Source: Terriglobia bacterium
Lineage (GTDB): Bacteria > Acidobacteriota > Terriglobia > Terriglobales > Acidobacteriaceae
DNA: 64,000 nt
Assembly (NCBI GenBank): GCA_032252755.1
Contig: JAVUPY010000052.1
Location: 124,001-188,000 of the forward strand
Direction of reading: 5' to 3'
Position numbers and translations under genes: made by a program. Below, piece after piece: positions 1 through 64,000 of this stretch (position 1 is the stretch's first letter; each line of letters starts with the position of its first letter). A model generated the notes under the pieces. It was not told the origin of the DNA and searched no databases. It saw only the letters and a list, made by a program, of their open reading frames with translations.

Positions 1-94
1 CACCCACGTCGCCATCCTCACGGATGGCACCCGCCTGCCGGTTTCGCGCAGCGGCTACTCACGCCTGCGCTCAATCCTGGACGCGAAGTCGTAA
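1..94 (+). CDS. C-terminal end of a LytTR DNA-binding regulator (5' truncated by window)
   Basis: The reading frame open from base 2 to the TAA at 92-94 encodes about 30 residues containing LTDGTRLPVSRSGYSRLRSIL. This resembles the last strands and helix of LytTR DNA-binding domains, in which a DG.xLPVSR segment is followed by a closing helix. The family consists of response regulators that bind promoter direct repeats. Only the tail is present, so the receiver domain, the partner kinase and the target genes cannot be seen. The call rests on one motif and is moderately secure. Confidence 0.55.
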   Translation, partial: THVAILTDGTRLPVSRSGYSRLRSILDAKS

Positions 95-196
95 CCTCTC
101 CCTGAGCAAACCTTTCCTCAGCCTCTCGCAACGGATTTGCGGGGCCGGACGGTCCAATCGCTCGTCTTGTACAATCCGGAGTTCCAAGGAGATGAA

Positions 197-595
197 GTGC
201 GCTCAAAAATCCTAATGGTAACGAGCAGTATTCTCATGATCGCTGCCGGCCTCGTCGGCCTCTTCGGGCCTGCCGAAATCCTGCCCGCAATCGGATCGGC
301 ACCGACGGCCTCGCTCGCCATCCTTCTGCAACTGTTCGGCGCACTGTACTTCGGCATGGGACTTATCAACTGGATCGCGAAAGACAACGCGATCGGTGGA
401 ATCTACTCGAGGCCGCTCTGTGCGGGAAACTTCGCGCACTTCGGCATCGGCTCCCTGGTGCTGCTCCGCCCCATCTTTCACAATCCGGGAGTCGCCGTCA
501 TGGTTGGGCTCGTAATCTATGCCGTCTTCGCCATCTTCTTCGGGTCGCTGCTGTTCAGCCAGGGCCCGGTCGGCACGACGGCACCAAACCGCTGA
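197..595 (+). CDS. small four-helix integral membrane protein, unknown function
   Basis: This is a protein of about 132 residues, almost entirely hydrophobic, with four predicted membrane segments (roughly residues 5-24, 35-55, 68-85 and 95-118) and a short polar tail. I chose GTG at 197 because AAGGAG lies just upstream at 187-192; an in-frame ATG at 137 would add 20 non-hydrophobic residues with no ribosome site. The size and topology resemble DUF4345-type proteins, but I see no diagnostic motif. It lies between the LytTR regulator end and a secreted peptidase on the same strand, with no clear functional link. Confidence 0.6.
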   Translation: MRSKILMVTSSILMIAAGLVGLFGPAEILPAIGSAPTASLAILLQLFGALYFGMGLINWIAKDNAIGGIYSRPLCAGNFAHFGIGSLVLLRPIFHNPGVAVMVGLVIYAVFAIFFGSLLFSQGPVGTTAPNR

Positions 596-666
596 GCATG
601 GATTCCTGACGCGCGGCTACTCTCATCTGGTAAGCTTTCCGGCACATTCCTATGGGAGGATGAGCG

Positions 667-2484
667 TTGCATCTACTGAAAAATCGACTTGCCTCGTATT
701 TAGCATTCACTTCTCTCTGTCTTTTGATTTCCATTCCGGGAGCCGCTCAAAAGCATAAGAAGACCGCCCCGGCCCCGGAAGGCACCCAGGTAGCCCAGAC
801 AGCCCCCTGGGAGGCTCCCCAGCCGGAAAAAGAAAAAATCGATTTACAGATGTATGACGAGATCCGCAACGAAGGTCTCGCGCACTCGCACGTGATGGAG
901 TATGCCTCGGCGCTGATGGACGGCATCGGACCGCGCCTCACCGGCTCGCCCAACATGATGAAGGCCAACGAGTGGACGCGCGATCAACTCACCGCCATGG
1001 GCTGCTCCAACGCTCACCTCGAGGACTGGGGCGACTTCGGCATGGGCTGGCAGCAGCTCAATACTTGGGTGCGCATGACCTCACCCGATACCGCGGTGTT
1101 CATCGCGCAGGCCGCACCCTGGTCTCCGGCCACCAATGGCCCCATCCACGGCGATGCCGTCTGGATGGACGTTAAGTCGGAGAAGGACTTCGACAATTAC
1201 AGGGGCAAACTCGCCGGCAAGATCGTCTTCCTCGGCCCAATGCGCGACGTGAAGCCGGTCGACAAGCCGCTCTTCCGCCGCTATGACGACAAGGATCTCA
1301 GCGATCTCGAGAACTATCCCACGGAGCGTCCGCGCGATCTCCGCGAGCGCATCGCACCATTCCTCAAACGGCTCGAACTAATGCAGAAGCTTAATGACTT
1401 CCTTGCCAGCGAACACGTTGCCGCAGTGGTCGTTCCCAGCCGCGATGGCGCGAATTCCGGAGGGTCCGGCGGCACCATCTTCGATGACAGCGGCGCCGCT
1501 CTCGGCTGGTTCGTCTATAAGCGCGAAGATGCGATGAAGGTTCCCGTCGTCGTCACTGCGATCGAAAATTATGGGCGCGTTTATCGCCTGCTCCAGGAGC
1601 ACGTTCCGGTAACGATGGAAATGGACGTCCAAACCAAGTTCACCGGCGACCACCAGCACGGCTTCGATACCATTGCCGAAATTCCCGGCACTGATCCCAA
1701 CCTGAAGGACCAGGTTGTAATGGTCGGTGGCCACCTCGATTCTTGGGCTTCTGGCACTGGCGCCACCGATAACGGCGCCGGCAGTGTCGTCGCGATGGAA
1801 GTCATGCGCATCCTGAACGCTCTGCACGTCAAGCCGCGACGCACCATCCGCATCGGCCTTTGGAGCGGCGAAGAAGAAGGAATTTTCGGATCCGAAGGCT
1901 ACGTCAAGCAGCACTTCGGATATGCGCCTCGTTCAACCGCTCCGGACCAGATGGCATTGCCGGAGTTTATCCGCGACTATGCCGGTCCGTTGCAGTTGAA
2001 ACCCGAACAGAAACTGGTCTCCGGTTACTTCAACATCGACAATGGCACCGGGAAAATTCGCGGGGTCTACCTCCAGGGCAATGCGGCGGTTGCGCCGATC
2101 TTCCGCCAATGGATCGAGCCGCTGAAAGATCTCGGCGTTACCACGTTGACTATGCGCAACACCGGCGGCACCGACCACCTGTCGTTCGACGCCGTCGGCA
2201 TCCCCGGCTTCCAGTTCATCCAGGACCCGATGGATTACGACTCGCGCACGCACCACAGCAACATGGATACATACGAACGACTGCAACCGGCCGACTTGGC
2301 ACAGATCGCGACCGTCGAGGCGATCTTCGTCTACAACACGGCCATGCGCGACCAGATGTTGCCTCGCAAACCGTTGCCGCATCCGGAACTCGAACGGGAG
2401 AAGATGGCGCCGTTGAAGAAAGTCATGCCGGGAGCGCCAGAGGGTGGCGTCAACGAGGTGCACCAGTCACAGCCCCAGCCGTAA
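667..2484 (+). CDS. secreted M28-family zinc aminopeptidase/carboxypeptidase
   Basis: This 605-residue exported peptidase belongs to family M28, which removes residues from peptides with two co-catalytic zinc ions. The start is TTG at 667, supported by GGGAGGA at 654-660. A signal peptide covers about residues 1-27. The catalytic domain shows GGHLDSW (zinc His about 356, Asp 358), TDNGAG (bridging Asp about 368), GEEEG (Glu 402/403), NIDNG (Asp about 458) and a late HH (about 529-530), so the metal set looks complete. The insertion at about residues 150-300 is the place where a PA-like domain usually sits in this family. It probably serves extracytoplasmic peptide scavenging. A perfect terminator hairpin follows the stop. 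Confidence 0.9.
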   Translation: MHLLKNRLASYLAFTSLCLLISIPGAAQKHKKTAPAPEGTQVAQTAPWEAPQPEKEKIDLQMYDEIRNEGLAHSHVMEYASALMDGIGPRLTGSPNMMKANEWTRDQLTAMGCSNAHLEDWGDFGMGWQQLNTWVRMTSPDTAVFIAQAAPWSPATNGPIHGDAVWMDVKSEKDFDNYRGKLAGKIVFLGPMRDVKPVDKPLFRRYDDKDLSDLENYPTERPRDLRERIAPFLKRLELMQKLNDFLASEHVAAVVVPSRDGANSGGSGGTIFDDSGAALGWFVYKREDAMKVPVVVTAIENYGRVYRLLQEHVPVTMEMDVQTKFTGDHQHGFDTIAEIPGTDPNLKDQVVMVGGHLDSWASGTGATDNGAGSVVAMEVMRILNALHVKPRRTIRIGLWSGEEEGIFGSEGYVKQHFGYAPRSTAPDQMALPEFIRDYAGPLQLKPEQKLVSGYFNIDNGTGKIRGVYLQGNAAVAPIFRQWIEPLKDLGVTTLTMRNTGGTDHLSFDAVGIPGFQFIQDPMDYDSRTHHSNMDTYERLQPADLAQIATVEAIFVYNTAMRDQMLPRKPLPHPELEREKMAPLKKVMPGAPEGGVNEVHQSQPQP

Positions 2485-2510
2485 CTGATAGATTCACGAC
2501 CAGTTGGGTA

Positions 2511-2552
2511 CCCCATCTTGGCCTACGTCGCCAAGATGGGGCTTTTCTTGTT
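2511..2552 (+). terminator. rho-independent terminator after the M28 peptidase; copy of the CCCCA hairpin family
   Basis: CCCCATCTTGGC (2511-2522) and GCCAAGATGGGG (2530-2541) form a perfect 12-bp stem around a 7-nt loop. A T-rich run (CTTTTCTTGTTTTTG) follows directly. It lies 26 bases after the peptidase stop, so termination is the likely role. The CCCCA...TGGGG stem base recurs elsewhere in the window with different upper stems. Confidence 0.8.
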
Positions 2553-2642
2553 TTTGAAATCTTAATTCGATATTCCGTTTTCAACAGTACGCATCACTTC
2601 AGTAACGTGCACCGCTGTCCGAAACGGGCCATAGTTACACTC

Positions 2643-3284
2643 ATGGGTGGGAACATCATCAGCCGTCTCCTGTTCGATTGCCGTCACCAGTTCTCCTGGC
2701 CACGCCGCGACGAAAATGGCGACTATTACCAGCTTTGCGTCGCTTGTGGCGCAAAGTACCAGTACGACTGGACGCGAATGCGCCGGCTCGAACCGGTCGA
2801 TGACACCCCAAAACCCGAAGATAACAAGTCAGGCCTGCGGCGGTGCGGACGCAAGTCGGCGTGGACGCCGCGCGAACGCCGTCTGCGACATGAGGTCCCC
2901 GTGCAATTCCGCGTGAAGGGTACGGAAGAATGGTTGCAGGGCACCACTGAGAACATCAGCAAGTCAGGCGTGCTGTTCCGTTCGCCGCTCTCGATGGAAC
3001 CGGAAACGAAGCTCGAGCTGAAGTTCGAAATGCCGAAGGAATTGACGGGCGACGCTCCAGCCGAAGTCGTCTGCCAGGGCTCGGTTCGCCGCGTCATCGC
3101 GAATCCCGCCACGAAGAAGCAGCCTCCGACGTTTAACATTGCCTGCGCCGTTGCGGGATACGACTTCATAGCCCTCAACCCGCAGCCTCAGGCCCTTGTT
3201 GACAAAGCCAAGAGCCCAGAATCGGTGTCGTCCCCCGGTGCGACAGTCGTGGAATTCATGAAGCGCCAGCGACGCGTTCGATAA
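2643..3284 (+). CDS. PilZ-domain protein with a Cys-containing N-terminus
   Basis: This protein has about 213 residues. The N-terminal 40 residues contain CRHQ and CVACGAKY, suggesting a small metal-binding knuckle. A basic linker leads into a PilZ domain with RRLRHEV (RxxxR-type arginine motif) and ENISKSGVLF (equivalent to the D/NxSxxG motif). PilZ domains bind cyclic di-GMP; Asn replaces the usual Asp here, so binding is likely but not certain. The frame stays open far upstream through the peptidase gene, but ATG 2643 is the first start after the peptidase terminator and begins the recognisable protein. No catalytic domain is attached, so it is probably a c-di-GMP receptor or adaptor. Confidence 0.75.
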   Translation: MGGNIISRLLFDCRHQFSWPRRDENGDYYQLCVACGAKYQYDWTRMRRLEPVDDTPKPEDNKSGLRRCGRKSAWTPRERRLRHEVPVQFRVKGTEEWLQGTTENISKSGVLFRSPLSMEPETKLELKFEMPKELTGDAPAEVVCQGSVRRVIANPATKKQPPTFNIACAVAGYDFIALNPQPQALVDKAKSPESVSSPGATVVEFMKRQRRVR

Positions 3285-3302
3285 TTCCCTTCCACCATTT
3301 CT

Positions 3303-4328
3303 CTACTCCGGGGGATCCCACTTGCTCCGTTTCTTCAGCACAGGGCGCTTTTGCGGTTGCTCCGCGGCGAGTATCCTGCCGTCGAGAATCGCCCTCATGC
3401 GGGCCTGCATTTCTTCGAAGGAACTGCTCGTGACTAGGTATTGATCGCGGGCCGGCAGATAGTCCTCGATCACGCGTTGCACTTTCCTGATACGCGACTC
3501 CGTTGCCGGGTGCGACTCGAACATCTTGGTGACCACCGAAGGCTTCGACTTCTGCAGTGCCTTCACTTTCTCGAAAAGGACGACGTACTCCGCGGGATCG
3601 TAGCCCGCCGCATAGGCATATTCGACCGCCAGCAGATCGGCCTCGTCCTCCGCGCCGCGCTGCATTCTTGCAAACAGCAAATTCGCGCTGAAATCGGCGC
3701 CAACAATCTTGGGGAACTCCGCCACGGCACCCCCGGGGCTCATGACCGCGGCCGTGCGCAGAATGCTCGCCCAAAAGGTCGCCTTGCTAACCGTCCGCGT
3801 TCCGTGACGGGCTGCGATGTGTGCTACCTCGTGACCGATTACACCCGCGATCTGAGCTTCGTTATCGGCTTCGTTCAACAAGCCGGTTGTGACATACACG
3901 TATCCCCCAGGTAATGAAAAAGCATTCACCTGGTCGTCATTCACGATCTTCAGCACCAGCGGCACCTTGAGGTCTGAGTTCAACGCAATGTTTTGCGTAA
4001 TGCGGTTCACGTACTCGTAAACCTCGGAATCGTTGAACAGCTTCATCGTCGTTTCCGCCGCGCGCGACAACTGCTTGCCCATCTCGCGCTCGCGATCGAG
4101 CGTAAAGAAGTTCATGCCCGACCCAATCCCGCGGTGGCCAATTCTCGATAGGTCATATCTCGCCGGTGGCTTCTTGAGAGGTCGGGATGGGCTCGGAACC
4201 GGCGCCTCAGACGCCATGGAGTCCGGCTCGAGGTTCGCCACAACTTTGTGTTCCCGCGATAGACAGGCTGAAGCAGAGCCTGCGAGCAACAGAACGAGAA
4301 AGAGCAGTCGAAATGAGATTGGGCGCAT
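3303..4328 (-). CDS. M48-family metalloprotease (tandem paralogue 2)
   Basis: This exported zinc protease of about 341 residues resembles the BepA/Oma1/LoiP group that acts on misfolded envelope proteins. HEVAH lies near residue 166 within GVIGHEVAHIAARHG, and the downstream EDEADLLAVEYAYAAGYDP supplies the third zinc ligand. The N-terminus is a signal sequence ending in SASAC, which could be a poor lipobox or a signal peptidase I site. I used ATG 4328 because the signal peptide begins there; TTG 4352 and ATG 4337 are in frame but no start has a clear ribosome site. The gene next door (4423-5493) has the same domain order and very similar core motifs. It lacks the TPR domain found in BepA. 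Confidence 0.85.
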   Translation of the reverse strand: MRPISFRLLFLVLLLAGSASACLSREHKVVANLEPDSMASEAPVPSPSRPLKKPPARYDLSRIGHRGIGSGMNFFTLDREREMGKQLSRAAETTMKLFNDSEVYEYVNRITQNIALNSDLKVPLVLKIVNDDQVNAFSLPGGYVYVTTGLLNEADNEAQIAGVIGHEVAHIAARHGTRTVSKATFWASILRTAAVMSPGGAVAEFPKIVGADFSANLLFARMQRGAEDEADLLAVEYAYAAGYDPAEYVVLFEKVKALQKSKPSVVTKMFESHPATESRIRKVQRVIEDYLPARDQYLVTSSSFEEMQARMRAILDGRILAAEQPQKRPVLKKRSKWDPPE

Positions 4329-4422
4329 GGTAGACATTTGGGACAGTCCCAAACGCCTACATCGGCCAAGTAGTCAGAAATCTGAAATTACTTTCGTACT
4401 CCGAGGTTCGTGGTGACAGGGA

Positions 4423-5493
4423 TCAGTTCCTATCTGCCTTCTTCAGTGCGGGCCTATCGTTCGATTCTTCGTGCTTCGCCAATTTCCTGTCGAGCAACCG
4501 GTTCATGCGCGCCTGCACCTCCTCGAATGAACTGGTCGAGACCAGGTACTGGTCACGGTCGGGGAAGTAATCATCAATGACCTTCTGCACGTGGGCGATT
4601 CGCGACTCGGTGGGCGGATGCGAGGCGAATATCTTGCCGAGGGCCGACAGTCTCTTCTTCCGCAGAACCTTGATGTGCTCGAAGAAACTTACGTACTCGC
4701 TCGGATCGTATCCGGCGGCATAAGCGTATTCCGCCGCGAGTAGATCAGCCTCCTCTTCGGCACCACGTTCCATCTTGGCGAAGATCATAATGGATCCGAG
4801 ATCCGCGCCAATGATCGAGCCAATCTGGGCCGCACGACCTCCGGGCACGGCAACCGCGGCACCCCGCAGAACAATGGTCCAGAGAATACCTTTGCTGACG
4901 CTTCGGGTTCCGTGACGCGCGGCAATGTGCGCGACCTCGTGAGCGATCACGCCGGCAATCTGCGCTTCGCTATCGGCTTCGTTCAGCAACCCCGTTGTAA
5001 CGTACAGATATCCACCCGGCAAGGAGAAAGCATTCACTTCGTCTTGCTTGACGATCTTCACCGTCAATGGGACCTTGGCATCCGAGTTCAACGCAATGTT
5101 CTGGCTGATCCGGTTCACGTATTCATTCACTACGGGATCTTCCAGGAGCACCATTTGCTGATCTGCCATCGCGGAGAGCTGTTTTCCGAGATTTCTCTCT
5201 TTTTCAAGAGAGTAAAAATTCATTCCGCTGCCGATGCCGCGATGTCCGATGGTTGCAAGATCGTACTTCGATGGCGGCTTCTTGAGAACTCTCGCCGGAC
5301 TCGACGGCGGAAAAACATCGGGGAGAAAAACGTCCGCAGGCGGGACTGTAATCTGGAGTTCAGAAAGATCTATGAATGGGAGGTCGCTCTCGGGAGGAGG
5401 AGCGATATCCTGCGCAGAAGCAAAAGGTACGAACAGGATCGCGAATAGGATCAGCAAGAACGAACGTCTTCGACTTCGGCCTCCGCAGCGCAT
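4423..5493 (-). CDS. M48-family metalloprotease (tandem paralogue 1)
   Basis: This 356-residue secreted M48 protease has a basic N-terminus, a hydrophobic segment and a likely cleavage after FASA (about residue 27), so it is probably periplasmic. HEVAH is at about 185-189 and EEEADLLAAEYAYAAGYDP provides the remaining zinc ligand. Segments such as IGHRGIGSGMNF, NRI.QNIALNSD and GGY.YVTTGLLNEAD are shared with the next gene downstream on the same strand, 94 bases away. This shows a local duplication whose N-terminal and C-terminal tails have diverged. Substrates are unknown; family members degrade or monitor outer-membrane proteins. Confidence 0.88.
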   Translation of the reverse strand: MRCGGRSRRRSFLLILFAILFVPFASAQDIAPPPESDLPFIDLSELQITVPPADVFLPDVFPPSSPARVLKKPPSKYDLATIGHRGIGSGMNFYSLEKERNLGKQLSAMADQQMVLLEDPVVNEYVNRISQNIALNSDAKVPLTVKIVKQDEVNAFSLPGGYLYVTTGLLNEADSEAQIAGVIAHEVAHIAARHGTRSVSKGILWTIVLRGAAVAVPGGRAAQIGSIIGADLGSIMIFAKMERGAEEEADLLAAEYAYAAGYDPSEYVSFFEHIKVLRKKRLSALGKIFASHPPTESRIAHVQKVIDDYFPDRDQYLVSTSSFEEVQARMNRLLDRKLAKHEESNDRPALKKADRN

Positions 5494-5658
5494 AATCGGG
5501 CCGCCTGCCCGGCCTGGGAACCCTGGTCGGCGTCAATATGGCGCAACGTGTGGCGGGAGTCAATCGTTCCGAAATAAACTGTGGATTAACAAGGGATAAA
5601 TCTGGAGGGTGTGCTCGGCGGTACTGGATGGCCAACAGTCCGAACGAAACAGACGGGC

Positions 5659-6138
5659 TCAGAACTTTCGCATGTGGATCTCGGTTCCGTTCTTCTCAAA
5701 CTTCACCTCGTCCATAAGTTGATTAATCATGTAGATCCCGCGGCCGTGATCATTAAAGATGGCGTCTCCTTCTGTGGGATTAGGCACCGACTTTGGATCG
5801 AAACCCTCGCCGGGATCGCGCACGATGATCAACATTCCCAGTGGCTCTTCGCAGGCGACAACGCACTCCACTTTCTTGGTCGCATCGCCCTTGGCACCGT
5901 GCCGGACCGCGTTGGCCAATGCCTCCAGAAGCGCCGTCTCGATTTCAAACTCCTTGCCTTGCGAGCACTCGATCTCGGCGACAACTTCCATAATCCGCTT
6001 TGCCGTGGACGCAATCAGACCTTCATCCGCCGGCATCAATACATCCAGCTTCATCTTCAGCTTGTCGTGGTGGAACATTACTTCGTGGGTATGGCTGCTG
6101 TCGGCAGCGGCCCCCGATCCGGGACTATTGTTCGTCAC
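5659..6138 (-). CDS. RsbW-like ATP-binding protein (GHKL anti-sigma/serine kinase family)
   Basis: This 159-residue single-domain HATPase_c_2 protein has an N box in ETALLEALANAVRHG (about residues 80-94), a G1 box RDPGEGFDP and a G2 box HGRGIYMI. These are the ATP-binding motifs of RsbW/SpoIIAB-type anti-sigma kinases. No sigma factor or STAS-domain antagonist is adjacent, so the partner must be elsewhere. In bacteria with stand-alone copies, such proteins join partner-switching modules that control general stress sigma factors or secreted functions. The ATG at 6138 gives a plausible length; the first 20 residues look unstructured. Confidence 0.8.
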   Translation of the reverse strand: MTNNSPGSGAAADSSHTHEVMFHHDKLKMKLDVLMPADEGLIASTAKRIMEVVAEIECSQGKEFEIETALLEALANAVRHGAKGDATKKVECVVACEEPLGMLIIVRDPGEGFDPKSVPNPTEGDAIFNDHGRGIYMINQLMDEVKFEKNGTEIHMRKF

Positions 6139-6210
6139 TCATCGGCTCCGTGTTCGTTATCAGGGAGGGGTGACACATTGTCTCAGGCAAATCGATTTCT
6201 GGCTAGTGGT

Positions 6211-6285
6211 AAGGTGCAGTTCCAAAGCACAAGCTGCAAGACTTTCGACTCGTTGTTTCTTGTTTCTTGTGCCTTGTGCCTTGCA
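6211..6285. repeat. intergenic word repeat (TTGTTTC / TTGTGCC)
   Basis: The space between priA and the RsbW-like gene contains the tandem words TTGTTTC, TTGTTTC, TTGTGCC, TTGTGCC at about 6253-6282, with a partial complement (AAGCACAAGCTGCAAG) upstream. I see no gene in 6139-6289. The architecture matches other word-repeat loci in this window, but the stem is poor. Confidence 0.4.
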
Positions 6286-6289
6286 TCTC

Positions 6290-8722
6290 TCACATCAACG
6301 TCACCGCATCGACGTCAATCACCACATTCGTCCGCGGAATCTTCATCTTGCCCGCGTGCTGGAGCATTGCCCGCAACAGCGCATTCAGTTTCTCGCGGCT
6401 CGGAGACTTGAGCAGGAAGTGATAGCGGTAATCCCGTTTTAGGCGCACGATTGGCGCTGCGGCGGGGCCCAGCACGCGGATCCTGTCTTTGCTCTGGCTC
6501 TCAAACCATCGGCCAAGAATGCCCGAATAGTTCATCGCATCATCCAGCTTGTCGCTGCGTACCAGCACATTGGCGAGAGCCGTGAACGGCGGGTAATGCA
6601 TCCAGCCTCGGAAGCGCAGTTCCTTGTCGTAGAAGCCCGCGAAGTCATGTGCGGCGGCGAATTGCACCGCGTAGTGATCCGGGAAATATGTCTGCAGGAC
6701 GACCTTTCCGGGCGTGGTTCCGCGTCCGGCGCGGCCTGCGACCTGCGTCAGCAACTGGAACGTGCGTTCCGCGGCGCGGAAATCGGGCAGGCTTAGCGCT
6801 GTATCGGCGCCAACAACCCCCACCAAAGTGACCCCATGGACATCGTGGCCCTTGGCGATCATCTGAGTCCCGACGAGCAGATCGATTTCGCCGGCCTGGA
6901 AGGCTGTCAGGATGCGCTCGAAATCGTCGTGGCCACGAACCGTGTCGCGATCCATGCGGCCGACGCGCGCGGTCGGGAATGCCTTATGCATCATGTCCTC
7001 GAGCTTCTCCGAACCAGTCCCGAGGAACTGCACGTACTCGCTGCCGCACTTCGGGCAGGTCTTCGGGATTGCCTGCTGATAGCCGCAGTAATGACACATC
7101 AGCTTATGCTCGCGCTTGTGATGCGTCAGCGAGATCTCGCAATTCCGGCACTTGATCGTGTCTCCGCAAGCGCGACACATCACGAAGGCTGAATAGCCGC
7201 GACGATTCAGCAGGATCATTGCCTGCTCTCCGCGCTCCAGCCGCGCCGTGACTTCCTCAATCAGCCGTCGCGACAGGACCTGTTCGTGTCCTGTCTGCTG
7301 GAATTCGTTGCGCATGTCGATCAATTCGACCTCGGGCAGCGGCCGTTCCTGGACACGATCCGGCAATTCGATCAGCTGATACTTACCTTTTGACGTGTTG
7401 TTGTAGGACTCAAGCGATGGTGTTGCGGAACCGAGCACAACCGATGCGCCGAGCATCTTGGCGCGAACTGCAGCGACGTCGCGCGCGTGGTAGCGTGGAG
7501 TTTCTTCCTGCTTGTAGGAATGGTCGTGCTCTTCGTCGACGATGATGAGCGCAAGGTCGTGAACGGGTGCGAAGATGGCCGAGCGCGTGCCGACGACAAT
7601 TCGGGCTTCGCCTCGGCGAATGCGATGCCATTGCTCGGCGCGCTCGTCGTCCGAGAGCGACGAGTGCAGGATTGCGACCTGATCACCGAAGATGCTGTGC
7701 AGATCGGCGGAAACCGCTGGTGTAAGGCCGATCTCGGGGACGAGGAGAATCGCTCCACGACCTTCCTGAAGCACTTGCTGCATGGCCGCAAGGTAAACCG
7801 CAGTCTTTCCTGATCCTGTTACTCCGTGCAGGAGCGAGACCGCGAACTGACGCTTCGCGACCGACTCGCGGATCGCCTTCAGGGCTTGCTGTTGCGCGGG
7901 AGTGAAGAGGAATTCCAGCGTCTTGCGCGGCTGCATTCCGCTGCGCGTCAGCTCTGCCGCTTCTTCCTCGATGCGGATGATTCCGCGTTTCACCAGCGTT
8001 TGCAGCGTCGTTCGCGGAACGGCGAGTTGGCGAAGCTCATCGACTGGAGTTCGTGCTGAGCGCGATTGCAGGAAGTCGATGATGGTCTGCTGGTTGGCGT
8101 TGAGTTTGCCTTTGACTTCGACGAGAACAGCGATCTTCACGACTCGTCGCGCGTCGCGAACGCCCGAGAGGTCCTCGCGAGCGATCCACTTCTTCGAGGT
8201 CAGGCTGCGCAGAAGCTGCTTTGTTGCGCCTGTGGCTGAGCGAATCGTGTCCTCGCGAACCAGTTCGCCTTCGGCGAGATAGTCGAGAACTGCGTATTCG
8301 GTGATCTGGTGTTCAGGTGAAGACTTGCTGCGGCGCGAGGAACCTAGCGTTGCGGATTCGTACAGGGCTTCCGAACCGCGCTCGGTGATGCGATATCCGG
8401 TTGCCTTGCGGAATTCCGCACCTAACGGAAGCATCGTGCGAAGGACTTCGCCGAGAGGCGCGATGTAATAGCTTGCGATCCACTCGCCGAGCGAAATCAG
8501 ATGCGCGTCGAGAACGGGCTCGGAGTCGAGGACTAGTCCAATGTTTTTTAATTTGTATTTGGGTTCTTCGTCATGGAGACGAACGACGATGCCGATCAGT
8601 TTGGTGGTGCGGAAGGGGACGATGACGCGGGCGCCCACGACCGGCGACAGGCCCGGGGGGATGCGATAGGTGAAGTTCGCATCCAGCGGAACCGGAAGGG
8701 CAACGTCGCAGAACTGGGGCAT
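6290..8722 (-). CDS. priA: primosomal protein N', replication restart helicase PriA
   Basis: This 810-residue DEAH-type 3'-5' DNA helicase recognises stalled forks and reloads the replicative helicase. The N-terminal 3'BD domain opens with FTYRIPPGL and GARVIVPF. Walker A GVTGSGKT is at about 300-307 and DEEH at about 396-399. Between the helicase lobes a zinc-binding insert spans about 516-562 with CRACG, CRNC, CHYCG and CPKCG, giving all eight cysteines. The C-terminal lobe contains GTQMIAKGHD and QVAGRAGRG. It is slightly longer than the E. coli protein because of a linker around residues 110-290. ATG 8722 starts directly in the conserved fold. Confidence 0.96.
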   Translation of the reverse strand: MPQFCDVALPVPLDANFTYRIPPGLSPVVGARVIVPFRTTKLIGIVVRLHDEEPKYKLKNIGLVLDSEPVLDAHLISLGEWIASYYIAPLGEVLRTMLPLGAEFRKATGYRITERGSEALYESATLGSSRRSKSSPEHQITEYAVLDYLAEGELVREDTIRSATGATKQLLRSLTSKKWIAREDLSGVRDARRVVKIAVLVEVKGKLNANQQTIIDFLQSRSARTPVDELRQLAVPRTTLQTLVKRGIIRIEEEAAELTRSGMQPRKTLEFLFTPAQQQALKAIRESVAKRQFAVSLLHGVTGSGKTAVYLAAMQQVLQEGRGAILLVPEIGLTPAVSADLHSIFGDQVAILHSSLSDDERAEQWHRIRRGEARIVVGTRSAIFAPVHDLALIIVDEEHDHSYKQEETPRYHARDVAAVRAKMLGASVVLGSATPSLESYNNTSKGKYQLIELPDRVQERPLPEVELIDMRNEFQQTGHEQVLSRRLIEEVTARLERGEQAMILLNRRGYSAFVMCRACGDTIKCRNCEISLTHHKREHKLMCHYCGYQQAIPKTCPKCGSEYVQFLGTGSEKLEDMMHKAFPTARVGRMDRDTVRGHDDFERILTAFQAGEIDLLVGTQMIAKGHDVHGVTLVGVVGADTALSLPDFRAAERTFQLLTQVAGRAGRGTTPGKVVLQTYFPDHYAVQFAAAHDFAGFYDKELRFRGWMHYPPFTALANVLVRSDKLDDAMNYSGILGRWFESQSKDRIRVLGPAAAPIVRLKRDYRYHFLLKSPSREKLNALLRAMLQHAGKMKIPRTNVVIDVDAVTLM

Positions 8723-8993
8723 GGGTCGGATTGATTCTAAACCGAGCAGGATGAGAGTTTTGCACGGGATACCCTACCCCCCCTAAATCGTGATCTATTG
8801 TTTTCATAGATTTACGGAAATTCCCGCCGTAAACCTATGATTCTGAATTACTTAAATCTGAAAATGCGGGTTGACACATAGGGGTCCGAAAATCGCGCTG
8901 GAGCGGTGGGGCTCACTGGGGGAACCCCTTCCTGCAAAGGTCCGGGGTGCCCACGTCTGTTAACTACGACAGACGTGGGGCAAGGAGAGATCA
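8723..8993. other. intergenic region between priA and the uracil-DNA glycosylase
   Basis: No reading frame here looks like a gene. The left half is AT-richer than its surroundings and may contain the priA promoter region. The right half carries a hairpin of the CCCCA/TGGGG family at 8950-8979, close to the 3' end of the glycosylase gene. Confidence 0.5.
8950..8981. repeat. hairpin of the CCCCA/TGGGG family
   Basis: CCCACGTCTGT (8950-8960) pairs with ACAGACGTGGG (8969-8979) around an 8-nt loop, giving 11 bp without mismatch. It lies 13 bases downstream of the glycosylase stop, so it may terminate that minus-strand gene. The 13-mer CAGACGTGGGGCA at 8970-8982 recurs exactly at 17044-17056 inside the tlpA gene. 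Confidence 0.7.
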
Positions 8994-9776
8994 CTACTTT
9001 CCCTTTAATCCCAGTTCCACCATAACCATCTGCAGGTCGCGCCAGGCTTCTTTCTTCTGGCGGGGGTCGCGCAGCAGGTAGGCGGGGTGGTAGGTGACGG
9101 CCAGTTTCGCGCCTTCCCAGGAGGGGTCGCGCTCGGAGGCGTTCTTCGGGAGCATGGGCGAGAACTCGTAGAAACGGCCGCGGAGGTTGATCATGGAGTC
9201 GTTGACGCCGAGCAGCGTTTTGGCCGCGACGGCTCCGAGGGCCACGATGACCTTGGGCCGGATGACGGCGATCTGGCGCATCAGGAACGGACCGCAGGTG
9301 TCGCACTCGTCGCGCTCGGGGGTGCGGTTCCCCGGGGGACGGCACTTCACGACGTTGGCGATGTAGACCTGCTCGCGCTGGAGTCCCATGGCGGCAATCA
9401 TGTTGTTGAGCAACTGGCCGGCTCGCCCGACGAAGGGCTCGCCCTGCTCATCTTCATCCGCCCCCGGCCCCTCACCGACGAACATCAGTTCGGCATTCGG
9501 ATTCCCGACGCCAAAGACGATCTGCTTGCGTCCTTGCTTGTGCAGCTTGCAGCGCGTGCAGTCGCCGAGGTCTTCGCGAATGAACGTCAAGGCCGCAGGA
9601 CGATCCTGAAGTACGGGCAGTTTCTTAGGCATGGGCTCGGATTCGGACGCTGCGATTGTATCAATCACGGCAGTGTCGGTCGCGAACTCCACCGGCCGAC
9701 GATAGAGATCGTAGATACCCATCTCGCGGTAGAAGCGCAGACGTTCGACTAGAGCTTCGCGGGTGGTGGAGTTCAT
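8994..9776 (-). CDS. uracil-DNA glycosylase, type 4 (4Fe-4S)
   Basis: This base-excision enzyme of about 260 residues removes uracil from DNA. Diagnostic features are the iron-sulphur cysteines CTRCKL and, later, KCRPPGNRTPERDECDTC; the active-site motif GEGPGADEDEQGEPFVGRAG; and the C-terminal YHPAYLLR. I chose ATG 9776, which gives an N-terminus (REALVERLRFYREMGIYDLY) that reads as protein; the frame also opens at 9851 but that would overlap the neighbouring gene and adds residues of no clear character. No good Shine-Dalgarno precedes either start. Type-4 enzymes are typical of thermophiles and of phyla including Acidobacteriota. Confidence 0.9.
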   Translation of the reverse strand: MNSTTREALVERLRFYREMGIYDLYRRPVEFATDTAVIDTIAASESEPMPKKLPVLQDRPAALTFIREDLGDCTRCKLHKQGRKQIVFGVGNPNAELMFVGEGPGADEDEQGEPFVGRAGQLLNNMIAAMGLQREQVYIANVVKCRPPGNRTPERDECDTCGPFLMRQIAVIRPKVIVALGAVAAKTLLGVNDSMINLRGRFYEFSPMLPKNASERDPSWEGAKLAVTYHPAYLLRDPRQKKEAWRDLQMVMVELGLKGK

Positions 9777-9826
9777 GAGGAGGATTTTACTAGAATGCGA
9801 GGAGCCTAGTTCGGCGATCCTCCCTC

Positions 9827-10906
9827 TCAGTTGGGCATGATTCCCCCACAACTTATCCGGAAATAGGGAATATCAACTGTTGTAAGGCCAAGATAGACTC
9901 GCGTGTCCTTCGGCATCTGCTCATATTTGTCTGTATTGCGATCAATGAGAAGTTGGCCGTCAAAATTGCCACAGTTAACATTCAGCAGGAAGTACCGTTC
10001 GCCAGGCAGAAACACGCTGTTGTGAAGGTTTGAGCAATAAAATGGGCCTTTCATCCCCTCTCCCAATGTGAATGCCAGAGAAGACTTGTCGCCGATCAGT
10101 AGCTCCTGAGGTCCTTTCTCTTTAGGCTCCTTAAATCCGACCCCGCTTGAGAACAGCCGGTTGTAATCTCTGGAACTGAACGAAAAGAACGCGGAATCCC
10201 CAGGCATCAAACTGCTTCTGGGGATGTCATATGCATTCACGTCTCCGATGTCAGTTACTTTGTCACCATCAAAGTACCTTAAGTGCAGGTCGCCTTTTTC
10301 GGTTGGGACAGAGAAATAGATTCCCCTCCTGCCGAGGAAGTAGTCGTAAGCCGGAAACGTTTTGAGAACTGGGGTCAAGTTCCCTGAAGGGAGGTCGTAG
10401 CGCCAGAGTTCGCCCTTCTCCGAATACAGCTGCGCGCCTTTAGAGTCATAGAATTCATCTTTAATGAGATAAAGACTGTTAGAGTCTTTAGACCACTGAA
10501 ACTCTCCGTCTCGAAAGAATGATTGGCCAATCGGTTTTGGTTTCCTATAGATCGAATCTACATGCGTTACTTCCTTAACGCTTTCGCCGGGACTGACAAT
10601 ATAAAGGACCCCGTTCGTAACCGCTGCGATTCGCTTCTTATCGGGCGAAACCAAGAAATCGGTAATACGGCCGCGCATTATAGTCGGTGCCGCCGGTGTG
10701 ATCTCGTCGGAGTATTTGAGCTCGTCTCCAATGGAATAAAAGAATGAGCCCTCAGCCTTTGCGGGGAAGGTAGTCGGATGAAAATCGATGATGTTGGACG
10801 CTACGTAATTTGACTCGAATGTGAACCACAAAAACACAAAGGCGCCGGCTACAAGCACAATCACCACGCCAAGTGAGATAAATACCCACTTCCAAACCCT
10901 TCTCAT
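9827..10906 (-). CDS. membrane-anchored beta-propeller-like protein, unknown function
   Basis: This 359-residue protein has one N-terminal membrane helix (about residues 7-30), and the rest is likely periplasmic. The body has repeated beta-rich segments such as ITDFLVSPDKKRIAAVTNGVLYIV and FQWSKDSNSLYLIKDEFYD, typical of TolB/WD40-like blades, but no catalytic motif is seen. Its base composition is visibly more AT-rich than that of the flanking genes (AAA, GAA and TCA codons are frequent), hinting at a different history. It ends 50 bases before the glycosylase start on the same strand. I cannot assign a function. Confidence 0.6.
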   Translation of the reverse strand: MRRVWKWVFISLGVVIVLVAGAFVFLWFTFESNYVASNIIDFHPTTFPAKAEGSFFYSIGDELKYSDEITPAAPTIMRGRITDFLVSPDKKRIAAVTNGVLYIVSPGESVKEVTHVDSIYRKPKPIGQSFFRDGEFQWSKDSNSLYLIKDEFYDSKGAQLYSEKGELWRYDLPSGNLTPVLKTFPAYDYFLGRRGIYFSVPTEKGDLHLRYFDGDKVTDIGDVNAYDIPRSSLMPGDSAFFSFSSRDYNRLFSSGVGFKEPKEKGPQELLIGDKSSLAFTLGEGMKGPFYCSNLHNSVFLPGERYFLLNVNCGNFDGQLLIDRNTDKYEQMPKDTRVYLGLTTVDIPYFRISCGGIMPN

Positions 10907-11013
10907 GATTTGGCCTCAGCTGTACTCACCGAACGCATCGTATTGACTCTAACGCCAGAAGCGCTGCCGACAAATGATCTTTTCTCACTTTTCACCATTC
11001 TGGGTAAGAGAAT

Positions 11014-11091
11014 GCAGGTCCCTCGACTGCGGTCGCGACGCGCTAACTACGGCGCGTGAAAAGCAGGCGCGATCCTCGCTCGGAATGACGG
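11014..11091. repeat. intergenic GC-rich repeat with internal palindromes
   Basis: The gene-free stretch 10907-11112 contains GCAGGTCCCTCGACTGCGGTCGC, GCGCTAACTACGGCGCG (a short hairpin) and TCGCTCGGAATGACG in sequence. The layout resembles dispersed non-coding elements often seen between acidobacterial genes, but I see no second copy within this window. The functional state is unknown. Confidence 0.4.
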
Positions 11092-11112
11092 GTTCGTGGA
11101 GTACGTAGGGTA

Positions 11113-12330
11113 CTAGGATGACACCGTGAGCGGCTGCTTTTTACGAAGTGTTACGGCTACGTCGAGAATATGCCGGGCGATTTCGAGCTTTGGGGCTTCG
11201 GGGAGTTCGATCGTCTGGTCGGCGGTGACGATGGTTACGGCGTTGCGGTCGGAGTTGAAGCCGATCGCGGAGTTTGAGACGTCGTTGAGGACGATGGCGT
11301 CGACGCGCTTTTTTGCCAGCTTTTTGCGGGCGTTTTCGAGGCCGTTTTCGGTTTCGGCGGCGAAGCCGATCAGGATGTGCTTGTCGAAGCGGGCGGCACC
11401 TAACTCGGCGAGGATGTCGGGGTTCGGTTCGAGTTCCAGCGAAACTGCTTTTTCGCGCTTGATCTTATGCGAGGAGGCTTCGCGCACGCGGTAATCTCCT
11501 ACAGCGGCGGCCTTGATAACGATAGTTGCATCGGGGAAGCGAACCATTACGGCATCGCGCATCTGCTGCGCGGTTTCGACGGGGACGAATTCGGCGGCCG
11601 AGGGTGGTTGCAGGGCTGCGGGGCCGCTGACGAGAATTACCTTGGCGCCGCGGCGGATGGCGGCTTCGGCGATGGCGTAGCCCATCTTGCCGCTGGAACG
11701 GTTGCCGAGGAAGCGCACGGGATCGATCGGCTCGTAGGTTGGACCGGCAGTCACCAAGACGGTCTCGCCCTTCAGGTCCTGCGAGACGCCGAGGGTTTCG
11801 AGCGTAGCTTCGACGATGGTTTCGGGCTCGGCCAGGCGGCCGGCGCCGACCATGCCGCAGGCGAGATAGCCGCTGCCGGGCTCGACGATCTTCACGCCGC
11901 GCTGACGCAGGGTTTCGAGGTTCTTGCGCGTGGCTTCGTGCTCCCACATGTTGACGTTCATTGCCGGAGCGACGATTACCGGAGCCTTTGTCGCGAGATA
12001 GAGAGTCGTCAGGAAATCGTTGGCGATTCCGTTGGCGAACTTCGCGAGCAAATCAGCCGTCGCAGGAACTACGAGCAGGGCGTCGATGGACTGAGCGATG
12101 GCGATGTGCTCTACGGCGGATTCGACGTTGGGCTCGGCGTGGCCCTCGCCGAACATGTCGGTGATGACTTTTTCGCCGGAGAGAGCCGCGAAGGTTAGCG
12201 GGCGAACGAACTCCTGAGCGGCGCGGGTCATTACGACCTGCACCTGGATGCCGCGATCCTGTAACTGGCGCATGACTTCCGCCGCCTTGTAGGCTGCAAT
12301 GCCGCCGCTGACGCCGAGTGCGATTTTCAT
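11113..12330 (-). CDS. coaBC: bifunctional phosphopantothenoylcysteine decarboxylase / phosphopantothenate-cysteine ligase
   Basis: This 405-residue fusion carries out two consecutive steps of coenzyme A synthesis. The N-terminal CoaC flavoprotein shows GVSGGIAAYKAAE, an active-site His in SAVEHIAIAQ, PAMNVNMWEH and the catalytic Cys in SGYLACGMVGAGRL. The C-terminal CoaB domain starts near residue 190 with VLVTAGPTYEPIDPVRFLGNRSSGKMG and continues with a lysine-rich strand. Length matches the family. It lies at the end of the msbA-yicC-gmk-rpoZ run, a common gmk-rpoZ-coaBC order, although a 213-base repeat-bearing gap separates it from rpoZ. Confidence 0.95.
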   Translation of the reverse strand: MKIALGVSGGIAAYKAAEVMRQLQDRGIQVQVVMTRAAQEFVRPLTFAALSGEKVITDMFGEGHAEPNVESAVEHIAIAQSIDALLVVPATADLLAKFANGIANDFLTTLYLATKAPVIVAPAMNVNMWEHEATRKNLETLRQRGVKIVEPGSGYLACGMVGAGRLAEPETIVEATLETLGVSQDLKGETVLVTAGPTYEPIDPVRFLGNRSSGKMGYAIAEAAIRRGAKVILVSGPAALQPPSAAEFVPVETAQQMRDAVMVRFPDATIVIKAAAVGDYRVREASSHKIKREKAVSLELEPNPDILAELGAARFDKHILIGFAAETENGLENARKKLAKKRVDAIVLNDVSNSAIGFNSDRNAVTIVTADQTIELPEAPKLEIARHILDVAVTLRKKQPLTVSS

Positions 12331-12432
12331 AACGATATTCCGCAGTAGAACTATCAGCGGGTCCCGGATGAAGAGTGGGACCTCTAGCGATTTAGATGGT
12401 GCGGTCGCGGAAAAGTAACACAGCCAGAACCT

Positions 12433-12528
12433 CAGGGGCTAAAGCCCCCGCTCTTTTGCGACTCAGTACGGCACGACTGAAGCCGTGCTCAAAGCTGGGC
12501 GGTGTACGGCACGGCTGAAGCCGTGCCC
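12433..12528. repeat. three successive hairpins of the GGCTGAAGCC type
   Basis: In the gap between rpoZ and coaBC, three short palindromic units share a central GCTaAAGC/CTGAAGCC loop: GGGGCTAAAGCCCC (12435-12448), GGCACGACTGAAGCCGTGC (12470-12488, one mismatch) and GGCACGGCTGAAGCCGTGCC (12508-12527). The last two are near copies. They resemble REP-like extragenic palindromes and could shape or stabilise the operon mRNA. No coding frame is credible in 12331-12543. Confidence 0.7.
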
Positions 12529-12543
12529 TGATACAGCCCAGCG

Positions 12544-12789
12544 CTACGCTTCTTCCTTGTTGCTGAGCGCCTGGTCGAGCAGTTCGTTGGCTGCTTCGGC
12601 CGCCGTCTTCTGCTTTTCCGGGATGATCCACTTGACCTTGTCGGCGTGGATTTCCGCTTCGGCAATACGGCAGGGTTTGCGCGAGGTCGTTTCGACCATC
12701 GGCTTGGCGCCGTTCTGAAGCTGACGCGCGCGGCGCGCCGCCACCAGTACGTATCGATAGTTGCTGTCGAATCCTTTTACTAACTCCAT
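12544..12789 (-). CDS. rpoZ: RNA polymerase omega subunit
   Basis: This 81-residue omega subunit helps assemble beta' into core RNA polymerase. The region YRYVLVAARRARQLQNGAKPMVE corresponds to the conserved helix that reads (Y/F)-x-L-x-xx-A-x-R-A-(R/K)-Q in the family, followed by the acidic C-terminal tail. The start ATG at 12789 lies 21 bases downstream of gmk, the usual gmk-rpoZ arrangement, which adds support despite the short sequence. Confidence 0.88.
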   Translation of the reverse strand: MELVKGFDSNYRYVLVAARRARQLQNGAKPMVETTSRKPCRIAEAEIHADKVKWIIPEKQKTAAEAANELLDQALSNKEEA

Positions 12790-12810
12790 ACTTCTCTCCC
12801 CTTGAAAGCA

Positions 12811-13524
12811 CTACTTGCGGATCGCCGTTGACTCTGGCGCAAAAGAAGCCAGAATCGGCTGAATCCGGTCATGAACATTGACCAACTGACGAGCGTCGGC
12901 CAATTCTTTCATCTCGCGCTCCTGGGCTGTGGGCTCGCCGCCGGCGTGCTTGCGCCGTTCGGTCAGGATGATGGCCCGCAATGCCTCGGTCGAGCGCTCG
13001 AGATCATCGTTGACGAGAATATAGTCATATTCCCGATAATCTTCAATCTCACGCGAGGCGGTCTTCAGCCTTCGCTGGATAATTTCCTGGTCGCGGACGT
13101 TCTCTGCCGAACTCCGCAGCTTCAACCTTCTTTCCAACTCATCCCGGTTCGGCGGCAGGACGAAGATGCTCACGCGCATTTTCTGAGGAAGGGCTTTACG
13201 GACCTGGGCCGCCCCTTGCACATCAATATCGAGGAGCAGGTCCCTTCCCCTGGCGTGAGCCTCGTCGACAAAACGTTTTGCGGTTCCGTAATAGTTCCCA
13301 AAGACGTCCGCGTGTTCGAGGAATGCGCCTTCGCTGATCATCTGCTCGAAGGTTTCGCGGTTCACGTAATAGTATTCGCGGCCGTTGCTTTCTCTGCCGC
13401 GCGGACGGCGCGTGGTGTAAGAGACCGAGAAGTCCAATCCCGGAACCAGGCTCAAAATTCTGCCAACCAGAGTCGACTTGCCGGAGCCTGACGGCGCCGA
13501 AATGATGAAGACCAGATCACTCAT
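12811..13524 (-). CDS. gmk: guanylate kinase
   Basis: This 237-residue enzyme phosphorylates GMP to GDP. The P-loop is SAPSGSGKST near residue 10. The GMP-binding segment includes SYTTRRPRGRESNGREYYYV and FLEHADVFGNYYGT, and the lid helix reads RRLKTASREIEDYREYDYILVNDDLE. It is about 30 residues longer at the C-terminus than E. coli Gmk. The ATG overlaps the yicC stop by 4 bases, implying translational coupling. Confidence 0.95.
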   Translation of the reverse strand: MSDLVFIISAPSGSGKSTLVGRILSLVPGLDFSVSYTTRRPRGRESNGREYYYVNRETFEQMISEGAFLEHADVFGNYYGTAKRFVDEAHARGRDLLLDIDVQGAAQVRKALPQKMRVSIFVLPPNRDELERRLKLRSSAENVRDQEIIQRRLKTASREIEDYREYDYILVNDDLERSTEALRAIILTERRKHAGGEPTAQEREMKELADARQLVNVHDRIQPILASFAPESTAIRK

Positions 13525-14408
13525 TCTATGTTCTGTACCTGCTCCCTCGATTTCTCGATATCCGCTTTCATGGCCAGCCCGAGTTCGGTGATGCGCAGAG
13601 CTTCGCCGCTTACGCCCGAGGTCTTGGACAGCATGGTGTTAGCCTCGCGGTTCATCTCCTGCAGCAGGAAGTCCATCTTCTTTCCGGCCTCGCGGGCTTC
13701 GCCCATGAACCCGAGGAAGTGCTGGATGTGCGTCTTCATGCGCACGATCTCTTCCTGGATGTCGGTGCGATCGGCGAGCAGTGCGGCCTCCTGCAAGAGG
13801 CGGTCGGGATCGCTCTGGTTACCGATGAGTTCCTGCAATCTTGATTGTACTTTCTCGAGGTAGGCCTGCAATACCACGGAGCGCAGCTTCTCGACCTCTT
13901 CTGTCCCTTTTTGGAGATGCTCCATGCGCTGTTTCAGTTCGTGAACGATCGTTTGGCCTTCCTGCAGGCGCATGTCGTCGAGCTTGCGAACGGCTTCTTC
14001 TAGCTTCGCGAGGACGGCTGCCTGCAGGCCGGTGTCGTCGGGCATCTCGTCGCCACCGGCGAGAACGCCGTTGAGCCGGAAGATGATATTTAGATCGGGC
14101 TCGCCGGTGAGGCCGAGTTCACCGCTGATTTTGCGGAAGGCTGCGACGTAACCGGCGACCATCTCGCGATTGACGCTGACGCCGGCGGTCTCGGTGCGCT
14201 CGAGCTTGATGGTGATTTCGAGGTGGCCGCGCTGCATGTGCTCTTTCACGAGCTTGCGGACGCGCATCTCGAGCGCGTCGGAGTTGGCGGGCAGGCGCAG
14301 GTGGAGGTCTAGGAAACGGTGGTTGACTGATTTCACGTTCACGGTGAACGAGAACTCGCCGTGCTGTTCCTTGGACTGCGCAAAACCGGTCATGGAGCGA
14401 ATGGGCAT
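13521..14408 (-). CDS. yicC: YicC family endoribonuclease-like protein
   Basis: This 295-residue YicC/YloC protein starts MPIRSMTGFAQSKEQHGEF, the family signature, and ends with the conserved DUF1732 block containing DRTDIQEEIVRMKTHIQHF and GKKMDFLLQEMNREANTM. E. coli YicC is an endoribonuclease linked to RyhB decay; the exact target here is unknown. It is coupled to gmk downstream (4-base overlap) and starts 2 bases after the ABC transporter stop, giving a tight operon. Confidence 0.92.
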   Translation of the reverse strand: MPIRSMTGFAQSKEQHGEFSFTVNVKSVNHRFLDLHLRLPANSDALEMRVRKLVKEHMQRGHLEITIKLERTETAGVSVNREMVAGYVAAFRKISGELGLTGEPDLNIIFRLNGVLAGGDEMPDDTGLQAAVLAKLEEAVRKLDDMRLQEGQTIVHELKQRMEHLQKGTEEVEKLRSVVLQAYLEKVQSRLQELIGNQSDPDRLLQEAALLADRTDIQEEIVRMKTHIQHFLGFMGEAREAGKKMDFLLQEMNREANTMLSKTSGVSGEALRITELGLAMKADIEKSREQVQNIE

Positions 14409-14410
14409 AG

Positions 14411-16267
14411 TCAGTCTGCGTGCTCCGCCGGGGCACTCCTCGGCGGCTCGATATCGACGAACTGCAGGTCATAGAGCCGGCGATAGGTTCCGAGGCGGGC
14501 TACTAAATCTTCGTGAGTTCCAATATCGCTGATTTGGCCGTTCTCAAGCACGACAATTCTGTCGGCGCGTCTCACCGTCGACAACCGGTGCGCGATTACG
14601 AACACTGTCCGGTTGGCCATGAGGTTCTGCAAGGCGGCCTGGACGAGGGCTTCGGACTCGGTATCGAGCGCAGAGGTGGCCTCGTCGAGAATGAGGATGG
14701 GAGCGTTTTTCAGCAGGGCGCGGGCAATGCTGATGCGCTGGCGCTCGCCGCCGGACAGGCGGAAGCCGCGCTCGCCGATCATGGTGTCATAGCCCTCGGG
14801 CATGTTCATGATGAAGTCGTGCGCGAGAGCCGCGTGTGCCGCCTGCAACACCTTCTCCTGCGAGACGTGCGGCTGGCCGTAGGCGATGTTGTTGCGCACG
14901 GTGTCGTTGAAGAGAATGGTGTCCTGCGTGACGATGCCGATCTGTGAGCGAAGAGAGGGGAGCGTCACATCGCGGACGTCGTGGCCGTCGACGAAGATGC
15001 TGCCGCCGGTCACGTCGAAGAAGCGGGGGATGAGGTGGACCAGGGTGGTCTTGCCGGAGCCGCTTGAGCCGACGATGGCGAGGACTTCTCCGGCCGGCAC
15101 ATGCAGATTCACGCCGCTCAGAACCTCGCGCTCATTGCCATTCTCGCCATAGGAAAAGCTGACATTGTCGAAGGCGATCTCGCTGCAAAAGGGCTTGAGG
15201 GCGACCGCGTTCGGCTTCTGAAGAACTTCATCCTGCTCGTCCATAAAACGAAAGATGGATTCCGAGGCGCCGAGGGCCTGCTGGAAGCTGTTGTAGAAGC
15301 CGGCGTATTTGCGGACCGGATCGTACAGGGCGAAGACGGCAATGATGAAGGAGAAGAAGACTCCGAGCGACATCCGGCTGTGATTGATCTGGTCTCGCCC
15401 AAGCAGAAGCAGGAGACTGATGGCGATAGAGGCGAGTATCTGCATCAGGGGAGAACTGATTGCGGCGACGGCAATGGAACGGATGTTGGCGCTGAACAGT
15501 CGCTTGGCGGCTCCGCGGAAGCGCGTCGTCTCCCAGAGTTCCATTCCGAAGGCTTTCACGATGCGATTACCGGAGATTGTCTCCTGCAGGATGTTCTGGA
15601 TCTCTGCGAGTTTGTCCTGGCCGCGGCGCGTGGTTCGGCGGACGTCGCGCCCGATGCGGGCGATGGAGAGGATGATGATCGGAATAAAGATCAGCAGGAC
15701 CCAGGCTAGCTGCTTGCCAAGGATGATGGCGAGAGCGGCGGTGAAGATCAGGATGAAGGTCTGCTGGATACACTCGGCCAGAACCGTCGACATTGCGGAC
15801 TGAACCTTCTCAATGTCGGTGACGATGGTCGAAATCAGGGTTCCGCTGGTGTGCTTCTGGAAGAACGCGGCGGACCGGCGCAGGAGCCTTTCGTAGAGAT
15901 CGTTGCGGAGATCGGTAATCAGGCCGAAACCAGCGAAATTCACCAGATAGGTGCCGAGGTAGTCGGCGATACCCATCAGGAGGGTCGCCATGACGAGAAG
16001 GTAGGCGACGATGGTCCATGCATTCGTGAAGTGACTTGGAACGAGTTGCTGAAGGTAGAGAGTGTGCGCCTTGCCGGCTAAGTGGAAAGTGAAGAGGACG
16101 ATGTCCTTGGATTGAGAGCCAGGGTTGAGGACGCGGTCCAGGATCGGCCGGACGAGAGCGATACGAAAGGCCGTGAGCAGGCCGACGCCCGCCATGAAAA
16201 CTACGGACGCGGAGAACTGCCACCAGTACGGTCGTATGTATCGAATGAGCCGAAGCAGTTGCCGCAT
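14411..16267 (-). CDS. MsbA-like ABC exporter (fused membrane and ATPase domains)
   Basis: This 618-residue half-transporter has six membrane helices within residues 1-330 and a C-terminal ATPase with Walker A GSSGSGKTT, signature LSGGERQRIS and Walker B ILILDEATSALD. It probably works as a homodimer that flips a lipid or lipid-linked substrate; lipid A core is the best guess in an outer-membrane bacterium, but sequence alone does not settle the substrate. It is the first gene of the run with yicC, gmk and rpoZ. Two in-frame N-terminal residues (MRQLLRLIRYIRPYWWQF) match the usual family start. Confidence 0.88.
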   Translation of the reverse strand: MRQLLRLIRYIRPYWWQFSASVVFMAGVGLLTAFRIALVRPILDRVLNPGSQSKDIVLFTFHLAGKAHTLYLQQLVPSHFTNAWTIVAYLLVMATLLMGIADYLGTYLVNFAGFGLITDLRNDLYERLLRRSAAFFQKHTSGTLISTIVTDIEKVQSAMSTVLAECIQQTFILIFTAALAIILGKQLAWVLLIFIPIIILSIARIGRDVRRTTRRGQDKLAEIQNILQETISGNRIVKAFGMELWETTRFRGAAKRLFSANIRSIAVAAISSPLMQILASIAISLLLLLGRDQINHSRMSLGVFFSFIIAVFALYDPVRKYAGFYNSFQQALGASESIFRFMDEQDEVLQKPNAVALKPFCSEIAFDNVSFSYGENGNEREVLSGVNLHVPAGEVLAIVGSSGSGKTTLVHLIPRFFDVTGGSIFVDGHDVRDVTLPSLRSQIGIVTQDTILFNDTVRNNIAYGQPHVSQEKVLQAAHAALAHDFIMNMPEGYDTMIGERGFRLSGGERQRISIARALLKNAPILILDEATSALDTESEALVQAALQNLMANRTVFVIAHRLSTVRRADRIVVLENGQISDIGTHEDLVARLGTYRRLYDLQFVDIEPPRSAPAEHAD

Positions 16268-16522
16268 AGAGTCGAACCGGCAGGCACGTCAGGACGGCGG
16301 CTACAGGACGCCTTATGCTCTGCGAATGGGGCGCAAGCACAGGATTCCCAAGGTCTGGGCCGGTAAGCGCTTATTCTACTGGACTGGAGCAGCGAAAGCC
16401 TAGGCCATAGGCACCTATGTTGCTGGAGTTTGGCCCTAGTACGAGAACCCGCAGTGATCTCCACGGCTGTCGATTTAGGCGACCCGGAGTGTATGCTTTC
16501 ATATATTCACATCGAGGATCCC

Positions 16523-16960
16523 GTGAAACGTGTTCTTCTCTTTTTCGCCGTGTTGTTTTCGGTCTCGGCCTTTGCCCAGTTCGTCGCCACCCAACCCGCC
16601 CTCATCCAGCCGCAGGAACTCGCAGCCATCCTAAATTCCAAACAGCCGAAGCCGCTGATCCTGAACGTCGGGCCGTACATGCTGTACGCGCAGGCGCACA
16701 TTCCGGGTGCGGAATATATCGGTGAGGGAGCCGATCCGAAGGGCCGGGAGGCGCTCCGCAATCGCGTGAAGAACGTTTCCAAGAAGCAGTTCATCGTGCT
16801 TTATTGCGGATGCTGTCCGTGGAACCACTGTCCCAACGTCCACCCGGCGTACAAGGAACTGTTCGATCTCGGGTTCAGGAACGTGAAGGTGCTCTACATC
16901 GCCGACAATCTTGGCGCCGACTGGGTTTATCGCGGCTATCCTACAGTGCGAGGGCGCTGA
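16523..16960 (+). CDS. exported rhodanese-like protein with a Cys-rich active loop
   Basis: This protein of about 145 residues starts at GTG 16523, with GAGG at 16514-16517. Residues 1-19 are a signal peptide ending in SAFA. The rhodanese fold is recognisable from LILNVGPYMLYAQAHIPGAEYI (the D-VR...HIPGA strand, with Asn for Asp) and the C-terminal WVYRGYPTVRG. The active loop reads YCGCCPWNHCPN, with four cysteines instead of the usual CRxGxR, so sulphur transfer is not assured and redox or metal binding is possible. A TlpA-like thioredoxin gene starts one base after its stop. Confidence 0.75.
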   Translation: MKRVLLFFAVLFSVSAFAQFVATQPALIQPQELAAILNSKQPKPLILNVGPYMLYAQAHIPGAEYIGEGADPKGREALRNRVKNVSKKQFIVLYCGCCPWNHCPNVHPAYKELFDLGFRNVKVLYIADNLGADWVYRGYPTVRGR

Positions 16961-16961
16961 A

Positions 16962-17492
16962 GTGAGCAAGCTATTTCTGTTGCCGTTACTGGCATACTTC
17001 GTCGTGGTACCTCTGCGAAAAGACTCACATCTGCCAACTGAGGCAGACGTGGGGCACCAGCACACGCCTGCTCAGTCATCGCAGGCGCCGGACTTCAGCC
17101 TTACCGATTTGAATGGGCAAAAACTCACGTTGTCGCAATTCAAAGGGAAGGTTGTACTGCTGGATTTCTGGGCGAGCTGGTGCACTCCGTGCCAGGCCGA
17201 AATACCCCAGTTCATCGAATGGCAGAAGAAATTTGGAGATCGGGGCTTCCAGGTGATCGGGATCTCGATGGATGATAACGAGAAAGCGGCGCGCAAGTTC
17301 CTGGAGCGCGTGAAACCGAACTACCCCATCGCAATGGGCAACACGAAGGTCGCCGAATCGTATGGGGGAATCCTGGGGCTACCGGCCAATATTGTGATCA
17401 CGCGCAACGGCCAGATCATGGCCAGACATATCGGGGTATCGGACTTAAAGAGCCTGGAGCAGGAGATTGAATTAGGACTTGCGATGAAATGA
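16962..17492 (+). CDS. TlpA/ResA-like thiol-disulphide oxidoreductase
   Basis: This membrane-tethered or secreted thioredoxin-fold protein of about 176 residues starts with GTG 16962 directly behind the rhodanese stop. An N-terminal hydrophobic stretch (about residues 3-18) precedes a short linker and the AhpC/TSA-Redoxin domain, which has APDFSLTDLNGQKLTLSQFKGK, the redox centre WASWCTPC (CxxC) and the cis-Pro region GLPANIVI. It probably reduces periplasmic disulphides, perhaps for the Cys-rich rhodanese next door. The linker DSHLPTEADVGHQHTP is encoded by a hairpin repeat that elsewhere is intergenic. Confidence 0.88.
   Translation: MSKLFLLPLLAYFVVVPLRKDSHLPTEADVGHQHTPAQSSQAPDFSLTDLNGQKLTLSQFKGKVVLLDFWASWCTPCQAEIPQFIEWQKKFGDRGFQVIGISMDDNEKAARKFLERVKPNYPIAMGNTKVAESYGGILGLPANIVITRNGQIMARHIGVSDLKSLEQEIELGLAMK
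17026..17056 (+). repeat. hairpin of the CCCCA/TGGGG family inside tlpA
   Basis: CACATCTGCC (17026-17035) faces GGCAGACGTG (17042-17051) with one A-C mismatch and a 6-nt loop, followed by the typical GGGCACC tail. The segment GGCAGACGTGGGGCACC matches the right half of the intergenic copies; CAGACGTGGGGCA is identical to 8970-8982. It falls within the linker codons between membrane segment and thioredoxin domain and keeps the frame open. Confidence 0.7.
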
Positions 17493-17495
17493 AGA

Positions 17496-17516
17496 AGCCC
17501 GCGTAGTGGGCGGGCT
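17496..17516. terminator. hairpin between convergent tlpA and DUF507 genes
   Basis: AGCCCGC (17496-17502) pairs with GCGGGCT (17510-17516) around a 7-nt loop, 4 bases after the tlpA stop. The minus-strand reading is followed by TTCTTCATTTC, so it could also stop transcription of the DUF507 pair. Confidence 0.55.
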
Positions 17517-17554
17517 GATCGTCAATCCGATATCAGTCAATCGTCCATTATTTC

Positions 17555-17830
17555 TCAGATTCCCAACTTCTTCACTTCATCGTTGTAGTACTTGCGATAG
17601 AGGATGTCCCACTCGGCCGTACCTTCGGTGATGGTGCGCTTTTGGCTTTCGATCTTCTGGCGCGCGGCCTTATCGAGCCCCTCTTCTTCGGTCAGCAGTT
17701 TCTCGAGGGTCGCGCGGATCTCCAACCGGATGGTCTGCGGATCTTCGATAAATTCGACCTCGTCGGCTTCCTTGATGGCTTCGAAAGCAGCCTTGGCGAT
17801 TTTATTCGACTTGTCGCGGCTGATTCTCAT
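17555..17830 (-). CDS. DUF507 family protein (second of pair)
   Basis: This 91-residue basic and acidic helical protein of family DUF507 begins MRISRDKSNKIAKAAFEAIKE and ends YRKYYNDEVKKLGI, the conserved tail. Family members occur in pairs in deltaproteobacteria and Acidobacteriota; the function is unknown. Its ATG overlaps the upstream paralogue stop by 4 bases, so the two are translationally coupled and probably act as a heteromer. Confidence 0.8.
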   Translation of the reverse strand: MRISRDKSNKIAKAAFEAIKEADEVEFIEDPQTIRLEIRATLEKLLTEEEGLDKAARQKIESQKRTITEGTAEWDILYRKYYNDEVKKLGI

Positions 17831-18105
17831 AGCACCGCCTTGTATTTCTTCACCAGCTGCATTTTCACTTTCTTGAATGCTTCCTGATAATCGGCACCCA
17901 TCTGTCGTGCCTCGTCTGAATACGCTTCGAGGATCGCACGGACTTCCTCATTGATGCGGTCTTCGAGGGAAAGCTCCTCGTACATCGCGGCGTTTACCTT
18001 CTCGGCGACGGCTTCCGGATGAGGAGCGTCGATAAACTCGCCTTCTTTCAATCGCCGGACAAGCTGCTTTGCCAGATAGCCGACGTACTCTCTCGAATAG
18101 ATCAT
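17827..18105 (-). CDS. DUF507 family protein (first of pair)
   Basis: This protein of about 92 residues starts at ATG 18105 (MIYSREYVGYLAKQLVRRLKEG). An upstream in-frame ATG at 18138 would add 11 residues that look non-family. The C-terminal segment YQEAFKKVKMQLVKKYK parallels the tail of the next gene. Both are helix-rich and lack signal peptides, so they are cytoplasmic. Function is not assigned. Confidence 0.78.
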   Translation of the reverse strand: MIYSREYVGYLAKQLVRRLKEGEFIDAPHPEAVAEKVNAAMYEELSLEDRINEEVRAILEAYSDEARQMGADYQEAFKKVKMQLVKKYKAVL

Positions 18106-18190
18106 GTCAGTAATGTCAATAAGTTGGGAGATGAACAATTAAGTTTAGCATAGCGATTTCAGAGAACAGCCCTGCCTTCCAAGGAACAGA

Positions 18191-18231
18191 CCCACGTTAA
18201 CGCGCAATGGAAGCGCGTGAACGTTGGGCAC
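18191..18231. repeat. hairpin of the CCCCA/TGGGG family (long stem)
   Basis: CCCACGTTAACGCGC (18191-18205) and GCGCGTGAACGTTGGG (18213-18228) pair with one mismatch and one bulged T around AATGGAA, followed by CACC. It lies in the divergent promoter space between the DUF507 pair and the next plus-strand gene. Confidence 0.65.
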
Positions 18232-18307
18232 CAATACCTTCTTCCAGCAACTCCGCAGCGGAGTATGATAGGTTTCACTATGGGACCGAGTGCAATTGGC
18301 TCGGCCC

Positions 18308-18781
18308 ATGCCCGCTATGGTCGATGATCTAACCGCTGTTAAGGATGATATGAAGGCCTTCATCGAAGGCCACGGTATGCGCCGGTTCCAAGGCTATGTG
18401 TCGGATGAGGTGCAGAGCGTCCTTTGGGAGGGCGGGGAGAATACAGAGGCTTGGAAGGATTTCGTCGAATTGGCCAAGGCGTCCAACGCTCCGTTCCTGA
18501 CCACCAACGACATGGTGCTCGACCGCAACGACGTCGACTACCTGATAACGAAGATCGAGCGGGCCAACTTCACCAATGATGAAGATGTCGAGGAAGCCCG
18601 GTGGCTTCGCACGTACGTCGGCAAGACGGGCTTCGTGCAGATCGGGTTCCCATTCCAGGGGCTGATGTTTCTCTACGAGATCTCCTGCGAGTGGTATGAG
18701 CGCTACCAGCGGCTGATGGATTTGGCCGACGACTTCGGCAGCATCACCATCGATGAGTCCGACCAGGACGACGAGCACTGA
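18308..18781 (+). CDS. conserved-looking cytoplasmic protein of unknown function, coupled to recJ
   Basis: This acidic protein of about 157 residues has no signal peptide or membrane segment. I see AFIEGHGMRRFQGYVSDEVQSVLW, a helical middle with many acidic residues and the aromatic-rich FPFQGLMFLYEISCEWYERYQ before an Asp/Glu tail. No known family is recognised. ATG 18308 is the preferred start; 18290 and 18317 are in frame. Only two bases separate its stop from the recJ GTG, so the two are probably expressed together. Confidence 0.65.
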   Translation: MPAMVDDLTAVKDDMKAFIEGHGMRRFQGYVSDEVQSVLWEGGENTEAWKDFVELAKASNAPFLTTNDMVLDRNDVDYLITKIERANFTNDEDVEEARWLRTYVGKTGFVQIGFPFQGLMFLYEISCEWYERYQRLMDLADDFGSITIDESDQDDEH

Positions 18782-18783
18782 CC

Positions 18784-20580
18784 GTGCGCTGGATCCCACG
18801 CGTCCCTGAACCCAGTGAACCTGAATTGACTTTGCGCGATCGCGAGGGTCTTGCCCTTCAGTTGGCGGATTCTCTGCGCCTGCCGGTGATGGTGGCACGG
18901 CTGCTGGTAAATCGTGGGATCCGGAACGACGAAAGTGCCTGGCGATTTTTAGATCCGCAGATCGATCAGTTGCACTCGCCTTACCTGATGTGCGGCATGA
19001 AAGCGGCGATCGAGCGCCTGCGTGCTGCGATCGAGAAGCGCGAGCGCATCCTGATCTACGGCGACTATGACGTGGATGGCACGATGGCCGTCGTGATCCT
19101 GAAGACGGCGATTGAGTTGTGCGGCGGGGTATGCGATTTCCACGTACCGCACAGGATTCTCGAAGGTTACGGCATGCGCGACGAGGTGATCGAACGCGCG
19201 GCCGCGGATGGGATCCGGCTGATCATCAGCGTCGATACCGGAATACGCGCCTTTGCTGCCGCCGAAACTGCCGAGCGACTCGGCCTCGACCTGATCGTCA
19301 CCGATCACCATTTGCCGCACGAGCACGGCATCCCGAAAGCGCTGGCCGTACTGAATCCTAATCAACCCGGCTGCGAGTATCCGTGCAAGGCGCTGTGCGG
19401 AGCTGGTGTCGCGTTCAAAGTTGCGCAGGCGCTGTTTGAGGCGGCGGGGCGCGAGCGATACATCTCGTCATTTCTGAAGGTGGTCGCGATCGCGACTATA
19501 GCCGACGCTGTACCGCTGACCGGCGAGAATCGCGTTTTCGTGAAGCTCGGCCTTGAGGGATTGAGCCATCCGGTTAACCCGGGGCTGCGGGCGCTCCTCG
19601 AGGTCTGTGAGTTGCGGCAGAATCGGACGCTCACGACGACTGAGATCGCGTTCCGCGTAGCGCCGCGGATGAACGCAGCCGGCCGCATGGACATCGCGCG
19701 CGATGTAATCGACCTTTTCACGATGAAAGACGCGGAGCGTGCCCGGGAAATCGCGTTGCGACTGAATAGACTCAACGGCGACCGGCAACAGGAAGAATCA
19801 CGCATCGTCGCCGAGATCCAGCAGAAGGTCGAGGATGATCCTTCGCTGCGCGAGTCGTATTGCATGGTGCTGGATGGGGACGGCTGGCATCGCGGAGTCA
19901 TCGGCATCTGCGCCTCGCGTGTCGTCGATCGCTACCACCGACCGGCCCTGGTGCTATCCGTCGACAATGGAGAAGCACACGGCTCCGGCCGATCAATTCC
20001 GTCGTTTCACCTGTTGAATGCGCTGGAGTCCTGCCCGGAACTGTTCAGTCGCTATGGCGGACATGCACACGCGGTTGGGTTTGGGCTGCCATCGGAGCGA
20101 ATTCCGGAACTTCGCCGCGCACTGGACGGCTATGCACGCCAGCGCCTAACCGAAGCTGATTTCGTGCCGCTGCTGGAAACCGATGGCGAGTTGCCCCTCG
20201 ACGAGATCACGCCCGCGCTCTGGCAGGAGATCAATCGACTTTTGCCATTCGGGATGGGAAACCCCGAGCCGGTATTCGTCACACGCGGAGCCAAGATCCT
20301 GACCGAGCCGAAGATTGTGAAGGAGAAGCACCTGAAGCTGAAGGTCTCGCGCGGAAGCGATGGGAGCCCGTCTCTTTCTCGGGCGATGGACGCCATAGGC
20401 TGGCGCATGGCGGAGCGGTTGCAACAACAGCCGCTGGCGTTCGGCGACGCGCTGGACGTCGCTTACCGGATTGAGCGGAATACGCATCCGGACTTCGGTG
20501 GGAATCTGCAGTTGGTGCTGTGCGATTATGTGGTTTCGGTGCCTGTCCCGGTGCGCGCCGTTGCGGCGGCGACGGACTGA
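18784..20580 (+). CDS. recJ: single-stranded-DNA-specific exonuclease RecJ
   Basis: This 598-residue 5'-3' ssDNA exonuclease functions in recombination and mismatch repair. The DHH phosphoesterase domain has YGDYDVDGT (about 90-98) and the DHH box VTDHHLPHEHG (about 177); the DHHA1 motif is GGHAHAVGFGLP (about 420), followed by an OB-fold with LLPFGMGNPEPVF. All metal-binding motifs are present. The start is GTG 18784. The usual length is about 560-580. Confidence 0.96.
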   Translation: MRWIPRVPEPSEPELTLRDREGLALQLADSLRLPVMVARLLVNRGIRNDESAWRFLDPQIDQLHSPYLMCGMKAAIERLRAAIEKRERILIYGDYDVDGTMAVVILKTAIELCGGVCDFHVPHRILEGYGMRDEVIERAAADGIRLIISVDTGIRAFAAAETAERLGLDLIVTDHHLPHEHGIPKALAVLNPNQPGCEYPCKALCGAGVAFKVAQALFEAAGRERYISSFLKVVAIATIADAVPLTGENRVFVKLGLEGLSHPVNPGLRALLEVCELRQNRTLTTTEIAFRVAPRMNAAGRMDIARDVIDLFTMKDAERAREIALRLNRLNGDRQQEESRIVAEIQQKVEDDPSLRESYCMVLDGDGWHRGVIGICASRVVDRYHRPALVLSVDNGEAHGSGRSIPSFHLLNALESCPELFSRYGGHAHAVGFGLPSERIPELRRALDGYARQRLTEADFVPLLETDGELPLDEITPALWQEINRLLPFGMGNPEPVFVTRGAKILTEPKIVKEKHLKLKVSRGSDGSPSLSRAMDAIGWRMAERLQQQPLAFGDALDVAYRIERNTHPDFGGNLQLVLCDYVVSVPVPVRAVAAATD

Positions 20581-20585
20581 GTCTG

Positions 20586-20681
20586 AAGTCGAAAGTTAAG
20601 AGTCGAAAGGCACAACCCAAACTCGAAATCGTAGATCGCCCCAAGCTCTGATTTCAGCTTCAGACTTTCAGCTTTCGACTT
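20586..20681. repeat. intergenic hairpin built from AGTCGAAAG words
   Basis: AAGTCGAAAG at 20586-20595 pairs with CTTTCGACTT at 20672-20681. Inside and beside the arms the same word recurs (GAGTCGAAAGG at 20600-20610; CTTCAGACTTTCAG at 20658-20671). It lies directly after the recJ stop. No gene is seen in 20581-20745. Confidence 0.6.
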
Positions 20682-20745
20682 TGGACCCGTCGACCCAAAC
20701 GCGCGACTTTACATGCACGGCAGGCGCGGTCTATATTCCGTTCCT

Positions 20746-21330
20746 ATGTTGGCGGTAATGGTTACCCAGTGCCCGAGCTGCGGCAAGGAGATGGTGAGTG
20801 ATGCGCACTACTGTCACCATTGCGGACGACCTGTGCAGAGGCTGGCGCCGGTAGAACCGATTCGCAAACCTGAATCCAGACCTACATCCGGCATGAGTTA
20901 TGCGCCCGTCTGGCGCCGTTTCGTTGCAGCCGCGATTGATATCGCCACCGTGATCACGTTTGTGCTGCCTGGAGTCCTGGCATTCTTCTGGCTGGCAGAA
21001 ATCGTGACGGGCTGGTTTGGCATGGATCAGGACGACAGCCGGTTCTTCGCGGGTGTCGGTGGCGTGCTCCTTTTCCTGACCGCCGACTGGCTCTACAACG
21101 CCTACATGAACAGCTCACAGCGGCGTGCCACTTTTGGCAAGTACTTCATGGGGCTAACGGTCACCGGACTGGATGGCGAACAGGTCGGCTTCGGTCAAGC
21201 GACGGGGCGCTACTTCGCCAAATACATCTCGACGTTCCCACTCTTTGCCGGATTCTTTATCACACCGTTCACGCGAAGGAAACAGGCACTCCATGACATG
21301 GTGGCGGGGACAGTAGTGATGAGGCGGTAA
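20746..21330 (+). CDS. zinc-ribbon plus RDD-family membrane protein
   Basis: This protein of about 194 residues has an N-terminal zinc ribbon (CPSCGKEM...YCHHCGRP, residues about 9-28), then an RDD domain (WRRFVAAAIDIATVITFV) with three membrane helices at about 60-85, 100-120 and 155-180. RDD proteins are proposed transporters or Na+/H+ antiporter-like proteins; the function here is unknown. ATG 20746 and ATG 20758 both give a sensible N-terminus and neither has a strong ribosome site. Confidence 0.75.
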   Translation: MLAVMVTQCPSCGKEMVSDAHYCHHCGRPVQRLAPVEPIRKPESRPTSGMSYAPVWRRFVAAAIDIATVITFVLPGVLAFFWLAEIVTGWFGMDQDDSRFFAGVGGVLLFLTADWLYNAYMNSSQRRATFGKYFMGLTVTGLDGEQVGFGQATGRYFAKYISTFPLFAGFFITPFTRRKQALHDMVAGTVVMRR

Positions 21331-21333
21331 GAA

Positions 21334-21377
21334 ATGGCAAAACCAAGTCAAAAGTAGAAGGCAAAGGGTAAAACTCG
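21334..21377. repeat. GGCAAAA-type word repeat (half element)
   Basis: AATGGCAAAACCAAG and GAAGGCAAAGGGTAAAAC follow the RDD stop. The words match the arms of the hairpins at 23.2 kb and 48.9 kb, but here no opposing arm is found. Confidence 0.4.
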
Positions 21378-21415
21378 AGCTGGCCTCCCTTAGACATTTG
21401 AGTGCCTGGTCGGTT

Positions 21416-22342
21416 TTATCTCGGGCAGTCCCTGTGCTCCACTTTCACCCGGAAACCTGCCTTCCCCAACCTCTTTGACACTTCCTCCGCGATCATGACT
21501 GAGCGGTGCTGACCGCCGGTGCAGCCGAAGGCTATCGTCAGGTAGGACTTGCCCTCCTCGATGTAGTGCGGCAACAGGTAGATCAACAGTTCCGAGATGC
21601 GGTCGATAAATTCCTGTGTCTGCGGGAAGGAGCGGATGTAGCGGGCGACCTTCGGGTGGCGGCCGGTGTAGGGGCGGAGTTCGGGTACGAAGTGCGGGTT
21701 GGGCAGGAAGCGGACGTCGAACATGAGGTCGGCGTCATCAGGCACCCCCTTTTTGAAGCCGAAGCTGATGGTCGAGACCAGGATCGTGGTCGGCTTGGGC
21801 GCCTCGGGCTTGAAGGCCTCGTGGATGTGCGCGCGAAGCTCGTGAACGTTGAACTTCGAGGTGTCGATGACGATGTCGGCGACCTTGCGGATGGGGGCGA
21901 GGCGCTTGCGCTCGTTGGTCAGCGATTGCTGGACCGAGTTGGATATGCCGAGCGGATGAGGACGGCGGGTCTCACTGTAACGGCGCAGGAGGATGTCGTC
22001 CTCGGCTTCCATGTAAACGAGGGTCGCGTTGTATTTCTGGCGAAGTTCGCGAAATATCCGCGGCAGCTTTTCCAGGCGCTCGCCTTCGCGGATGTCGACG
22101 ACCAGAGCGGAGTTCCGGCGCTCCTCGGTCTGGCTCAGCAAGTCGGCTAGGTGCGGGATCAGTTCGACTGGGAGATTATCGACCGAGTAGTAGCCGAGAT
22201 CCTCGAAGGCTTTGAGCACCGACGCCTTGCCGGAGCCGCTCATACCGGTGATGATGACAAGGCGTCCGGAGCCCGTAGGGCGCGGGCGAAGAGGTTCCCG
22301 ATTTCGGGCGCGGGGCTTGGATGGTCGAGGCATTGGCGACAT
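21416..22342 (-). CDS. rapZ: RNase adapter / nucleotide-binding protein RapZ (YvcJ)
   Basis: This P-loop protein of about 308 residues has Walker A ITGMSGSGKASVLKAFEDLGYYSVDNLP near residue 30 and a C-terminal block with FGCTGGQHRSVMIAE and VEHRDCPR. In E. coli RapZ binds sRNA and directs RNase E, controlling GlmS; YvcJ of Bacillus hydrolyses GTP. Its position in the rpoN cluster behind hpf is conserved. The frame is open to 22429; I took ATG 22342 (MSPMPRPS), with 22333 as an alternative. No hprK lies beside it. Confidence 0.92.
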   Translation of the reverse strand: MSPMPRPSKPRARNREPLRPRPTGSGRLVIITGMSGSGKASVLKAFEDLGYYSVDNLPVELIPHLADLLSQTEERRNSALVVDIREGERLEKLPRIFRELRQKYNATLVYMEAEDDILLRRYSETRRPHPLGISNSVQQSLTNERKRLAPIRKVADIVIDTSKFNVHELRAHIHEAFKPEAPKPTTILVSTISFGFKKGVPDDADLMFDVRFLPNPHFVPELRPYTGRHPKVARYIRSFPQTQEFIDRISELLIYLLPHYIEEGKSYLTIAFGCTGGQHRSVMIAEEVSKRLGKAGFRVKVEHRDCPR

Positions 22343-22380
22343 CGTACCGGATAGTCCCCATTGTTGGGTAGAGACAAGAA

Positions 22381-22403
22381 GAGGCAGGCCGAAGGCCCGC
22401 CTC
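22381..22403 (-). terminator. hairpin between hpf and rapZ
   Basis: Read on the minus strand, GAGGCGGGCC and GGCCTGCCTC pair around a tight TTCG loop with one mismatch, followed by TTCTTGTC. It sits 35 bases after the hpf stop and could reduce read-through into rapZ. Confidence 0.55.
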
Positions 22404-22438
22404 AACCGGCGGCAAAATGGCGGCGCCACTGGGATTAT

Positions 22439-23029
22439 TTACGCTTCGATCAACTCCAGTTTGCCGTCTTTCTTGCGGTGCAGGACCTTTACGTTCCCTT
22501 CCTTGTCGCGGAAGACGAACACTTCGCGGTCGCGAAATTCGCACTCTTTGACGGCTTCCTCCAGCGTCATCGGGCGGATTGCAACGGCGTCTTCGCTGCG
22601 CACAAGGTGCGCCTCGGTGGTTTTCTTGTTGCCCGGGAACTTGTGGACTACCACCGGAACCGCCGTTGTCGTGCTTGCGCCGACGGCCATGGTCAGTTCT
22701 ACTTCCGGAGCCTCCCGCTTCCACTTTGATTTCGTCACTCGCTTGGTATCCCGTTTCCGTCCGTTGTGCTTCAGCGCCTGCTTCTCGATGTGCTCCAGTG
22801 CCTCGGAGATCGCGGCGCTCATGTCCTGCGACTCGGCGAGGCCCACGATGGGATGACTGCGGCGCTTGATCGTAATTTCAGCAATACGGCGCGACTTCTC
22901 GGCGGTAAGAATCACTTTGCTTTTGAAAGTCTCGCCGAGGAATTTGGAAATCTTGTTGAGGCCGGCTTCGACCTCTTTGCGAATGGCAGGAGTGATTTCG
23001 AACTGTCTTCCGGTATATTCCACATTCAT
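22439..23029 (-). CDS. hpf: ribosome hibernation promoting factor, long form
   Basis: This 196-residue protein dimerises 70S ribosomes in stationary phase. The N-terminal S30AE domain opens MNVEYTGRQFEITPAIRKEVEAGLNKI and includes KRRSHPIVG and DMSAAISEALEHIEKQ. A charged linker leads to the C-terminal dimerisation domain with EAVKECEFRDREVFVFRDKEGNVKVLHRKKDG. The length identifies long HPF, which makes 100S ribosomes without RMF. The location behind rpoN is classic and suggests nitrogen or stress linked expression. Confidence 0.94.
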   Translation of the reverse strand: MNVEYTGRQFEITPAIRKEVEAGLNKISKFLGETFKSKVILTAEKSRRIAEITIKRRSHPIVGLAESQDMSAAISEALEHIEKQALKHNGRKRDTKRVTKSKWKREAPEVELTMAVGASTTTAVPVVVHKFPGNKKTTEAHLVRSEDAVAIRPMTLEEAVKECEFRDREVFVFRDKEGNVKVLHRKKDGKLELIEA

Positions 23030-23362
23030 CGATTCCCTCCTTGTGTTCGGGGGTACTCACATTGGCCAAACTCCAGCCAACGAAAATGATAACGACTGGA
23101 CAGCACAATTGAAACTCGCAGAACTCGATGCTGCAAGCACCGTTCGTAACCGGGAAGAACCAACCGGGCATTCCCGATTTCAAACCCTTTAAATGCAAGG
23201 GTTGGGCGGCTGTTATATCAATCAAATGGCAAACCGGTAAAGGGAAAAACGGCAAAGCGCGGACCTCGGATGTACGCGGATTCTCGGCTTGGCAACGGCC
23301 GGTCGCAGCAGTTCGGCAGTATTGTATTCAGTTTTGCGGTTTTTCCCTCTGCCGTTTTGCCG
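23030..23362. other. rpoN-hpf intergenic region with a GGCAAAA-type hairpin
   Basis: No credible gene. Two arms face each other at about 23226-23256 (GGCAAACCGG, AAAGGGAAAAACGGCAAAG) and 23331-23363 (AGTTTTGCGG, TTTTTCCCTCTGCCGTTTTGCCG), separated by about 75 bases. AGGGAAAAAC can pair with GTTTTTCCCT at 23339-23348. The hpf promoter is expected in the left part. Confidence 0.5.
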
Positions 23363-25036
23363 TTAGTTCTTGATTCTTCTCTGGTGTGTGCTCGGGATCT
23401 TCATGTCTTCGCGGTACTTGGCTACGGTTCGCCGAGTGACCTGGATGCCCTGGCCTTGCAGGATGCGTGTGATCTGCTCGTCCGTAAGCGGGTGCTTCGG
23501 GTCTTCGTCTTCGATGAGCTTTTTGACGCGCCGTTTGAGTATAAGGAGCGATGTACCGCCGCCTTCGGGACCCTGCACGCTTTCGCTGAAGAAGTAGCGC
23601 AACTCGTACACGCCCTGCGGGGTGTGGACGTACTTGTTCGAAACAGCGCGGCTGACCGTCGAAGGATGCACACCGATCTCTTCCGCCACTTCCTTGATCA
23701 TCATTGGCTTCAATTGATCGATACCATGATCAAGGAACTCGCGCTGCCGGGCGATGATGACAAGGCAGACTTTAAGGATCGTCTGCTTGCGCTGCTCGAT
23801 GTTCTTGATGAGCTGGATCGCCGACTTGTAGCGCTCTTTAACGTAATTTTTGACGTCTTTTTCGGCCGTCTGCTGCGTCAGCATGCGGCGATAAGTCGGA
23901 TTCAGCCGGAGTTGCGGCAGGTCTTCGTCGTTCATCACGACGATGTACTCGTCACCCTGCTTGATGAACGCCACGTCAGGCTCGATTAATCGCGGCTCGG
24001 TTTTGTTGTAGCGCAGGCCAGGCTTGGGGTCGAGCGTCTTGATGAAATCAACGGCCGCCTGCACCTGCTCCACGGACTTGCCCAGTGCCTTGCCGATTTC
24101 TTTCAGCTGCTTGTTCTGCACCATGGGCAGATATTTGTCGACTACGGCGAGGCAAACCTCGACGGTTTCGCCGTTGAGAATCGTGTGGGGCGAGCCATTC
24201 AGGGGTTTGTGCAGCTTCAGGTTTTCGAGCTGCGACATCAGGCATTCGCGCAAGTCGCGAGCTGCGACGCCGACGGGATCCATCTGACGAATAAGGTCTA
24301 CGGCTTCGTGCAACGCATCGCGACCGAAACGTCCGACCGCGCGATGGTTGTTGTCGACCAGCGTCGGCCCCTGCGGCTCGGCCGTTGCGTCGGCGGCAAT
24401 CACTGAAAGTTCGTCTGGAGAGGATGCCGGCTCGGCAGGCGCATCGAAGCTTGCTTCGTCCCCGGAACCATTTTCGTCCTGGGGTTTCTGCAAACCGTAG
24501 GCACCAAGCGTCAGCAATTCTTCGTCACTGGCCAGCAGGTACCCGTCTTCGTTGAGGTTGCCGATCACCAGTTCGGCGGCGGAGCGGACGTCTTCGCTTA
24601 CGTGTATCGCACCCAACTGCCACATCAGGTGATCGGTCAGCGTGGTCGGTTTTGACAGGAAGTTCTCGAATGAGGGCCGTTCGATTTCTTCCAGTTCAAC
24701 ATTGCTACGATAGCCGGGATCGAGATAGTCCTGAAAAAACGAACCGAAATCGATCTCTTCGAAGGGATCTTTTTCCTCTGCCGGAGCGGGGGGCTCTTCC
24801 GCTGTCGCGGCCGCAGCGTCGCGGTCGCGCTGCTCCTCGCGCGCCCCTACCTCGTCCAGCGTAGGTACAGCCGACATGAACTCGTCAAGAACCGGGTTCT
24901 CTTCCAGTTCCGCATTGATCATGTCCTTGAGCTCCATTTTGTTGAGCGCAAGGACGCTGACCATCTGAACCAGGCCAGGGGTCAGGATCTGCTTCTGCGA
25001 AACTCTAAGGTTCAGTTTGGGCTGTAGCAATACCAT
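23363..25036 (-). CDS. rpoN: RNA polymerase sigma-54 factor
   Basis: This 557-residue alternative sigma factor needs AAA+ activators. Region I is the Gln/Leu-rich N-terminus (LQPKLNLRVSQKQILTPGLVQMVSVLALNKMEL). Region II is long and acidic with alanine and proline runs (about 65-220). Region III holds the core-binding and helix-turn-helix segments (IGVHPSTVSRAVSNKYVHTPQG), and the RpoN box reads ARRTVAKYRE-like as VTRRTVAKYREDMKIPSTHQRR at the end. The Trp/Phe rich FFSES segment precedes it. The length is above the usual 480 because of Region II. Confidence 0.96.
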   Translation of the reverse strand: MVLLQPKLNLRVSQKQILTPGLVQMVSVLALNKMELKDMINAELEENPVLDEFMSAVPTLDEVGAREEQRDRDAAAATAEEPPAPAEEKDPFEEIDFGSFFQDYLDPGYRSNVELEEIERPSFENFLSKPTTLTDHLMWQLGAIHVSEDVRSAAELVIGNLNEDGYLLASDEELLTLGAYGLQKPQDENGSGDEASFDAPAEPASSPDELSVIAADATAEPQGPTLVDNNHRAVGRFGRDALHEAVDLIRQMDPVGVAARDLRECLMSQLENLKLHKPLNGSPHTILNGETVEVCLAVVDKYLPMVQNKQLKEIGKALGKSVEQVQAAVDFIKTLDPKPGLRYNKTEPRLIEPDVAFIKQGDEYIVVMNDEDLPQLRLNPTYRRMLTQQTAEKDVKNYVKERYKSAIQLIKNIEQRKQTILKVCLVIIARQREFLDHGIDQLKPMMIKEVAEEIGVHPSTVSRAVSNKYVHTPQGVYELRYFFSESVQGPEGGGTSLLILKRRVKKLIEDEDPKHPLTDEQITRILQGQGIQVTRRTVAKYREDMKIPSTHQRRIKN

Positions 25037-25225
25037 TGCAGAGAAAAGGCGCTTAATGAAGCTTCACGCTAATCCGATTCTAAACCAGAATGCGTCGCTG
25101 TGCGGTGCTCCATAACGGTTTCCGCGATTACTTCCGTACATTGAAATTAGCTTGACTCGCCGGCGACATATGTCCGCGGTCCCTTGCACTCGCGTCGCTT
25201 TTTGGGGTGACGGGGGAAACAAACC

Positions 25226-25271
25226 GAGGATTTCGCAGAGATTCGCGAAACATAGGAACAGCGAAATCCTC
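25226..25271. repeat. intergenic inverted repeat between rpoN and lptB
   Basis: GAGGATTTCGC (25226-25236) and GCGAAATCCTC (25261-25271) are perfect 11-bp arms around 24 bases; the loop carries ATTCGCGAAAC, which can form its own small stem. It sits between the lptB stop and the rpoN start (both minus strand). It could be a terminator, an operator or an RNA element; nothing in the sequence decides. Confidence 0.5.
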
Positions 25272-25335
25272 TTGATCCGCAGATCAGCGGTTGTTCTTCA
25301 ACGCCAGGCTCTGAGCATCCTGCCATGAAGCCCGG

Positions 25336-26064
25336 TTACACCAGCGAGAAGCTCTCACCGAGGTAGACGCGCTTGACTTCCGGATCGTTGCCCAGTTGCT
25401 CAGGCGTTCCGGCGCGGAAGATGCGGCCTTCGTTGATGATGTAGGCGCGGTCCGTTACCGAGAGCGTCTCGCGAACGTTGTGATCGGTGATGAGGACGCC
25501 GATACCGTTCTGCTTCAAATTGGAAATGATCTTCTGCAGATCGAGGACCGCGATGGGGTCGATACCGGAGAACGGCTCATCGAGAAGAATGAAGGTCGGC
25601 TGAATACACAGGCTGCGAGCGATTTCCACGCGACGACGTTCGCCGCCGGAGAGCGCATACCCGCGGTTCTTGCGAATGTGACCGAGGCCGAGTTCGTCGA
25701 TGAGGCCCTCGAGACGCTCGCGTCGCTCGTGCCAGGAGATGTTCTGGGTTTCAAGGACGGCGAGGATGTTTTCTTCGACGGTCAACTTCCGGAATACCGA
25801 GGGCTCCTGCGGCAGGTAGCTGATGCCGTAGTTGCGCGCGCGCAGATACATGGGAACGTCGGTAATGTCGTCCTTATCGGCGAGAATGCGTCCGGTATCG
25901 GGGGGCGTAAGCCCGACGATCATGTAGAAACTGGTGGTTTTCCCCGCGCCGTTCGGTCCGAGGAGGCCGACGACTTCGCCACGATGGACGTTGAGAGAGA
26001 CCCCGTTGACGACGCGACGTCCGCGATACGTTTTGCCTATCTCATCCGTCGAGAGGATCTGCAT
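25336..26064 (-). CDS. lptB: LPS export ABC transporter ATPase LptB
   Basis: This 242-residue cytoplasmic ATPase powers LPS extraction through LptFG. Walker [18 protein letters not shown], the LptB-typical [18 protein letters not shown], signature [15 protein letters not shown], Walker [17 protein letters not shown] and the H-loop [10 protein letters not shown] are all present. The start ATG shares one base with the stop of the upstream LptC/LptA-like gene (TGATG), indicating coupling. lptF/lptG are not in the window. Confidence 0.96.
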
Positions 26065-28322
26065 CAGCGGTTGACTCGCGTGTGGGTAACTGTCCTGGAA
26101 GACCTTTTGCTGGCTACGACAATCTTATCTTCGTGACTATAGAAGGTCAACGAATCGCCCTGGATGGTGCCGTGTTCGGCGTCAGCCACCACGGGAGGAC
26201 CACCAGTCAAAATGAATTCGCCGCTCGCAGCTGTGTAAACGAGTTTTTCGCCGGTAGCATGACGGCCGGGTTGCTGAATCACGACATGGTTCTGGGCGAC
26301 GATCCGGTTCAGTTGCGACGGTGAGCTTGCCGCGCGGGAACCTTGGCCGGCAGGATTCAGGATCACGTCCACTGCATCGGCAGTAACGGTCAAGTCCGCG
26401 CCCCTGGCGATGACGCCCCCGCTGAACCGTGCCCGACGATCGGCGTCGACATAGGTCAACTTCTTCGCCGTGATGAGGACGGGCGTGGTCTTGCCGGTCT
26501 TATCGGTCTGCACGAACACGGATTGGACGGGCTTCGTATTGTTCCCCTGCGCGACGATGCTGCGCCGCTGCCGGTCGAACTCGATGGCCGGCGCCTCCAC
26601 GATATTTGCGCCCTGCCAGAGCCGCGCCCCGCCGGTATAGCGCGCGATACCGCTGTTGCGCTGTGCACTCATGCTCGGTGCGGTGGCGTGTACCGGATCC
26701 GAGGTCGCCAGCAGCGCGCCATTCGGATCCTGCTTCAGTTCGTTATAGGTGGATTTAACATTGCCAGTTGCAAAAGCATCGCCGGTGCGACGATTGATGC
26801 GGATCGTATCCGCGGAGAGTTGGAGCCCGCCGTCGGTCGCACGCGGTGAACCGCTCAGGCTCAGGGTCTCGTCTTCGGGGTTGTAGCGCGCACGCTCGGC
26901 GAACGCGGTACGTCCACCCGGTCCTGCGCCCTTTCCAGTCGCAGCTTCGCTGTACTCAAATGAACCGTTCATCAGGATTTCGCCGATCCCACCGGGAGCG
27001 AAGTTGACGAGCATTTCATGAGCCGTCGCGACTTTGTCCGGCTGCCCGGGAGAGCTGGCGACCATCTTAGCTTTGGGCTCGCCCTGGATCGACTTCAGCC
27101 GATTGTTACTGTCGAAAGCCGCGCGGAAACGGTCGGCGGTAATTACCGTGCGCTCGCCCAGGGCGCCTTTCTGCGGGGTCAGGATGAGTTGGCCGGGGCC
27201 GGATGTTTCGGCAGACTCGAAGCGCTTGCCATCCTTCACCACGAAATCCATGGCGCGGGTGGTGACGTCGTAGGCGTCACCGGAGTTTTGGGCCGGAAGC
27301 TGCTGCAGGTGAACTCTGTTGCTTGCGCGGACGTGGCTCAGATGATTCTGTCCCACGAAGTCGAGCGTCACAGTTCCGGCGGTCCCGTTCACGGCAGTGT
27401 TGCCACGCCCCTCAATCTGCACTCCTCCGGTGAAAACAGCGCGGTGGATAAGATTCTTCTGGGCGATGTCGAGATCCGCGCGCGGCGCCTGCACGGAAAG
27501 CTCGTTGGCTCCCTTTTCGGCTAGCCGCACATCTCCGGTCGCAACCACGCTCTCGACTTCGTTGTTAGGCCGGAAATGCACTTTCACCTTGTCAGCGTCG
27601 ATGGTGCGCGTCGCCTGCACCACCTGGACACCTTCGAGCGTCATCTCCGCAGACTCTTTGCGGATGAGCCCACGATTCGCGCTGATAGTCGTCGCCTGAG
27701 AGCCGCCGGTCTCGAATTTCACGTTTGAGTTCAGGGTGAGTACGTTCGACCGGGAATCGTAGGTGGCGCCCATCGCCGATCCGCTCGCCTGCGGGACGTG
27801 GAACTCGATCTTTTGCTTGGTTTCGGCGAATCCTGTCTTCTGGTTAAACACCAAGCCGCTCGTCGTCAGGTGAATCGGATTTTTCAGCTCTTTCGGAACC
27901 TGCTGATCGGGCAGTGACGGTCCGAGTGCGTTTCCCTCGAGGTCGATGTTGACCTCGCCATTGGCCTTAACGATTCCGCTCTGCGGGTCGTACTCGAAGC
28001 CGGAACCGGAAATCTGGTCAAAGCGATTGCCCTCGCGCCCGTAAACGATGATATTGACGTCCTGCAACTCCGCCCGGCCGCCGTCCTTGTACTGGACGGC
28101 TTTGCTGGCACGGATGGTGAACAGGGTTCGGCCGCCCTCGGACTTGGAGAAGGAAAATCCTTGCGTGCTCTGCTGAATCTCTACCCCGAGCTTTTGCGGT
28201 GCCTCTTTGACGATCCTGCGAAGCTGAATCCGGGCATAGAAATAGAAACCGGCGACAACGGCCACCGTGGCGATCGCAAGAATCCCGAACCACGTTCGGA
28301 GACGGGGAACAGAAAGGGGCAT
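26064..28322 (-). CDS. LptC-LptA fusion / OstA-like LPS transport protein
   Basis: This 752-residue protein has one N-terminal membrane helix (about residues 10-31), then an LptC-like domain ([31 protein letters not shown]) and several OstA/LptA-type beta-jellyroll stretches with [50 protein letters not shown] and [18 protein letters not shown]. coli has separate LptC (191 aa) and LptA (185 aa), so this one polypeptide could form the whole inner-membrane anchor plus a multi-unit periplasmic bridge. It precedes lptB with a 1-base overlap. Confidence 0.82.
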
Positions 28323-28395
28323 TCGCTTTCTATTTTACGCTGCGAGCGCGTTCCGCCCCTCTACTTGTTTTGTGCGGGAAACACCGCACTTCTTC

Positions 28396-28454
28396 GTTCT
28401 TCGTTCTTCGTAAGACCGATGCGGAGACCCTCGGCTCGTCGAAGAACGAAGAAC
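28396..28454. repeat. intergenic hairpin built from GAAGAAC words
   Basis: GTTCTTCGTTCTTCG (28396-28410) and CGAAGAACGAAGAAC (28440-28454) are perfect 15-bp complements around a 29-nt spacer. Each arm is itself a direct duplication of the word GAAGAAC/GTTCTTC. It lies just downstream of the phosphoesterase stop and upstream of the lptCA start. Confidence 0.7.
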
Positions 28455-28467
28455 TAATAACGGCCTT

Positions 28468-30633
28468 TCAGAATCCCGGCGCCTTCTCCAACGAGTACGA
28501 ACATGTCCCATTCGTTGGCTGAGCCGGCAGGGGCGGCGGAGTCAGGAAATGCGGGTTCGTGAAATCGAAGAACTCGGTCATATCGGGCGCATTAGCGTCG
28601 CGTGCCGTGAGCGGTGGGACATTGAAGCGCGTTTCAATCAGTTTCAGTATCGAGGTTGTTTCCATTGCCGTGTGCGAGACGTAGTGCGGCTTGCTCCACG
28701 GCGACATAACGATCAGAGGGACGCGCATACCCATCTGGTTGAACTCGGCTTTGATATCCGTCGATTTGAGGATCGGCTCCATTCCGTCCGGTTTCACTAC
28801 GGACGGGGGGTTTACGTGATCGTAGAGCCCACCGGCCTCGTCGAAGGTCCAGATGAACGCCGATGACGACCATGTCGGGCTGGCCATGAGAGCATCGATA
28901 ATCTGCTTCACCCGCGCCGCACCCTTTTGGACATTCTTCGTCGGATGCTCATCCAACCCCGTATTGCTCGCCCGCTCGATGAAGATGACCGATGGCAACG
29001 CGCTCGGGTCCTGGATGTCGGTGTAGTACTGGCTAATGCTCCGGACCTTGCCCTGGTCCTTCTGCCAGATGGAGAACTGCGCAAGGAAGGTGCTGTTGTC
29101 CTGATAGTAGTAGCGCCAGGAGACACCTGCGTCGTCCAGTGCTTCGAAGATGGTCTTCTGTGTGAACCCGCCGGACGGTGGAGAAACCGGCCGCACGTAG
29201 CCGAATGAGGTCGCCGTGAACAAGTACATCCGGTTTGGAATTGTTGGGGCGAGCACCGATGAGAAGAAGCGGTCGCTGGTTCCGAACTGGAAGGCCAGTT
29301 CGTAGTAGTAGGGGAGGTCCGTCCAGTCGTAATAACCCATCGCGCGGGTACCCTCGGGGTCGATCGTCGACGGCACCGAACCGGTGGTCTTCATGAAATT
29401 ATCCATCTTGCCGCCATCCACGTCGTAATGGCTTTCGTTCCAACCGGGGCTGAGATTTTCATGACAGACGGTCTGGAAGTGGAACGGCGAGACAGGCTTT
29501 CCGGTGTAGGAGGGCAATGTTACGTTCAAGTTCAGGCCGTCGAAGTCGCCCGTATAGCCACGCTGGGCGCGATATTCCGGCATCATCCCGAAGTAGTTGT
29601 CGAGCGAACGGTTCTCCTGCAGCATGAAGAAGATGTGCTTGATGCTGGACAGTCCACCAGGTGGTGGTTGCGAGGTCGTGACGTTCACATACACCACCGA
29701 CTTGAACACCTGCCCTGCCGAATCCCATGCCTGCACCGCGATGCGGTGCGTCCCCGTGGTTGAAATTGAAATGGACGTATTCAACTGGTTCGAGGTGGTT
29801 GAGTAGACGGAACTACCGTCGAGGTAGATCCTCATTGCCGTGACTTTGTTGGAGTCGGTCGTACCGGCCACGACGTTCACAGGGGAGGTCACCGTGGCAT
29901 TGTTCGCGGGAGTACAGATCGTCACCGATGGATTCGTCGTGCTCAAAGTGCACGGTCCACCACCGCCGCTGGACGACGACACTGTTATGTAGATGGTACT
30001 TTTGAAGACGTTCCCTGCCGCATCGATTGCCTGCACCGTCACACGATGCGTGCCGCTTGCCATCGCCAGCGATGTATTCAACTGGTTGGCGCTGACCTGG
30101 TACTGCTTGGTCCCGTCAACGTAGATCTGGAGATAATTCACCGTGCTGGTGTTGTCGGTAGTTCCGGCAACGATGTTCACCGGCGAGGTGACGGTCGCAT
30201 TGTTCGCGGGGGAGCAGATGGTCACGGATGGACTGGCGCTACTCAGCGTGCAGGGACCGCTGCCACCGCTTGATGACGTTGAAACAGTTATGTAGATCGT
30301 GGTCTTGAAAGTGTGCCCGGCCGCATCAATCGCCTGCACCGTCAATCGATGGCTGCCATCCGACATGGCCAGCGAAGTGTTCAACTGGCTAGAACTGATC
30401 TGGTACTGCTTGGTCCCGTCGACATAAATCTGCAGGTACTTCACGGTGCTCGAGGTGTCGGTGGTTCCGGCTACGATGTTCACCGGAGAACTTACGGTCG
30501 CGCCATTTGCAGGCGAACAGATTGTCACCGAGGGGCTGGCCGTATTCAGCGTGCACTGCGCGTGGGCGCCAATGGCAAATGTGAGAAGCAGAACGCAAAG
30601 GACGAGCGACTGGCGAGAACCGGAAATTTTCAT
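28468..30633 (-). CDS. secreted phosphoesterase (phospholipase C/acid phosphatase family) with three Ig-like repeats
   Basis: This 721-residue exported protein has a signal peptide (residues 1-25). Three tandem repeats of about 95 residues each follow (about 26-125, 131-225, 230-325), each with a Cys-containing start (CTL), PSVTIC.PANxATV.SPVN and an LNTS.. segment; they look like bacterial Ig-like domains. The C-terminal 390 residues are a PF04185-type phosphoesterase starting IKHIFFMLQENRSLDNYFG (metal/nucleophile region) and containing FIWTFDEAGGLYDHVNPP and RVPLIVMSPW. The family includes phospholipases C and acid phosphatases; the substrate is unknown. Gene-level repeats are visible at 29650-30545. 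Confidence 0.88.
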   Translation of the reverse strand: MKISGSRQSLVLCVLLLTFAIGAHAQCTLNTASPSVTICSPANGATVSSPVNIVAGTTDTSSTVKYLQIYVDGTKQYQISSSQLNTSLAMSDGSHRLTVQAIDAAGHTFKTTIYITVSTSSSGGSGPCTLSSASPSVTICSPANNATVTSPVNIVAGTTDNTSTVNYLQIYVDGTKQYQVSANQLNTSLAMASGTHRVTVQAIDAAGNVFKSTIYITVSSSSGGGGPCTLSTTNPSVTICTPANNATVTSPVNVVAGTTDSNKVTAMRIYLDGSSVYSTTSNQLNTSISISTTGTHRIAVQAWDSAGQVFKSVVYVNVTTSQPPPGGLSSIKHIFFMLQENRSLDNYFGMMPEYRAQRGYTGDFDGLNLNVTLPSYTGKPVSPFHFQTVCHENLSPGWNESHYDVDGGKMDNFMKTTGSVPSTIDPEGTRAMGYYDWTDLPYYYELAFQFGTSDRFFSSVLAPTIPNRMYLFTATSFGYVRPVSPPSGGFTQKTIFEALDDAGVSWRYYYQDNSTFLAQFSIWQKDQGKVRSISQYYTDIQDPSALPSVIFIERASNTGLDEHPTKNVQKGAARVKQIIDALMASPTWSSSAFIWTFDEAGGLYDHVNPPSVVKPDGMEPILKSTDIKAEFNQMGMRVPLIVMSPWSKPHYVSHTAMETTSILKLIETRFNVPPLTARDANAPDMTEFFDFTNPHFLTPPPLPAQPTNGTCSYSLEKAPGF
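29655..30548 (-). repeat. three tandem copies of an Ig-like domain coding unit
   Basis: Units of about 290-300 bases repeat within the phosphoesterase gene. The first two copies share long near-identical runs such as the codons for VKYLQIYVDGTKQYQ/VNYLQIYVDGTKQYQ and GTHRVTVQAIDAAG/GSHRLTVQAIDAAG, whereas the third has diverged. This suggests recent internal duplication. Confidence 0.75.
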
Positions 30634-30831
30634 GGCGGGGCCTGATACTCCCGCAGTTTCGGTGCAAGAAATAGACCACTCCTGAGTCTCTGAGTGCGGC
30701 GATTAAACTCTCTCTGCCGGTCGCTGATTTACGTTTGGAAGCACGTAAGCATGTCCGTGGAGGGAAGGTAGAGTTGGCAGCAGAATGGGCCTGAGCAGGC
30801 CAGAAGTGAGCATCGGAATTCCACCTGGAAG

Positions 30832-30861
30832 CCCCATCCACGCGCCTTTCGTGGATGTGGG
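30832..30861. repeat. hairpin of the CCCCA/TGGGG family
   Basis: CCCCATCCACG (30832-30842) pairs with CGTGGATGTGGG (30850-30861) around CGCCTTT, with one extra base in the right arm, followed by TCTTTTCC. It lies between two divergent genes (phosphoesterase and queG), so it is not the terminator of either. The rest of 30634-30896 shows no gene. Confidence 0.65.
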
Positions 30862-30896
30862 TCTTTTCCGGCATTTAGAATGGACCTGGTCTTCCG

Positions 30897-31994
30897 ATGA
30901 CGCACAATTCCCTTCCCGCCGCCGTGAAACAAGCCGCCCGTGAAAACGGGTTCGACCTGGCGGGAGTCGCCGGGATTGGAGAGTTCCCGGAACTGGAGCA
31001 CTTCGCCGAGTGGATTGCCGAAGGCCGGGCCGGGGAGATGAATTACCTCGAATCGCGCAACGAATCAGGTGAGTTCAAGCGGGCCGCCCTGCAGAATGCC
31101 GCGCCGTGGGCAAAATCCGTCATCGTCGTGGGAGTCAATTACAACAGCGATGAGCCGAAGTCCATCGACTCTCCCGATCTCACGCGAGGCTGGGTTTCGC
31201 GGTATGCATGGAATCGCCGCGATTACCATGACGTCATTCTGCCGAAACTGCGGAGTTTAGAAAGTCGAATCGCTGCGATGGCAAAAGATGCCGGCGAGGA
31301 GTTCCGCTCCTGGTGCTATGTCGATACCGGGCCACTAGTAGAACGTGTCTATGCGAAGTACGCGGGCATCGGCTGGATCGGGAAGAATACCTGCATCATC
31401 AACCAGGAACTCGGATCGTGGCTATTCCTGGGAGTAATCATCACGTCGTTGCCATTGCAGCCGGATCTACCCGCGCCCGATCGCTGCGGCACGTGCACGG
31501 CATGCCTGGACGCCTGCCCGACTAACGCGTTCACCGGGCCTTACGAGATGGACGCGACGCGCTGCATCGCCTATCTCACGATCGAGAAGAAAGGCTCTTT
31601 CCCCGAGGACCTCCGGGCTGGGATCGGCCGCCAGGTGTTCGGGTGCGACATCTGCCAGGACGTTTGTCCGTGGAACCGAAAGGCCCCGCCGGGAACGGAG
31701 CCCGAATTCGCGCCGCGTAAAGAACTCGTCAACCCGGCACTAGAGTGGCTCGCGGCGTTGACGCCGGAGACGTTCCGCGAGACGTTCGGTAAATCGCCGG
31801 TCAAGCGTACTAAGTTGAACGGGCTCCGACGCAATGTAGTTACTGCCATGGGAAACAGCGGAAGACTAGAATTCGTTCCAAGGTTGCGCGAACTGGCGCA
31901 GGATGAAGATCCCGCCGTCGCCGAGCACGCACGTTGGGCGCTCGACGAACTGGAGAATTCTGGGTCTTATGATCGCACGGAGGAAGACGGTTAG
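30897..31994 (+). CDS. queG: epoxyqueuosine reductase
   Basis: This 365-residue cobalamin- and 4Fe-4S-dependent enzyme catalyses the last step of queuosine formation in tRNA. The N-terminal cobalamin domain starts AARENGFDLAGVAG and contains YARYAG-like KYAGIGWIGKNT. Two ferredoxin clusters are visible: CGTCTACLDACPTNAF (about 198-213) and CDICQDVCPWNRK (about 249-261). The C-terminus is a HEAT-like segment (RLRELAQDEDPAVAEHARWAL). Start ATG 30897 fits the family. A PilZ gene begins inside its last 26 bases. Confidence 0.95.
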   Translation: MTHNSLPAAVKQAARENGFDLAGVAGIGEFPELEHFAEWIAEGRAGEMNYLESRNESGEFKRAALQNAAPWAKSVIVVGVNYNSDEPKSIDSPDLTRGWVSRYAWNRRDYHDVILPKLRSLESRIAAMAKDAGEEFRSWCYVDTGPLVERVYAKYAGIGWIGKNTCIINQELGSWLFLGVIITSLPLQPDLPAPDRCGTCTACLDACPTNAFTGPYEMDATRCIAYLTIEKKGSFPEDLRAGIGRQVFGCDICQDVCPWNRKAPPGTEPEFAPRKELVNPALEWLAALTPETFRETFGKSPVKRTKLNGLRRNVVTAMGNSGRLEFVPRLRELAQDEDPAVAEHARWALDELENSGSYDRTEEDG

Positions 31995-32334
31995 CTCGTA
32001 CTCGCCGGTTGCCGGTTCATGGCGGCGACGGGTATCGCCACGCCGTCGCGCCGACATGCGCATCCGGTTGGCGCTTGCGACTCCGGTGCCGGTCATTCTC
32101 CACGCCCGGACGGCTGACATCAGCACCGGCGGAATCAGCATTGTTTTGCCACAGGAAGCCGTCGCCGCATCCGTTGCCATGCTCGGGATAAAGCCGCACG
32201 GTGTCGGTGACCATGTCTGGATCCGTGTTCGGCTGCGCCATCGTTCGGGGTTCCGTTGCGGTTTCGAATTCCTGGAAACTACAATTGAACAAAGGGCGCT
32301 CCTGCGGCGACTTTGCGGCTGCCCGCCAAACTGA
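31969..32334 (+). CDS. PilZ-domain protein overlapping the queG 3' end
   Basis: This protein of about 121 residues has RRRADMRIRLA (PilZ arginine motif region) followed by ADISTGGISIVLP, a canonical DxSxxG motif, and FRCGFEFLE near the end. It is therefore a probable c-di-GMP binding protein. The start ATG 31969 overlaps the queG end by 26 bases in another frame; a later in-frame ATG (32056) would remove the arginine-rich segment. There is no other domain. The relation to queG is probably only transcriptional. Confidence 0.65.
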   Translation: MIARRKTVSSYSPVAGSWRRRVSPRRRADMRIRLALATPVPVILHARTADISTGGISIVLPQEAVAASVAMLGIKPHGVGDHVWIRVRLRHRSGFRCGFEFLETTIEQRALLRRLCGCPPN

Positions 32335-32484
32335 TGCCCCCACATTCGTTGTAGCGCCCGGGCCAGCCAAGCTTCGTAGTCACCGCGCATCTCTCACGGG
32401 AGTGGTAGCATCTGGTCAAAGGGGTTCGGCTGCGTACCCGAATCTGCGGTAACAAGTGGATGGGAGCTCGTACCGAAACGAATC

Positions 32485-34272
32485 ATGAGACGCGCATTGT
32501 TCCTCTCGCTCGCGTTCCTCCTCACGTTCTCCATTAGCGGTTTGGCACAGGAGTGGATTGTCGTTCACTCTCCGAACCTGCAGATCATCTCCGACAGCGA
32601 TGCGAATTCCTCGCGGACGGCTCTGTGGCGGCTGGAACAGGTGCGAACACAATTCGGCCTGCTGATGAACCGCAAAAAGATCCACCGCAATCGTCCGCTG
32701 CTCATCGTCGGCGTGCGCAATGAAGCCGAATTGAATTCCTTCGCAGGCGGCAAGCCGACACTTCCGGGCGGATTCGCGATGGCCGCTCCAGACCGCGATT
32801 ATCTCTTCGTGGATCTCTCGGAGGAGAAAGACTGGAGCGCGATGTACCGGGCCTATACGCTCCTGCTGCTGAATGCGAATTATCCTGCGACGCAGCCCTG
32901 GTTCGACGAAGGAGTCGCCCAGACCCTCGCCGGGATGAATGTCACGGAAAAAACCGCCTCGCTCGACGCTCCGCCGGAAGTAGCCAGTACTCTGCAGCGC
33001 GGAGCGCTGCTCCCTGTGTCGCAACTCATCTCGAACGACGTGCAGCAGTCGGCCGAATTCCGCGCTACCGCATGGCTGCTTTTCCGCTGGCTTCGAGAGA
33101 GCAATCAACTCGACGCCGCGGCGCAGTACTTTCAGCAGGTGATGTTGCAGCACGTCGCGCCCGATCAGGCATTTGAGCAGGCGTTCTCCATCAGCCCGAG
33201 CGCCCTTGATGCCGCCTTAAACAAGTTTCGCGCCACCGCGGCGCAACCCAAGCGCATTGATGTTCCTGTTTCTCTCGATAAACAGACCTTCCCTTCCAAT
33301 AAACTCAGCGACGTGGATGCCGCGGCGTATAAGGCGGAGTTCCGACTTGAACACCCGAACCAGCGCGAACAGGCGATTGCTGAGCTAAAGCAACTGCTGG
33401 CGAATAATCACGACAATGCGGAAGTGAATCGCGGACTGGGGATTGGGTACTTGCGCGATGGCGATCTGAAAACCGCCGCCGATTTTATCCGCCGCGCCAT
33501 CGAACTCAACGACAGCAGCGGCATGATGCATTACCTGCTCGCTGTGTACTACAACCAGGGCTCGCGAGGCCAGGTGCAGGCTGACTCAGCCGCGCCGACG
33601 ATTTTGCTCCAGACGGAGAAAGCCTTGAATATCGATCCCGAACTGGGCGACGCTTATGCGCTAATGGCTGAAGCGCAGATCTCCATGCAAAGCCCCGCCA
33701 AGGCGGCGCTGAGCATGAAACGCGCGCTTGCGCTGTGCCCGCGGGATCAGTCCATGCTTCTGCAGTTCGCGGATGTGCAGATTGCGAACAGCGAGTTCGC
33801 AGATGCGAAGGCACTGTTGACCTTCTTGAAAGGCAGTGACAACAAGGAAGTTGCACAACGCGCAGCGGCGATGCTGGTGGATGCGGACAAGCAGAAGAAG
33901 ACCGAGAGCCACTGGGCGACGGAAGGCTACACAGACCCGACCGCTCCGCAGTGGAAACGGCCCGCGGAGGAGAAGACGAAACTTGCTTCCGGATCGGATG
34001 ATACCCCAGGCAATAGCCCCAACAAACCCGATCCTCGGAAAGTGCAATACCTTAAGGGGACGTTGCTGAACGTGCAATGCGCCGACGAGAGTGCCACATT
34101 GAAAGTCTCGTCTGGCAAGAAGACGTGGACTTTCAATGTCCCCGATCGGTCGAAGGCCCTGCTGATTGGCGCCGACAACTTCGAGTGCGGCTGGCACGAC
34201 GTGCCGGTGTCGGTTAATTTCCGCGCGAGCGGGAATGCAAGTGGGGACATTGTCAGCTTGGAAGTGGACTGA
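32485..34272 (+). CDS. exported TPR-repeat protein, unknown function
   Basis: This 595-residue protein has a signal peptide (1-21, ending ISGLAQ). Residues 22-230 read like a DUF1570/peptidase-MA-type segment (WRLEQVRTQFGLLMNRKKIHRNRPLLIVGV and TQPWFDEGVAQTLAGMN), but the expected HExxH zinc motif is not visible. TPR-like helices run at about 290-440 (GLGIGYLRDGDLKTAADFIRRAIELNDSS). The C-terminal 80 residues form a beta-rich domain (VQCADESATLKVSSGKKTWTFNVPDRSKALLIGADNFECGW). The role is unassigned, probably a periplasmic scaffold or degenerate protease. Confidence 0.7.
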   Translation: MRRALFLSLAFLLTFSISGLAQEWIVVHSPNLQIISDSDANSSRTALWRLEQVRTQFGLLMNRKKIHRNRPLLIVGVRNEAELNSFAGGKPTLPGGFAMAAPDRDYLFVDLSEEKDWSAMYRAYTLLLLNANYPATQPWFDEGVAQTLAGMNVTEKTASLDAPPEVASTLQRGALLPVSQLISNDVQQSAEFRATAWLLFRWLRESNQLDAAAQYFQQVMLQHVAPDQAFEQAFSISPSALDAALNKFRATAAQPKRIDVPVSLDKQTFPSNKLSDVDAAAYKAEFRLEHPNQREQAIAELKQLLANNHDNAEVNRGLGIGYLRDGDLKTAADFIRRAIELNDSSGMMHYLLAVYYNQGSRGQVQADSAAPTILLQTEKALNIDPELGDAYALMAEAQISMQSPAKAALSMKRALALCPRDQSMLLQFADVQIANSEFADAKALLTFLKGSDNKEVAQRAAAMLVDADKQKKTESHWATEGYTDPTAPQWKRPAEEKTKLASGSDDTPGNSPNKPDPRKVQYLKGTLLNVQCADESATLKVSSGKKTWTFNVPDRSKALLIGADNFECGWHDVPVSVNFRASGNASGDIVSLEVD

Positions 34273-34304
34273 ATCCGGCAGATGGTAACGAATCGACAAT
34301 GAAA

Positions 34305-34326
34305 AACCCTCCCTTTCGGGAGGGTT
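34305..34326 (-). terminator. rho-independent terminator of the cold-shock gene
   Basis: On the minus strand AACCCTCCC - GAAA - GGGAGGGTT is a perfect 9-bp stem with a GAAA tetraloop, followed by TTTC. It lies 19 bases beyond the csp stop. The plus-strand gene 32485-34272 ends 33 bases before it and may also use it. Confidence 0.85.
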
Positions 34327-34344
34327 CGCAATTTTGCGCGAGGC

Positions 34345-34548
34345 TTACCCGCGGTTTACGTTCTGTGCCTGAAGGCCTTTCGGGCCTTTTACGCACTCGA
34401 ACTCCACGACCTCGCCTTCGTTCAAAGTACGATAACCGTTTTCCTGGATCACAGAGTAGTGAACGAAGACATCCTCGCCCGTGCTACGCTGAATGAACCC
34501 GTAACCTTTTGCGCCATTAAACCACTTTACTGTTCCCTTCTCTCTCAC
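34345..34548 (-). CDS. cold-shock family RNA chaperone
   Basis: This single cold-shock domain of 67 residues has both RNA-binding motifs: RNP1 KGYGFIQ and RNP2 VFVHYSVI, after the typical start KGTVKWFNG. Start GTG 34548 is fixed by a strong AAAGGAG six bases upstream; the frame continues to ATG 34590 but that would add 14 atypical residues. Such proteins melt RNA structure and act as antiterminators. A long structured element lies 130-180 bases upstream in the presumed leader. Confidence 0.95.
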
Positions 34549-34943
34549 AACGAACTCCTTTCGCCTCTTATGCAACTTTGGATCCCCCACTACTCAGCCT
34601 CATCGTTCGTTGCGGCAAGGTCTGGCGTGAGGTTAACGGGTGTCGCTTCGTTTTGAGCCTGACGCAAAGAAACAAAGGCTCCCGAGTTTTAGACTGGCAC
34701 CTTTCGGCCATGTCCAAAACTCCGGAGCCTGTGAATCTCTGTGCTGCACTTCCGACGAAACATCCAACCCTGATTCCCCCGGGCGGTTTCGCCCAGGACC
34801 CGTTGTGCATAACGAGTAAGGCAGAATTACTAAGAAGTTGACGGTTTGGCAAGGAAAATTAACAACTCGATGCCTTCCAAGCTATTGAAAATCCAGAGCG
34901 TACGCTCAACCTGAGATGAACTCTGCTACCATAAAAGGACTCC
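34549..34943. other. divergent intergenic region of csp and the YihY gene
   Basis: No gene is credible in these 395 bases. Besides the hairpin at 34676-34730, a small GGGCG-AAAC-CGCCC hairpin (minus-strand reading) lies at 34778-34791. Promoters for both flanking genes should be here but no clear -35/-10 pair stands out. Confidence 0.5.
34676..34730 (-). ncRNA. candidate structured RNA or attenuator in the csp leader
   Basis: Arms AGGCTCCCGAGTTTT (34676-34690) and AAAACTCCGGAGCCT (34716-34730) pair over 15 positions with a single mismatch; the loop contains a second small stem (GGC...GCC). Read on the minus strand the 3' arm is followed by TTTGTTTCTTT, as in an intrinsic terminator, and csp starts 128 bases further on. 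It could be a leader attenuator or the end of a small RNA. I do not recognise the family. Confidence 0.45.
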
Positions 34944-35870
34944 ATGTACTCCATCGTCGAACCCGATCCGTCGGCTTCCGGTACCGGCTCTACGGCCGTA
35001 ACAGCCGCTCATACCGAGTATGCGGATACGATGGGGATTGGCCAAAGCCTGCGCCGGAATGGGGTTTCCACGCTTCGGTACCTGACCAAGACCGAGGTGC
35101 ACACGTACGCGTTCTCGGTGGCAGCGAATGCGATCTTATCCTTCATACCGGGTATCGTCCTCATGCTGACGCTGACCCGGAAGGTCATCCATTCGCCAGC
35201 GATGTACGACGTCGTGCTGCAACTTCTGCGCGACTATCTGCCGAGCAATCAGGACTTTGTAATCAAGAACATGAAGGCCCTGGCGGGTGCACACCGCGTG
35301 CAAATCTTCTCGCTGGTAATGCTGGTGATCAGCTCGACAGGAGTTTTCCTGCCATTGGAAGTGGCGTTGAACAGGATCTGGGGATTTGCGGCCAACCGGT
35401 CCTATGTCCGCAACCAGCTGATTTCACTGGGATTGGCGGTCGGATGTGGCCTGCTCGCACTGCTCTCGGTGGCGGCGACCGCCGGCAACTGGCATCTACT
35501 GAGCCGCTACATGCCAATGGATTGGCTGCTGGTGCGAGCCGCGGGATACATGATCATGAAGGTTTTTGCGATCCTCGCCAGCATCGCCATCTTCTTCGCT
35601 ATCTACTGGGTGTTGCCGAACGGCAAGGTCCCCGTACGAAGCGTGCTGCCGGCCGCGATGGTGACCGGCATTCTGTTTGAAGTCGCCAAGCAGCTCTATG
35701 TTCTTTCCCTGCCATGGCTCGACTTCCAGAACGTCTACGGACCGTTCTCCATTTCGGTTACGCTGATGTTCTGGGCTTACATCTCGGGCATGCTGCTGCT
35801 GGGTGGAGCTTTCCTATCCGCCGCCGAGCACAACAAATTGAAAAACGGCGAAGCTGCGTTGTCTGAATAA
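34944..35870 (+). CDS. YihY/BrkB family integral membrane protein
   Basis: This 308-residue protein has six membrane helices. The YihY/virulence-factor BrkB family (formerly misnamed RNase BN) is recognisable from SVAANAILSFIPGIVLMLTL, STGVFLPLEVALNRIWGF, LPNGKVPVRSVLPAAMVTGILFEVAKQLYVLSLPWL and FQNVYGPFSISVTLMFWAYISGMLLLGGAFLSAAEHN. The function is unknown; a transporter role has been suggested for the family. The N-terminal 35 residues are polar. ATG 34944 follows AAAAGGACTCC, a good ribosome site. Confidence 0.85.
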   Translation: MYSIVEPDPSASGTGSTAVTAAHTEYADTMGIGQSLRRNGVSTLRYLTKTEVHTYAFSVAANAILSFIPGIVLMLTLTRKVIHSPAMYDVVLQLLRDYLPSNQDFVIKNMKALAGAHRVQIFSLVMLVISSTGVFLPLEVALNRIWGFAANRSYVRNQLISLGLAVGCGLLALLSVAATAGNWHLLSRYMPMDWLLVRAAGYMIMKVFAILASIAIFFAIYWVLPNGKVPVRSVLPAAMVTGILFEVAKQLYVLSLPWLDFQNVYGPFSISVTLMFWAYISGMLLLGGAFLSAAEHNKLKNGEAALSE

Positions 35871-35893
35871 TGCAACAGTAGGGGACGTCAGGC

Positions 35894-38257
35894 CTAAGTT
35901 CCGACTGTCTTCGTCATCTCTACCGACATCGCATCATTGGGTGCCGATTCGGCATACTGCCGCACCGCGTAATTCACATCCGGCGACTTCAGTTTTACCA
36001 GCGTGGTCAGCGCCATGCGGCGCGCGGCTTGGATCAAGTTGGGGCTGCTGAGCACGTGCAAAAGCGCCCTCTCTGCCTCCGGGCCTGGGATCGCAGCCAG
36101 TGTCTGCGTACATGCGACCTGAAGGTTTCCCTTCGGATCGGTGAACAAGAGTCGCTCCAGGGCGGGAATGCTCGCCGGATCACGCAGGAACAGAAGTTCG
36201 CTTAGCGCTTCATCGCGAAGCTGCGGTTTCAGGAATGGCAACGCGTCCGCGATTACGACCGCTCGGCGTGGGTCGCGCGATTCGCGCACTGCGTCCAAGG
36301 CTGCTTTCTGCACGCGCTCATCCTGATGACGTAATGCCGGGGCCATCTCGGTCACCATTTGCGGATCTTTCAGTTGGAAGAGCAGCTTGCACGCGTTTCG
36401 CACGACATACCAACGCTCGTCGTGCAGGCATTTGCGAACCGTATCTAAAGCCATCGGGCCGACTCGTCCGATCAACCGGATCAACGCCAGACGGTTTGCG
36501 GCGTTCTTTTCTTCCTCGAGCAATGCGACGGCTTTGCCGATGCCGGCCGGCCCAGAGAACCGCAGAAGCGCCGACGCAGTTCGCAGCAGATTTCCTTCGT
36601 CGCGCTTCTGGACATACATTTCCAGGATTCGTTCCAGCGCCTGCGTCGATGCGAGTCCGGTTAGCGCGTTGTGGCAACATTTTTCGTGATCTGCGGGATT
36701 GACGGATGCGACGCCCTGGATCGCGGTCCCGATCGCTTCGACGATCTCGAACTGTTCAAACTTGGATACAACTCGCGAAATCGCCAGCAGGGCGTTCAGG
36801 AGTTGCTGATGGGCGAGGTCCTGATGCGCGAATCGTGGGAGGACCTCGCAGAGATGACTGCTCGTGCTCTGCCAGAAGTCGGACCTTAAGCCACCGAGTG
36901 CTTGGATCAGTTCCGGCAGGCGACCGAGGTCTTCAACCCGGAGTTCGCCATTGCTGGTAATCAGCGAGATATATCGATCAGCCAACTGGGTGGCGGTTGG
37001 GGCGTCGCCCGTCCTCACAAGCTCCTGAATGTGAAGCACCAGGCGCCGGAAATGGTTCGTCTCGAAAGTCTTGAACTGCAGGAAGCGCCGTGTTTTCTCT
37101 TTGCCGGGAACAACGGCCCATTCGAGTTCGCCGCGAATCCGCTCCGTCGTCGTCTGAGGAATGTTGAATTCGCGAACGTACTCCGCCAGTTTCTCGGCCA
37201 GGCGCGAAGCCACTTGCGTTGCCTGGAGGCTGCGCAGCAGAACGCGAATGATCTCGTCCTCGATGATCAGACCATCGGGACCGCCAGGAGCCGTACCCAG
37301 TCGTTTGGCGGCCCACTGCGCGGCGGTGTCTTCAATGACCTCGGCCGCCATCTGGTCGGGCGGCAATTTGCGGAGCGCCTCGCGACGCCTTGGCGGGAAC
37401 GAGGCCAGCACTACTTCCGGTCGGGACTCAGCAATGATTCGTGCCAGGTCCACGTACGATTTCTGCGGACCATCCACGCTCTCCATCAGCGTGGCATTGA
37501 AATAACCTTCGACAACAGCGGTAATCCCCGCCGGGCCACCGCCCGGAGTTACTGGTCCGTTTCCGGTCAATCCCGCGCCAAATCCGCCCGAAGAGCCGGC
37601 CGAGAATCCGCCGTCGCCGCCATTGCCGCCCATGCCAGTTCCGTAGCCGGTCCCGCCGTCGAACCCGGCTCCAGAAGCAGCACCCGCCGTCGCTCCCGTG
37701 ACGCCGGCGTTCTGCAGCAGCCAGTCGAACTTCTCCATGCCGGGAGCGCGAAAATCCGATAAAGCTTTCGACATCAGGTAGGACTCGGAGTCGGTCTCGA
37801 GTATTGTGTCGCCACTTTCGGAGCGCTGCTGGTTCTTTCCGGCTGGGATAATTCGCGCGAACTCGACGGGATTCTGTACAAGGTGCTGGTGCAGGCCGGT
37901 TGCTTCCAGTGTCTTGACCTGCACTGCGAGAACACCGATCAGTTTTCGGTAGCCGGTCATGGTTAATCCAACTTCGAAGGTGACCGCGCCAACGCCGCGC
38001 TTCAGGAACTCGTTTTCCAGGGTCTTCAGCGCAGGGTCGGTAGTCAGGATGTTGTTGATCATGACGCGCTGATCGACGAACCCGAGCGTGAACTGCCCGT
38101 GATTCTTAACGATTTCGTTGAGCTGATCGAAGCTGTGCTGCAGAGGCTGGTTCACGGCCGCATGGCCGGGAGAGAACATGATCGCGGTCTTCAGCAGGGT
38201 TTGCAGAGACCGTGCGTATTTGAGCCCAACCGCTTTCGTCTGATTCGTATCCTGCAT
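35894..38257 (-). CDS. large HEAT-repeat protein with Gly-rich linker, unknown function
   Basis: This 787-residue cytoplasmic protein has no signal or membrane segment. Residues about 1-150 form a helical-beta domain (AVNQPLQHSFDQLNEIVKNHGQFTLGFVDQRVMINNILT), about 185-250 is a Gly/Ala-rich linker with repeated GGxG, 250-560 is helical, and about 600-770 holds HEAT repeats (VRKCLHDERWYVVRNACKLLFQLKDPQMV; VQKAALDAVRESRDPRRAVVIADAL). It probably works as a scaffold or sensor; no enzyme motif is visible. The gene ends 23 bases from the convergent YihY gene. Confidence 0.65.
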   Translation of the reverse strand: MQDTNQTKAVGLKYARSLQTLLKTAIMFSPGHAAVNQPLQHSFDQLNEIVKNHGQFTLGFVDQRVMINNILTTDPALKTLENEFLKRGVGAVTFEVGLTMTGYRKLIGVLAVQVKTLEATGLHQHLVQNPVEFARIIPAGKNQQRSESGDTILETDSESYLMSKALSDFRAPGMEKFDWLLQNAGVTGATAGAASGAGFDGGTGYGTGMGGNGGDGGFSAGSSGGFGAGLTGNGPVTPGGGPAGITAVVEGYFNATLMESVDGPQKSYVDLARIIAESRPEVVLASFPPRRREALRKLPPDQMAAEVIEDTAAQWAAKRLGTAPGGPDGLIIEDEIIRVLLRSLQATQVASRLAEKLAEYVREFNIPQTTTERIRGELEWAVVPGKEKTRRFLQFKTFETNHFRRLVLHIQELVRTGDAPTATQLADRYISLITSNGELRVEDLGRLPELIQALGGLRSDFWQSTSSHLCEVLPRFAHQDLAHQQLLNALLAISRVVSKFEQFEIVEAIGTAIQGVASVNPADHEKCCHNALTGLASTQALERILEMYVQKRDEGNLLRTASALLRFSGPAGIGKAVALLEEEKNAANRLALIRLIGRVGPMALDTVRKCLHDERWYVVRNACKLLFQLKDPQMVTEMAPALRHQDERVQKAALDAVRESRDPRRAVVIADALPFLKPQLRDEALSELLFLRDPASIPALERLLFTDPKGNLQVACTQTLAAIPGPEAERALLHVLSSPNLIQAARRMALTTLVKLKSPDVNYAVRQYAESAPNDAMSVEMTKTVGT

Positions 38258-38285
38258 TCAGTCCGCCCGCGGCTGGGCGTCTTGT

Positions 38286-38996
38286 TTAATCGGGAGCGCC
38301 CATTTCGCGCACAATCGCAACGCTTGCGCTCGCCCCGATCCGGTTCGCTCCGGCATCGATCATTCCCACTACATCCGAAGCCGTCCGGATTCCGCCCGCC
38401 GCTTTCACTCCAATCTTTGTTCCCACCACTCCCCGCATCAGGGCGACATCGGCAACTGTCGCACCGGCGGATGAGAAACCCGTCGAGGTCTTTACAAAAT
38501 CCGCACCCGCATCGGCCGCCAGCTTGCACGCGAGAATCTTCTCGTCGGTGTCGAGCAGGGCCGTCTCGATAATCACCTTCAGGATCGCCCCCGAGCGATG
38601 CGCGAGGTCGGCCAGCGCCTTGATTTCCGAACTGACCACGGTGCGCTCGCCCGACTTCAGCGCCCCGATGTTGATCACCATGTCTAACTCTCTGGCGCCC
38701 AGCCGCAGGCAATCGACCGCCTCGGCCAGTTTCGCCGTGCCCGTCGTCGCTCCCAGCGGGAACCCGATCACGGTTCCAACCAGCACGGGCGAGCCCTGCA
38801 CGAGGCTCACGGCCTGCGCCACGTTCGACGGGTTCACCATGACCGAGCAGAAGCCGTACTTCACCGCTTCTGCGCACAGCTTTGCGACCTGCGCCCGCGT
38901 CGCTTCCGGCTTCAACAACGTATGGTCAATGAGAGCAGCTACAGCTTTCCAATCCTGAGCTACAGGGGAGGTAGGTTCCTTCAATGCTTTTTCCAT
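38286..38996 (-). CDS. deoC: deoxyribose-phosphate aldolase
   Basis: This 236-residue class I aldolase cleaves 2-deoxyribose-5-phosphate to glyceraldehyde-3-phosphate and acetaldehyde, feeding DNA-derived sugar into central metabolism. It shows [46 protein letters not shown] and the Schiff-base lysine in [11 protein letters not shown]. Length matches the family. Salvage genes hpt, ada, cdd and tdk follow within 10 kb. Confidence 0.96.
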
Positions 38997-39193
38997 GACT
39001 CAATGGATTTTAGCATCGCACAAAGATGGTAAGCGGAAAGTGCCTGGAAGCCTAGTTACGAAAAGGACGCGTAAGAAGTAATGTTCCCTCTTTGGGATCA
39101 ACAGGTGGGCGTTCCCAGGATAACGTCGCAGGATTACCGGGGGCGGCCCCCATGGGCCAGACGCCGATTCCACAGAAAACCTTGAGGAGACAG

Positions 39194-39709
39194 CTACGGC
39201 ACGATACAGATATCCGGCAGGTTGCGATACCTCTCGGCGTAATCCATGCCATAGCCAACTACGAACTCGTCCGGGATCTCGAAGCCGACATAATCTGCCT
39301 GGATGTTCTCAATGCGCCGCGCCTTCTTGTCCAAGAGCGCGGCAATCTTGAAGCTCTTTGGTTTGTGCGCCTTCAGCACCCGGGAGAGATAAGTCAGGGT
39401 GAGGCCGGTATCCAGGATGTCCTCGACCAGGATGATGTTCTTGCCTTCCATCGACTGGTCGACGTCCTTGAGCATCTTCACTTCGCCGCTGTTCTGCTTA
39501 GCATTGCCGTAACTGGAAACCGAGATGAAATCGAAGCTGGCATCCAGGGTGACGTGCCGCGAAAGGTCGCTCAGAAAAATAGCCGCACCCTTCAAGACGC
39601 CCAGCAGGACAATCGATTCGCCGGCGTAATCTTTGCTGATCTGCGCCGCGATCTCGGCGACACGTTTCGCAATCTGCTCCCGCGATATGAAGACCTTGAG
39701 TTCCGACAC
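39194..39709 (-). CDS. hpt: hypoxanthine(-guanine) phosphoribosyltransferase
   Basis: This 171-residue purine salvage enzyme converts hypoxanthine or guanine plus PRPP to IMP or GMP. The PRPP loop is NIILVEDILDTGLTL (about 97-111), preceded by VLLGVLKGAAIFLSDL, and the C-terminal base-binding loop is DYVGFEIPDEFVVGYGMDYAERYRNLP. It is complete and typical in length. Confidence 0.95.
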   Translation of the reverse strand: MSELKVFISREQIAKRVAEIAAQISKDYAGESIVLLGVLKGAAIFLSDLSRHVTLDASFDFISVSSYGNAKQNSGEVKMLKDVDQSMEGKNIILVEDILDTGLTLTYLSRVLKAHKPKSFKIAALLDKKARRIENIQADYVGFEIPDEFVVGYGMDYAERYRNLPDICIVP

Positions 39710-40022
39710 AAATGCGACTCCCCGTAAATACCAGATTTCAGGAAATGACGATAGTAGAAGAGCAGGCGGGAGACTTCAACAATTTCGATTGACGATTGAC
39801 GATTTTCTCATTGACGATTGTGAAGAAATGCCGAAATGACGAATGCCGGAATGACGAATGAAAAGCACCAGGCAAAGCAGTTCAATCGTCATTCCGGCAT
39901 TTCGACAATCGTCATTAGTTTTCCAAACGTCAATTGCTGCTTCATTCTCATCTTGAAATTCGTCATTCGTCATTGCCTGCCGTATCATAAGCAACATTCA
40001 CCGTTTTCATAGGAGCTCTCCA
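39710..40022. repeat. intergenic hairpin built from GACGAAT/GACGATT words (main copy)
   Basis: Perfect 16-bp arms AATGCCGGAATGACGA (39842-39857) and TCGTCATTCCGGCATT (39886-39901) enclose a 28-nt loop. Around them the words TTGACGATT, GACGAATG and CGTCATT occur about ten times between 39786 and 39975, in one sense on the left and the complement on the right. No gene is credible in 39710-40022. Similar words recur near 44.2 and 48.1 kb. Confidence 0.75.
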
Positions 40023-41594
40023 ATGCGCGCTCGGCGCATCGCATTGAGTCTTGTTCTCGTCGCGTGCTCGTCGTTCGCCAGCGCGCAGCAGCATCCCGCC
40101 GCGGCCACTCCGGCGCATCCCGCACCGCCTCCGGCAGCCCCAACCGAATCGCCCGAACAGCGCACGGAAAAGGCGTTCGACGCGGCACGGCAGTCTCCGC
40201 CTGCGCTCTACGCTTTTCTGAGGGAGATGCCCAAAGGTGGAGACCTGCATAACCACATGACCGGCGCGGTTTATGCCGAGAGTTACGTCCGCTTCGCCGC
40301 CGAGAACAATCTTTGCGTCGATCGCAAAACGATGAACCTGACCGCTCCACCCTGTAAAGAAGGTCAGGCCGAGGCGAAAGAGGCGTTCAGCGATCCCATT
40401 CTCTACCGCGAGATGCTCGCCGCGTGGTCCATGCTCGGCTGGCCGATGTCCGGGAAGAGCGGCCACGACCAGTTCTTCGACGCATTCCCGTTGTTCGACA
40501 AGCCCGAGATCGGCCACTACGGCGACATGCTCGCCGAACTGGCGCAGCGCAACGCCGACGCCAACGTGCAGTACCTCGAACTCATGTTGTCGCCCGACGT
40601 CTTCGCCTCGCTCAGCTTCGGCCTGAAAGCCGAGTGGAACGACGATTTCGGCAAAATGCGTACAGCCATGCTCGACGGTGGCCTGCGCGACATCGTTGCC
40701 CAGACGAGCAAGAACCTCGACCAGTGGGAAGCCCGCCGGGACGCAATCCTGCACTGCCGCGACTCGAACCAATCGCTCGCCGAGCCCGGCTGCTCCGTGA
40801 AGACCCGCTATATTTTCCAGATCCTACGCGGATTCCCCAAGCAGGCTGTCTTCGCCCAACTCGTCACTGCGTTTGAAACGGCAACACAGGATCCGCGCGT
40901 TGTCGGTCTCAATCTGGTGATGCCCGAAGACGCCTACATCCCGATGCACGACTTCGAGTTGCACATGCGGATGCTGTCGTACCTGAAGGAGATCTATCCG
41001 AAGGTACACATCACGCTGCACGCCGGAGAACTCGCACCGGGATTAGTACCGCCAGATGGCCTCCGCAACCATATCCGCGACTCCATCGAGATCGGCCGCG
41101 CCGAACGCATCGGCCACGGTGTAGACATAATGTACGAAGACAACCCGCACCAGTTGCTCGCCGAAATGGCTCGTCGCAACATCATGGTCGAAATCTGCCT
41201 GACCTCGAACGACATGATCCTGGGCGTGAAAGGAAAGAACCACCCGCTGGCGCAATACCTCAAGGCTGGAGTGCCGGTCGCGCTCGCCACCGACGACGAA
41301 GGCGTTGCTCGCTCGGAGATCACGCGCGAATTCATGAAAGGCGTCTACGAACAGGACCTCGACTATCTCACGCTAAAACGCATGGTCCGCACCAGCATTG
41401 AGCACGCCTTCCTGCCCGGACAAAGCCTCTGGCAGGATGGACGACGGTTTGTAATGGGCCACGAATGCGCAGCCGACCGGCCGAACATCAAATCGGTGAT
41501 GCCCTCGTGCCAGAAACTGTTAAACGCGTCCGAAAAAGCTCGCGAGGAGTGGAAGGTGGAACAGAAGTTCGCGGAGTTTGAAGCGAAGTACTAG
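40023..41594 (+). CDS. secreted adenosine deaminase-family protein
   Basis: This 523-residue exported member of the adenosine/AMP deaminase family has a signal peptide 1-22 (ASAQQ) and an Ala/Pro-rich spacer to about residue 45. Zinc ligands DLHNHM (His 76/78), catalytic HAGE (333-336), GHG (near 365) and ATDDEG (Asp 424/425) are all present, so it should be active. The insert between 100 and 330 makes it much longer than cytosolic adenosine deaminase (about 330-350), as in ADGF-like secreted deaminases. It likely deaminates extracellular adenosine or related nucleosides. Confidence 0.88.
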   Translation: MRARRIALSLVLVACSSFASAQQHPAAATPAHPAPPPAAPTESPEQRTEKAFDAARQSPPALYAFLREMPKGGDLHNHMTGAVYAESYVRFAAENNLCVDRKTMNLTAPPCKEGQAEAKEAFSDPILYREMLAAWSMLGWPMSGKSGHDQFFDAFPLFDKPEIGHYGDMLAELAQRNADANVQYLELMLSPDVFASLSFGLKAEWNDDFGKMRTAMLDGGLRDIVAQTSKNLDQWEARRDAILHCRDSNQSLAEPGCSVKTRYIFQILRGFPKQAVFAQLVTAFETATQDPRVVGLNLVMPEDAYIPMHDFELHMRMLSYLKEIYPKVHITLHAGELAPGLVPPDGLRNHIRDSIEIGRAERIGHGVDIMYEDNPHQLLAEMARRNIMVEICLTSNDMILGVKGKNHPLAQYLKAGVPVALATDDEGVARSEITREFMKGVYEQDLDYLTLKRMVRTSIEHAFLPGQSLWQDGRRFVMGHECAADRPNIKSVMPSCQKLLNASEKAREEWKVEQKFAEFEAKY

Positions 41595-41851
41595 CCCGGA
41601 GCAATTCGTGTCTGGGTACCCCTTCCCAGTCCGAAGTTCGCTGGAATGAGGTAGTTCAGCTTTTCATCGTCAATCCGGAAAATCGTTAATCGCCTGAGTG
41701 GGAATTTCCCCTCGCGAAAATCCGCAGGGTCGAAGGACTTCTGTTTCATCCGTTGATCGCAATTTTGTCATTCTTTTGCATTCTCCCTCTCGTTCTCCGG
41801 CGTATAAGTCAATGAAGGGCAATTGCGGAGCGAGATCGCAAGTCGGCTCAG

Positions 41852-42343
41852 ATGAGGAATGCCGCTGAGGATTTCGGAGATCTGGTTCGCCAGCACCAGG
41901 CGATGGTGTTCACCCTCGCGCTCCACTTCCTCGCAGACCGCAACCTCGCTGAGGAAGTCGCGCAGGACGTGTTTTTGCAGCTTCATCGGCATTTAGGGAG
42001 GTTGCAGTCAGACGAGCACGCTGTCTTCTGGTTGCGCCGGGTCACGGTCAATCGCTGCATCAGCGAGGCGCGCCGTCGAGGAAGGCGTCCTGAAGTTTCA
42101 CTGGATGCTGTGCCAGAACCAGAGGCACCAAATTTGGACTGCGATCCCATAGTCAGTCGGCAACTCCAAAGACTTGTTGCGTCACTGCCGGAGAAGGCGC
42201 GCGGCGTCGTGCTTCTTCGATATCAGGAAGATCTCGATCCGGAAGACATTGCCCGAGTGCTCGGTATATCTGTGAACACGGTCAAAAGCCAGCTCCAACG
42301 AGCCTTGCCATGCTTCGTCAGAAAGTGGAGCAGATGCAGGTGA
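41852..42343 (+). CDS. ECF-type RNA polymerase sigma factor
   Basis: This 163-residue sigma-70-family factor has only regions 2 and 4. Region 2 reads FGDLVRQHQAMVFTLALHFLADRNLAEEVAQDVFLQLHRHL; region 4 reads VASLPEKARGVVLLRYQEDLDPEDIARVLGISVNTVKSQLQRAL with its helix-turn-helix. It is the first gene of a four-gene unit with an anti-sigma-like membrane protein and two DUF4252-type exported proteins. No clear own-type promoter was found in 41595-41851. Confidence 0.92.
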   Translation: MRNAAEDFGDLVRQHQAMVFTLALHFLADRNLAEEVAQDVFLQLHRHLGRLQSDEHAVFWLRRVTVNRCISEARRRGRRPEVSLDAVPEPEAPNLDCDPIVSRQLQRLVASLPEKARGVVLLRYQEDLDPEDIARVLGISVNTVKSQLQRALPCFVRKWSRCR

Positions 42344-42347
42344 AGAG

Positions 42348-42692
42348 ATGATGGATTCTTTTGAACGCCAACTTAAGGATGCGTTGCGCCGCGAGGAACC
42401 ACCGCCCGGCTTTGCCGCCCGGGTCGAGGACCGCGCCAGCAGGCATCGGCAACGCTCGTGGTGGCGCGCTTTGTTCGGGTCACCGCAAATACGCTGGGCC
42501 ACGGTAGCCTTACTATGCTTCGCGCTGATTGGCGGCGCGCTCCTGCGGCGTGAGAGAGCGCGTCGGCGCAGCGAAGGCGAAGCCGCAAAGCAGCAGGCTT
42601 TATTGGCACTGCAGATCGCCGGGGCGAAGCTCAGGCTCGCTCAAGCGATGGTGCAGCAGATAAACGAAAGATCGTCTGGGAGGGATCAATGA
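42348..42692 (+). CDS. anti-sigma-like single-pass membrane protein
   Basis: This 114-residue protein has about 50 cytoplasmic residues (FERQLKDALRREEPPPGFAARVEDR), one membrane helix (about 50-67) and a basic then Gln/Ala-rich tail. The N-terminal pattern of alternating charged residues followed by a PPPGF segment is typical of short anti-sigma factors, though no zinc-binding HxxxCxxC is present. It begins 4 bases after the sigma stop and overlaps the next gene by 4 bases, so it is co-translated and likely regulates the sigma factor. Confidence 0.65.
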   Translation: MMDSFERQLKDALRREEPPPGFAARVEDRASRHRQRSWWRALFGSPQIRWATVALLCFALIGGALLRRERARRRSEGEAAKQQALLALQIAGAKLRLAQAMVQQINERSSGRDQ

Positions 42693-43249
42693 AAACTCTG
42701 TGGTGCGCAGTTCTCATTGTAATCAGCGGTCTCGCCGCGTGGGCGCAGGAAATCAAAGTTCCCAGCAGTTGGGACCGACTCGCGGCCAAAGCCGATGAAG
42801 TCGTCAAAGTTACCATGGACAAAAAGATGCTGCAGTTCGCTTCGAAATTCATGGACAACGAAGGCGACGCTGAAGGAAAACGACTAGTCTCGAAGTTGAA
42901 CGGAATCTACGTTCGCAGCTTGGAATTCAAGCAACCGGACGAGTTCACCGATGCTGATGTGGAGCCGATACGCGCCCAACTACAGGGGCCGGAGTGGTCG
43001 CGCATTGTGCAGGTGGAAAGCAAGCCTGACAAAGAACACGTCGAGATCTACATAAGGACCGTGAACAACCAAACGATGGGGATAGTGGTGCTCTCGCAAG
43101 AACCCAAGGAACTTGTCCTCGTTCATCTCGATGGGCCGATCAACCCCGAGGATCTCGACGACCTGAGTGGAAACTTCGGGATTCCGAAGAATATTCATGT
43201 GCCGAAGAAGTCAGCACCTGCGTCCACGCCGCCAGCGGTGAAGAAATGA
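42689..43249 (+). CDS. exported DUF4252-family protein
   Basis: This 186-residue protein has a signal peptide (1-19, LAAWAQ). The body reads WDRLAAKADEVVKVTMDKKMLQFASKFM, KLNGIYVRSLEF and WSRIVQVESK....VEIYIRTVNNQTMGIVVLSQEPKELVLVHLDGPINPEDL, typical of DUF4252, whose function is unknown and which often lies in ECF sigma operons of Bacteroidetes and Acidobacteriota. The tail is Pro/Lys-rich. It overlaps both neighbours by 4 bases. Confidence 0.75.
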   Translation: MKTLWCAVLIVISGLAAWAQEIKVPSSWDRLAAKADEVVKVTMDKKMLQFASKFMDNEGDAEGKRLVSKLNGIYVRSLEFKQPDEFTDADVEPIRAQLQGPEWSRIVQVESKPDKEHVEIYIRTVNNQTMGIVVLSQEPKELVLVHLDGPINPEDLDDLSGNFGIPKNIHVPKKSAPASTPPAVKK

Positions 43250-43752
43250 ACCGGCTTCGGATAGTCGGCGTGCTGTTGGCCATCGTCATGGGAGTCGCAT
43301 CCACAGCGATGGCACAGACGGGGATCAAGGCAGTGGTCAGCGTATTGGAAAGGCGCTACTCGGTGCGACACCACGGCGTTCCCGGGCTATGGTTGGCGAA
43401 GCCCTTCATGTTCGGCTCCGGAGTGAGTGGGCTAAAGATGGCTGAGTTCGACGATTTTCGCATCCCGTCCAGAGATGTTAATGCGCTCCAGGCGGAGGTC
43501 GGCCGCGCGTTAGGCAGCGAATGGAGTCCTTTCGTGGAGACATGGTCCAACTCCCACCATGAGTGGTCGACAATTTACGCCCGGCAGGAAGGCAGCCATC
43601 TGGAGTTGTTGATCGTCGATTCCGACGAAGACGGTTGCATGACGGTGCTGCAGATGAAGGTTAGTGGCAAGGCACGAGCCGAATGGATCAGTCAGCCAGC
43701 AGAGTCGGCAGGGCGCGCAGATGCTAACCATGATCAGGGCGCGGAGGATTAG
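43246..43752 (+). CDS. exported diverged DUF4252-like protein
   Basis: This 168-residue protein has a signal peptide (1-23, MAQ). It aligns by eye with the preceding gene in the FxDFRIPSRDVNALQAEVGRALGSEWSPFVETWS region and the later LELLIVDSDEDGCMTVLQMKVSG, so it is probably an old paralogue. The ATGA overlap with the preceding stop indicates a single transcript and coupling. Function is unknown; it is likely a partner in the envelope pathway controlled by the sigma factor. Confidence 0.6.
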   Translation: MNRLRIVGVLLAIVMGVASTAMAQTGIKAVVSVLERRYSVRHHGVPGLWLAKPFMFGSGVSGLKMAEFDDFRIPSRDVNALQAEVGRALGSEWSPFVETWSNSHHEWSTIYARQEGSHLELLIVDSDEDGCMTVLQMKVSGKARAEWISQPAESAGRADANHDQGAED

Positions 43753-43775
43753 CTAACCGTCGTTCCCCTCGCGTC

Positions 43776-44192
43776 CTATCCTTCCAAGCGAAATCCCACC
43801 GGCAGCAATTCCGTGATCGTCGTCTGCACGGCTTCGCCATCATTTCCGCGATAGATCACAATCGCATTCGGACCGAACTCGAAGATCACCTGCCGGCAAG
43901 CTCCACACGGCGCGCACGAGACTCCATCGCGATTCACCACGGCGACGGCCTTGATGTCGAGTTTCCGGCCGTCGGTCTTGTCGGCAATCGCCGTGAAGAT
44001 CGCGGTCCGCTCGGCGCAATTGGTTAGCCCGTAGGACGAGTTCTCGACATTGCACCCGACATAGGTCTTTCCCTCGCTGGTAAGAATCGCGCATCCAACA
44101 AAGAATTTTGAGAACGGCGCATATGCCCGCTCACTGACTTTTTCGGCTTCCTGCAGTAATCGATCCTGTTCAGATTTCGAAATCGAAATCAT
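43776..44192 (-). CDS. cdd: cytidine deaminase
   Basis: This 138-residue tetrameric-type enzyme deaminates cytidine and deoxycytidine to uridines. The zinc site is NCAERTAIF (Cys with catalytic Glu) and PCGACRQVIFEF (two Cys). The substrate-binding FFVGCAI and the GCNVENSSYG strand precede it. Complete length. Confidence 0.96.
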   Translation of the reverse strand: MISISKSEQDRLLQEAEKVSERAYAPFSKFFVGCAILTSEGKTYVGCNVENSSYGLTNCAERTAIFTAIADKTDGRKLDIKAVAVVNRDGVSCAPCGACRQVIFEFGPNAIVIYRGNDGEAVQTTITELLPVGFRLEG

Positions 44193-44222
44193 TCGTCACT
44201 CCGAAATTCGTCATTTCGTCAT
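44192..44222. repeat. GACGAAT-type word repeat (half element)
   Basis: ATTCGTCACTCC, AATTCGTCATTTCGTCATT lie between cdd and the nuclease gene. The words equal the right arm of the hairpin at 39.9 kb; the left arm is absent here. Confidence 0.5.
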
Positions 44223-45197
44223 TGCTGCGACCGCCGGCTCGCACTTCCTCACCGGCTCTCTCTGCCCGCTCGGCCCATGATACGGCTCCGGTTCCACCGC
44301 GCTCTCGACCCACGCCGTGTACCACATATCGGCAAGCATCTGCGCGCCTGCAGCGAGACGGTGCCGGATGAAATCGCGCGACTCTTCCGTGCCCTCGCCG
44401 TCGAACCCGCACTTCTTGTCCAACTGATACACCGTCTCGACTTCCTTCTGCGAGGTTCGCAGGTACGCGACAAAATCATCGAACGGGTTGTCGAGTTTTT
44501 TCGCCGGGGTTACCAGGTCCGCGAATTGCAGCTTCGCCATGTTGCGCCCGACAAACGGTCCTTCCATGCGCCAGTGAATCGTCTTTCCGGTATCGTAGCC
44601 ATTCGGGTTCGGACCGACCCAGCCGTTGTACTGCACGGTGGTATGCAGCGGGTTCGAGCCATCTCCAACATAGTGTCCAAGCCACCCGGCGTAATAGATC
44701 GCATTCGCCTCGGCGTCGGCAGTCGAGCGCCCCTCTTTCTGTGCCTTCCGATATTCGCGGAACGCCACCTTCAGCCGCCCGTAAACCTCCATGGTCGCGT
44801 ACGGCAGGAAGCCAATCTTCTCCGGATACATTTCCGGCGTCGCGTTCTTCGGATCGGCTTCGCGATGCTCGTAGACCGCGCGAACAAAGAGGTAGCGATC
44901 CGGCGGCAGCTTGCCCCCCATCCAGTCCACCAGTTCCATGTCCATGAAGTGGTCCGGCTCCTGCGCGTACTTCAACTGCGGCTCCGACTTCTCGCGCCAG
45001 CGATCGGGCTCCGGCCCGAGATACGCCAGCCGGTCGGCGGCGTTCTTAAGGAATGCCGGCATATCGGCCGGCAACTTCGCTGCGGCAGCACGGTTGATGG
45101 CGATATGACCATCGTTTCCCCAGGAGATGGCAATAAGCGGGATGAGAGTTACGAGCAGGGCAACGGTAACGACACGAACAGCGACAGAACGCTTCAT
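44211..45197 (-). CDS. secreted S1/P1-type nuclease (zinc-dependent)
   Basis: This protein of about 328 residues starts at ATG 45197, with GAGG nine bases upstream; the open frame further up reads like non-coding sequence. The signal peptide ends at AIS so that the mature protein starts with Trp26, followed by GNDGH. In S1/P1 nucleases the first Trp and the His five residues later bind zinc, as would be the case here. Further zinc residues are in DHFMDMELVDW and HYVGDGSNPLHTTVQYNGW. The family hydrolyses single-stranded DNA/RNA and 3'-nucleotides. It probably feeds nucleoside salvage. Confidence 0.85.
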   Translation of the reverse strand: MKRSVAVRVVTVALLVTLIPLIAISWGNDGHIAINRAAAAKLPADMPAFLKNAADRLAYLGPEPDRWREKSEPQLKYAQEPDHFMDMELVDWMGGKLPPDRYLFVRAVYEHREADPKNATPEMYPEKIGFLPYATMEVYGRLKVAFREYRKAQKEGRSTADAEANAIYYAGWLGHYVGDGSNPLHTTVQYNGWVGPNPNGYDTGKTIHWRMEGPFVGRNMAKLQFADLVTPAKKLDNPFDDFVAYLRTSQKEVETVYQLDKKCGFDGEGTEESRDFIRHRLAAGAQMLADMWYTAWVESAVEPEPYHGPSGQREPVRKCEPAVAAMTK

Positions 45198-45300
45198 GAG
45201 AACCTCGGTAAAAAAGTGAACGGCCAGAGTAGCAGAAGAAGGGTGGCGTTTCGAGTTAAGAAATCCGCTCGAAGCGTATGTGCTCGGGGTTTGCGAACAT

Positions 45301-45362
45301 ATGTGGTGACGTCCTGAATTTCGTTCTTCTTGTCTTCGTGGCTTCGCGGTTATTCTCTTTTT
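45301..45362. repeat. pyrimidine-rich word repeat (CTTCG/GTCTTCG)
   Basis: TTCGTTCTTCTTGTCTTCGTGGCTTCGCGG before the FkbM gene resembles a degenerate CTTCG-word arm, the complement of CGAAG-type repeats. The opposite arm is not seen. Confidence 0.35.
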
Positions 45363-45365
45363 TGA

Positions 45366-46214
45366 ATGGCCCAAGTCTCCCGAGCACTCCGCCGGACCTT
45401 CCTTCGCGCGCTTCCCGCGCCGATTCGCTCGCACCTGCTATCGTCGTACCCGAACCTGCGCAAGGCTGCGCCTGAAGGAATGTCGTTCGTATTTCGCGAG
45501 TACCTCGGCGACATCTCCGTCAACATTGATACGCGCTTCAAGGTCGAGCGCATCATGTGGACCGGCACCTACGAGCCGCCCTTAGTCTGGCTGCTGCAAT
45601 CGCTCAACACACGCGATTGGACATGTTTCGATGTCGGTGCGAATGTCGGAGCGATCGCGCTGGCGTTGGCGAAACTGGTCGGACCCGATGGCAAGATCTA
45701 CGCTTTCGAACCCGGCCCGCCGAATCTCCGACGGCTGCGCGACAACCTGAACCTGAACCCCGAGCTGTCAAAACGGGTAGAAATGATTGCCGCGGGCGTG
45801 GGACGTGCTCCCGGCGAACTCTACTGGGCTGAAGAGAAGGGCAACCCAGGTAACGCCCTGCTCGGCGAAACCGGAACGCACAAAATCAAAATCATCACGC
45901 TCGACGACTTCGTCCGCGAGCGCGCGATCTCCAGACTTGATTTCTTGAAAATCGACGTGGAGGGAATGGAACTCGACGTCATGCAGGGGGCCGCCGATAC
46001 CCTGCGCCGCTTCCACCCCATGCTCTATTTCGAAACCCTGCCGCGCTATACCGAAACCGGTGCCGGAGCCACATTTGCCGACATGCACAACTTTCTCGTG
46101 AAGGAACTGGGATACACCCTTCACCGCATCGACTCGCAGGGACAACTGCAGGCGCAAGACGCGGGGCAGCACGGCGGGTATACCGTTGCTGTGCACCTCA
46201 ACCGGAAATCTTAA
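45366..46214 (+). CDS. FkbM-family SAM-dependent methyltransferase
   Basis: This 282-residue cytoplasmic protein has the SAM-binding FDVGANVGAIALALAKLVGPDGKIYAFEPGP (about residues 90-120), here written in pieces: FDVGANVG, the acidic strand end YAFEPGP, and the FkbM signature DFLKIDVEGMELDVM (about 193-207). FkbM enzymes O-methylate sugars, polyketides or other glycans. The substrate cannot be told; no glycosyltransferase neighbours it. The region upstream lacks a ribosome site, so the ATG at 45366 is uncertain by a few codons. Confidence 0.85.
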   Translation: MAQVSRALRRTFLRALPAPIRSHLLSSYPNLRKAAPEGMSFVFREYLGDISVNIDTRFKVERIMWTGTYEPPLVWLLQSLNTRDWTCFDVGANVGAIALALAKLVGPDGKIYAFEPGPPNLRRLRDNLNLNPELSKRVEMIAAGVGRAPGELYWAEEKGNPGNALLGETGTHKIKIITLDDFVRERAISRLDFLKIDVEGMELDVMQGAADTLRRFHPMLYFETLPRYTETGAGATFADMHNFLVKELGYTLHRIDSQGQLQAQDAGQHGGYTVAVHLNRKS

Positions 46215-46284
46215 TTCTCACGCCTCTGTTGCTCTGCCAATAACGATGGCACACTGACACTCCTGCGGTTATCATTCCGACTCA

Positions 46285-46818
46285 ATGAATATCCGTTTCA
46301 TCATAGTGATTGGCGCGTTTCTCCCAGGGATCGCTGTTTACGCGCAAACGAATTCTCAAAGCGCGAAATGGAAGGAATACATTTACCCTGAACCTGAATT
46401 CGCAATTACGCTGCCGAGCGATCCCCACCCCCATGAAAGCTCCCAGATGCCTGGAGGTACGGCTTATACAGTCAGCTTGTCGGACGGCGGTGGCTTGTCG
46501 CTTCACACGATGAATGCAGGGGATAATTGCGTTGCTGGGCTGAAGGCGCAGGAACAACAGTACGCGAAGCGTAATACAGGTGCGGCAAAATCTGAGCTCA
46601 ACGGCTTCAAGGCGATCTATTTTAGAAAGGTTACTGCGGTTGAATACAACGCCATTGAATTCTTACAACAAGTCCCCAATGGCCGAATGGATTACGAGCG
46701 CTGGATTTGCGGGCACCACCGGCTTTTCGTCATTGTGGTCAGTTGGGACTCCGGCCAACAGCAACCTCGCGAGCTCGAACGAATCGTGAACTCATTTCGG
46801 CTTCTGACAAAGAAGTAG
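46285..46818 (+). CDS. small exported protein, unknown function
   Basis: This 177-residue protein has a signal peptide (1-20, VYAQ). The body has WKEYIYPEPEFAITLPSDPHPHES, a glycine-rich turn and FVIVVSWDSGQQQPRELERIVNSFRLL. The pattern (beta strand, FxITLPxxP, late helix ending in SFRLL) resembles PsbP/DUF1795-like small periplasmic proteins but no family is certain. One Cys pair (C near 75 and 142) could form a disulphide. Confidence 0.55.
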   Translation: MNIRFIIVIGAFLPGIAVYAQTNSQSAKWKEYIYPEPEFAITLPSDPHPHESSQMPGGTAYTVSLSDGGGLSLHTMNAGDNCVAGLKAQEQQYAKRNTGAAKSELNGFKAIYFRKVTAVEYNAIEFLQQVPNGRMDYERWICGHHRLFVIVVSWDSGQQQPRELERIVNSFRLLTKK

Positions 46819-46846
46819 ATCAGGGAAAAGCCGCATTCCGACCAGC

Positions 46847-47467
46847 TTACTTCTCCGCCCCTCTTCCCATCGCCACCGCAGCCGACTGCTTCATTTTTTC
46901 CAGTTTAGCCAGGTTTGGCTCGAAGCACCGACGGCAGCGCGCCTCGTACATGCCGGCCGCGCCGACCACGACCAGTTCTTCGCTCGCGACGAGTCGCTGC
47001 GTGTGCTTTGCCGGGTTGCCGCACTGCATGCAGATCGCCAGGTATTTCGTGATGTCATCGGCGACCGCCAGCAGTTCTGGCATTGGGTGGAACGGCCGAC
47101 CAAGGTAATCGGTGTCGAGACCGGCGATGATGATGCGCTTTCCGAGATCGGCCAGGCGCACAACGAGATCGACGATGCCGTCGCCGAGGAACTGCGCCTC
47201 GTCAATTCCAATCACTTCCGTGCGCCAGTCGAGCTTCTTCTCGAGTTCCTGCCAGTCCTTCACGCCCTCCGACTGGATCTTGAGTTCGCTGTGGCTCACG
47301 ATGTGGTCCTGCGCGTAGCGCTGGTCGATGCCCGGCTTGAAGATCTGCACCCGCTGGCGCGCGATCTCCGCCCGCCGCAGGCGGCGGATCAGTTCTTCGC
47401 TCTTGCCGCTGAACATGGGACCGCACACCACTTCAATCCAGCCGATGCTTCCCTTGGTAATGTTCAT
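46847..47467 (-). CDS. tdk: thymidine kinase
   Basis: This 206-residue class II thymidine kinase makes dTMP from thymidine. P-loop [17 protein letters not shown] near residue 17, Walker B/acidic [11 protein letters not shown], lasso [21 protein letters not shown] and a zinc site with C.Q-CG and CRRCFEPN are all present. Full length; start ATG 47467. Confidence 0.96.
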
Positions 47468-47479
47468 AAAAGACGGTTC

Positions 47480-47986
47480 TCAGTTCCCGGTTCTCAGTTC
47501 TCCGTTAACCATCAATGGGACCTTCGATGTGGAGTACTGATCCGCGAGATATTCCTTCAATTCCTCGAAATTCGAAAACACCGCCGTCGCGCAGCCCAGG
47601 ATCCATCCGCTGATCTGCCCGATGGGGACCGCTGTGACCATATAGACCGGAATGCCTCGCCGGTAGGCCAGCGTCAGCTCCCCCTGCGACCCCGCTCCGC
47701 GCCCCGCGTGCTCATCCCAGAACGCGACGATGTAGTCGCACTTGCGCTCGATCCAGTCCAAGTCGTAATCGATGATCTTGCGCACGGTTCGCTGGAACCG
47801 GTCGAGGTCAATAGTCTTCCAGCGCCGGAAATCGCGCACCTCTTCTTCGGTCAGCGTCTTTTTCTCGTCGAGCGCGGGATCGTAAACATCATGCCCAAGG
47901 GATTGCAGGAACGGCGTGATTTCCGCACGCCAAGCCTTCCCGTGGTCGGGCGAGTACTCGATGGCCCCGCAAAGATAAACAAGCAT
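47480..47986 (-). CDS. nucleoside 2-deoxyribosyltransferase-like protein
   Basis: This protein of about 168 residues starts MLVYLCGAIEYSPDHGKAWRAEI. The first strand plus G-A-I and the DP.LDE, FWDEHAGRGAGSQGELTLAYRRGIPVYMV segments fit nucleoside 2-deoxyribosyltransferase-like (PF05014/PF15891) folds, with Glu in GSQGEL as the possible nucleophile. Start ATG 47986 removes an atypical upstream extension. The gene lies 12 bases upstream of tdk on the same strand, which supports a role in deoxynucleoside metabolism. The activity is unproven. Confidence 0.7.
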   Translation of the reverse strand: MLVYLCGAIEYSPDHGKAWRAEITPFLQSLGHDVYDPALDEKKTLTEEEVRDFRRWKTIDLDRFQRTVRKIIDYDLDWIERKCDYIVAFWDEHAGRGAGSQGELTLAYRRGIPVYMVTAVPIGQISGWILGCATAVFSNFEELKEYLADQYSTSKVPLMVNGELRTGN

Positions 47987-48085
47987 GATGGGTCCGGTGC
48001 GACAGCTCCGCACAGAGGAACTTTGATTGTGGCTTGCCGATACGGATGCGTCAATTGTTAATCGGTGTGGAAAACGGGGAAAACA

Positions 48086-48168
48086 AATGTCGAAATGAGG
48101 AATGACGAATGAGAGGCGCCTTCCCCGGCGGTGCATTCGTCATTCCGACATTCCGTCATTTGTCATTC
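48086..48168. repeat. intergenic hairpin built from GACGAAT words (second copy)
   Basis: GGAATGACGAATG (48099-48111) and CATTCGTCATTCC (48134-48146) are perfect 13-bp arms around 22 bases. Flanking words AAATGTCGAAATG and CATTCCGTCATTTGTCATT extend the stem imperfectly. The words match the 39.8-kb locus although the loop differs. Confidence 0.75.
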
Positions 48169-48890
48169 TAGTGGACCACCTCGAATAATCCGGAGAGCCT
48201 CTCTCCCGCCTTGCCCAGCACGCAATCATCGAACGCCGTCCGATTCGCCGGCTCCTCCGGACCAACGTAAATCGTCCGCACCGGCTCGCCGCCCGCGGCA
48301 TACCTCTGCCGCGCCCAGTGCACGAAACTCGCTGCCGGATGCACAACTCCTGACGTTCCAATCACCGCCAGCACGGTACAGCGATCGAGTTCAGCCATGA
48401 TGCGATCCATTTCAAACGGTACCTCGCCGAACCACACAATGTGCGGCCGAATCCGCCCGCCACACTCGCAGCGCGGGATCTCGCCGTCATATGTTCGCGT
48501 GTCTTCGAAGGGCGAGCGCCGGCAGGAATCGCATCGGGACTTGAACAGCTCGCCATGCATGTGAACCAGGCGCCGCGAACCAGCCTGTTCATGCAGGTTG
48601 TCGACGTTCTGCGTACAGAGGAAGAAGTGGTCGCCCATCTTCTGCTCCAGTTCGGCAAGTGCCACATGCGCTGGGTTCGGCCTGCACGGTGACGCTCCTG
48701 CACGCCTCAACGAATAAAACTTCCACACCAGCTTCGGATCCCGCGCCCAAGCCTCGGGCGACGCGACATCTTCAAACCGCCATCCTTCCCACAATCCATT
48801 CGCATCGCGAAATGTCGGAATCCCGCTCTCGGCACTGATGCCGGCGCCGGTAAGAACAAACAGACGGTCCGAGTTCTGGAGAGAGATCAT
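48168..48890 (-). CDS. cobB: NAD-dependent protein deacylase (sirtuin)
   Basis: This protein of about 240 residues has the sirtuin NAD site TGAGISAESGIPTFRDANGLW and catalytic TQNVDNLHEQAGSRRLVHMHG, plus a zinc ribbon CDSCRRSPF...CECGGRIRPHIVWFGEVPF. It probably removes acyl groups (acetyl or succinyl) from lysines. Start ATG 48890 (MISLQNSDRLFVLTGAG); the upstream ATG 48926 would add a hydrophobic stretch that is just the repeat DNA translated. The gene symbol follows the common bacterial name. Confidence 0.93.
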   Translation of the reverse strand: MISLQNSDRLFVLTGAGISAESGIPTFRDANGLWEGWRFEDVASPEAWARDPKLVWKFYSLRRAGASPCRPNPAHVALAELEQKMGDHFFLCTQNVDNLHEQAGSRRLVHMHGELFKSRCDSCRRSPFEDTRTYDGEIPRCECGGRIRPHIVWFGEVPFEMDRIMAELDRCTVLAVIGTSGVVHPAASFVHWARQRYAAGGEPVRTIYVGPEEPANRTAFDDCVLGKAGERLSGLFEVVH

Positions 48891-48904
48891 TAAGAGAAGG
48901 CTAA

Positions 48905-48978
48905 ACGGCAAAGGGAAGAATGGCAAAACTGAAAAGCGCGTGTCTTCAGTTTTGCCGTTTACCGGTTTTGCCGTCTAC
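48905..48978. repeat. intergenic hairpin built from GGCAAAA words
   Basis: GGCAAAACTGAA (48922-48933) pairs perfectly with TTCAGTTTTGCC (48945-48956). Outside the core AACGGCAAAGGG (48904-48915) faces ACCGGTTTTGCCGT (48961-48974). It lies between cobB and the esterase and shares its word with 21.3 and 23.2 kb. Confidence 0.7.
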
Positions 48979-49829
48979 TTCAGCGCTTTCGCCTGCCACT
49001 CCAGCGATGCCGCGAAGTGTTGCAGCACGAACGCCATATCGTGTCCGCCGGGAAAGATATGAAACTCGTGCAGCACCTTGCGTTGTTTCAGAATCCGGTC
49101 GAGCTCCGCGTTGCCGACGTTGAACCCGTAGTGATCGTGGTCGCCGACGTCGAAGTAGATCTTCATCGACCGCAGTTCCCCCACGGGCGCCATGCGCGCC
49201 AGGCTCAGCGGATTGTTGGCCTGGTAGTACTTCTCGTCGATCGGCGATCCGAAGATGGTACCCATCATCTTGCCCTCGGGCGTGTCGCCGATATTCTTCG
49301 GTAATACATCCATCAGGGCCGCCATATGGGTGCTCACGGCAGCGAACTTTTGCGGATACTTGAACGCGTAATGCAGTGCCCCGAAGCCGCCCATCGAGAT
49401 GCCCATGATCCCGTGCGATGCCCGCCCCGGCTTCACCCGGTACTTCTTCTCAATCTGCGGCATGAACTCGCGCAGGAAGAAGTCCTCGTACCGAAACTTC
49501 CCGTCTCGCGAATTGATAAAAAAAGACTGGTACCCGTACGGCGTGACGATCAGGAACTCATCGACCTTCTTTTGCGACAGCAGGTCGTCATAAATATTCC
49601 ACCCGCCGGCATTGATCAGCGACTGCTCGTTATCGCCCAGCCCATGCAGATAGTAGACGACCGGAAACTTCCGCGTCTTGTCCTGGTCATAACTCGGCGG
49701 CAGCATCACGCAATACGGCACCGCCCGATGCAGAATCGCGCTCTGAATGCGGCCGCAATCGACCCGCGAAGCCGCGTGCGCTGGAACAAAAGAAAAGATC
49801 ACCGCAATTGCGATGATCAGCACGCGCAT
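48975..49829 (-). CDS. secreted esterase (PF00756-like)
   Basis: This 284-residue alpha/beta hydrolase has a signal peptide (1-20, AHAA). The nucleophile elbow is GISMGGFGA; HGLGDNEQSLI and YYLHG sit at the oxyanion strand; the late His is in FPGGHDMAF. It belongs to the putative-esterase group containing antigen 85, feruloyl esterases and S-formylglutathione hydrolase; the export signal favours a polysaccharide-ester or lipid role. The substrate is unknown. Confidence 0.85.
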   Translation of the reverse strand: MRVLIIAIAVIFSFVPAHAASRVDCGRIQSAILHRAVPYCVMLPPSYDQDKTRKFPVVYYLHGLGDNEQSLINAGGWNIYDDLLSQKKVDEFLIVTPYGYQSFFINSRDGKFRYEDFFLREFMPQIEKKYRVKPGRASHGIMGISMGGFGALHYAFKYPQKFAAVSTHMAALMDVLPKNIGDTPEGKMMGTIFGSPIDEKYYQANNPLSLARMAPVGELRSMKIYFDVGDHDHYGFNVGNAELDRILKQRKVLHEFHIFPGGHDMAFVLQHFAASLEWQAKALK

Positions 49830-49905
49830 TAGTTTCCCCGTCTTCAGCTCTCTATTCCTCGTGATTAGCCGCTTCGTTTACAAGACTACCCGATTTCCGA
49901 TTTTC

Positions 49906-49945
49906 AATGGCACGATGGCACGATCGCCCGATGGCACGATTACTC
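49906..49945. repeat. word repeat TGGCACGA between esterase and ABC permease
   Basis: TGGCACGA occurs three times within 49908-49939, with CGATCGCCCGA in between. The last copy borders the permease stop. This is another locus with its own short word, without an opposing arm. Confidence 0.5.
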
Positions 49946-51289
49946 GTATCTCAGCGCCTGTATCGGATCCAGTTTCGCCGCTCGTGACGCTGGGTACAGA
50001 GCCGCAATCAGGCTGAGGCCAACCGCGAAGAGAATCACCCAGCCGATCAGCCACCAAGGAACCGCCCAGAAGTCTTCCGGGCTCATGTTGTTGCGCCGCA
50101 TATAAAACGTCGTGCCAAAGTTGATCACTCGGCCCATGAGCCACCCCAACCCGACCCCAAGCACGCCGCCCACTAGGCCCATCACGCCAGCTTCGGCGAA
50201 GAAGAGCTTCTTTACGTCCCCATCGTCGGCGCCTAATGATTTCATGATCCCGATTTCGCGACGCCGCTCCAGCACCGCCATAACCAGCGTATTCACGATG
50301 GCCAGCGATGCCACCGCCAGCGCCAGTGATCCAAAGACGCCAAGGAACATGTCGAAGATCCCAAAAAACTTCCGCAGACTCTTGCTCGCGTCAAGGATCG
50401 AATAGGTTCGCAAGCCGAGCTTCTTGATCGCCTCCTGCACCTGCTCGACTTTCCCCGCACTCGAAACCTTCACGGTTAACATGGAATACGTCTTGCCGCC
50501 CTTGTTTGAATCCGCATTCGCCGCCGCACGCACGTCGGAGAACTGCACCATGTTCAGCGAATCTGCCATCTGCGTCGGCAGGAACAATCGCGCACGCGAG
50601 ATCATCCGCATGCCGCCGAAGGGTTCCTGGTCGATGATTCCTACCACCTTCAGCGGTTGCTCTTTCCGTACCACGGAGAACGAGAACTCGTCAGTCGATG
50701 ACGATGCCGCATCCCCCTTGTCTTCCGCTGCGTGCCGCTCCGCATAGCGCAGCACGATCTCCTTCCCGATCATCGCGTTCGGATTGTCAGGCTCCAGCGT
50801 CTTGGCAAAGTCCTTCTGCAGGATCGCTTCTTTCGCCGTCGGCGAGCTGAAGAACTTACCCTGCATGTTGTCGAAGGCATCGCCGCCCTTGGCCGACTCC
50901 GGCAGCGCCCCCATGAAGGCCGGGTACGACTTGTCCTTGTACCGGATGTCCGTCATTACCCGGATTTCGGGCGCAACCTCTACCACGTTGGGAATCTTCG
51001 CGATCTCCTGCCGTGCAGCCTCATCGACAATGCGGTTCTGCTCCGGTTGCTTTTTCTCGTTGTCATGTTCGTGATCGTCGAACTCCCTCGGCGAGGTGAC
51101 GAACACGGTGTCGAAGAGTCCCGACTTGGCGACCTTGGAATTTGCAAGCTGCTGCAGTCCAACCCCCAGCGAAAGCATCGCCACCAGCGAAGCCACTCCT
51201 ACGGCAATCCCCATTGTCGTCAGCCCATTCCGCAGCTTCGACTCACGCAAATTTCGCGAGGCCATTTCGAACAGATCGTAGCCCTTCAT
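49940..51289 (-). CDS. ABC transporter permease, MacB/LolC-E (FtsX) type
   Basis: This 449-residue permease has helix 1 at about 25-45, a large periplasmic MacB_PCD domain (about 50-300) with Asp/His-rich DDHEHDNEKKQPEQN, and three C-terminal helices within the FtsX domain (about 315-440) including NTLVMAVLERRREIGIMKSLGA and YPASRAAKLDPIQALRYE. The type usually mediates lipoprotein release or small-molecule/peptide efflux by mechanotransmission. No periplasmic adaptor gene is adjacent. It overlaps the ATPase gene by 4 bases. Confidence 0.88.
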   Translation of the reverse strand: MKGYDLFEMASRNLRESKLRNGLTTMGIAVGVASLVAMLSLGVGLQQLANSKVAKSGLFDTVFVTSPREFDDHEHDNEKKQPEQNRIVDEAARQEIAKIPNVVEVAPEIRVMTDIRYKDKSYPAFMGALPESAKGGDAFDNMQGKFFSSPTAKEAILQKDFAKTLEPDNPNAMIGKEIVLRYAERHAAEDKGDAASSSTDEFSFSVVRKEQPLKVVGIIDQEPFGGMRMISRARLFLPTQMADSLNMVQFSDVRAAANADSNKGGKTYSMLTVKVSSAGKVEQVQEAIKKLGLRTYSILDASKSLRKFFGIFDMFLGVFGSLALAVASLAIVNTLVMAVLERRREIGIMKSLGADDGDVKKLFFAEAGVMGLVGGVLGVGLGWLMGRVINFGTTFYMRRNNMSPEDFWAVPWWLIGWVILFAVGLSLIAALYPASRAAKLDPIQALRYE

Positions 51290-51987
51290 GCCGGCACCCC
51301 CTCGACCACGCGTCCGTCAGCCAGGTGAATCGACCGGCTGGCATACTCATCCGCCAGTGCCCGCTCGTGCGTCACCATGATCACCGTCATGCCAAGTGTG
51401 CGATTCAATTCGCGCAACAGCGTCATGATTTCCGTTCCCGTGTGGCTGTCCAGGTTCCCCGTCGGCTCGTCGGCCAGCAACAGCGCGGGACGATTCACCA
51501 GCGCTCGCGCGATCGCAACCCGTTGCTGTTCTCCGCCGGAGAGCTCCGGCGGGCGGTGTCCAAGGCGTTTGATCAGATCCACTCTCTCGAGCGCCTCCCT
51601 GATCCGGTTCGCCCGCTCGCCGCGATCGACTTCGGCAAACCGCAATGGCAGTTCGACGTTCTCCTCGAGCGTCATGGTCGGGATCAGGTTGAAGGATTGA
51701 AAGATCATCCCGACCGTTTCGCGCCGATAGCGCGCCAGTTCCTGCGAGGACAGCTTCGCCAGGTCGCGGCCTAGCACGTAAATGGCGCCTCCGGTCGGGC
51801 GGTCGAGCCCGGCAATCAGGTTGAGCAATGTGGATTTCCCAGACCCCGAAGCGCCGAGCAGCGCAACAAACTCCCGGCGCCCAACCGTCAGGTTCACCCC
51901 ATCGGCGGCGCGGATCAGCGAGGCCCCCATTCGGTACTGCCGGACCACATCAACGGCTCGGACAGCCAGATCATTGGACTCGGACAT
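51286..51987 (-). CDS. ABC transporter ATP-binding protein, MacB/LolD type
   Basis: This 233-residue ATPase has Walker A GASGSGKSTLLN (about 40-51), Q-loop FQSFNLIPTMTLEENVELPL, signature LSGGEQQRVAIARALV, Walker B LLADEPTGNLD and H-loop MVTHERALA. The NLI-x-x-TLEENVELPL pattern is typical of LolD/MacB. It is translated together with the permease whose start overlaps its stop. The substrate is unknown. Confidence 0.92.
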   Translation of the reverse strand: MSESNDLAVRAVDVVRQYRMGASLIRAADGVNLTVGRREFVALLGASGSGKSTLLNLIAGLDRPTGGAIYVLGRDLAKLSSQELARYRRETVGMIFQSFNLIPTMTLEENVELPLRFAEVDRGERANRIREALERVDLIKRLGHRPPELSGGEQQRVAIARALVNRPALLLADEPTGNLDSHTGTEIMTLLRELNRTLGMTVIMVTHERALADEYASRSIHLADGRVVEGVPA

Positions 51988-52066
51988 TTCTCTCCATTAT
52001 CGACGCTTATGACCTGATATACGCTTCGAATACCCTGTTTGGCGTAAAGAAATGTATAGGAAAGGT

Positions 52067-52096
52067 TTGACACTCCTTATCACACGCCCCTATGAT
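52067..52096 (+). promoter_or_regulatory. predicted sigma-70 promoter of the his operon
   Basis: TTGACA (52067-52072) and TATGAT (52091-52096) are separated by 18 bases, close to consensus. Start of transcription is expected near 52102-52104, only a few bases before the leader ORF, which would leave little or no untranslated leader. No biochemical support. Confidence 0.65.
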
Positions 52097-52101
52097 AAGG
52101 A
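52074..52101. promoter_or_regulatory. perfect 9-bp inverted repeat over the his promoter -10
   Basis: TCCTTATCA (52074-52082) and TGATAAGGA (52093-52101) with a 10-base spacer cover the -10 box. In DNA this could be an operator for a dimeric repressor; if transcription began further upstream, the RNA hairpin would hide the AAGGA ribosome site before the leader ORF. Either reading implies regulation. Confidence 0.55.
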
Positions 52102-52106
52102 CCATC

Positions 52107-52181
52107 ATGCAGACTTCGCTGGCCCATCGCCATCATCACCATCACCACGCGGCGATCGTGTCGGCGCAGGCCTGCGGATAA
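52107..52181 (+). CDS. hisL: his operon leader peptide (24 codons, seven His)
   Basis: An ATG ORF of 24 codons lies at 52107-52181. Codons 7-14 (52125-52148) read HRHHHHHH, so seven of eight codons are His, a composition that only makes sense as a translation sensor. AAGGA lies 6 bases upstream of the ATG. The stop is 22 bases before a terminator hairpin and 131 bases before hisI. A perfect palindrome CGCAGGCCTGCG (52165-52176) overlaps the end of the ORF and could serve as the pause or protector hairpin. By analogy with enterobacterial hisL, ribosome stalling at His codons would favour read-through. Confidence 0.88.
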   Translation: MQTSLAHRHHHHHHAAIVSAQACG

Positions 52182-52203
52182 AGAGAAATCATCCCAAGTT
52201 CCT

Positions 52204-52244
52204 GGCCCGCTGATGCGATCGAGCACAGCGGGCCATTCGTTTTT
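52204..52244 (+). terminator. his operon attenuator terminator
   Basis: GGCCCGCTG (52204-52212) pairs perfectly with CAGCGGGCC (52226-52234) around a 13-nt loop, followed by ATTCG and TTTTT (52240-52244). TGGCCC at 52120-52125 in the leader ORF repeats the foot of the 5' arm (52203-52208) and could compete for GGGCCA (52230-52235), one possible antiterminator pairing. No other gene ends here, so the terminator must act on the his transcript. Confidence 0.85.
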
Positions 52245-52312
52245 CCCGCTGCCTCGCCCTCGGTCCAGTAACGCGATTGGAGCGCCGGCGCCTCGCCGGC
52301 ACGGAGAAGAAC

Positions 52313-52651
52313 ATGCAACTCGACTTCGACAAAATGCAGGGCCTTGCGCCCGCCATTGTGCAGGACGCCGATAATGGTGACATCCTCATGGTGGGCTTCA
52401 TGAACCGCGAGGCCTTCGACACCACTCTGCGCACCGGCTATGTGACCTTTTACAGCCGCACCCGCAACAAGCTCTGGACCAAGGGCGAGACTAGCGGCAA
52501 CCGCCTCAAACTCGTCTCCGCCGCCACCGACTGCGACCAGGACACCGTTCTCGTCAAAGTCCGCGTCGAGGGCGACGGCCTGGTCTGCCACGAAGGTACG
52601 CGCTCCTGTTTCACCCGGCCCATCGACTTCTCCGCCGAGGTGTCGCAATGA
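52313..52651 (+). CDS. hisI: phosphoribosyl-AMP cyclohydrolase
   Basis: This protein of about 112 residues catalyses the third step of histidine synthesis (PR-AMP ring opening). It shows [49 protein letters not shown] and the zinc-binding cysteines in [13 protein letters not shown] 52313 with GGAG upstream is preferred over TTG 52277. Only the cyclohydrolase domain is present; no hisE (pyrophosphohydrolase) domain is fused or found in the operon. ATGA overlap with hisG. Confidence 0.95.
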
Positions 52652-53517
52652 ACGTTCGCCTCGGCATTCCCAAGGGCAGCCTTCAGGACGCCACCATCGC
52701 GCTTTTTGCCGCCGCTGGTTTCAAGATCTACGCCAATGGCCGCTCCTACTTCCCGACCACCGACGACCCCGAGGTCGAATGCATGTTGATTCGCGCCCAG
52801 GAAATGGCACGATACGTGGAGCACGGCGCTCTCGACGCCGGACTCACCGGCCTCGACTGGGTCGCCGAAAGCGGTCTCGAGGTCTTTCCCGTCTGCGATC
52901 TCGTTTATGCGAAACAGTCGCGCGCGAAAGTTCGTTGGGTTCTCGCGGTCCCGGAAGATTCACCCGTGAAGCGACCGGAGGATCTCTCCGGAAAAGTCAT
53001 CGCCACTGAGCTCGTACAGGTGACGAAAAACTACTTCGCGTCGAAGAATATCCCTGTGCAGGTAGAGTTTTCCTGGGGTGCAACCGAGGTCAAGCCGCCC
53101 ATTCTCGCCGACGCCATCGTCGAAGTGACCGAGACCGGCAGCTCGCTCAAAGCCAACCGCCTGCGTATCGTCGAAACCATCCTCGAATCCAACACCCAGC
53201 TCATCGCCAACACGCGCGCATGGCAAGACGAGTGGAAGCGCCGCAAAATCGAAAACATCTCACTCCTGCTACAGGGTGCCATCTCCGCGCAGGGCCGTGT
53301 CGGGCTTATGCTGAACGTCGAAACGAAAAGTTTGCCGGATGTTCTCTCGGTTCTCCCTGCGCTCAACAGCCCTACCGTGTCGCCGTTGAGCGATCCGCAG
53401 TGGGTCGCCGTCAACACCATTCTCGAAGAAAACACTGTTCGCGATATCATCCCACGCCTGAAGCAAGCGGGCGGCACTGGGATTGTCGAATATCCGCTCA
53501 ACAAGGTGGTGATGTAA
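52648..53517 (+). CDS. hisG: ATP phosphoribosyltransferase, long form
   Basis: This 289-residue enzyme catalyses the first committed step of histidine synthesis. [21 protein letters not shown] opens the catalytic domain, [12 protein letters not shown] and [20 protein letters not shown] follow, and the C-terminal 80 residues form the ACT-like regulatory domain typical of the HisZ-independent long form, so feedback inhibition by histidine is expected. Overlaps hisI by 4 and hisD by 1 base. Confidence 0.96.
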
Positions 53518-54776
53518 TGCGCGTCCTCGAACGTCAGAAGGCGCTTGATTATGCGGCCAGGAACCTCATCGATCGCGGCGCCGAACGCGATCCGAAACTC
53601 GAACGCACCGTCGAGCGCATCGTCCGCGACGTTCGCGAAGGCGGCGAGCGCAAACTTCGCGCCTACGCCGAGAAGTTCGACGGCTTGGGAAAAAAGCAGC
53701 CTCTTCGCGTCTCCGAAGAAGAGTTGCAGGGTGCCCTCGATTCCGTCTCACCGGATTTCATTACTGCCCTCGAGCGCGCAGCAGCGAACATCCGTCGCTT
53801 CGCCGAGTGGCAGAAGCCCGAATCGTGGCTGCGCGAGATCGAACCCGGACTCAAAGTCGGCCAGTCCGTCGTCCCCATCGACTCTGTCGGTTGCTACGTC
53901 CCTGGCGGACGCTACCCCCTGCCCTCGTCGCTGCTGATGACGGTCATCCCTGCGCAGATCGCCGGAGTTCCACACATCCAAGTCGCTTCTCCCAGACCCG
54001 CACCGCAGACGCTCGCCGCCGCCGCGCTGCTCGGCATCAAGCACTTCTACCGCATCGGCGGCGCGCAAGCCATCGCCGCCTTTGCCTATGGTTTAGCGGG
54101 AAAAGATGAGGACCCGGTCATTCCACGCGTGAAAAAGATCGTCGGCCCGGGCAACTCCTATGTCACGGCCGCGAAAAAGCTCGTTGCGTTCGACTGCGCG
54201 ATTGATATGCTGGCTGGCCCGACGGAAGCCATCGTGCTTGCTCACGAAGGCGATCCGAACTTCTACGCCGCCGACCTGGTCGCGCAAGCCGAACACGATC
54301 CCGACACTCTTGTTGTTTTCATCACGAGCAATCGCAAGTTGGCGAAACAGGTAGCCAACGCCTGCGGGGAGATGTCGAAGAAGAATCTGGTCGCACGTGA
54401 ATCGCTGCGCCGCAACGCCGTCACTCTTGTCATTCCCGACCGCGAAGAAGCGCTCGGCTGGGCCAATGCAATTGCCCCCGAACACATCACGGTTCCCGAG
54501 GCCGATGCGAAGTTCGTCTTCAACGCCGGATCGGTTTTTGTCGGACAATATTCTCCTCAATCGCTCGGCGACTATGCTTCCGGCCCCAACCACACGCTTC
54601 CCACCGGCGGTGCGGCGCGTTATCGTGGCGGCCTGAGCGTGCTCGACTACCTCAAGATCATCACCGTGCAGGAAGTCTCGAAGGCCGCGCTGAAGAAGAT
54701 CGCACCGACCGTCACCCTGCTCGCCGAAGCCGAGGGTTTAAAGGCGCACGCAGAGTCCGTGCGCGTGAGGCTATGA
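53517..54776 (+). CDS. hisD: histidinol dehydrogenase
   Basis: This 419-residue zinc enzyme performs the last two oxidations to histidine. Conserved segments include CYVPGGRYPLPSSLLMTVIPA, GGAQAIAAFAYG, GPGNSYVTAAKKLV, IDMLAGPTEAIV, AEHDPD and GPNHTLPTGGAARYRGGLSV. The ATG at 53517 shares its A with the hisG TAA (TAATG). Complete length. Confidence 0.97.
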   Translation: MRVLERQKALDYAARNLIDRGAERDPKLERTVERIVRDVREGGERKLRAYAEKFDGLGKKQPLRVSEEELQGALDSVSPDFITALERAAANIRRFAEWQKPESWLREIEPGLKVGQSVVPIDSVGCYVPGGRYPLPSSLLMTVIPAQIAGVPHIQVASPRPAPQTLAAAALLGIKHFYRIGGAQAIAAFAYGLAGKDEDPVIPRVKKIVGPGNSYVTAAKKLVAFDCAIDMLAGPTEAIVLAHEGDPNFYAADLVAQAEHDPDTLVVFITSNRKLAKQVANACGEMSKKNLVARESLRRNAVTLVIPDREEALGWANAIAPEHITVPEADAKFVFNAGSVFVGQYSPQSLGDYASGPNHTLPTGGAARYRGGLSVLDYLKIITVQEVSKAALKKIAPTVTLLAEAEGLKAHAESVRVRL

Positions 54777-54777
54777 C

Positions 54778-55863
54778 ATGCTGACCGCCCGTAACGTCGT
54801 CCAGAACTTGAAGGAATATCACCCTCCGCTCGGTGGCCGCACCGGACTCCGCCTCGACTTCAACGAGAACTCCAGCGGTTGCTCACCTCGTGTTCTCGAG
54901 TCGCTCTCGCGCATCAACGGCGACGTGCTCAGCAGGTATCCGGAGCGCGAACCCGTCGAGGCCATCGCCGCCGAATTCCTCGGCCTCAACCGCGATCAAG
55001 TGCTACTCACCAACGGCGTCGACGAAGCCATCCACCTCGTCTGCGAAACCTATCTCGAACCCGGCGACGAATCTCTTATTGTCGTGCCGACGTTTTCCAT
55101 GTACGAGATCTATGCCCGGGCTACCGGGGCCGATGTGTTCGCCATCTGCGCGGCGAAAGACTTCGAATTCCCCACCGCCGCCGCGCTCACTTCGATCAGC
55201 GGGAAGACCAGACTCATTGCCATAGCGAATCCCAACAACCCGACGGGCAAGGTTGTCTCTCGCGAACGCTTGATCGACGTTATTGAAGAAGCGCCCAACG
55301 CCGCCGTGCTCATCGATGAAGCCTATTTCGAGTTCTACGGCCAAACGCTGATGGATCTGATCGGCAAGTACGACAATCTGTTCATCGCGCGTACATTCTC
55401 CAAAGCCTACGGCCTCGCCGGATTCCGTGTCGGTGTGCTCGCCGGAAGCGCCACGCAGATGAAACTCGTGCGCCGCGTCAGCTCGCCGTACAACGTCAAT
55501 GGCGTCGCACTCGCCTGCCTGCCGGAAGCTCTAGCAGACCGCGAATACGTAGCCGGATACTCCGCCGAAGTCCGCGCTGGTCGTCGCCGCCTCGAAAACG
55601 AACTCGAGCAACTTGGTATCCAGTACTGGCCCAGCCAGGCGAACTTCGTTCTCGCCCGCTTTGGCAAATTCCGTAAGCCCTTCATCGAAGCCATGCGCGC
55701 ACAGGGCATTCTGGTTCGCGACCGCAACAGCGATCCCGGATGCGAAGGCTGCGTCCGAATCACCGTCGGGACCAATGACCAGACAAACCGTCTTCTGCGA
55801 GAACTCCGCGGCGCAGTCGACGCCATCGGCTGGAAACCCAGTTCCGCCGAGGCCTCCCGATGA
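54778..55863 (+). CDS. hisC: histidinol-phosphate aminotransferase
   Basis: This 361-residue PLP-dependent class I/II aminotransferase has [12 protein letters not shown] at the start, [27 protein letters not shown] and the PLP lysine in [16 protein letters not shown], then [14 protein letters not shown]. It starts one base after the hisD stop and overlaps hisB by 4 bases. Confidence 0.95.
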
Positions 55864-56447
55864 GAAAAGCTTCGCTTGCTCGCAACACTAATGAGACAAA
55901 GATTTCGCTCGCGCTCAACATTGATGGCAAGGGCCGGTACGAGATTTCGACCGGAATCCGCTTCTTCGATCACATGTTGGAACTCTTCACGCGTCACGGC
56001 GCCTTCGACCTGACGCTCTCCTGCAAGGGCGACCTCGATGTGGATCAGCACCACACCGTGGAAGACGTCGGTATCGCTCTCGGTGAAGCCTTCGATCGCG
56101 CTCTCGGCGACAAGAAAGGAATCCTTCGCGCCGGATACTTCCTGATGCCGATGGACGAAACGCTCGGCATCGCGGCCATTGATCTCGGCGGCCGCACATC
56201 GTGCGCCGTCGACACAAAAGTTCGGGTGCGCCTCGTCGGCGATCTCCAGACCGAACTCGTCTACGACTTCTTCGAAGGCTTTGCCCGTGGGGCTCGCGCC
56301 AACGTTCACCTCAAGGTGATGTATGGCCGCTCCAACCACCACAAGATCGAATCGCTGTTCAAGGCCTTCGCCCGCGCCCTACGCTTCGCCTGCGCCCGCG
56401 ACCAGCGACTTGCGGCGATGCTGCCGAGCACGAAAGGGCTTCTATGA
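55860..56447 (+). CDS. hisB: imidazoleglycerol-phosphate dehydratase (monofunctional)
   Basis: This 195-residue manganese enzyme has the two duplicated metal motifs: [13 protein letters not shown] with [14 protein letters not shown], and [20 protein letters not shown]. There is no phosphatase domain as in E. coli HisB, and a separate histidinol phosphatase is not in the operon. Start and stop overlap hisC and hisH by 4 bases. Confidence 0.96.
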
Positions 56448-57040
56448 TCGCAGTGGTCGATTACAAAGCGGCCAACCTCGCCTCGGTGCAAAAGGCGATC
56501 GCGCATCTCGGTTTCGACTCGCAGATCACCGACGATCCCGAAGTCGTCCGTCGCGCCGAGCGCGTCATTCTCCCCGGCGTTGGCCACTTCAGTACCATGC
56601 AGCGCTTGCAAGACTCTGGCCTCCGCGCAGCGATTTCTGATTCGATTCGCGAGGGCATTCCCTTTCTTGGTATCTGCGTCGGCATGCAGTGGCTTTTCGC
56701 CGGAAGCACAGAAGCGCCTGACGTCCCCGGTCTCGGTCTCTTCGAAGGCATGTGCGAGCACTTCCCCACCGGAGTGAAATCACCGCATGTCGGCTGGAAC
56801 GATTTTGAAGTCCGCGATGAGTCGACACTCTTTCGCGGCATTCCCCGAAATGCTTTCGTTTACTTCACCCATTCCTATCGTGCTCCGGTTGCAGCAGGTG
56901 TGGTTGCGACGACTCTTTACGGCACTCCCTTCGCCGCCGCCGTCGAGCGCGACAACGTCTTCGGCGTGCAGTTCCACCCGGAGAAATCCGGGGCCGCCGG
57001 AATTCAGATCCTGAAGAACTTCTGCGAGGCGGCATGCTGA
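56444..57040 (+). CDS. hisH: imidazole glycerol phosphate synthase, glutaminase subunit
   Basis: This 198-residue class I glutamine amidotransferase supplies ammonia to HisF. Nucleophile Cys in [13 protein letters not shown], catalytic His-Glu in [10 protein letters not shown] and [11 protein letters not shown] mark the triad. The start ATG 56444 overlaps the hisB stop by 4 bases; the stop overlaps hisF by 7. Confidence 0.95.
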
Positions 57041-57804
57041 CGAAGCGCATCATCGCCTGCCTCGACGTCAACCAAGGCCGTGTCGTCAAAGGGGTGCAGT
57101 TCGTCGATCTCGTCGATGCCGGCGATCCCGCCGAACTCGCACACCGTCACGCCGCCTCCGGCGCCGACGAAGTCGTGCTCCTCGACATCACCGCCACGCA
57201 CGAAGAACGCCCAATCCTGCTCGACGCCGTTCGTCGCACCGCCCGAGAGCTCTTCGTTCCATTCACCGTCGGCGGAGGCGTGCGCTCGCTCTCCGATGCT
57301 GCCGCTCTTTTCGACGCCGGCGCCGACAAAATCACAATGAATTCCGCTGCGGTCGCCCGGGCTGAACTCATCACCGAAATCGCCGAACGATTCGGTTCGC
57401 AGGCTGTGGTGCTCGCCATCGACGCTCGCCGGGGTGAGAAAGCGCCAAGGGAATCCGAAGTCTACGTTTCAGGCGGACGTAAGGCGACCGGCCTCAAAAC
57501 CATCCAGTGGGCAAGAGAAGTGGAGGATCGCGGCGCCGGCGAGATCATGCTGACGTCGATGGATCGCGACGGCACTCGCATCGGCTTCGACTGCGAACTC
57601 ACCGCTGCGGTCGCCAGCACTGTGTCGATTCCCGTGATCGCTTCCGGTGGGGCCGGCAACGCCGCGCATTTCTGCGATGTGTTTCGCGAGGGCTGCGCCG
57701 ATGCCGCGCTCGCCGCCAGCATCTTCCACTTCGGCATTCACGACGTGCGCGAACTCAAGCAATACCTGCGCGAGCAAGGAATTCCCGTGAGGCTCCCATG
57801 CTGA
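57034..57804 (+). CDS. hisF: imidazole glycerol phosphate synthase, cyclase subunit
   Basis: This 256-residue beta/alpha barrel forms IGP and AICAR. Catalytic aspartates in [14 protein letters not shown] and [15 protein letters not shown], phosphate sites [10 protein letters not shown] and IASGGAGN, and [10 protein letters not shown] all match the family. The 7-base overlaps with hisH and hisA indicate tight coupling. Confidence 0.97.
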
Positions 57805-58475
57805 TCCCATCCATCGACCTCATGGGCGGGAAAGTCGTGCAACTCGTGCAGGGCGCGACGAAAGCGCTGGAGTACGAAAACGTCGACGAGTGGATCGAGC
57901 GTTTCCGTCCGTACCCCCTCGTCCAACTCATCGATCTCGATGCCGCCATGCGCCAGGGCTCCAACCGCGATCTGATCGGCCACATCTGCGAGCGCATTCC
58001 CTGCCAGGTCGGCGGCGGGATCCGCACCCCGCAGGACGCGCAGGCACTCTTTCGCGCCGGGGCCAAGAAAGTGATCATCGGCTCCTCGCTCCAGCGTGAA
58101 GGCCGCGTTGATCTCGACGCGGCGAAATCATTCGCCCACGCCGCCGCAGCCGCGCGCCTCATCTTCGCCGTCGATTCCCGCGCCGGAAAAGTATCCATTC
58201 ACGGGTGGAAGCAAGCCACCGACCTCACCCCAGCGCAGATGATGCGCGAGACCGAATCGTACTGCGGCGCCTTCCTCTACACCCATATCGACACCGAGGG
58301 CACCATGTCCGGCTTCCCGATGGGCGTTCTGCCGGAACTGCAGTCGGCCACGAAGCGTCGCATCATCGTCGCCGGTGGAATTAGATCGATGGAAGAGGTC
58401 AAGCAATTGAACGCGCGCGGCGTCGACGCCGTCGTCGGCATGGCAATCTACACCGGAAAACTCGTCTCAGCCTGA
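57798..58475 (+). CDS. hisA: phosphoribosylformimino-AICAR ribotide isomerase
   Basis: This 225-residue barrel isomerase starts [26 protein letters not shown], with the first catalytic Asp. The second half contains [14 protein letters not shown] and [14 protein letters not shown]. It is somewhat shorter than the usual 240-250, with trimmed loops in the middle, yet both halves of the active site are there. It is the last his gene; thiM follows after 53 bases. Confidence 0.93.
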
Positions 58476-58528
58476 TCATTGAGCTTCCGCCGCTCTTCGT
58501 GAATACTGAAGTATTCGGAAAACGAGCC

Positions 58529-59338
58529 ATGCCCACACCCGCTCAATCCGCCGCCGACCTCCTCACTCGCCTCCGCCAGCGCCGACCCCTAATCCATCAC
58601 ATCACTAACTTCGTCGTGATGAACGAAACGGCAAACATCACGCTCTGCGCCGGAGGCGCTCCCGTGATGGCGCACGCCAAAGAAGAAGTTGCAGAGATGG
58701 TCGCTGCCGCTGGCGCACTCGTCCTCAACATCGGAACGCTTACGCCTGAACAGGTTGAGTCGATGCTGATCGCCGGCCGTCGTGCCAACGAACTCGACAT
58801 TCCGATCGTTCTCGACCCTGTGGGTGCCGGTGCGACCCAGCTCCGCACCGAAAGCGCTCGGCGTCTTCTCTCTGATCTGAAAATCTCAATCATCCGCGGC
58901 AATCTCGCAGAACTCGCTACCCTCGTGGGTTTCGAAGCGAAGATCGCCGGCGTTGACTCTCACGAGACCGGAACCGACCCGGAAACCGTCGCCCGAACTC
59001 TTGCGCAGAAGAATCACTGCGTAGCTGCGATCACCGGAGCCGTCGATATCGTCTCCAACGGAGCACGTTTCGCACGGATCTCCAACGGCCATCCGATGAT
59101 GGGTCGCGTCACGGGCACCGGCTGCATGTCGACGTCCATCACCGCCTGTTTCGCAGCCATCGAAGCGGACTGCTTCCTTGCAGCGACCGCCGCCCTAGCC
59201 GTCTTTGGTCTCGCCGGCGAAATCGCCGTGCGCAATTCGAAAGGCCCCGGCACCTTTCACGCGCAACTCTATGACGCCCTGGCCAACCTCACTCCCGAAG
59301 CGCTCGCTGAAGGCGCACGCATCGAGATCGTCGAATGA
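58529..59338 (+). CDS. thiM: hydroxyethylthiazole kinase
   Basis: This protein of about 269 residues phosphorylates the thiazole precursor in thiamine salvage. HHITNFVVMNETAN, ALVLNIGTL, VLDPVGAGAT, ISIIRGNLAEL and VTGTGCMSTSI are all family motifs. I used ATG 58529; GTG 58499 is possible but has no ribosome site. No TPP riboswitch lies in the 53 bases before it. The stop overlaps thiE by 4 bases. Confidence 0.95.
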   Translation: MPTPAQSAADLLTRLRQRRPLIHHITNFVVMNETANITLCAGGAPVMAHAKEEVAEMVAAAGALVLNIGTLTPEQVESMLIAGRRANELDIPIVLDPVGAGATQLRTESARRLLSDLKISIIRGNLAELATLVGFEAKIAGVDSHETGTDPETVARTLAQKNHCVAAITGAVDIVSNGARFARISNGHPMMGRVTGTGCMSTSITACFAAIEADCFLAATAALAVFGLAGEIAVRNSKGPGTFHAQLYDALANLTPEALAEGARIEIVE

Positions 59339-59973
59339 ACCCGCTCGACCTGCGTGTATACATCATCACGGCCAGCGTTCCGCATCTCGGACGCACCCAC
59401 GAAGACGTCGCCCTTGCCGCGCTCGCCGGCGGTGCTCGGATCATTCAATTTCGCGACAAAGAAATCAGCGACGAAGAATTCGCGGCCATCGCACAAAGAC
59501 TCCTGCAACTCACGCGAAAACACAACGCGCTGCTCATCATTAACGATCGCGTTGAAGTCGCTCTCGCCATCGGCGCCGATGGCGTTCACGTCGGCCAGCA
59601 CGACCTTGCCTTCGCGGAAGTCAAACGCATCTCTTGCCCCGGCATGATTATCGGCATTTCCGCCACCGACTACTCTGAAGCCATCTCGCTCGCAAGTTCC
59701 GGCGCCGACTACCTCGGAGTCGGCCCCATCTTTCCCACGCCGAGCAAAGCCGACGCCACTCCTCCCATCGGCCTCGACGAACTTGCCCGCATCTGCCGCG
59801 ACATTCGCATCCCCATCGTTGCCATCGGCGGCATCACCGAATCTAATCTCCCACAGATCATCAACATTGGCGTAGCGGGTGCCGCCGTAATCTCCGCGAT
59901 CTCCTCCGCTCCTGACATGACCGCTGCCACAGCCGCATTGCTGGGCGTCTGGAGCAAAGTTGGGGAAGATTGA
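59335..59973 (+). CDS. thiE: thiamine-phosphate synthase
   Basis: This 212-residue barrel joins HMP-PP and thiazole phosphate to thiamine phosphate. Substrate residues are in IIQFRDKEISDEEF, NALLIINDRVEVALAIGADGVHVGQHDL, YLGVGPIFPTPSKADATPPIG and VAIGGITESN. It overlaps thiM (ATGA) and ends the his-thi transcript; a hairpin region follows. Confidence 0.95.
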   Translation: MNPLDLRVYIITASVPHLGRTHEDVALAALAGGARIIQFRDKEISDEEFAAIAQRLLQLTRKHNALLIINDRVEVALAIGADGVHVGQHDLAFAEVKRISCPGMIIGISATDYSEAISLASSGADYLGVGPIFPTPSKADATPPIGLDELARICRDIRIPIVAIGGITESNLPQIINIGVAGAAVISAISSAPDMTAATAALLGVWSKVGED

Positions 59974-59974
59974 A

Positions 59975-60044
59975 AATTGGTGATTTGTAGAAGCGAACGG
60001 AATTAGCACCAAAATTATCAATTCAAATTACGAAATTACCAATT
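59975..60044. repeat. intergenic AT-rich hairpin built from AATTGGTGATTT words
   Basis: AATTGGTGATTT (59975-59986) faces AAATTACCAATT (60033-60044) with one G-T wobble. Between them ATTATCAATT and AAATTACGAAATT repeat similar words. It follows the thiE stop and could end the his-thi transcript, although no T-run is attached. Confidence 0.55.
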
Positions 60045-60063
60045 CCTTCGCCAAAGACAGGGA

Positions 60064-60089
60064 AGCCCCACTCTGACTGCTGTGGGGCT
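60064..60089. repeat. hairpin of the CCCCA/TGGGG family (short stem)
   Basis: AGCCCCAC (60064-60071) pairs perfectly with GTGGGGCT (60082-60089) around 10 bases. It lies between thiE and the convergent ABM gene and is the best terminator candidate there. Confidence 0.6.
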
Positions 60090-60122
60090 GTGTCTGGTAC
60101 CTGAGTTAACGAACGTTTGTCT

Positions 60123-60446
60123 TTACGCCGCCGCTTTCCCCGCCGATACTCCGTGTATCGACGAGTTCTCCACCGGCAGAGTCTGCACGCTGGGATTGCC
60201 TTGCATCAGCGGACCGAGCGACACCGCAACTTCCTGGAACAGTCCGCTGTCGTAGTTCTCGACATCGGCCTGCGAACTCCACAAAGTGATGCAACAGAAC
60301 TGGCCCGTGTTCGGATCGAGCGATTCGATGTTGTCAATGAACCCACGCTGCGACTGAATGCGTGGCAGGAAGTCGCTGTTCAGCGCGGACCGGAATTCAT
60401 TGACGCGGCCAGGGTCGATTGTACAAGTGATGATGCGAGAGATCAT
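60123..60446 (-). CDS. antibiotic biosynthesis monooxygenase (ABM) domain protein
   Basis: This 107-residue ferredoxin-like single-domain protein reads ISRIITCTIDPGRVNEFRSALNSDFLPRIQSQRGFIDNIESLDPNTGQFCCITLWSSQADVENY in outline. The ABM fold binds small aromatics or haem in different members; most are housekeeping proteins of unknown substrate. Start ATG 60446 has CAAAGGAGGCG upstream, a strong ribosome site. It is divergent from sucA. Confidence 0.75.
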   Translation of the reverse strand: MISRIITCTIDPGRVNEFRSALNSDFLPRIQSQRGFIDNIESLDPNTGQFCCITLWSSQADVENYDSGLFQEVAVSLGPLMQGNPSVQTLPVENSSIHGVSAGKAAA

Positions 60447-60717
60447 GGTTCGCCTCCTTTGAGACCGAATGAGGAGGAGCCGCGAATGACCGCAAGACAG
60501 TAGTCCTCACCGCCCATCGGCGTCAAGGTCAGAAATCCACATGCCGCCAAACGCACAGGCGCGGCTACTTTCCGCATCCCCGGGGCATCTTCCGTCATCC
60601 TTATATTGAGGTTAACCCCCACCAAATCTGCGGTTTGCCCTTCTGTTAGCGCCCGCCGATTCTTGATATTCTCTTACGTGGGGATTACGTCATCATTCGC
60701 ATTTTGAGGAGCTCATC

Positions 60718-63186
60718 TTGCCGGCCCAGGCCTTTCCGTCTGCCGAAACCAGTTCTGAAGTAGAACAACGCGAGCGCATCTTCGACCTTTTTCGTCGCTG
60801 GGGTTATCTCGAGGCCAATCTCGATCCGCTCGGCCACTTCCAGCCGCTCAAGCATCCCGACCTTCAGATCGAAGGCGAGCACGCTGAAGCCGCGCGTGCC
60901 ATCTATTGCGGAACCCTTGGCGCCGAGTTCATGCATATTCCAGACCCTGAACGTCGCCGTTGGATCATCGAGCGGCTCGAGGGTGCGCCATCGCCGGTCA
61001 ATCGCAAGGAAATCCTCGATAAGCTCGTGGAAGCCGACATCTTCGAGCAGATGCTACAGACCCTGTACATCGGCACGAAGCGCTTCTCTCTCGAAGGCAA
61101 CACCTCACTCATTCCGCTGCTCGATGAGGCATTGAAGTCGGCCGCTCATCTTGGTGCCGAAGAATGCGTCATGGCCATGAGCCATCGCGGACGCCTGACG
61201 GTCGTATGGGACATTGTGGGACGTCCTGCTGCCGAAATCTATTCCAACTTTGAAGATGTCGATCCGCGCTCGGTGCTCGGTGGCGGTGATGTGAAATATC
61301 ACATGGGCGCCACCGGCTACCACGACTATGAAGGCCGCCAGGTGCGGATCCATCTTGTGTCGAACCCCAGCCACCTCGAAGCCGTCGATCCTGTCGCCAT
61401 GGGACGCGTGCGCGCCAAACAAACCCGGCGCGGCGAGCAGGGAAAAAAGCAGACGCTGCTCATCGTCATGCACGGCGACTCGGCGTTCGCAGGCCAGGGC
61501 ATCTGGGCGGAAACGCTCAACCTGGCCACGCTGCGCGGATACACCGTCGGCGGCACCATCAACATCATTATCAACAACCTGCTCGGTTTCACCACGAACC
61601 CGGGCGAGTACAACTCGTCGCGCTTCTCCAGCGATCTTGCGAAGCGTTTGCCCATTCCCATCTTCCACGTCAACGCCGAAGATCCGGAAGCGGTCGTGCG
61701 CCTCGCCAAACTCGCCATTGAGTATCGCTACACGTTCGGCTCCGATGTAGTGATCGACCTCATTGGCTACCGTCGTCACGGCCATTCTGAAATCGACGAT
61801 CCGACGATCACGCAGCCGATCATGTACGCACGCATCAAGGAGCATCCGCCGCTCTACGAGATCTACGCCAAGGAACTCGGCGAAGATGTCACGGCGAAGG
61901 TCGCCGAGGTTCGCGCGGAGATGAGCCAGGCCAAGCAGGACGCAGCCGCGATGGTCAAGAAGCCGAACCTCTACGACCTTCCGGGCTACTGGGACAAGTA
62001 CAAGGGAGGGCCCTACCTGCCAGGCCTCGAAGTCAATACGGGGCTGACGCGTGAAGAGATCGCCGATCTCGGCCAGAAACTTACCAGCTATCCGGCCGAA
62101 TTCCACATTCACCCCAAGGTGAAGAAGCTTCTTGAACAGCGCCTCGAAATGGCGCAGGGCAAGCGCCCCATCGACTTCGGCATGGGCGAAGCTCTGGCGT
62201 TCGCGTCTCTTGCGCTCCAGGGCACGCCCATTCGCCTGAGCGGACAGGACTCGCGGCGCGGCACCTTCAACCAGCGCCACTCCGCGCTCATCGACATCCA
62301 GAACGAGCGCGAATACGTTCCACTTTGCCATCTCGCGCCCAACCAGGCGCGCGTCGAGATCTACAACTCTGAACTCTCCGAAGCCGGCGTGATGGGCTTC
62401 GAATACGGTTACAGTCGCGACTATCCCGAAGCGCTAGTGCTCTGGGAGGCGCAGTTCGGCGACTTCGCCAACGGCGGACAAATCGTCATCGACCAGTTCA
62501 TCAGCGCCAGCGAAGAGAAGTGGGGATTGCTCAGCGGGCTAGTGCTGCTGCTGCCGCACGGTCACGAAGGCCAGGGACCGGAGCACTCCAGCGCGCGCAT
62601 TGAACGTTACTTACAGCTCTGCGCTCGAGACAACATGCAGGTGACGCAGGCCTCAACGGCCGCGCAGTACTTCCACCTGCTGCGCCGCCAGGCCATGCGA
62701 CGCTGGCGCAAGCCGCTCATCGTCTTCACGCCGAAGAGCATGTTGCGTCACCCGGAAGCCGCCAGTCCGATCGACGAATTCACAAAGCCGCGCTTCGAGC
62801 CTGTTGTTGTCGATCATACGGTTCCGGCGGCAAGCCGCGTGCTGCTCTGCACCGGCAAGATCGGTCACGAACTCCAGGTCGAGCGCAAGCGCCGCGGCGA
62901 CTCCGAAACCGCTATCTGCTTCCTCGACCAGTTCTACCCCTTCCCGGAGAACGAGATTCGCGACATGATGAAGTCTTACCCGAACGCCACTGAACTCGTC
63001 TGGGTGCAGGAAGAACCGGCCAACATGGGTGCGCTCAGCTTCGTCGTGCCGAAACTCCGCCGCTTGTTGCTCGGCAAACCCATCCGCTCCATCAAACGCG
63101 CCGCCGCCGCAAGCCCCTCAACCGGCTCGGCCAAAGCGCATGAACTGGAACAAAAGACACTCTTGACACTGGCGTTTACCAGCTGA
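60718..63186 (+). CDS. sucA: 2-oxoglutarate dehydrogenase E1 component (N-terminally short)
   Basis: This 822-residue thiamine-diphosphate enzyme decarboxylates 2-oxoglutarate in the TCA cycle. Start TTG 60718 is fixed by GAGGAG at 60706-60711. Motifs include MSHRGRLTVVWDIVGRP, GDVKYHMGATGYH, VMHGDSAFAGQGIWAETLNLA, INNLLGFTTNPGEYNSSRFS and HGHEGQGPEHSSARIERYLQ. It begins at the second conserved block (RIFDLFRRWGYLEANLDPLG), lacking the N-terminal 100 residues of E. coli SucA that dock on E2. The E2/E3 genes are not adjacent. Confidence 0.93.
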   Translation: MPAQAFPSAETSSEVEQRERIFDLFRRWGYLEANLDPLGHFQPLKHPDLQIEGEHAEAARAIYCGTLGAEFMHIPDPERRRWIIERLEGAPSPVNRKEILDKLVEADIFEQMLQTLYIGTKRFSLEGNTSLIPLLDEALKSAAHLGAEECVMAMSHRGRLTVVWDIVGRPAAEIYSNFEDVDPRSVLGGGDVKYHMGATGYHDYEGRQVRIHLVSNPSHLEAVDPVAMGRVRAKQTRRGEQGKKQTLLIVMHGDSAFAGQGIWAETLNLATLRGYTVGGTINIIINNLLGFTTNPGEYNSSRFSSDLAKRLPIPIFHVNAEDPEAVVRLAKLAIEYRYTFGSDVVIDLIGYRRHGHSEIDDPTITQPIMYARIKEHPPLYEIYAKELGEDVTAKVAEVRAEMSQAKQDAAAMVKKPNLYDLPGYWDKYKGGPYLPGLEVNTGLTREEIADLGQKLTSYPAEFHIHPKVKKLLEQRLEMAQGKRPIDFGMGEALAFASLALQGTPIRLSGQDSRRGTFNQRHSALIDIQNEREYVPLCHLAPNQARVEIYNSELSEAGVMGFEYGYSRDYPEALVLWEAQFGDFANGGQIVIDQFISASEEKWGLLSGLVLLLPHGHEGQGPEHSSARIERYLQLCARDNMQVTQASTAAQYFHLLRRQAMRRWRKPLIVFTPKSMLRHPEAASPIDEFTKPRFEPVVVDHTVPAASRVLLCTGKIGHELQVERKRRGDSETAICFLDQFYPFPENEIRDMMKSYPNATELVWVQEEPANMGALSFVVPKLRRLLLGKPIRSIKRAAAASPSTGSAKAHELEQKTLLTLAFTS

Positions 63187-63192
63187 AGCCAA

Positions 63193-63323
63193 TTCACCAC
63201 AGAGACGCAGAGGCACAGAGTTTTTGGGCATAGCTGCAAAAGCAAAGGCACGGAATTTAATTCCGCGCCTTTGCTCATTGATTTTATAACTTACTTTCTG
63301 CGTCTCTGAGCCTCAGTGGTGAA
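63193..63323. repeat. CACAGAG-type word repeat flanking a bidirectional terminator
   Basis: TTCACCACAGAGACGCAGAGG begins at 63193 and TTTCTGCGTCTCTGAG...GTGGTGAA ends at 63323, so TTCACCAC (63193-63200) pairs with GTGGTGAA (63316-63323). The words AGAGACGCAG/CTGCGTCTCT also pair. Its interior holds the terminator at 63241-63275. Confidence 0.7.
63241..63275. terminator. bidirectional terminator between sucA and trmO
   Basis: AGCAAAGGCACGGAATT (63241-63257) pairs with AATTCCGCGCCTTTGCT (63259-63275) with one mismatch. On the minus strand TTTTGCAG follows and on the plus strand CATTGATTTTATAA. The flanking genes are convergent, so both may use it. Confidence 0.75.
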
Positions 63324-63329
63324 CAGGTT

Positions 63330-63776
63330 CTAACGATTCCTTTCCTCCGCTTCCGCCAGCCACCCTCTCCGCAACTTATCCATCGGAATGCTCGACAGGT
63401 ACGGCTTGATATCCAGGATCGGCGTTCCATCCAGCATATCGACACCTTTGACCTTCAGCGCCGTCCCCTCGCGACCGAGCAACTCCACCACCGTCAAGCC
63501 GATGGGGTTCGGCCTGTACGGTGAGCGCGTCGCGAACACTCCATGCTCTCGGTTATCGGTCGGCGGCTTTCCCTTCAACTGGAATCCTTCAGAGCGATCA
63601 AAGGCCCAGATGACATAAAGATGCGAGAAGCCCTCGATGTCCGCCAATCCCGGCTCGAATTCCGAGAGAATCTTCAACTCTCCCAACGCTTCCTGCTTTG
63701 CACCCAGCCCGCGCGGAACATCGCTCGTGGTCTTGTACGGACTGCTCACATATCCAATCGGTCGCATCGTCAGCAT
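63330..63776 (-). CDS. trmO: tRNA (N6-threonylcarbamoyladenosine37-N6)-methyltransferase TrmO
   Basis: This 148-residue SAM-dependent enzyme of the TsaA/YaeB family methylates t6A37 of tRNA-Thr. IGYVSSPYKTTSDVPRGLG, YVIWAFDRSEGFQ and the core GVFATRSPYRPNPIGLTVVELL are visible. It is shorter than E. coli TrmO (235 residues), lacking the C-terminal domain, as in many bacteria and archaea. The ATG at 63776 or at 63767 (MRPIGYV) could be used. Confidence 0.9.
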   Translation of the reverse strand: MLTMRPIGYVSSPYKTTSDVPRGLGAKQEALGELKILSEFEPGLADIEGFSHLYVIWAFDRSEGFQLKGKPPTDNREHGVFATRSPYRPNPIGLTVVELLGREGTALKVKGVDMLDGTPILDIKPYLSSIPMDKLRRGWLAEAEERNR

Positions 63777-63803
63777 TGCACTAGATTACCAGCGAAACGG
63801 GTG

Positions 63804-63835
63804 CCCCATTCAAGCGTTCTGTTGGCTTGAGTGGG
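63804..63835. repeat. hairpin of the CCCCA/TGGGG family
   Basis: CCCCATTCAAGC (63804-63815) and GCTTGAGTGGG (63825-63835) pair with one wobble around 9 bases; GGGTG precedes and TTGGTCCCGGCAC follows. It lies between the GAF gene end and the trmO start. Confidence 0.65.
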
Positions 63836-63853
63836 TTGGTCCCGGCACTCTGA

Positions 63854-64000
63854 CTACGGGTGTCTCTCGATGAACTTGCCCACGACTTCCGCGCACGCCT
63901 CGCACAATTCCCGGTCTTCCGGCGTGAATGCTGCCTTGAAGTGCGAGTCGATATCCAGTTCGCCGACGACCTTTCTGTGCGCATACACCGGGACGACGAT
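63854..64000 (-). CDS. GAF-domain protein, C-terminal end (fRMsr-like; 5' end outside the window)
   Basis: The minus-strand frame open from the window edge to the TAG at 63854-63856 encodes IVVPVYAHRKVVGELDIDSH, then FKAAFTPEDRELCEACAEVVGKF. The VVP...GELDIDS pattern is typical of GAF domains of the free-methionine-R-sulphoxide reductase type. The catalytic cysteines lie before the window edge, so the activity cannot be judged. Confidence 0.65.
   Translation of the reverse strand: MVVPVYAHRKVVGELDIDSHFKAAFTPEDRELCEACAEVVGKFIERHP

Follow-up and report, generated by a model that had tools for sequence, protein, structure and literature searches.

A predicted histidine attenuator upstream of the his operon in Acidobacteriota

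Sequence comparison indicates that the region directly upstream of hisI in this Terriglobia bacterium is a real and conserved his attenuator. Within the window, which is the whole 64,000-nucleotide stretch of DNA analysed, a short leader ORF rich in codons for the operon's own amino acid is followed by an intrinsic terminator before the first structural gene and by the his genes downstream, the arrangement of hisL-type attenuators. The region is predicted, with a probability of about 0.9, to attenuate transcription by a ribosome-mediated mechanism that senses charged histidyl-tRNA, like that of E. coli hisL. Control by His-tRNA charging had been proposed in a preliminary description of this DNA, and the conserved His codons, the terminator and the alternative RNA pairings lend support to that proposal. 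The mechanism is known, and its place in the Acidobacteriota is new as far as the literature was searched; no published his attenuator in Acidobacteria was found in the open-licence literature, though a report elsewhere is possible.

The leader region and the his operon

The leader region is preceded by a predicted sigma-70-like promoter on the forward strand (TTGACA-18-TATGAT, 52067–52096) that matches at 11 of 12 positions and is kept in position among relatives. This is the sole promoter-like site in the 801 bases from 51900 to 52700, where shuffled sequences hold a mean of 0.2, and 10 nt lie between its -10 box and the leader ATG. The neighbouring gene upstream (51286–51987), presumably encoding an ABC-transporter ATPase by its motifs, is on the opposite strand, so the leader ORF appears to head its own transcript. 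The leader ORF (52107–52181, forward strand) comprises 24 codons from the ATG at 52107 to the TAA at 52179–52181 and encodes the peptide MQTSLAHRHHHHHHAAIVSAQACG. Seven of the eight sensor codons at 52125–52148 specify His, and both the ORF and its His cluster are present in the sequence as first described. A 12-nt palindrome at 52165–52176 (CGCAGGCCTGCG) is likewise present, but inspection of 29 relatives by eye showed no conservation of it, and it was rejected as a working stem on that ground. The genome's two other five-His runs were rejected as leader peptides: they fall in stop-to-stop frames 232 and 123 codons long, not in short ORFs. Searching 12 genomes without hisI for a four-His pattern did not discriminate, the pattern being common.

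The terminator begins 21 nt after the leader stop codon and is composed of a hairpin at 52203–52235 (-25.7 kcal/mol) and a T-rich tail, TTCGTTTTT, that runs to 52244 on the forward strand. Its stem of 10 bp (TGGCCCGCTG/CAGCGGGCCA) extends to 13 pairs beyond one bulged A, which makes it slightly larger than the 9-bp GC stem followed by TTTTT that had been reported at this place, and it ends 78 nt before hisI. The fold of 52090–52260 is more stable than those of dinucleotide shuffles (z -2.73), with 3 of 200 shuffles as good. A simple terminator scan allowing loops of 3–8 nt did not list the hairpin of the window, probably because the uninterrupted stem encloses 13 nt.

The first structural gene, hisI (52313–52651, forward strand), is identified by NF000768 with 140 bits against a cut-off of 126. 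It is followed on the same strand by hisG, hisD, hisC, hisB, hisH, hisF and hisA in this order (52648–58475), and then by thiM (58499–59338) and thiE (59335–59973). NCBIfam agrees with the earlier assignment of eight his genes plus thiM-thiE, and all of the downstream genes reach the curated cut-off of the same-named family except hisA, whose best family, TIGR00007, scores 164.6 bits under a cut-off of 228.95. Judging from adjacency only, we infer that thiM-thiE would be carried on the his transcript. The genome consists of 5.4 Mb in 96 contigs. The acidobacterial origin put forward at the outset is borne out by the best 80 named HisI relatives, whose titles all name Acidobacteriota, Terriglobia, Acidobacteriaceae or a genus within these; they include Granulicella aggregans, Acidipila rosea, Terracidiphilus gabretensis and Paracidobacterium acidisoli.

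Conservation across Acidobacteriota

Searches for HisI in four overlapping genome samples gave matches in 48 of 61 relatives, 150 of 200 family genomes, 113 of 121 genomes drawn from the class and 88 of 149 drawn from the phylum. From 128 loci, 114 distinct hisI-upstream regions remained after two with less than 250 nt upstream (L054, L073) were dropped, together with 12 that are identical upstream to others. Within 400 nt, a short ORF in which four or more of eight codons are His is present in 113 of the 114, window included, and in none of 114 reverse complements or 114 mononucleotide shuffles. In the exception, L096, 616 nt separate the end of the His-rich ORF from hisI. This exceeds the usual distance by several hundred nt, and an insertion has probably occurred between the leader ORF and hisI. 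By eye, the leader–hisI interval of L096 resembles the end of a group II intron.

A further 79 loci, most of them outside the family, were picked by hand with one to several per family, so that their counts do not represent a random sample. A His-rich leader precedes hisI in 54 of these: 15 of 15 in the family, 31 of 40 in other families of the class and 8 of 24 in other classes. In the remaining 25 class and phylum loci no leader was found upstream of hisI; these are the picks from families f4, f9 and f10, one of the four f5 picks and 16 of the 24 picks from other classes. HisI of the loci without a leader is often more distant and lies in a longer frame, which suggests another type of operon. 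Twelve family genomes that are 95–100% complete by listing, drawn from the 50 family genomes without a HisI match, were tested for HisD (G004, G010, G011, G014, G022, G023, G025, G065, G068, G071, G072, G083). HisD is also absent from 11 of the 12, and these genomes are therefore probably histidine auxotrophs that have lost the operon.

The terminator is recognised in 163 of the 165 loci having a leader. The preliminary description had named conservation of the His run and terminator among relatives as a check on its reading, and both are conserved, the former in 113 of 114 regions. In the two other loci, L156 and L200, a leader ORF and a hairpin are seen by eye without a clear T tract or recognised terminator, and the switch may have been lost or changed there. 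Within the eight-codon clusters of the 163 loci the third base of the His codons varies while the amino acid is kept (599 CAT and 410 CAC). The tail of the peptide is alike within the family (VSAEVCG and similar) and differs between families, for example GMGGRSLF in L147 and EVWCQWVLA in L176.

The promoter is detected in 153 of 163 loci, and its -10 box ends 6–12 nt before the leader ATG in 141 of 163, compared with 2.8 of 163 for shuffled sequence. A Shine-Dalgarno match of at least 4 nt is absent from 132 of the 163 leaders; hisI has such a match in 137 of 163, where several start codons were tried, which favours a match. A close -10 box and the lack of a Shine-Dalgarno site are the sequence marks of a leaderless mRNA, and given both of these, the leader ORF is probably leaderless or nearly so. 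In a survey of leaderless genes, their sign is a TANNNT box about 12 bp upstream of the start, counted from the first T, and such genes make up 13.3% on average of three Acidobacteria genomes (PMC3160421). The commonest distance from TANNNT to the start codon in the loci studied here is 14–16 bp, also counted from the first T, which predicts a 5' leader between zero and about four nt long. The AAGGA at 52097–52101, which stands ahead of the leader ATG in the window, would lie before the transcript start given a leader of this predicted length. The near-leaderless leader is the most unusual feature of this attenuator.

Alternative pairings and the predicted switch

Three regions of the forward strand account for two alternative pairings besides the terminator's own. 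Region 1 (52117–52131, CGCTGGCCCATCGCC) is predicted to pair with region 2 in untranslated RNA through GCTGGC and GTCGGC. Region 2 (52152–52173, GCGATCGTGTCGGCGCAGGCCT) codes for the tail of the peptide, contains a conserved core, GTGTCGGCG, at 52158–52166 and supplies the 5' half of the antiterminator. Region 3 (52203–52222) is the 5' arm of the terminator plus its loop and the 3' half of the antiterminator, and its duplex with region 2 reaches -31.6 kcal/mol in the window. The sequence after the sensor codons is thus able to pair with the 5' arm of the terminator, and the antiterminator, which had been described as not clean, becomes clearer by comparison as region 2 with this arm. A competition of TGGCCC at 52120–52125 for GGGCCA had also been suggested. 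This was rejected as the main switch, as it is not conserved in 29 relatives whereas the pairing of region 2 is kept; the TGGCCC stretch is part of region 1. The suggestion that the mechanism could differ from hisL gives way to the 1:2 and 2:3 pairings, which provide a hisL-like logic.

Both pairings were compared between own and swapped partners, a test that is independent of alignment and in which relatedness is not fully removed, the control pairing 2:4 serving as a guard. The groups were 37 loci from outside the family and 60 from within it (the first of 124), and the same-order loci L031 and L033 belonged to neither. The 2:3 pairing gives z -7.3 outside the family and -6.4 inside, and the 1:2 pairing gives -7.0 and -6.6 respectively, with 0 of 300 permutations as good for either pairing in each group. 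The control 2:4 gives z -0.6 (84 of 300) outside and -1.5 (19 of 300) inside. Shuffle tests on single loci are weaker, with at most 5 of 100 shuffles matching 2:3 in 120 of 163 loci and 1:2 in 87 of 163.

An alignment of 28 family loci, hand-picked for a similar leader layout, was also scored. The 2:3 helix is paired in 94.8% of cells as against 24–53% when slid by 1 to 3 columns, three of its pairs change on both sides, and its covariation score is above all 500 shuffles. The terminator pairs hold in 89.7% of cells as against 31–50% slid. None of 500 shuffles reaches the terminator's values for paired cells, for cells changed on both sides or for covariation score; its doubly changed pairs (reached by 60 of 500) and pair types (206 of 500) are not above shuffles in this alignment. 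The protector pairing 1:2, positive in the swap tests, is paired in 75.9% of cells as against 40–60% slid, and among these 28 close relatives its covariation is not above shuffles, 172 of 500 of which reach it.

From this arrangement we infer that RNA polymerase would start just ahead of the leader ATG and that a ribosome would load at the 5' end. With charged His-tRNA, the ribosome would translate past the His codons, reach the stop at 52179 and cover most of region 2, leaving region 3 to pair with its own 3' arm, and transcription would terminate at the T-rich tract before hisI. When charged His-tRNA is scarce, the ribosome would be expected to stall on the His codons and cover region 1. Region 2 would then be free to capture region 3 ahead of synthesis of the terminator's 3' arm, and transcription would continue into the his operon. 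Without translation, region 1 would pair with region 2 and the terminator would form.

Ribosome placement was imitated in the 163 loci by removing all RNA behind the leading edge of a model ribosome and folding the remainder. If the ribosome stands on a middle His codon and the transcript stops short of the 3' arm, at least half of the terminator's 5' arm finds partners upstream in 159 of 163 loci. Once the 3' arm is complete, with the ribosome still on the His codons, the lowest-energy fold contains the terminator in 133 of 163 loci and the antiterminator in just 29, so the switch must rely on the order of folding. The same behaviour is seen in E. coli hisL, the only known attenuator folded in this way, including with a complete 3' arm, and this dependence therefore does not speak against attenuation. 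A ribosome placed at the stop codon leaves the terminator to form in all 163 loci, a result that is nearly built in, as only downstream RNA is folded. In free RNA it forms in 159 of the 163.

Other explanations of the same region were weighed against attenuation of transcription. The ORF could encode a His-rich small peptide with its own function, such as metal binding, the hairpin being an ordinary terminator of a short transcript. The strong conservation of the His run and the likeness of the tail within the family would agree with this, but the tail differs between families and yet its RNA stays complementary to its own terminator arm, and the ORF directly precedes hisI; such a peptide is considered very unlikely. 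Pairing that hides the hisI ribosome site, so that translation rather than transcription is attenuated, has precedent, as some attenuators are described as acting on translation (PMC9413887), and in a few loci (L157, L171) the hairpin is at or next to the nominal hisI start. A T-rich tract nevertheless follows the hairpin in 163 of 165 loci and the stem in the window ends 78 nt short of hisI, and control at the level of translation is rated lower again.

The same low rating is given to termination at a constant rate, or to control by a protein or small molecule, in which the His ORF would be incidental or would only aid ribosome loading. Counted on its side is the lack of any Rfam family at gathering score in the window, so that there is no known ligand-binding reading. 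Against it, the amino acid of the sensor codons is conserved while the third base changes, and the sequence that follows remains complementary to the terminator arm of the same locus. Attenuation of transcription through the sensing of charged histidyl-tRNA remains the preferred reading. A broader proposal, to which we would give even odds, is that this his attenuator is ancestral to a large part of the Acidobacteriota, has a leaderless leader ORF, originated independently of hisL and has a peptide tail dictated only by RNA pairing. If so, promoter, start codon, His sensor and switch would be packed into about 180 nt (52067–52244), the ribosome would load directly on the 5' AUG as this leaves the polymerase, and a class of leaderless attenuators would have arisen independently of hisL.

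Relation to known attenuators

As in the window, the short leader ORF of E. coli hisL contains seven His codons, and a terminator precedes the operon. The hisL leader differs in belonging to another phylum and in preceding hisG, where the first gene here is hisI. In E. coli, 38 nt separate the closest TANNNT from the ATG, compared with 10 nt for the -10 box of the window, and the acidobacterial leaders, unlike hisL, are mostly without a Shine-Dalgarno match. Rfam represents the gamma-proteobacterial his attenuator by His_leader (RF00514). No Rfam family, including His_leader and T-box, reaches its gathering score in the window. A relaxed search of 12 test loci up to E 5 returned 15 matches, all below gathering scores, and His_leader and T-box are absent from these. 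The most informative of the 15, a Leu_leader match upstream of hisI in L031 (31.8 bits versus 50 for gathering, E 0.0073), is a general attenuator-like resemblance.

The preliminary description had assigned attenuation of this kind to gamma-proteobacteria and T-boxes to Firmicutes, a scope that proves too narrow, as His-leader attenuators have already been predicted in some Firmicutes (PMC9413887; PMC2965389). The former lists predicted his attenuators in the Bacillus cereus group, Eubacteriales and Erysipelotrichales, in 17 genomes (PMC9413887). These are similar in placing a His leader peptide, a terminator and an antiterminator before a his operon outside Proteobacteria and, compared by description, differ in having three to five His codons in a row (PMC9413887). 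The trpL attenuator RNA of Sinorhizobium meliloti begins at the ATG of its leader ORF and is leaderless; it senses tryptophan and belongs to the Alphaproteobacteria (PMC7298713). Actinobacterial attenuators likewise combine a leader peptide with a terminator outside Proteobacteria, although the classical ones, going by the abstract, belong to trp operons, trpS and leuS and not to his (PMC1262725). No his attenuator in Acidobacteria is mentioned in the available portions of PMC4833913 or PMC2965389, and the former points to large leader-gene tables, which may list the ORF of the window.

The predicted attenuator adds a conserved and testable His-sensing switch in another phylum. Its occurrence suggests either that the hisL-like logic goes back much further than assumed or that it evolved repeatedly. 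If confirmed, the near-leaderless leader would offer a compact natural system for studying the pacing of ribosome and polymerase without Shine-Dalgarno loading.

Other biosynthetic genes of the same genome were inspected by eye, and no leader was seen upstream of trpE or of three ilvB-like genes. A mini-ORF, MKTRW, lies directly before trpE (L219) and is not conserved in the trpE loci of 29 relatives. A -10-like box is close to the start codon in several of these 29 trpE loci. Directly before the hisI ribosome site of the window there is a further hairpin, GCCGGCG-CCT-CGCCGGC, at 52284–52300. Elsewhere in the genome it recurs once exactly and four times with a single mismatch, and its pattern with up to two mismatches gives 18 matches compared with 7 for a reversed control pattern; this hairpin is perhaps a dispersed repeat.
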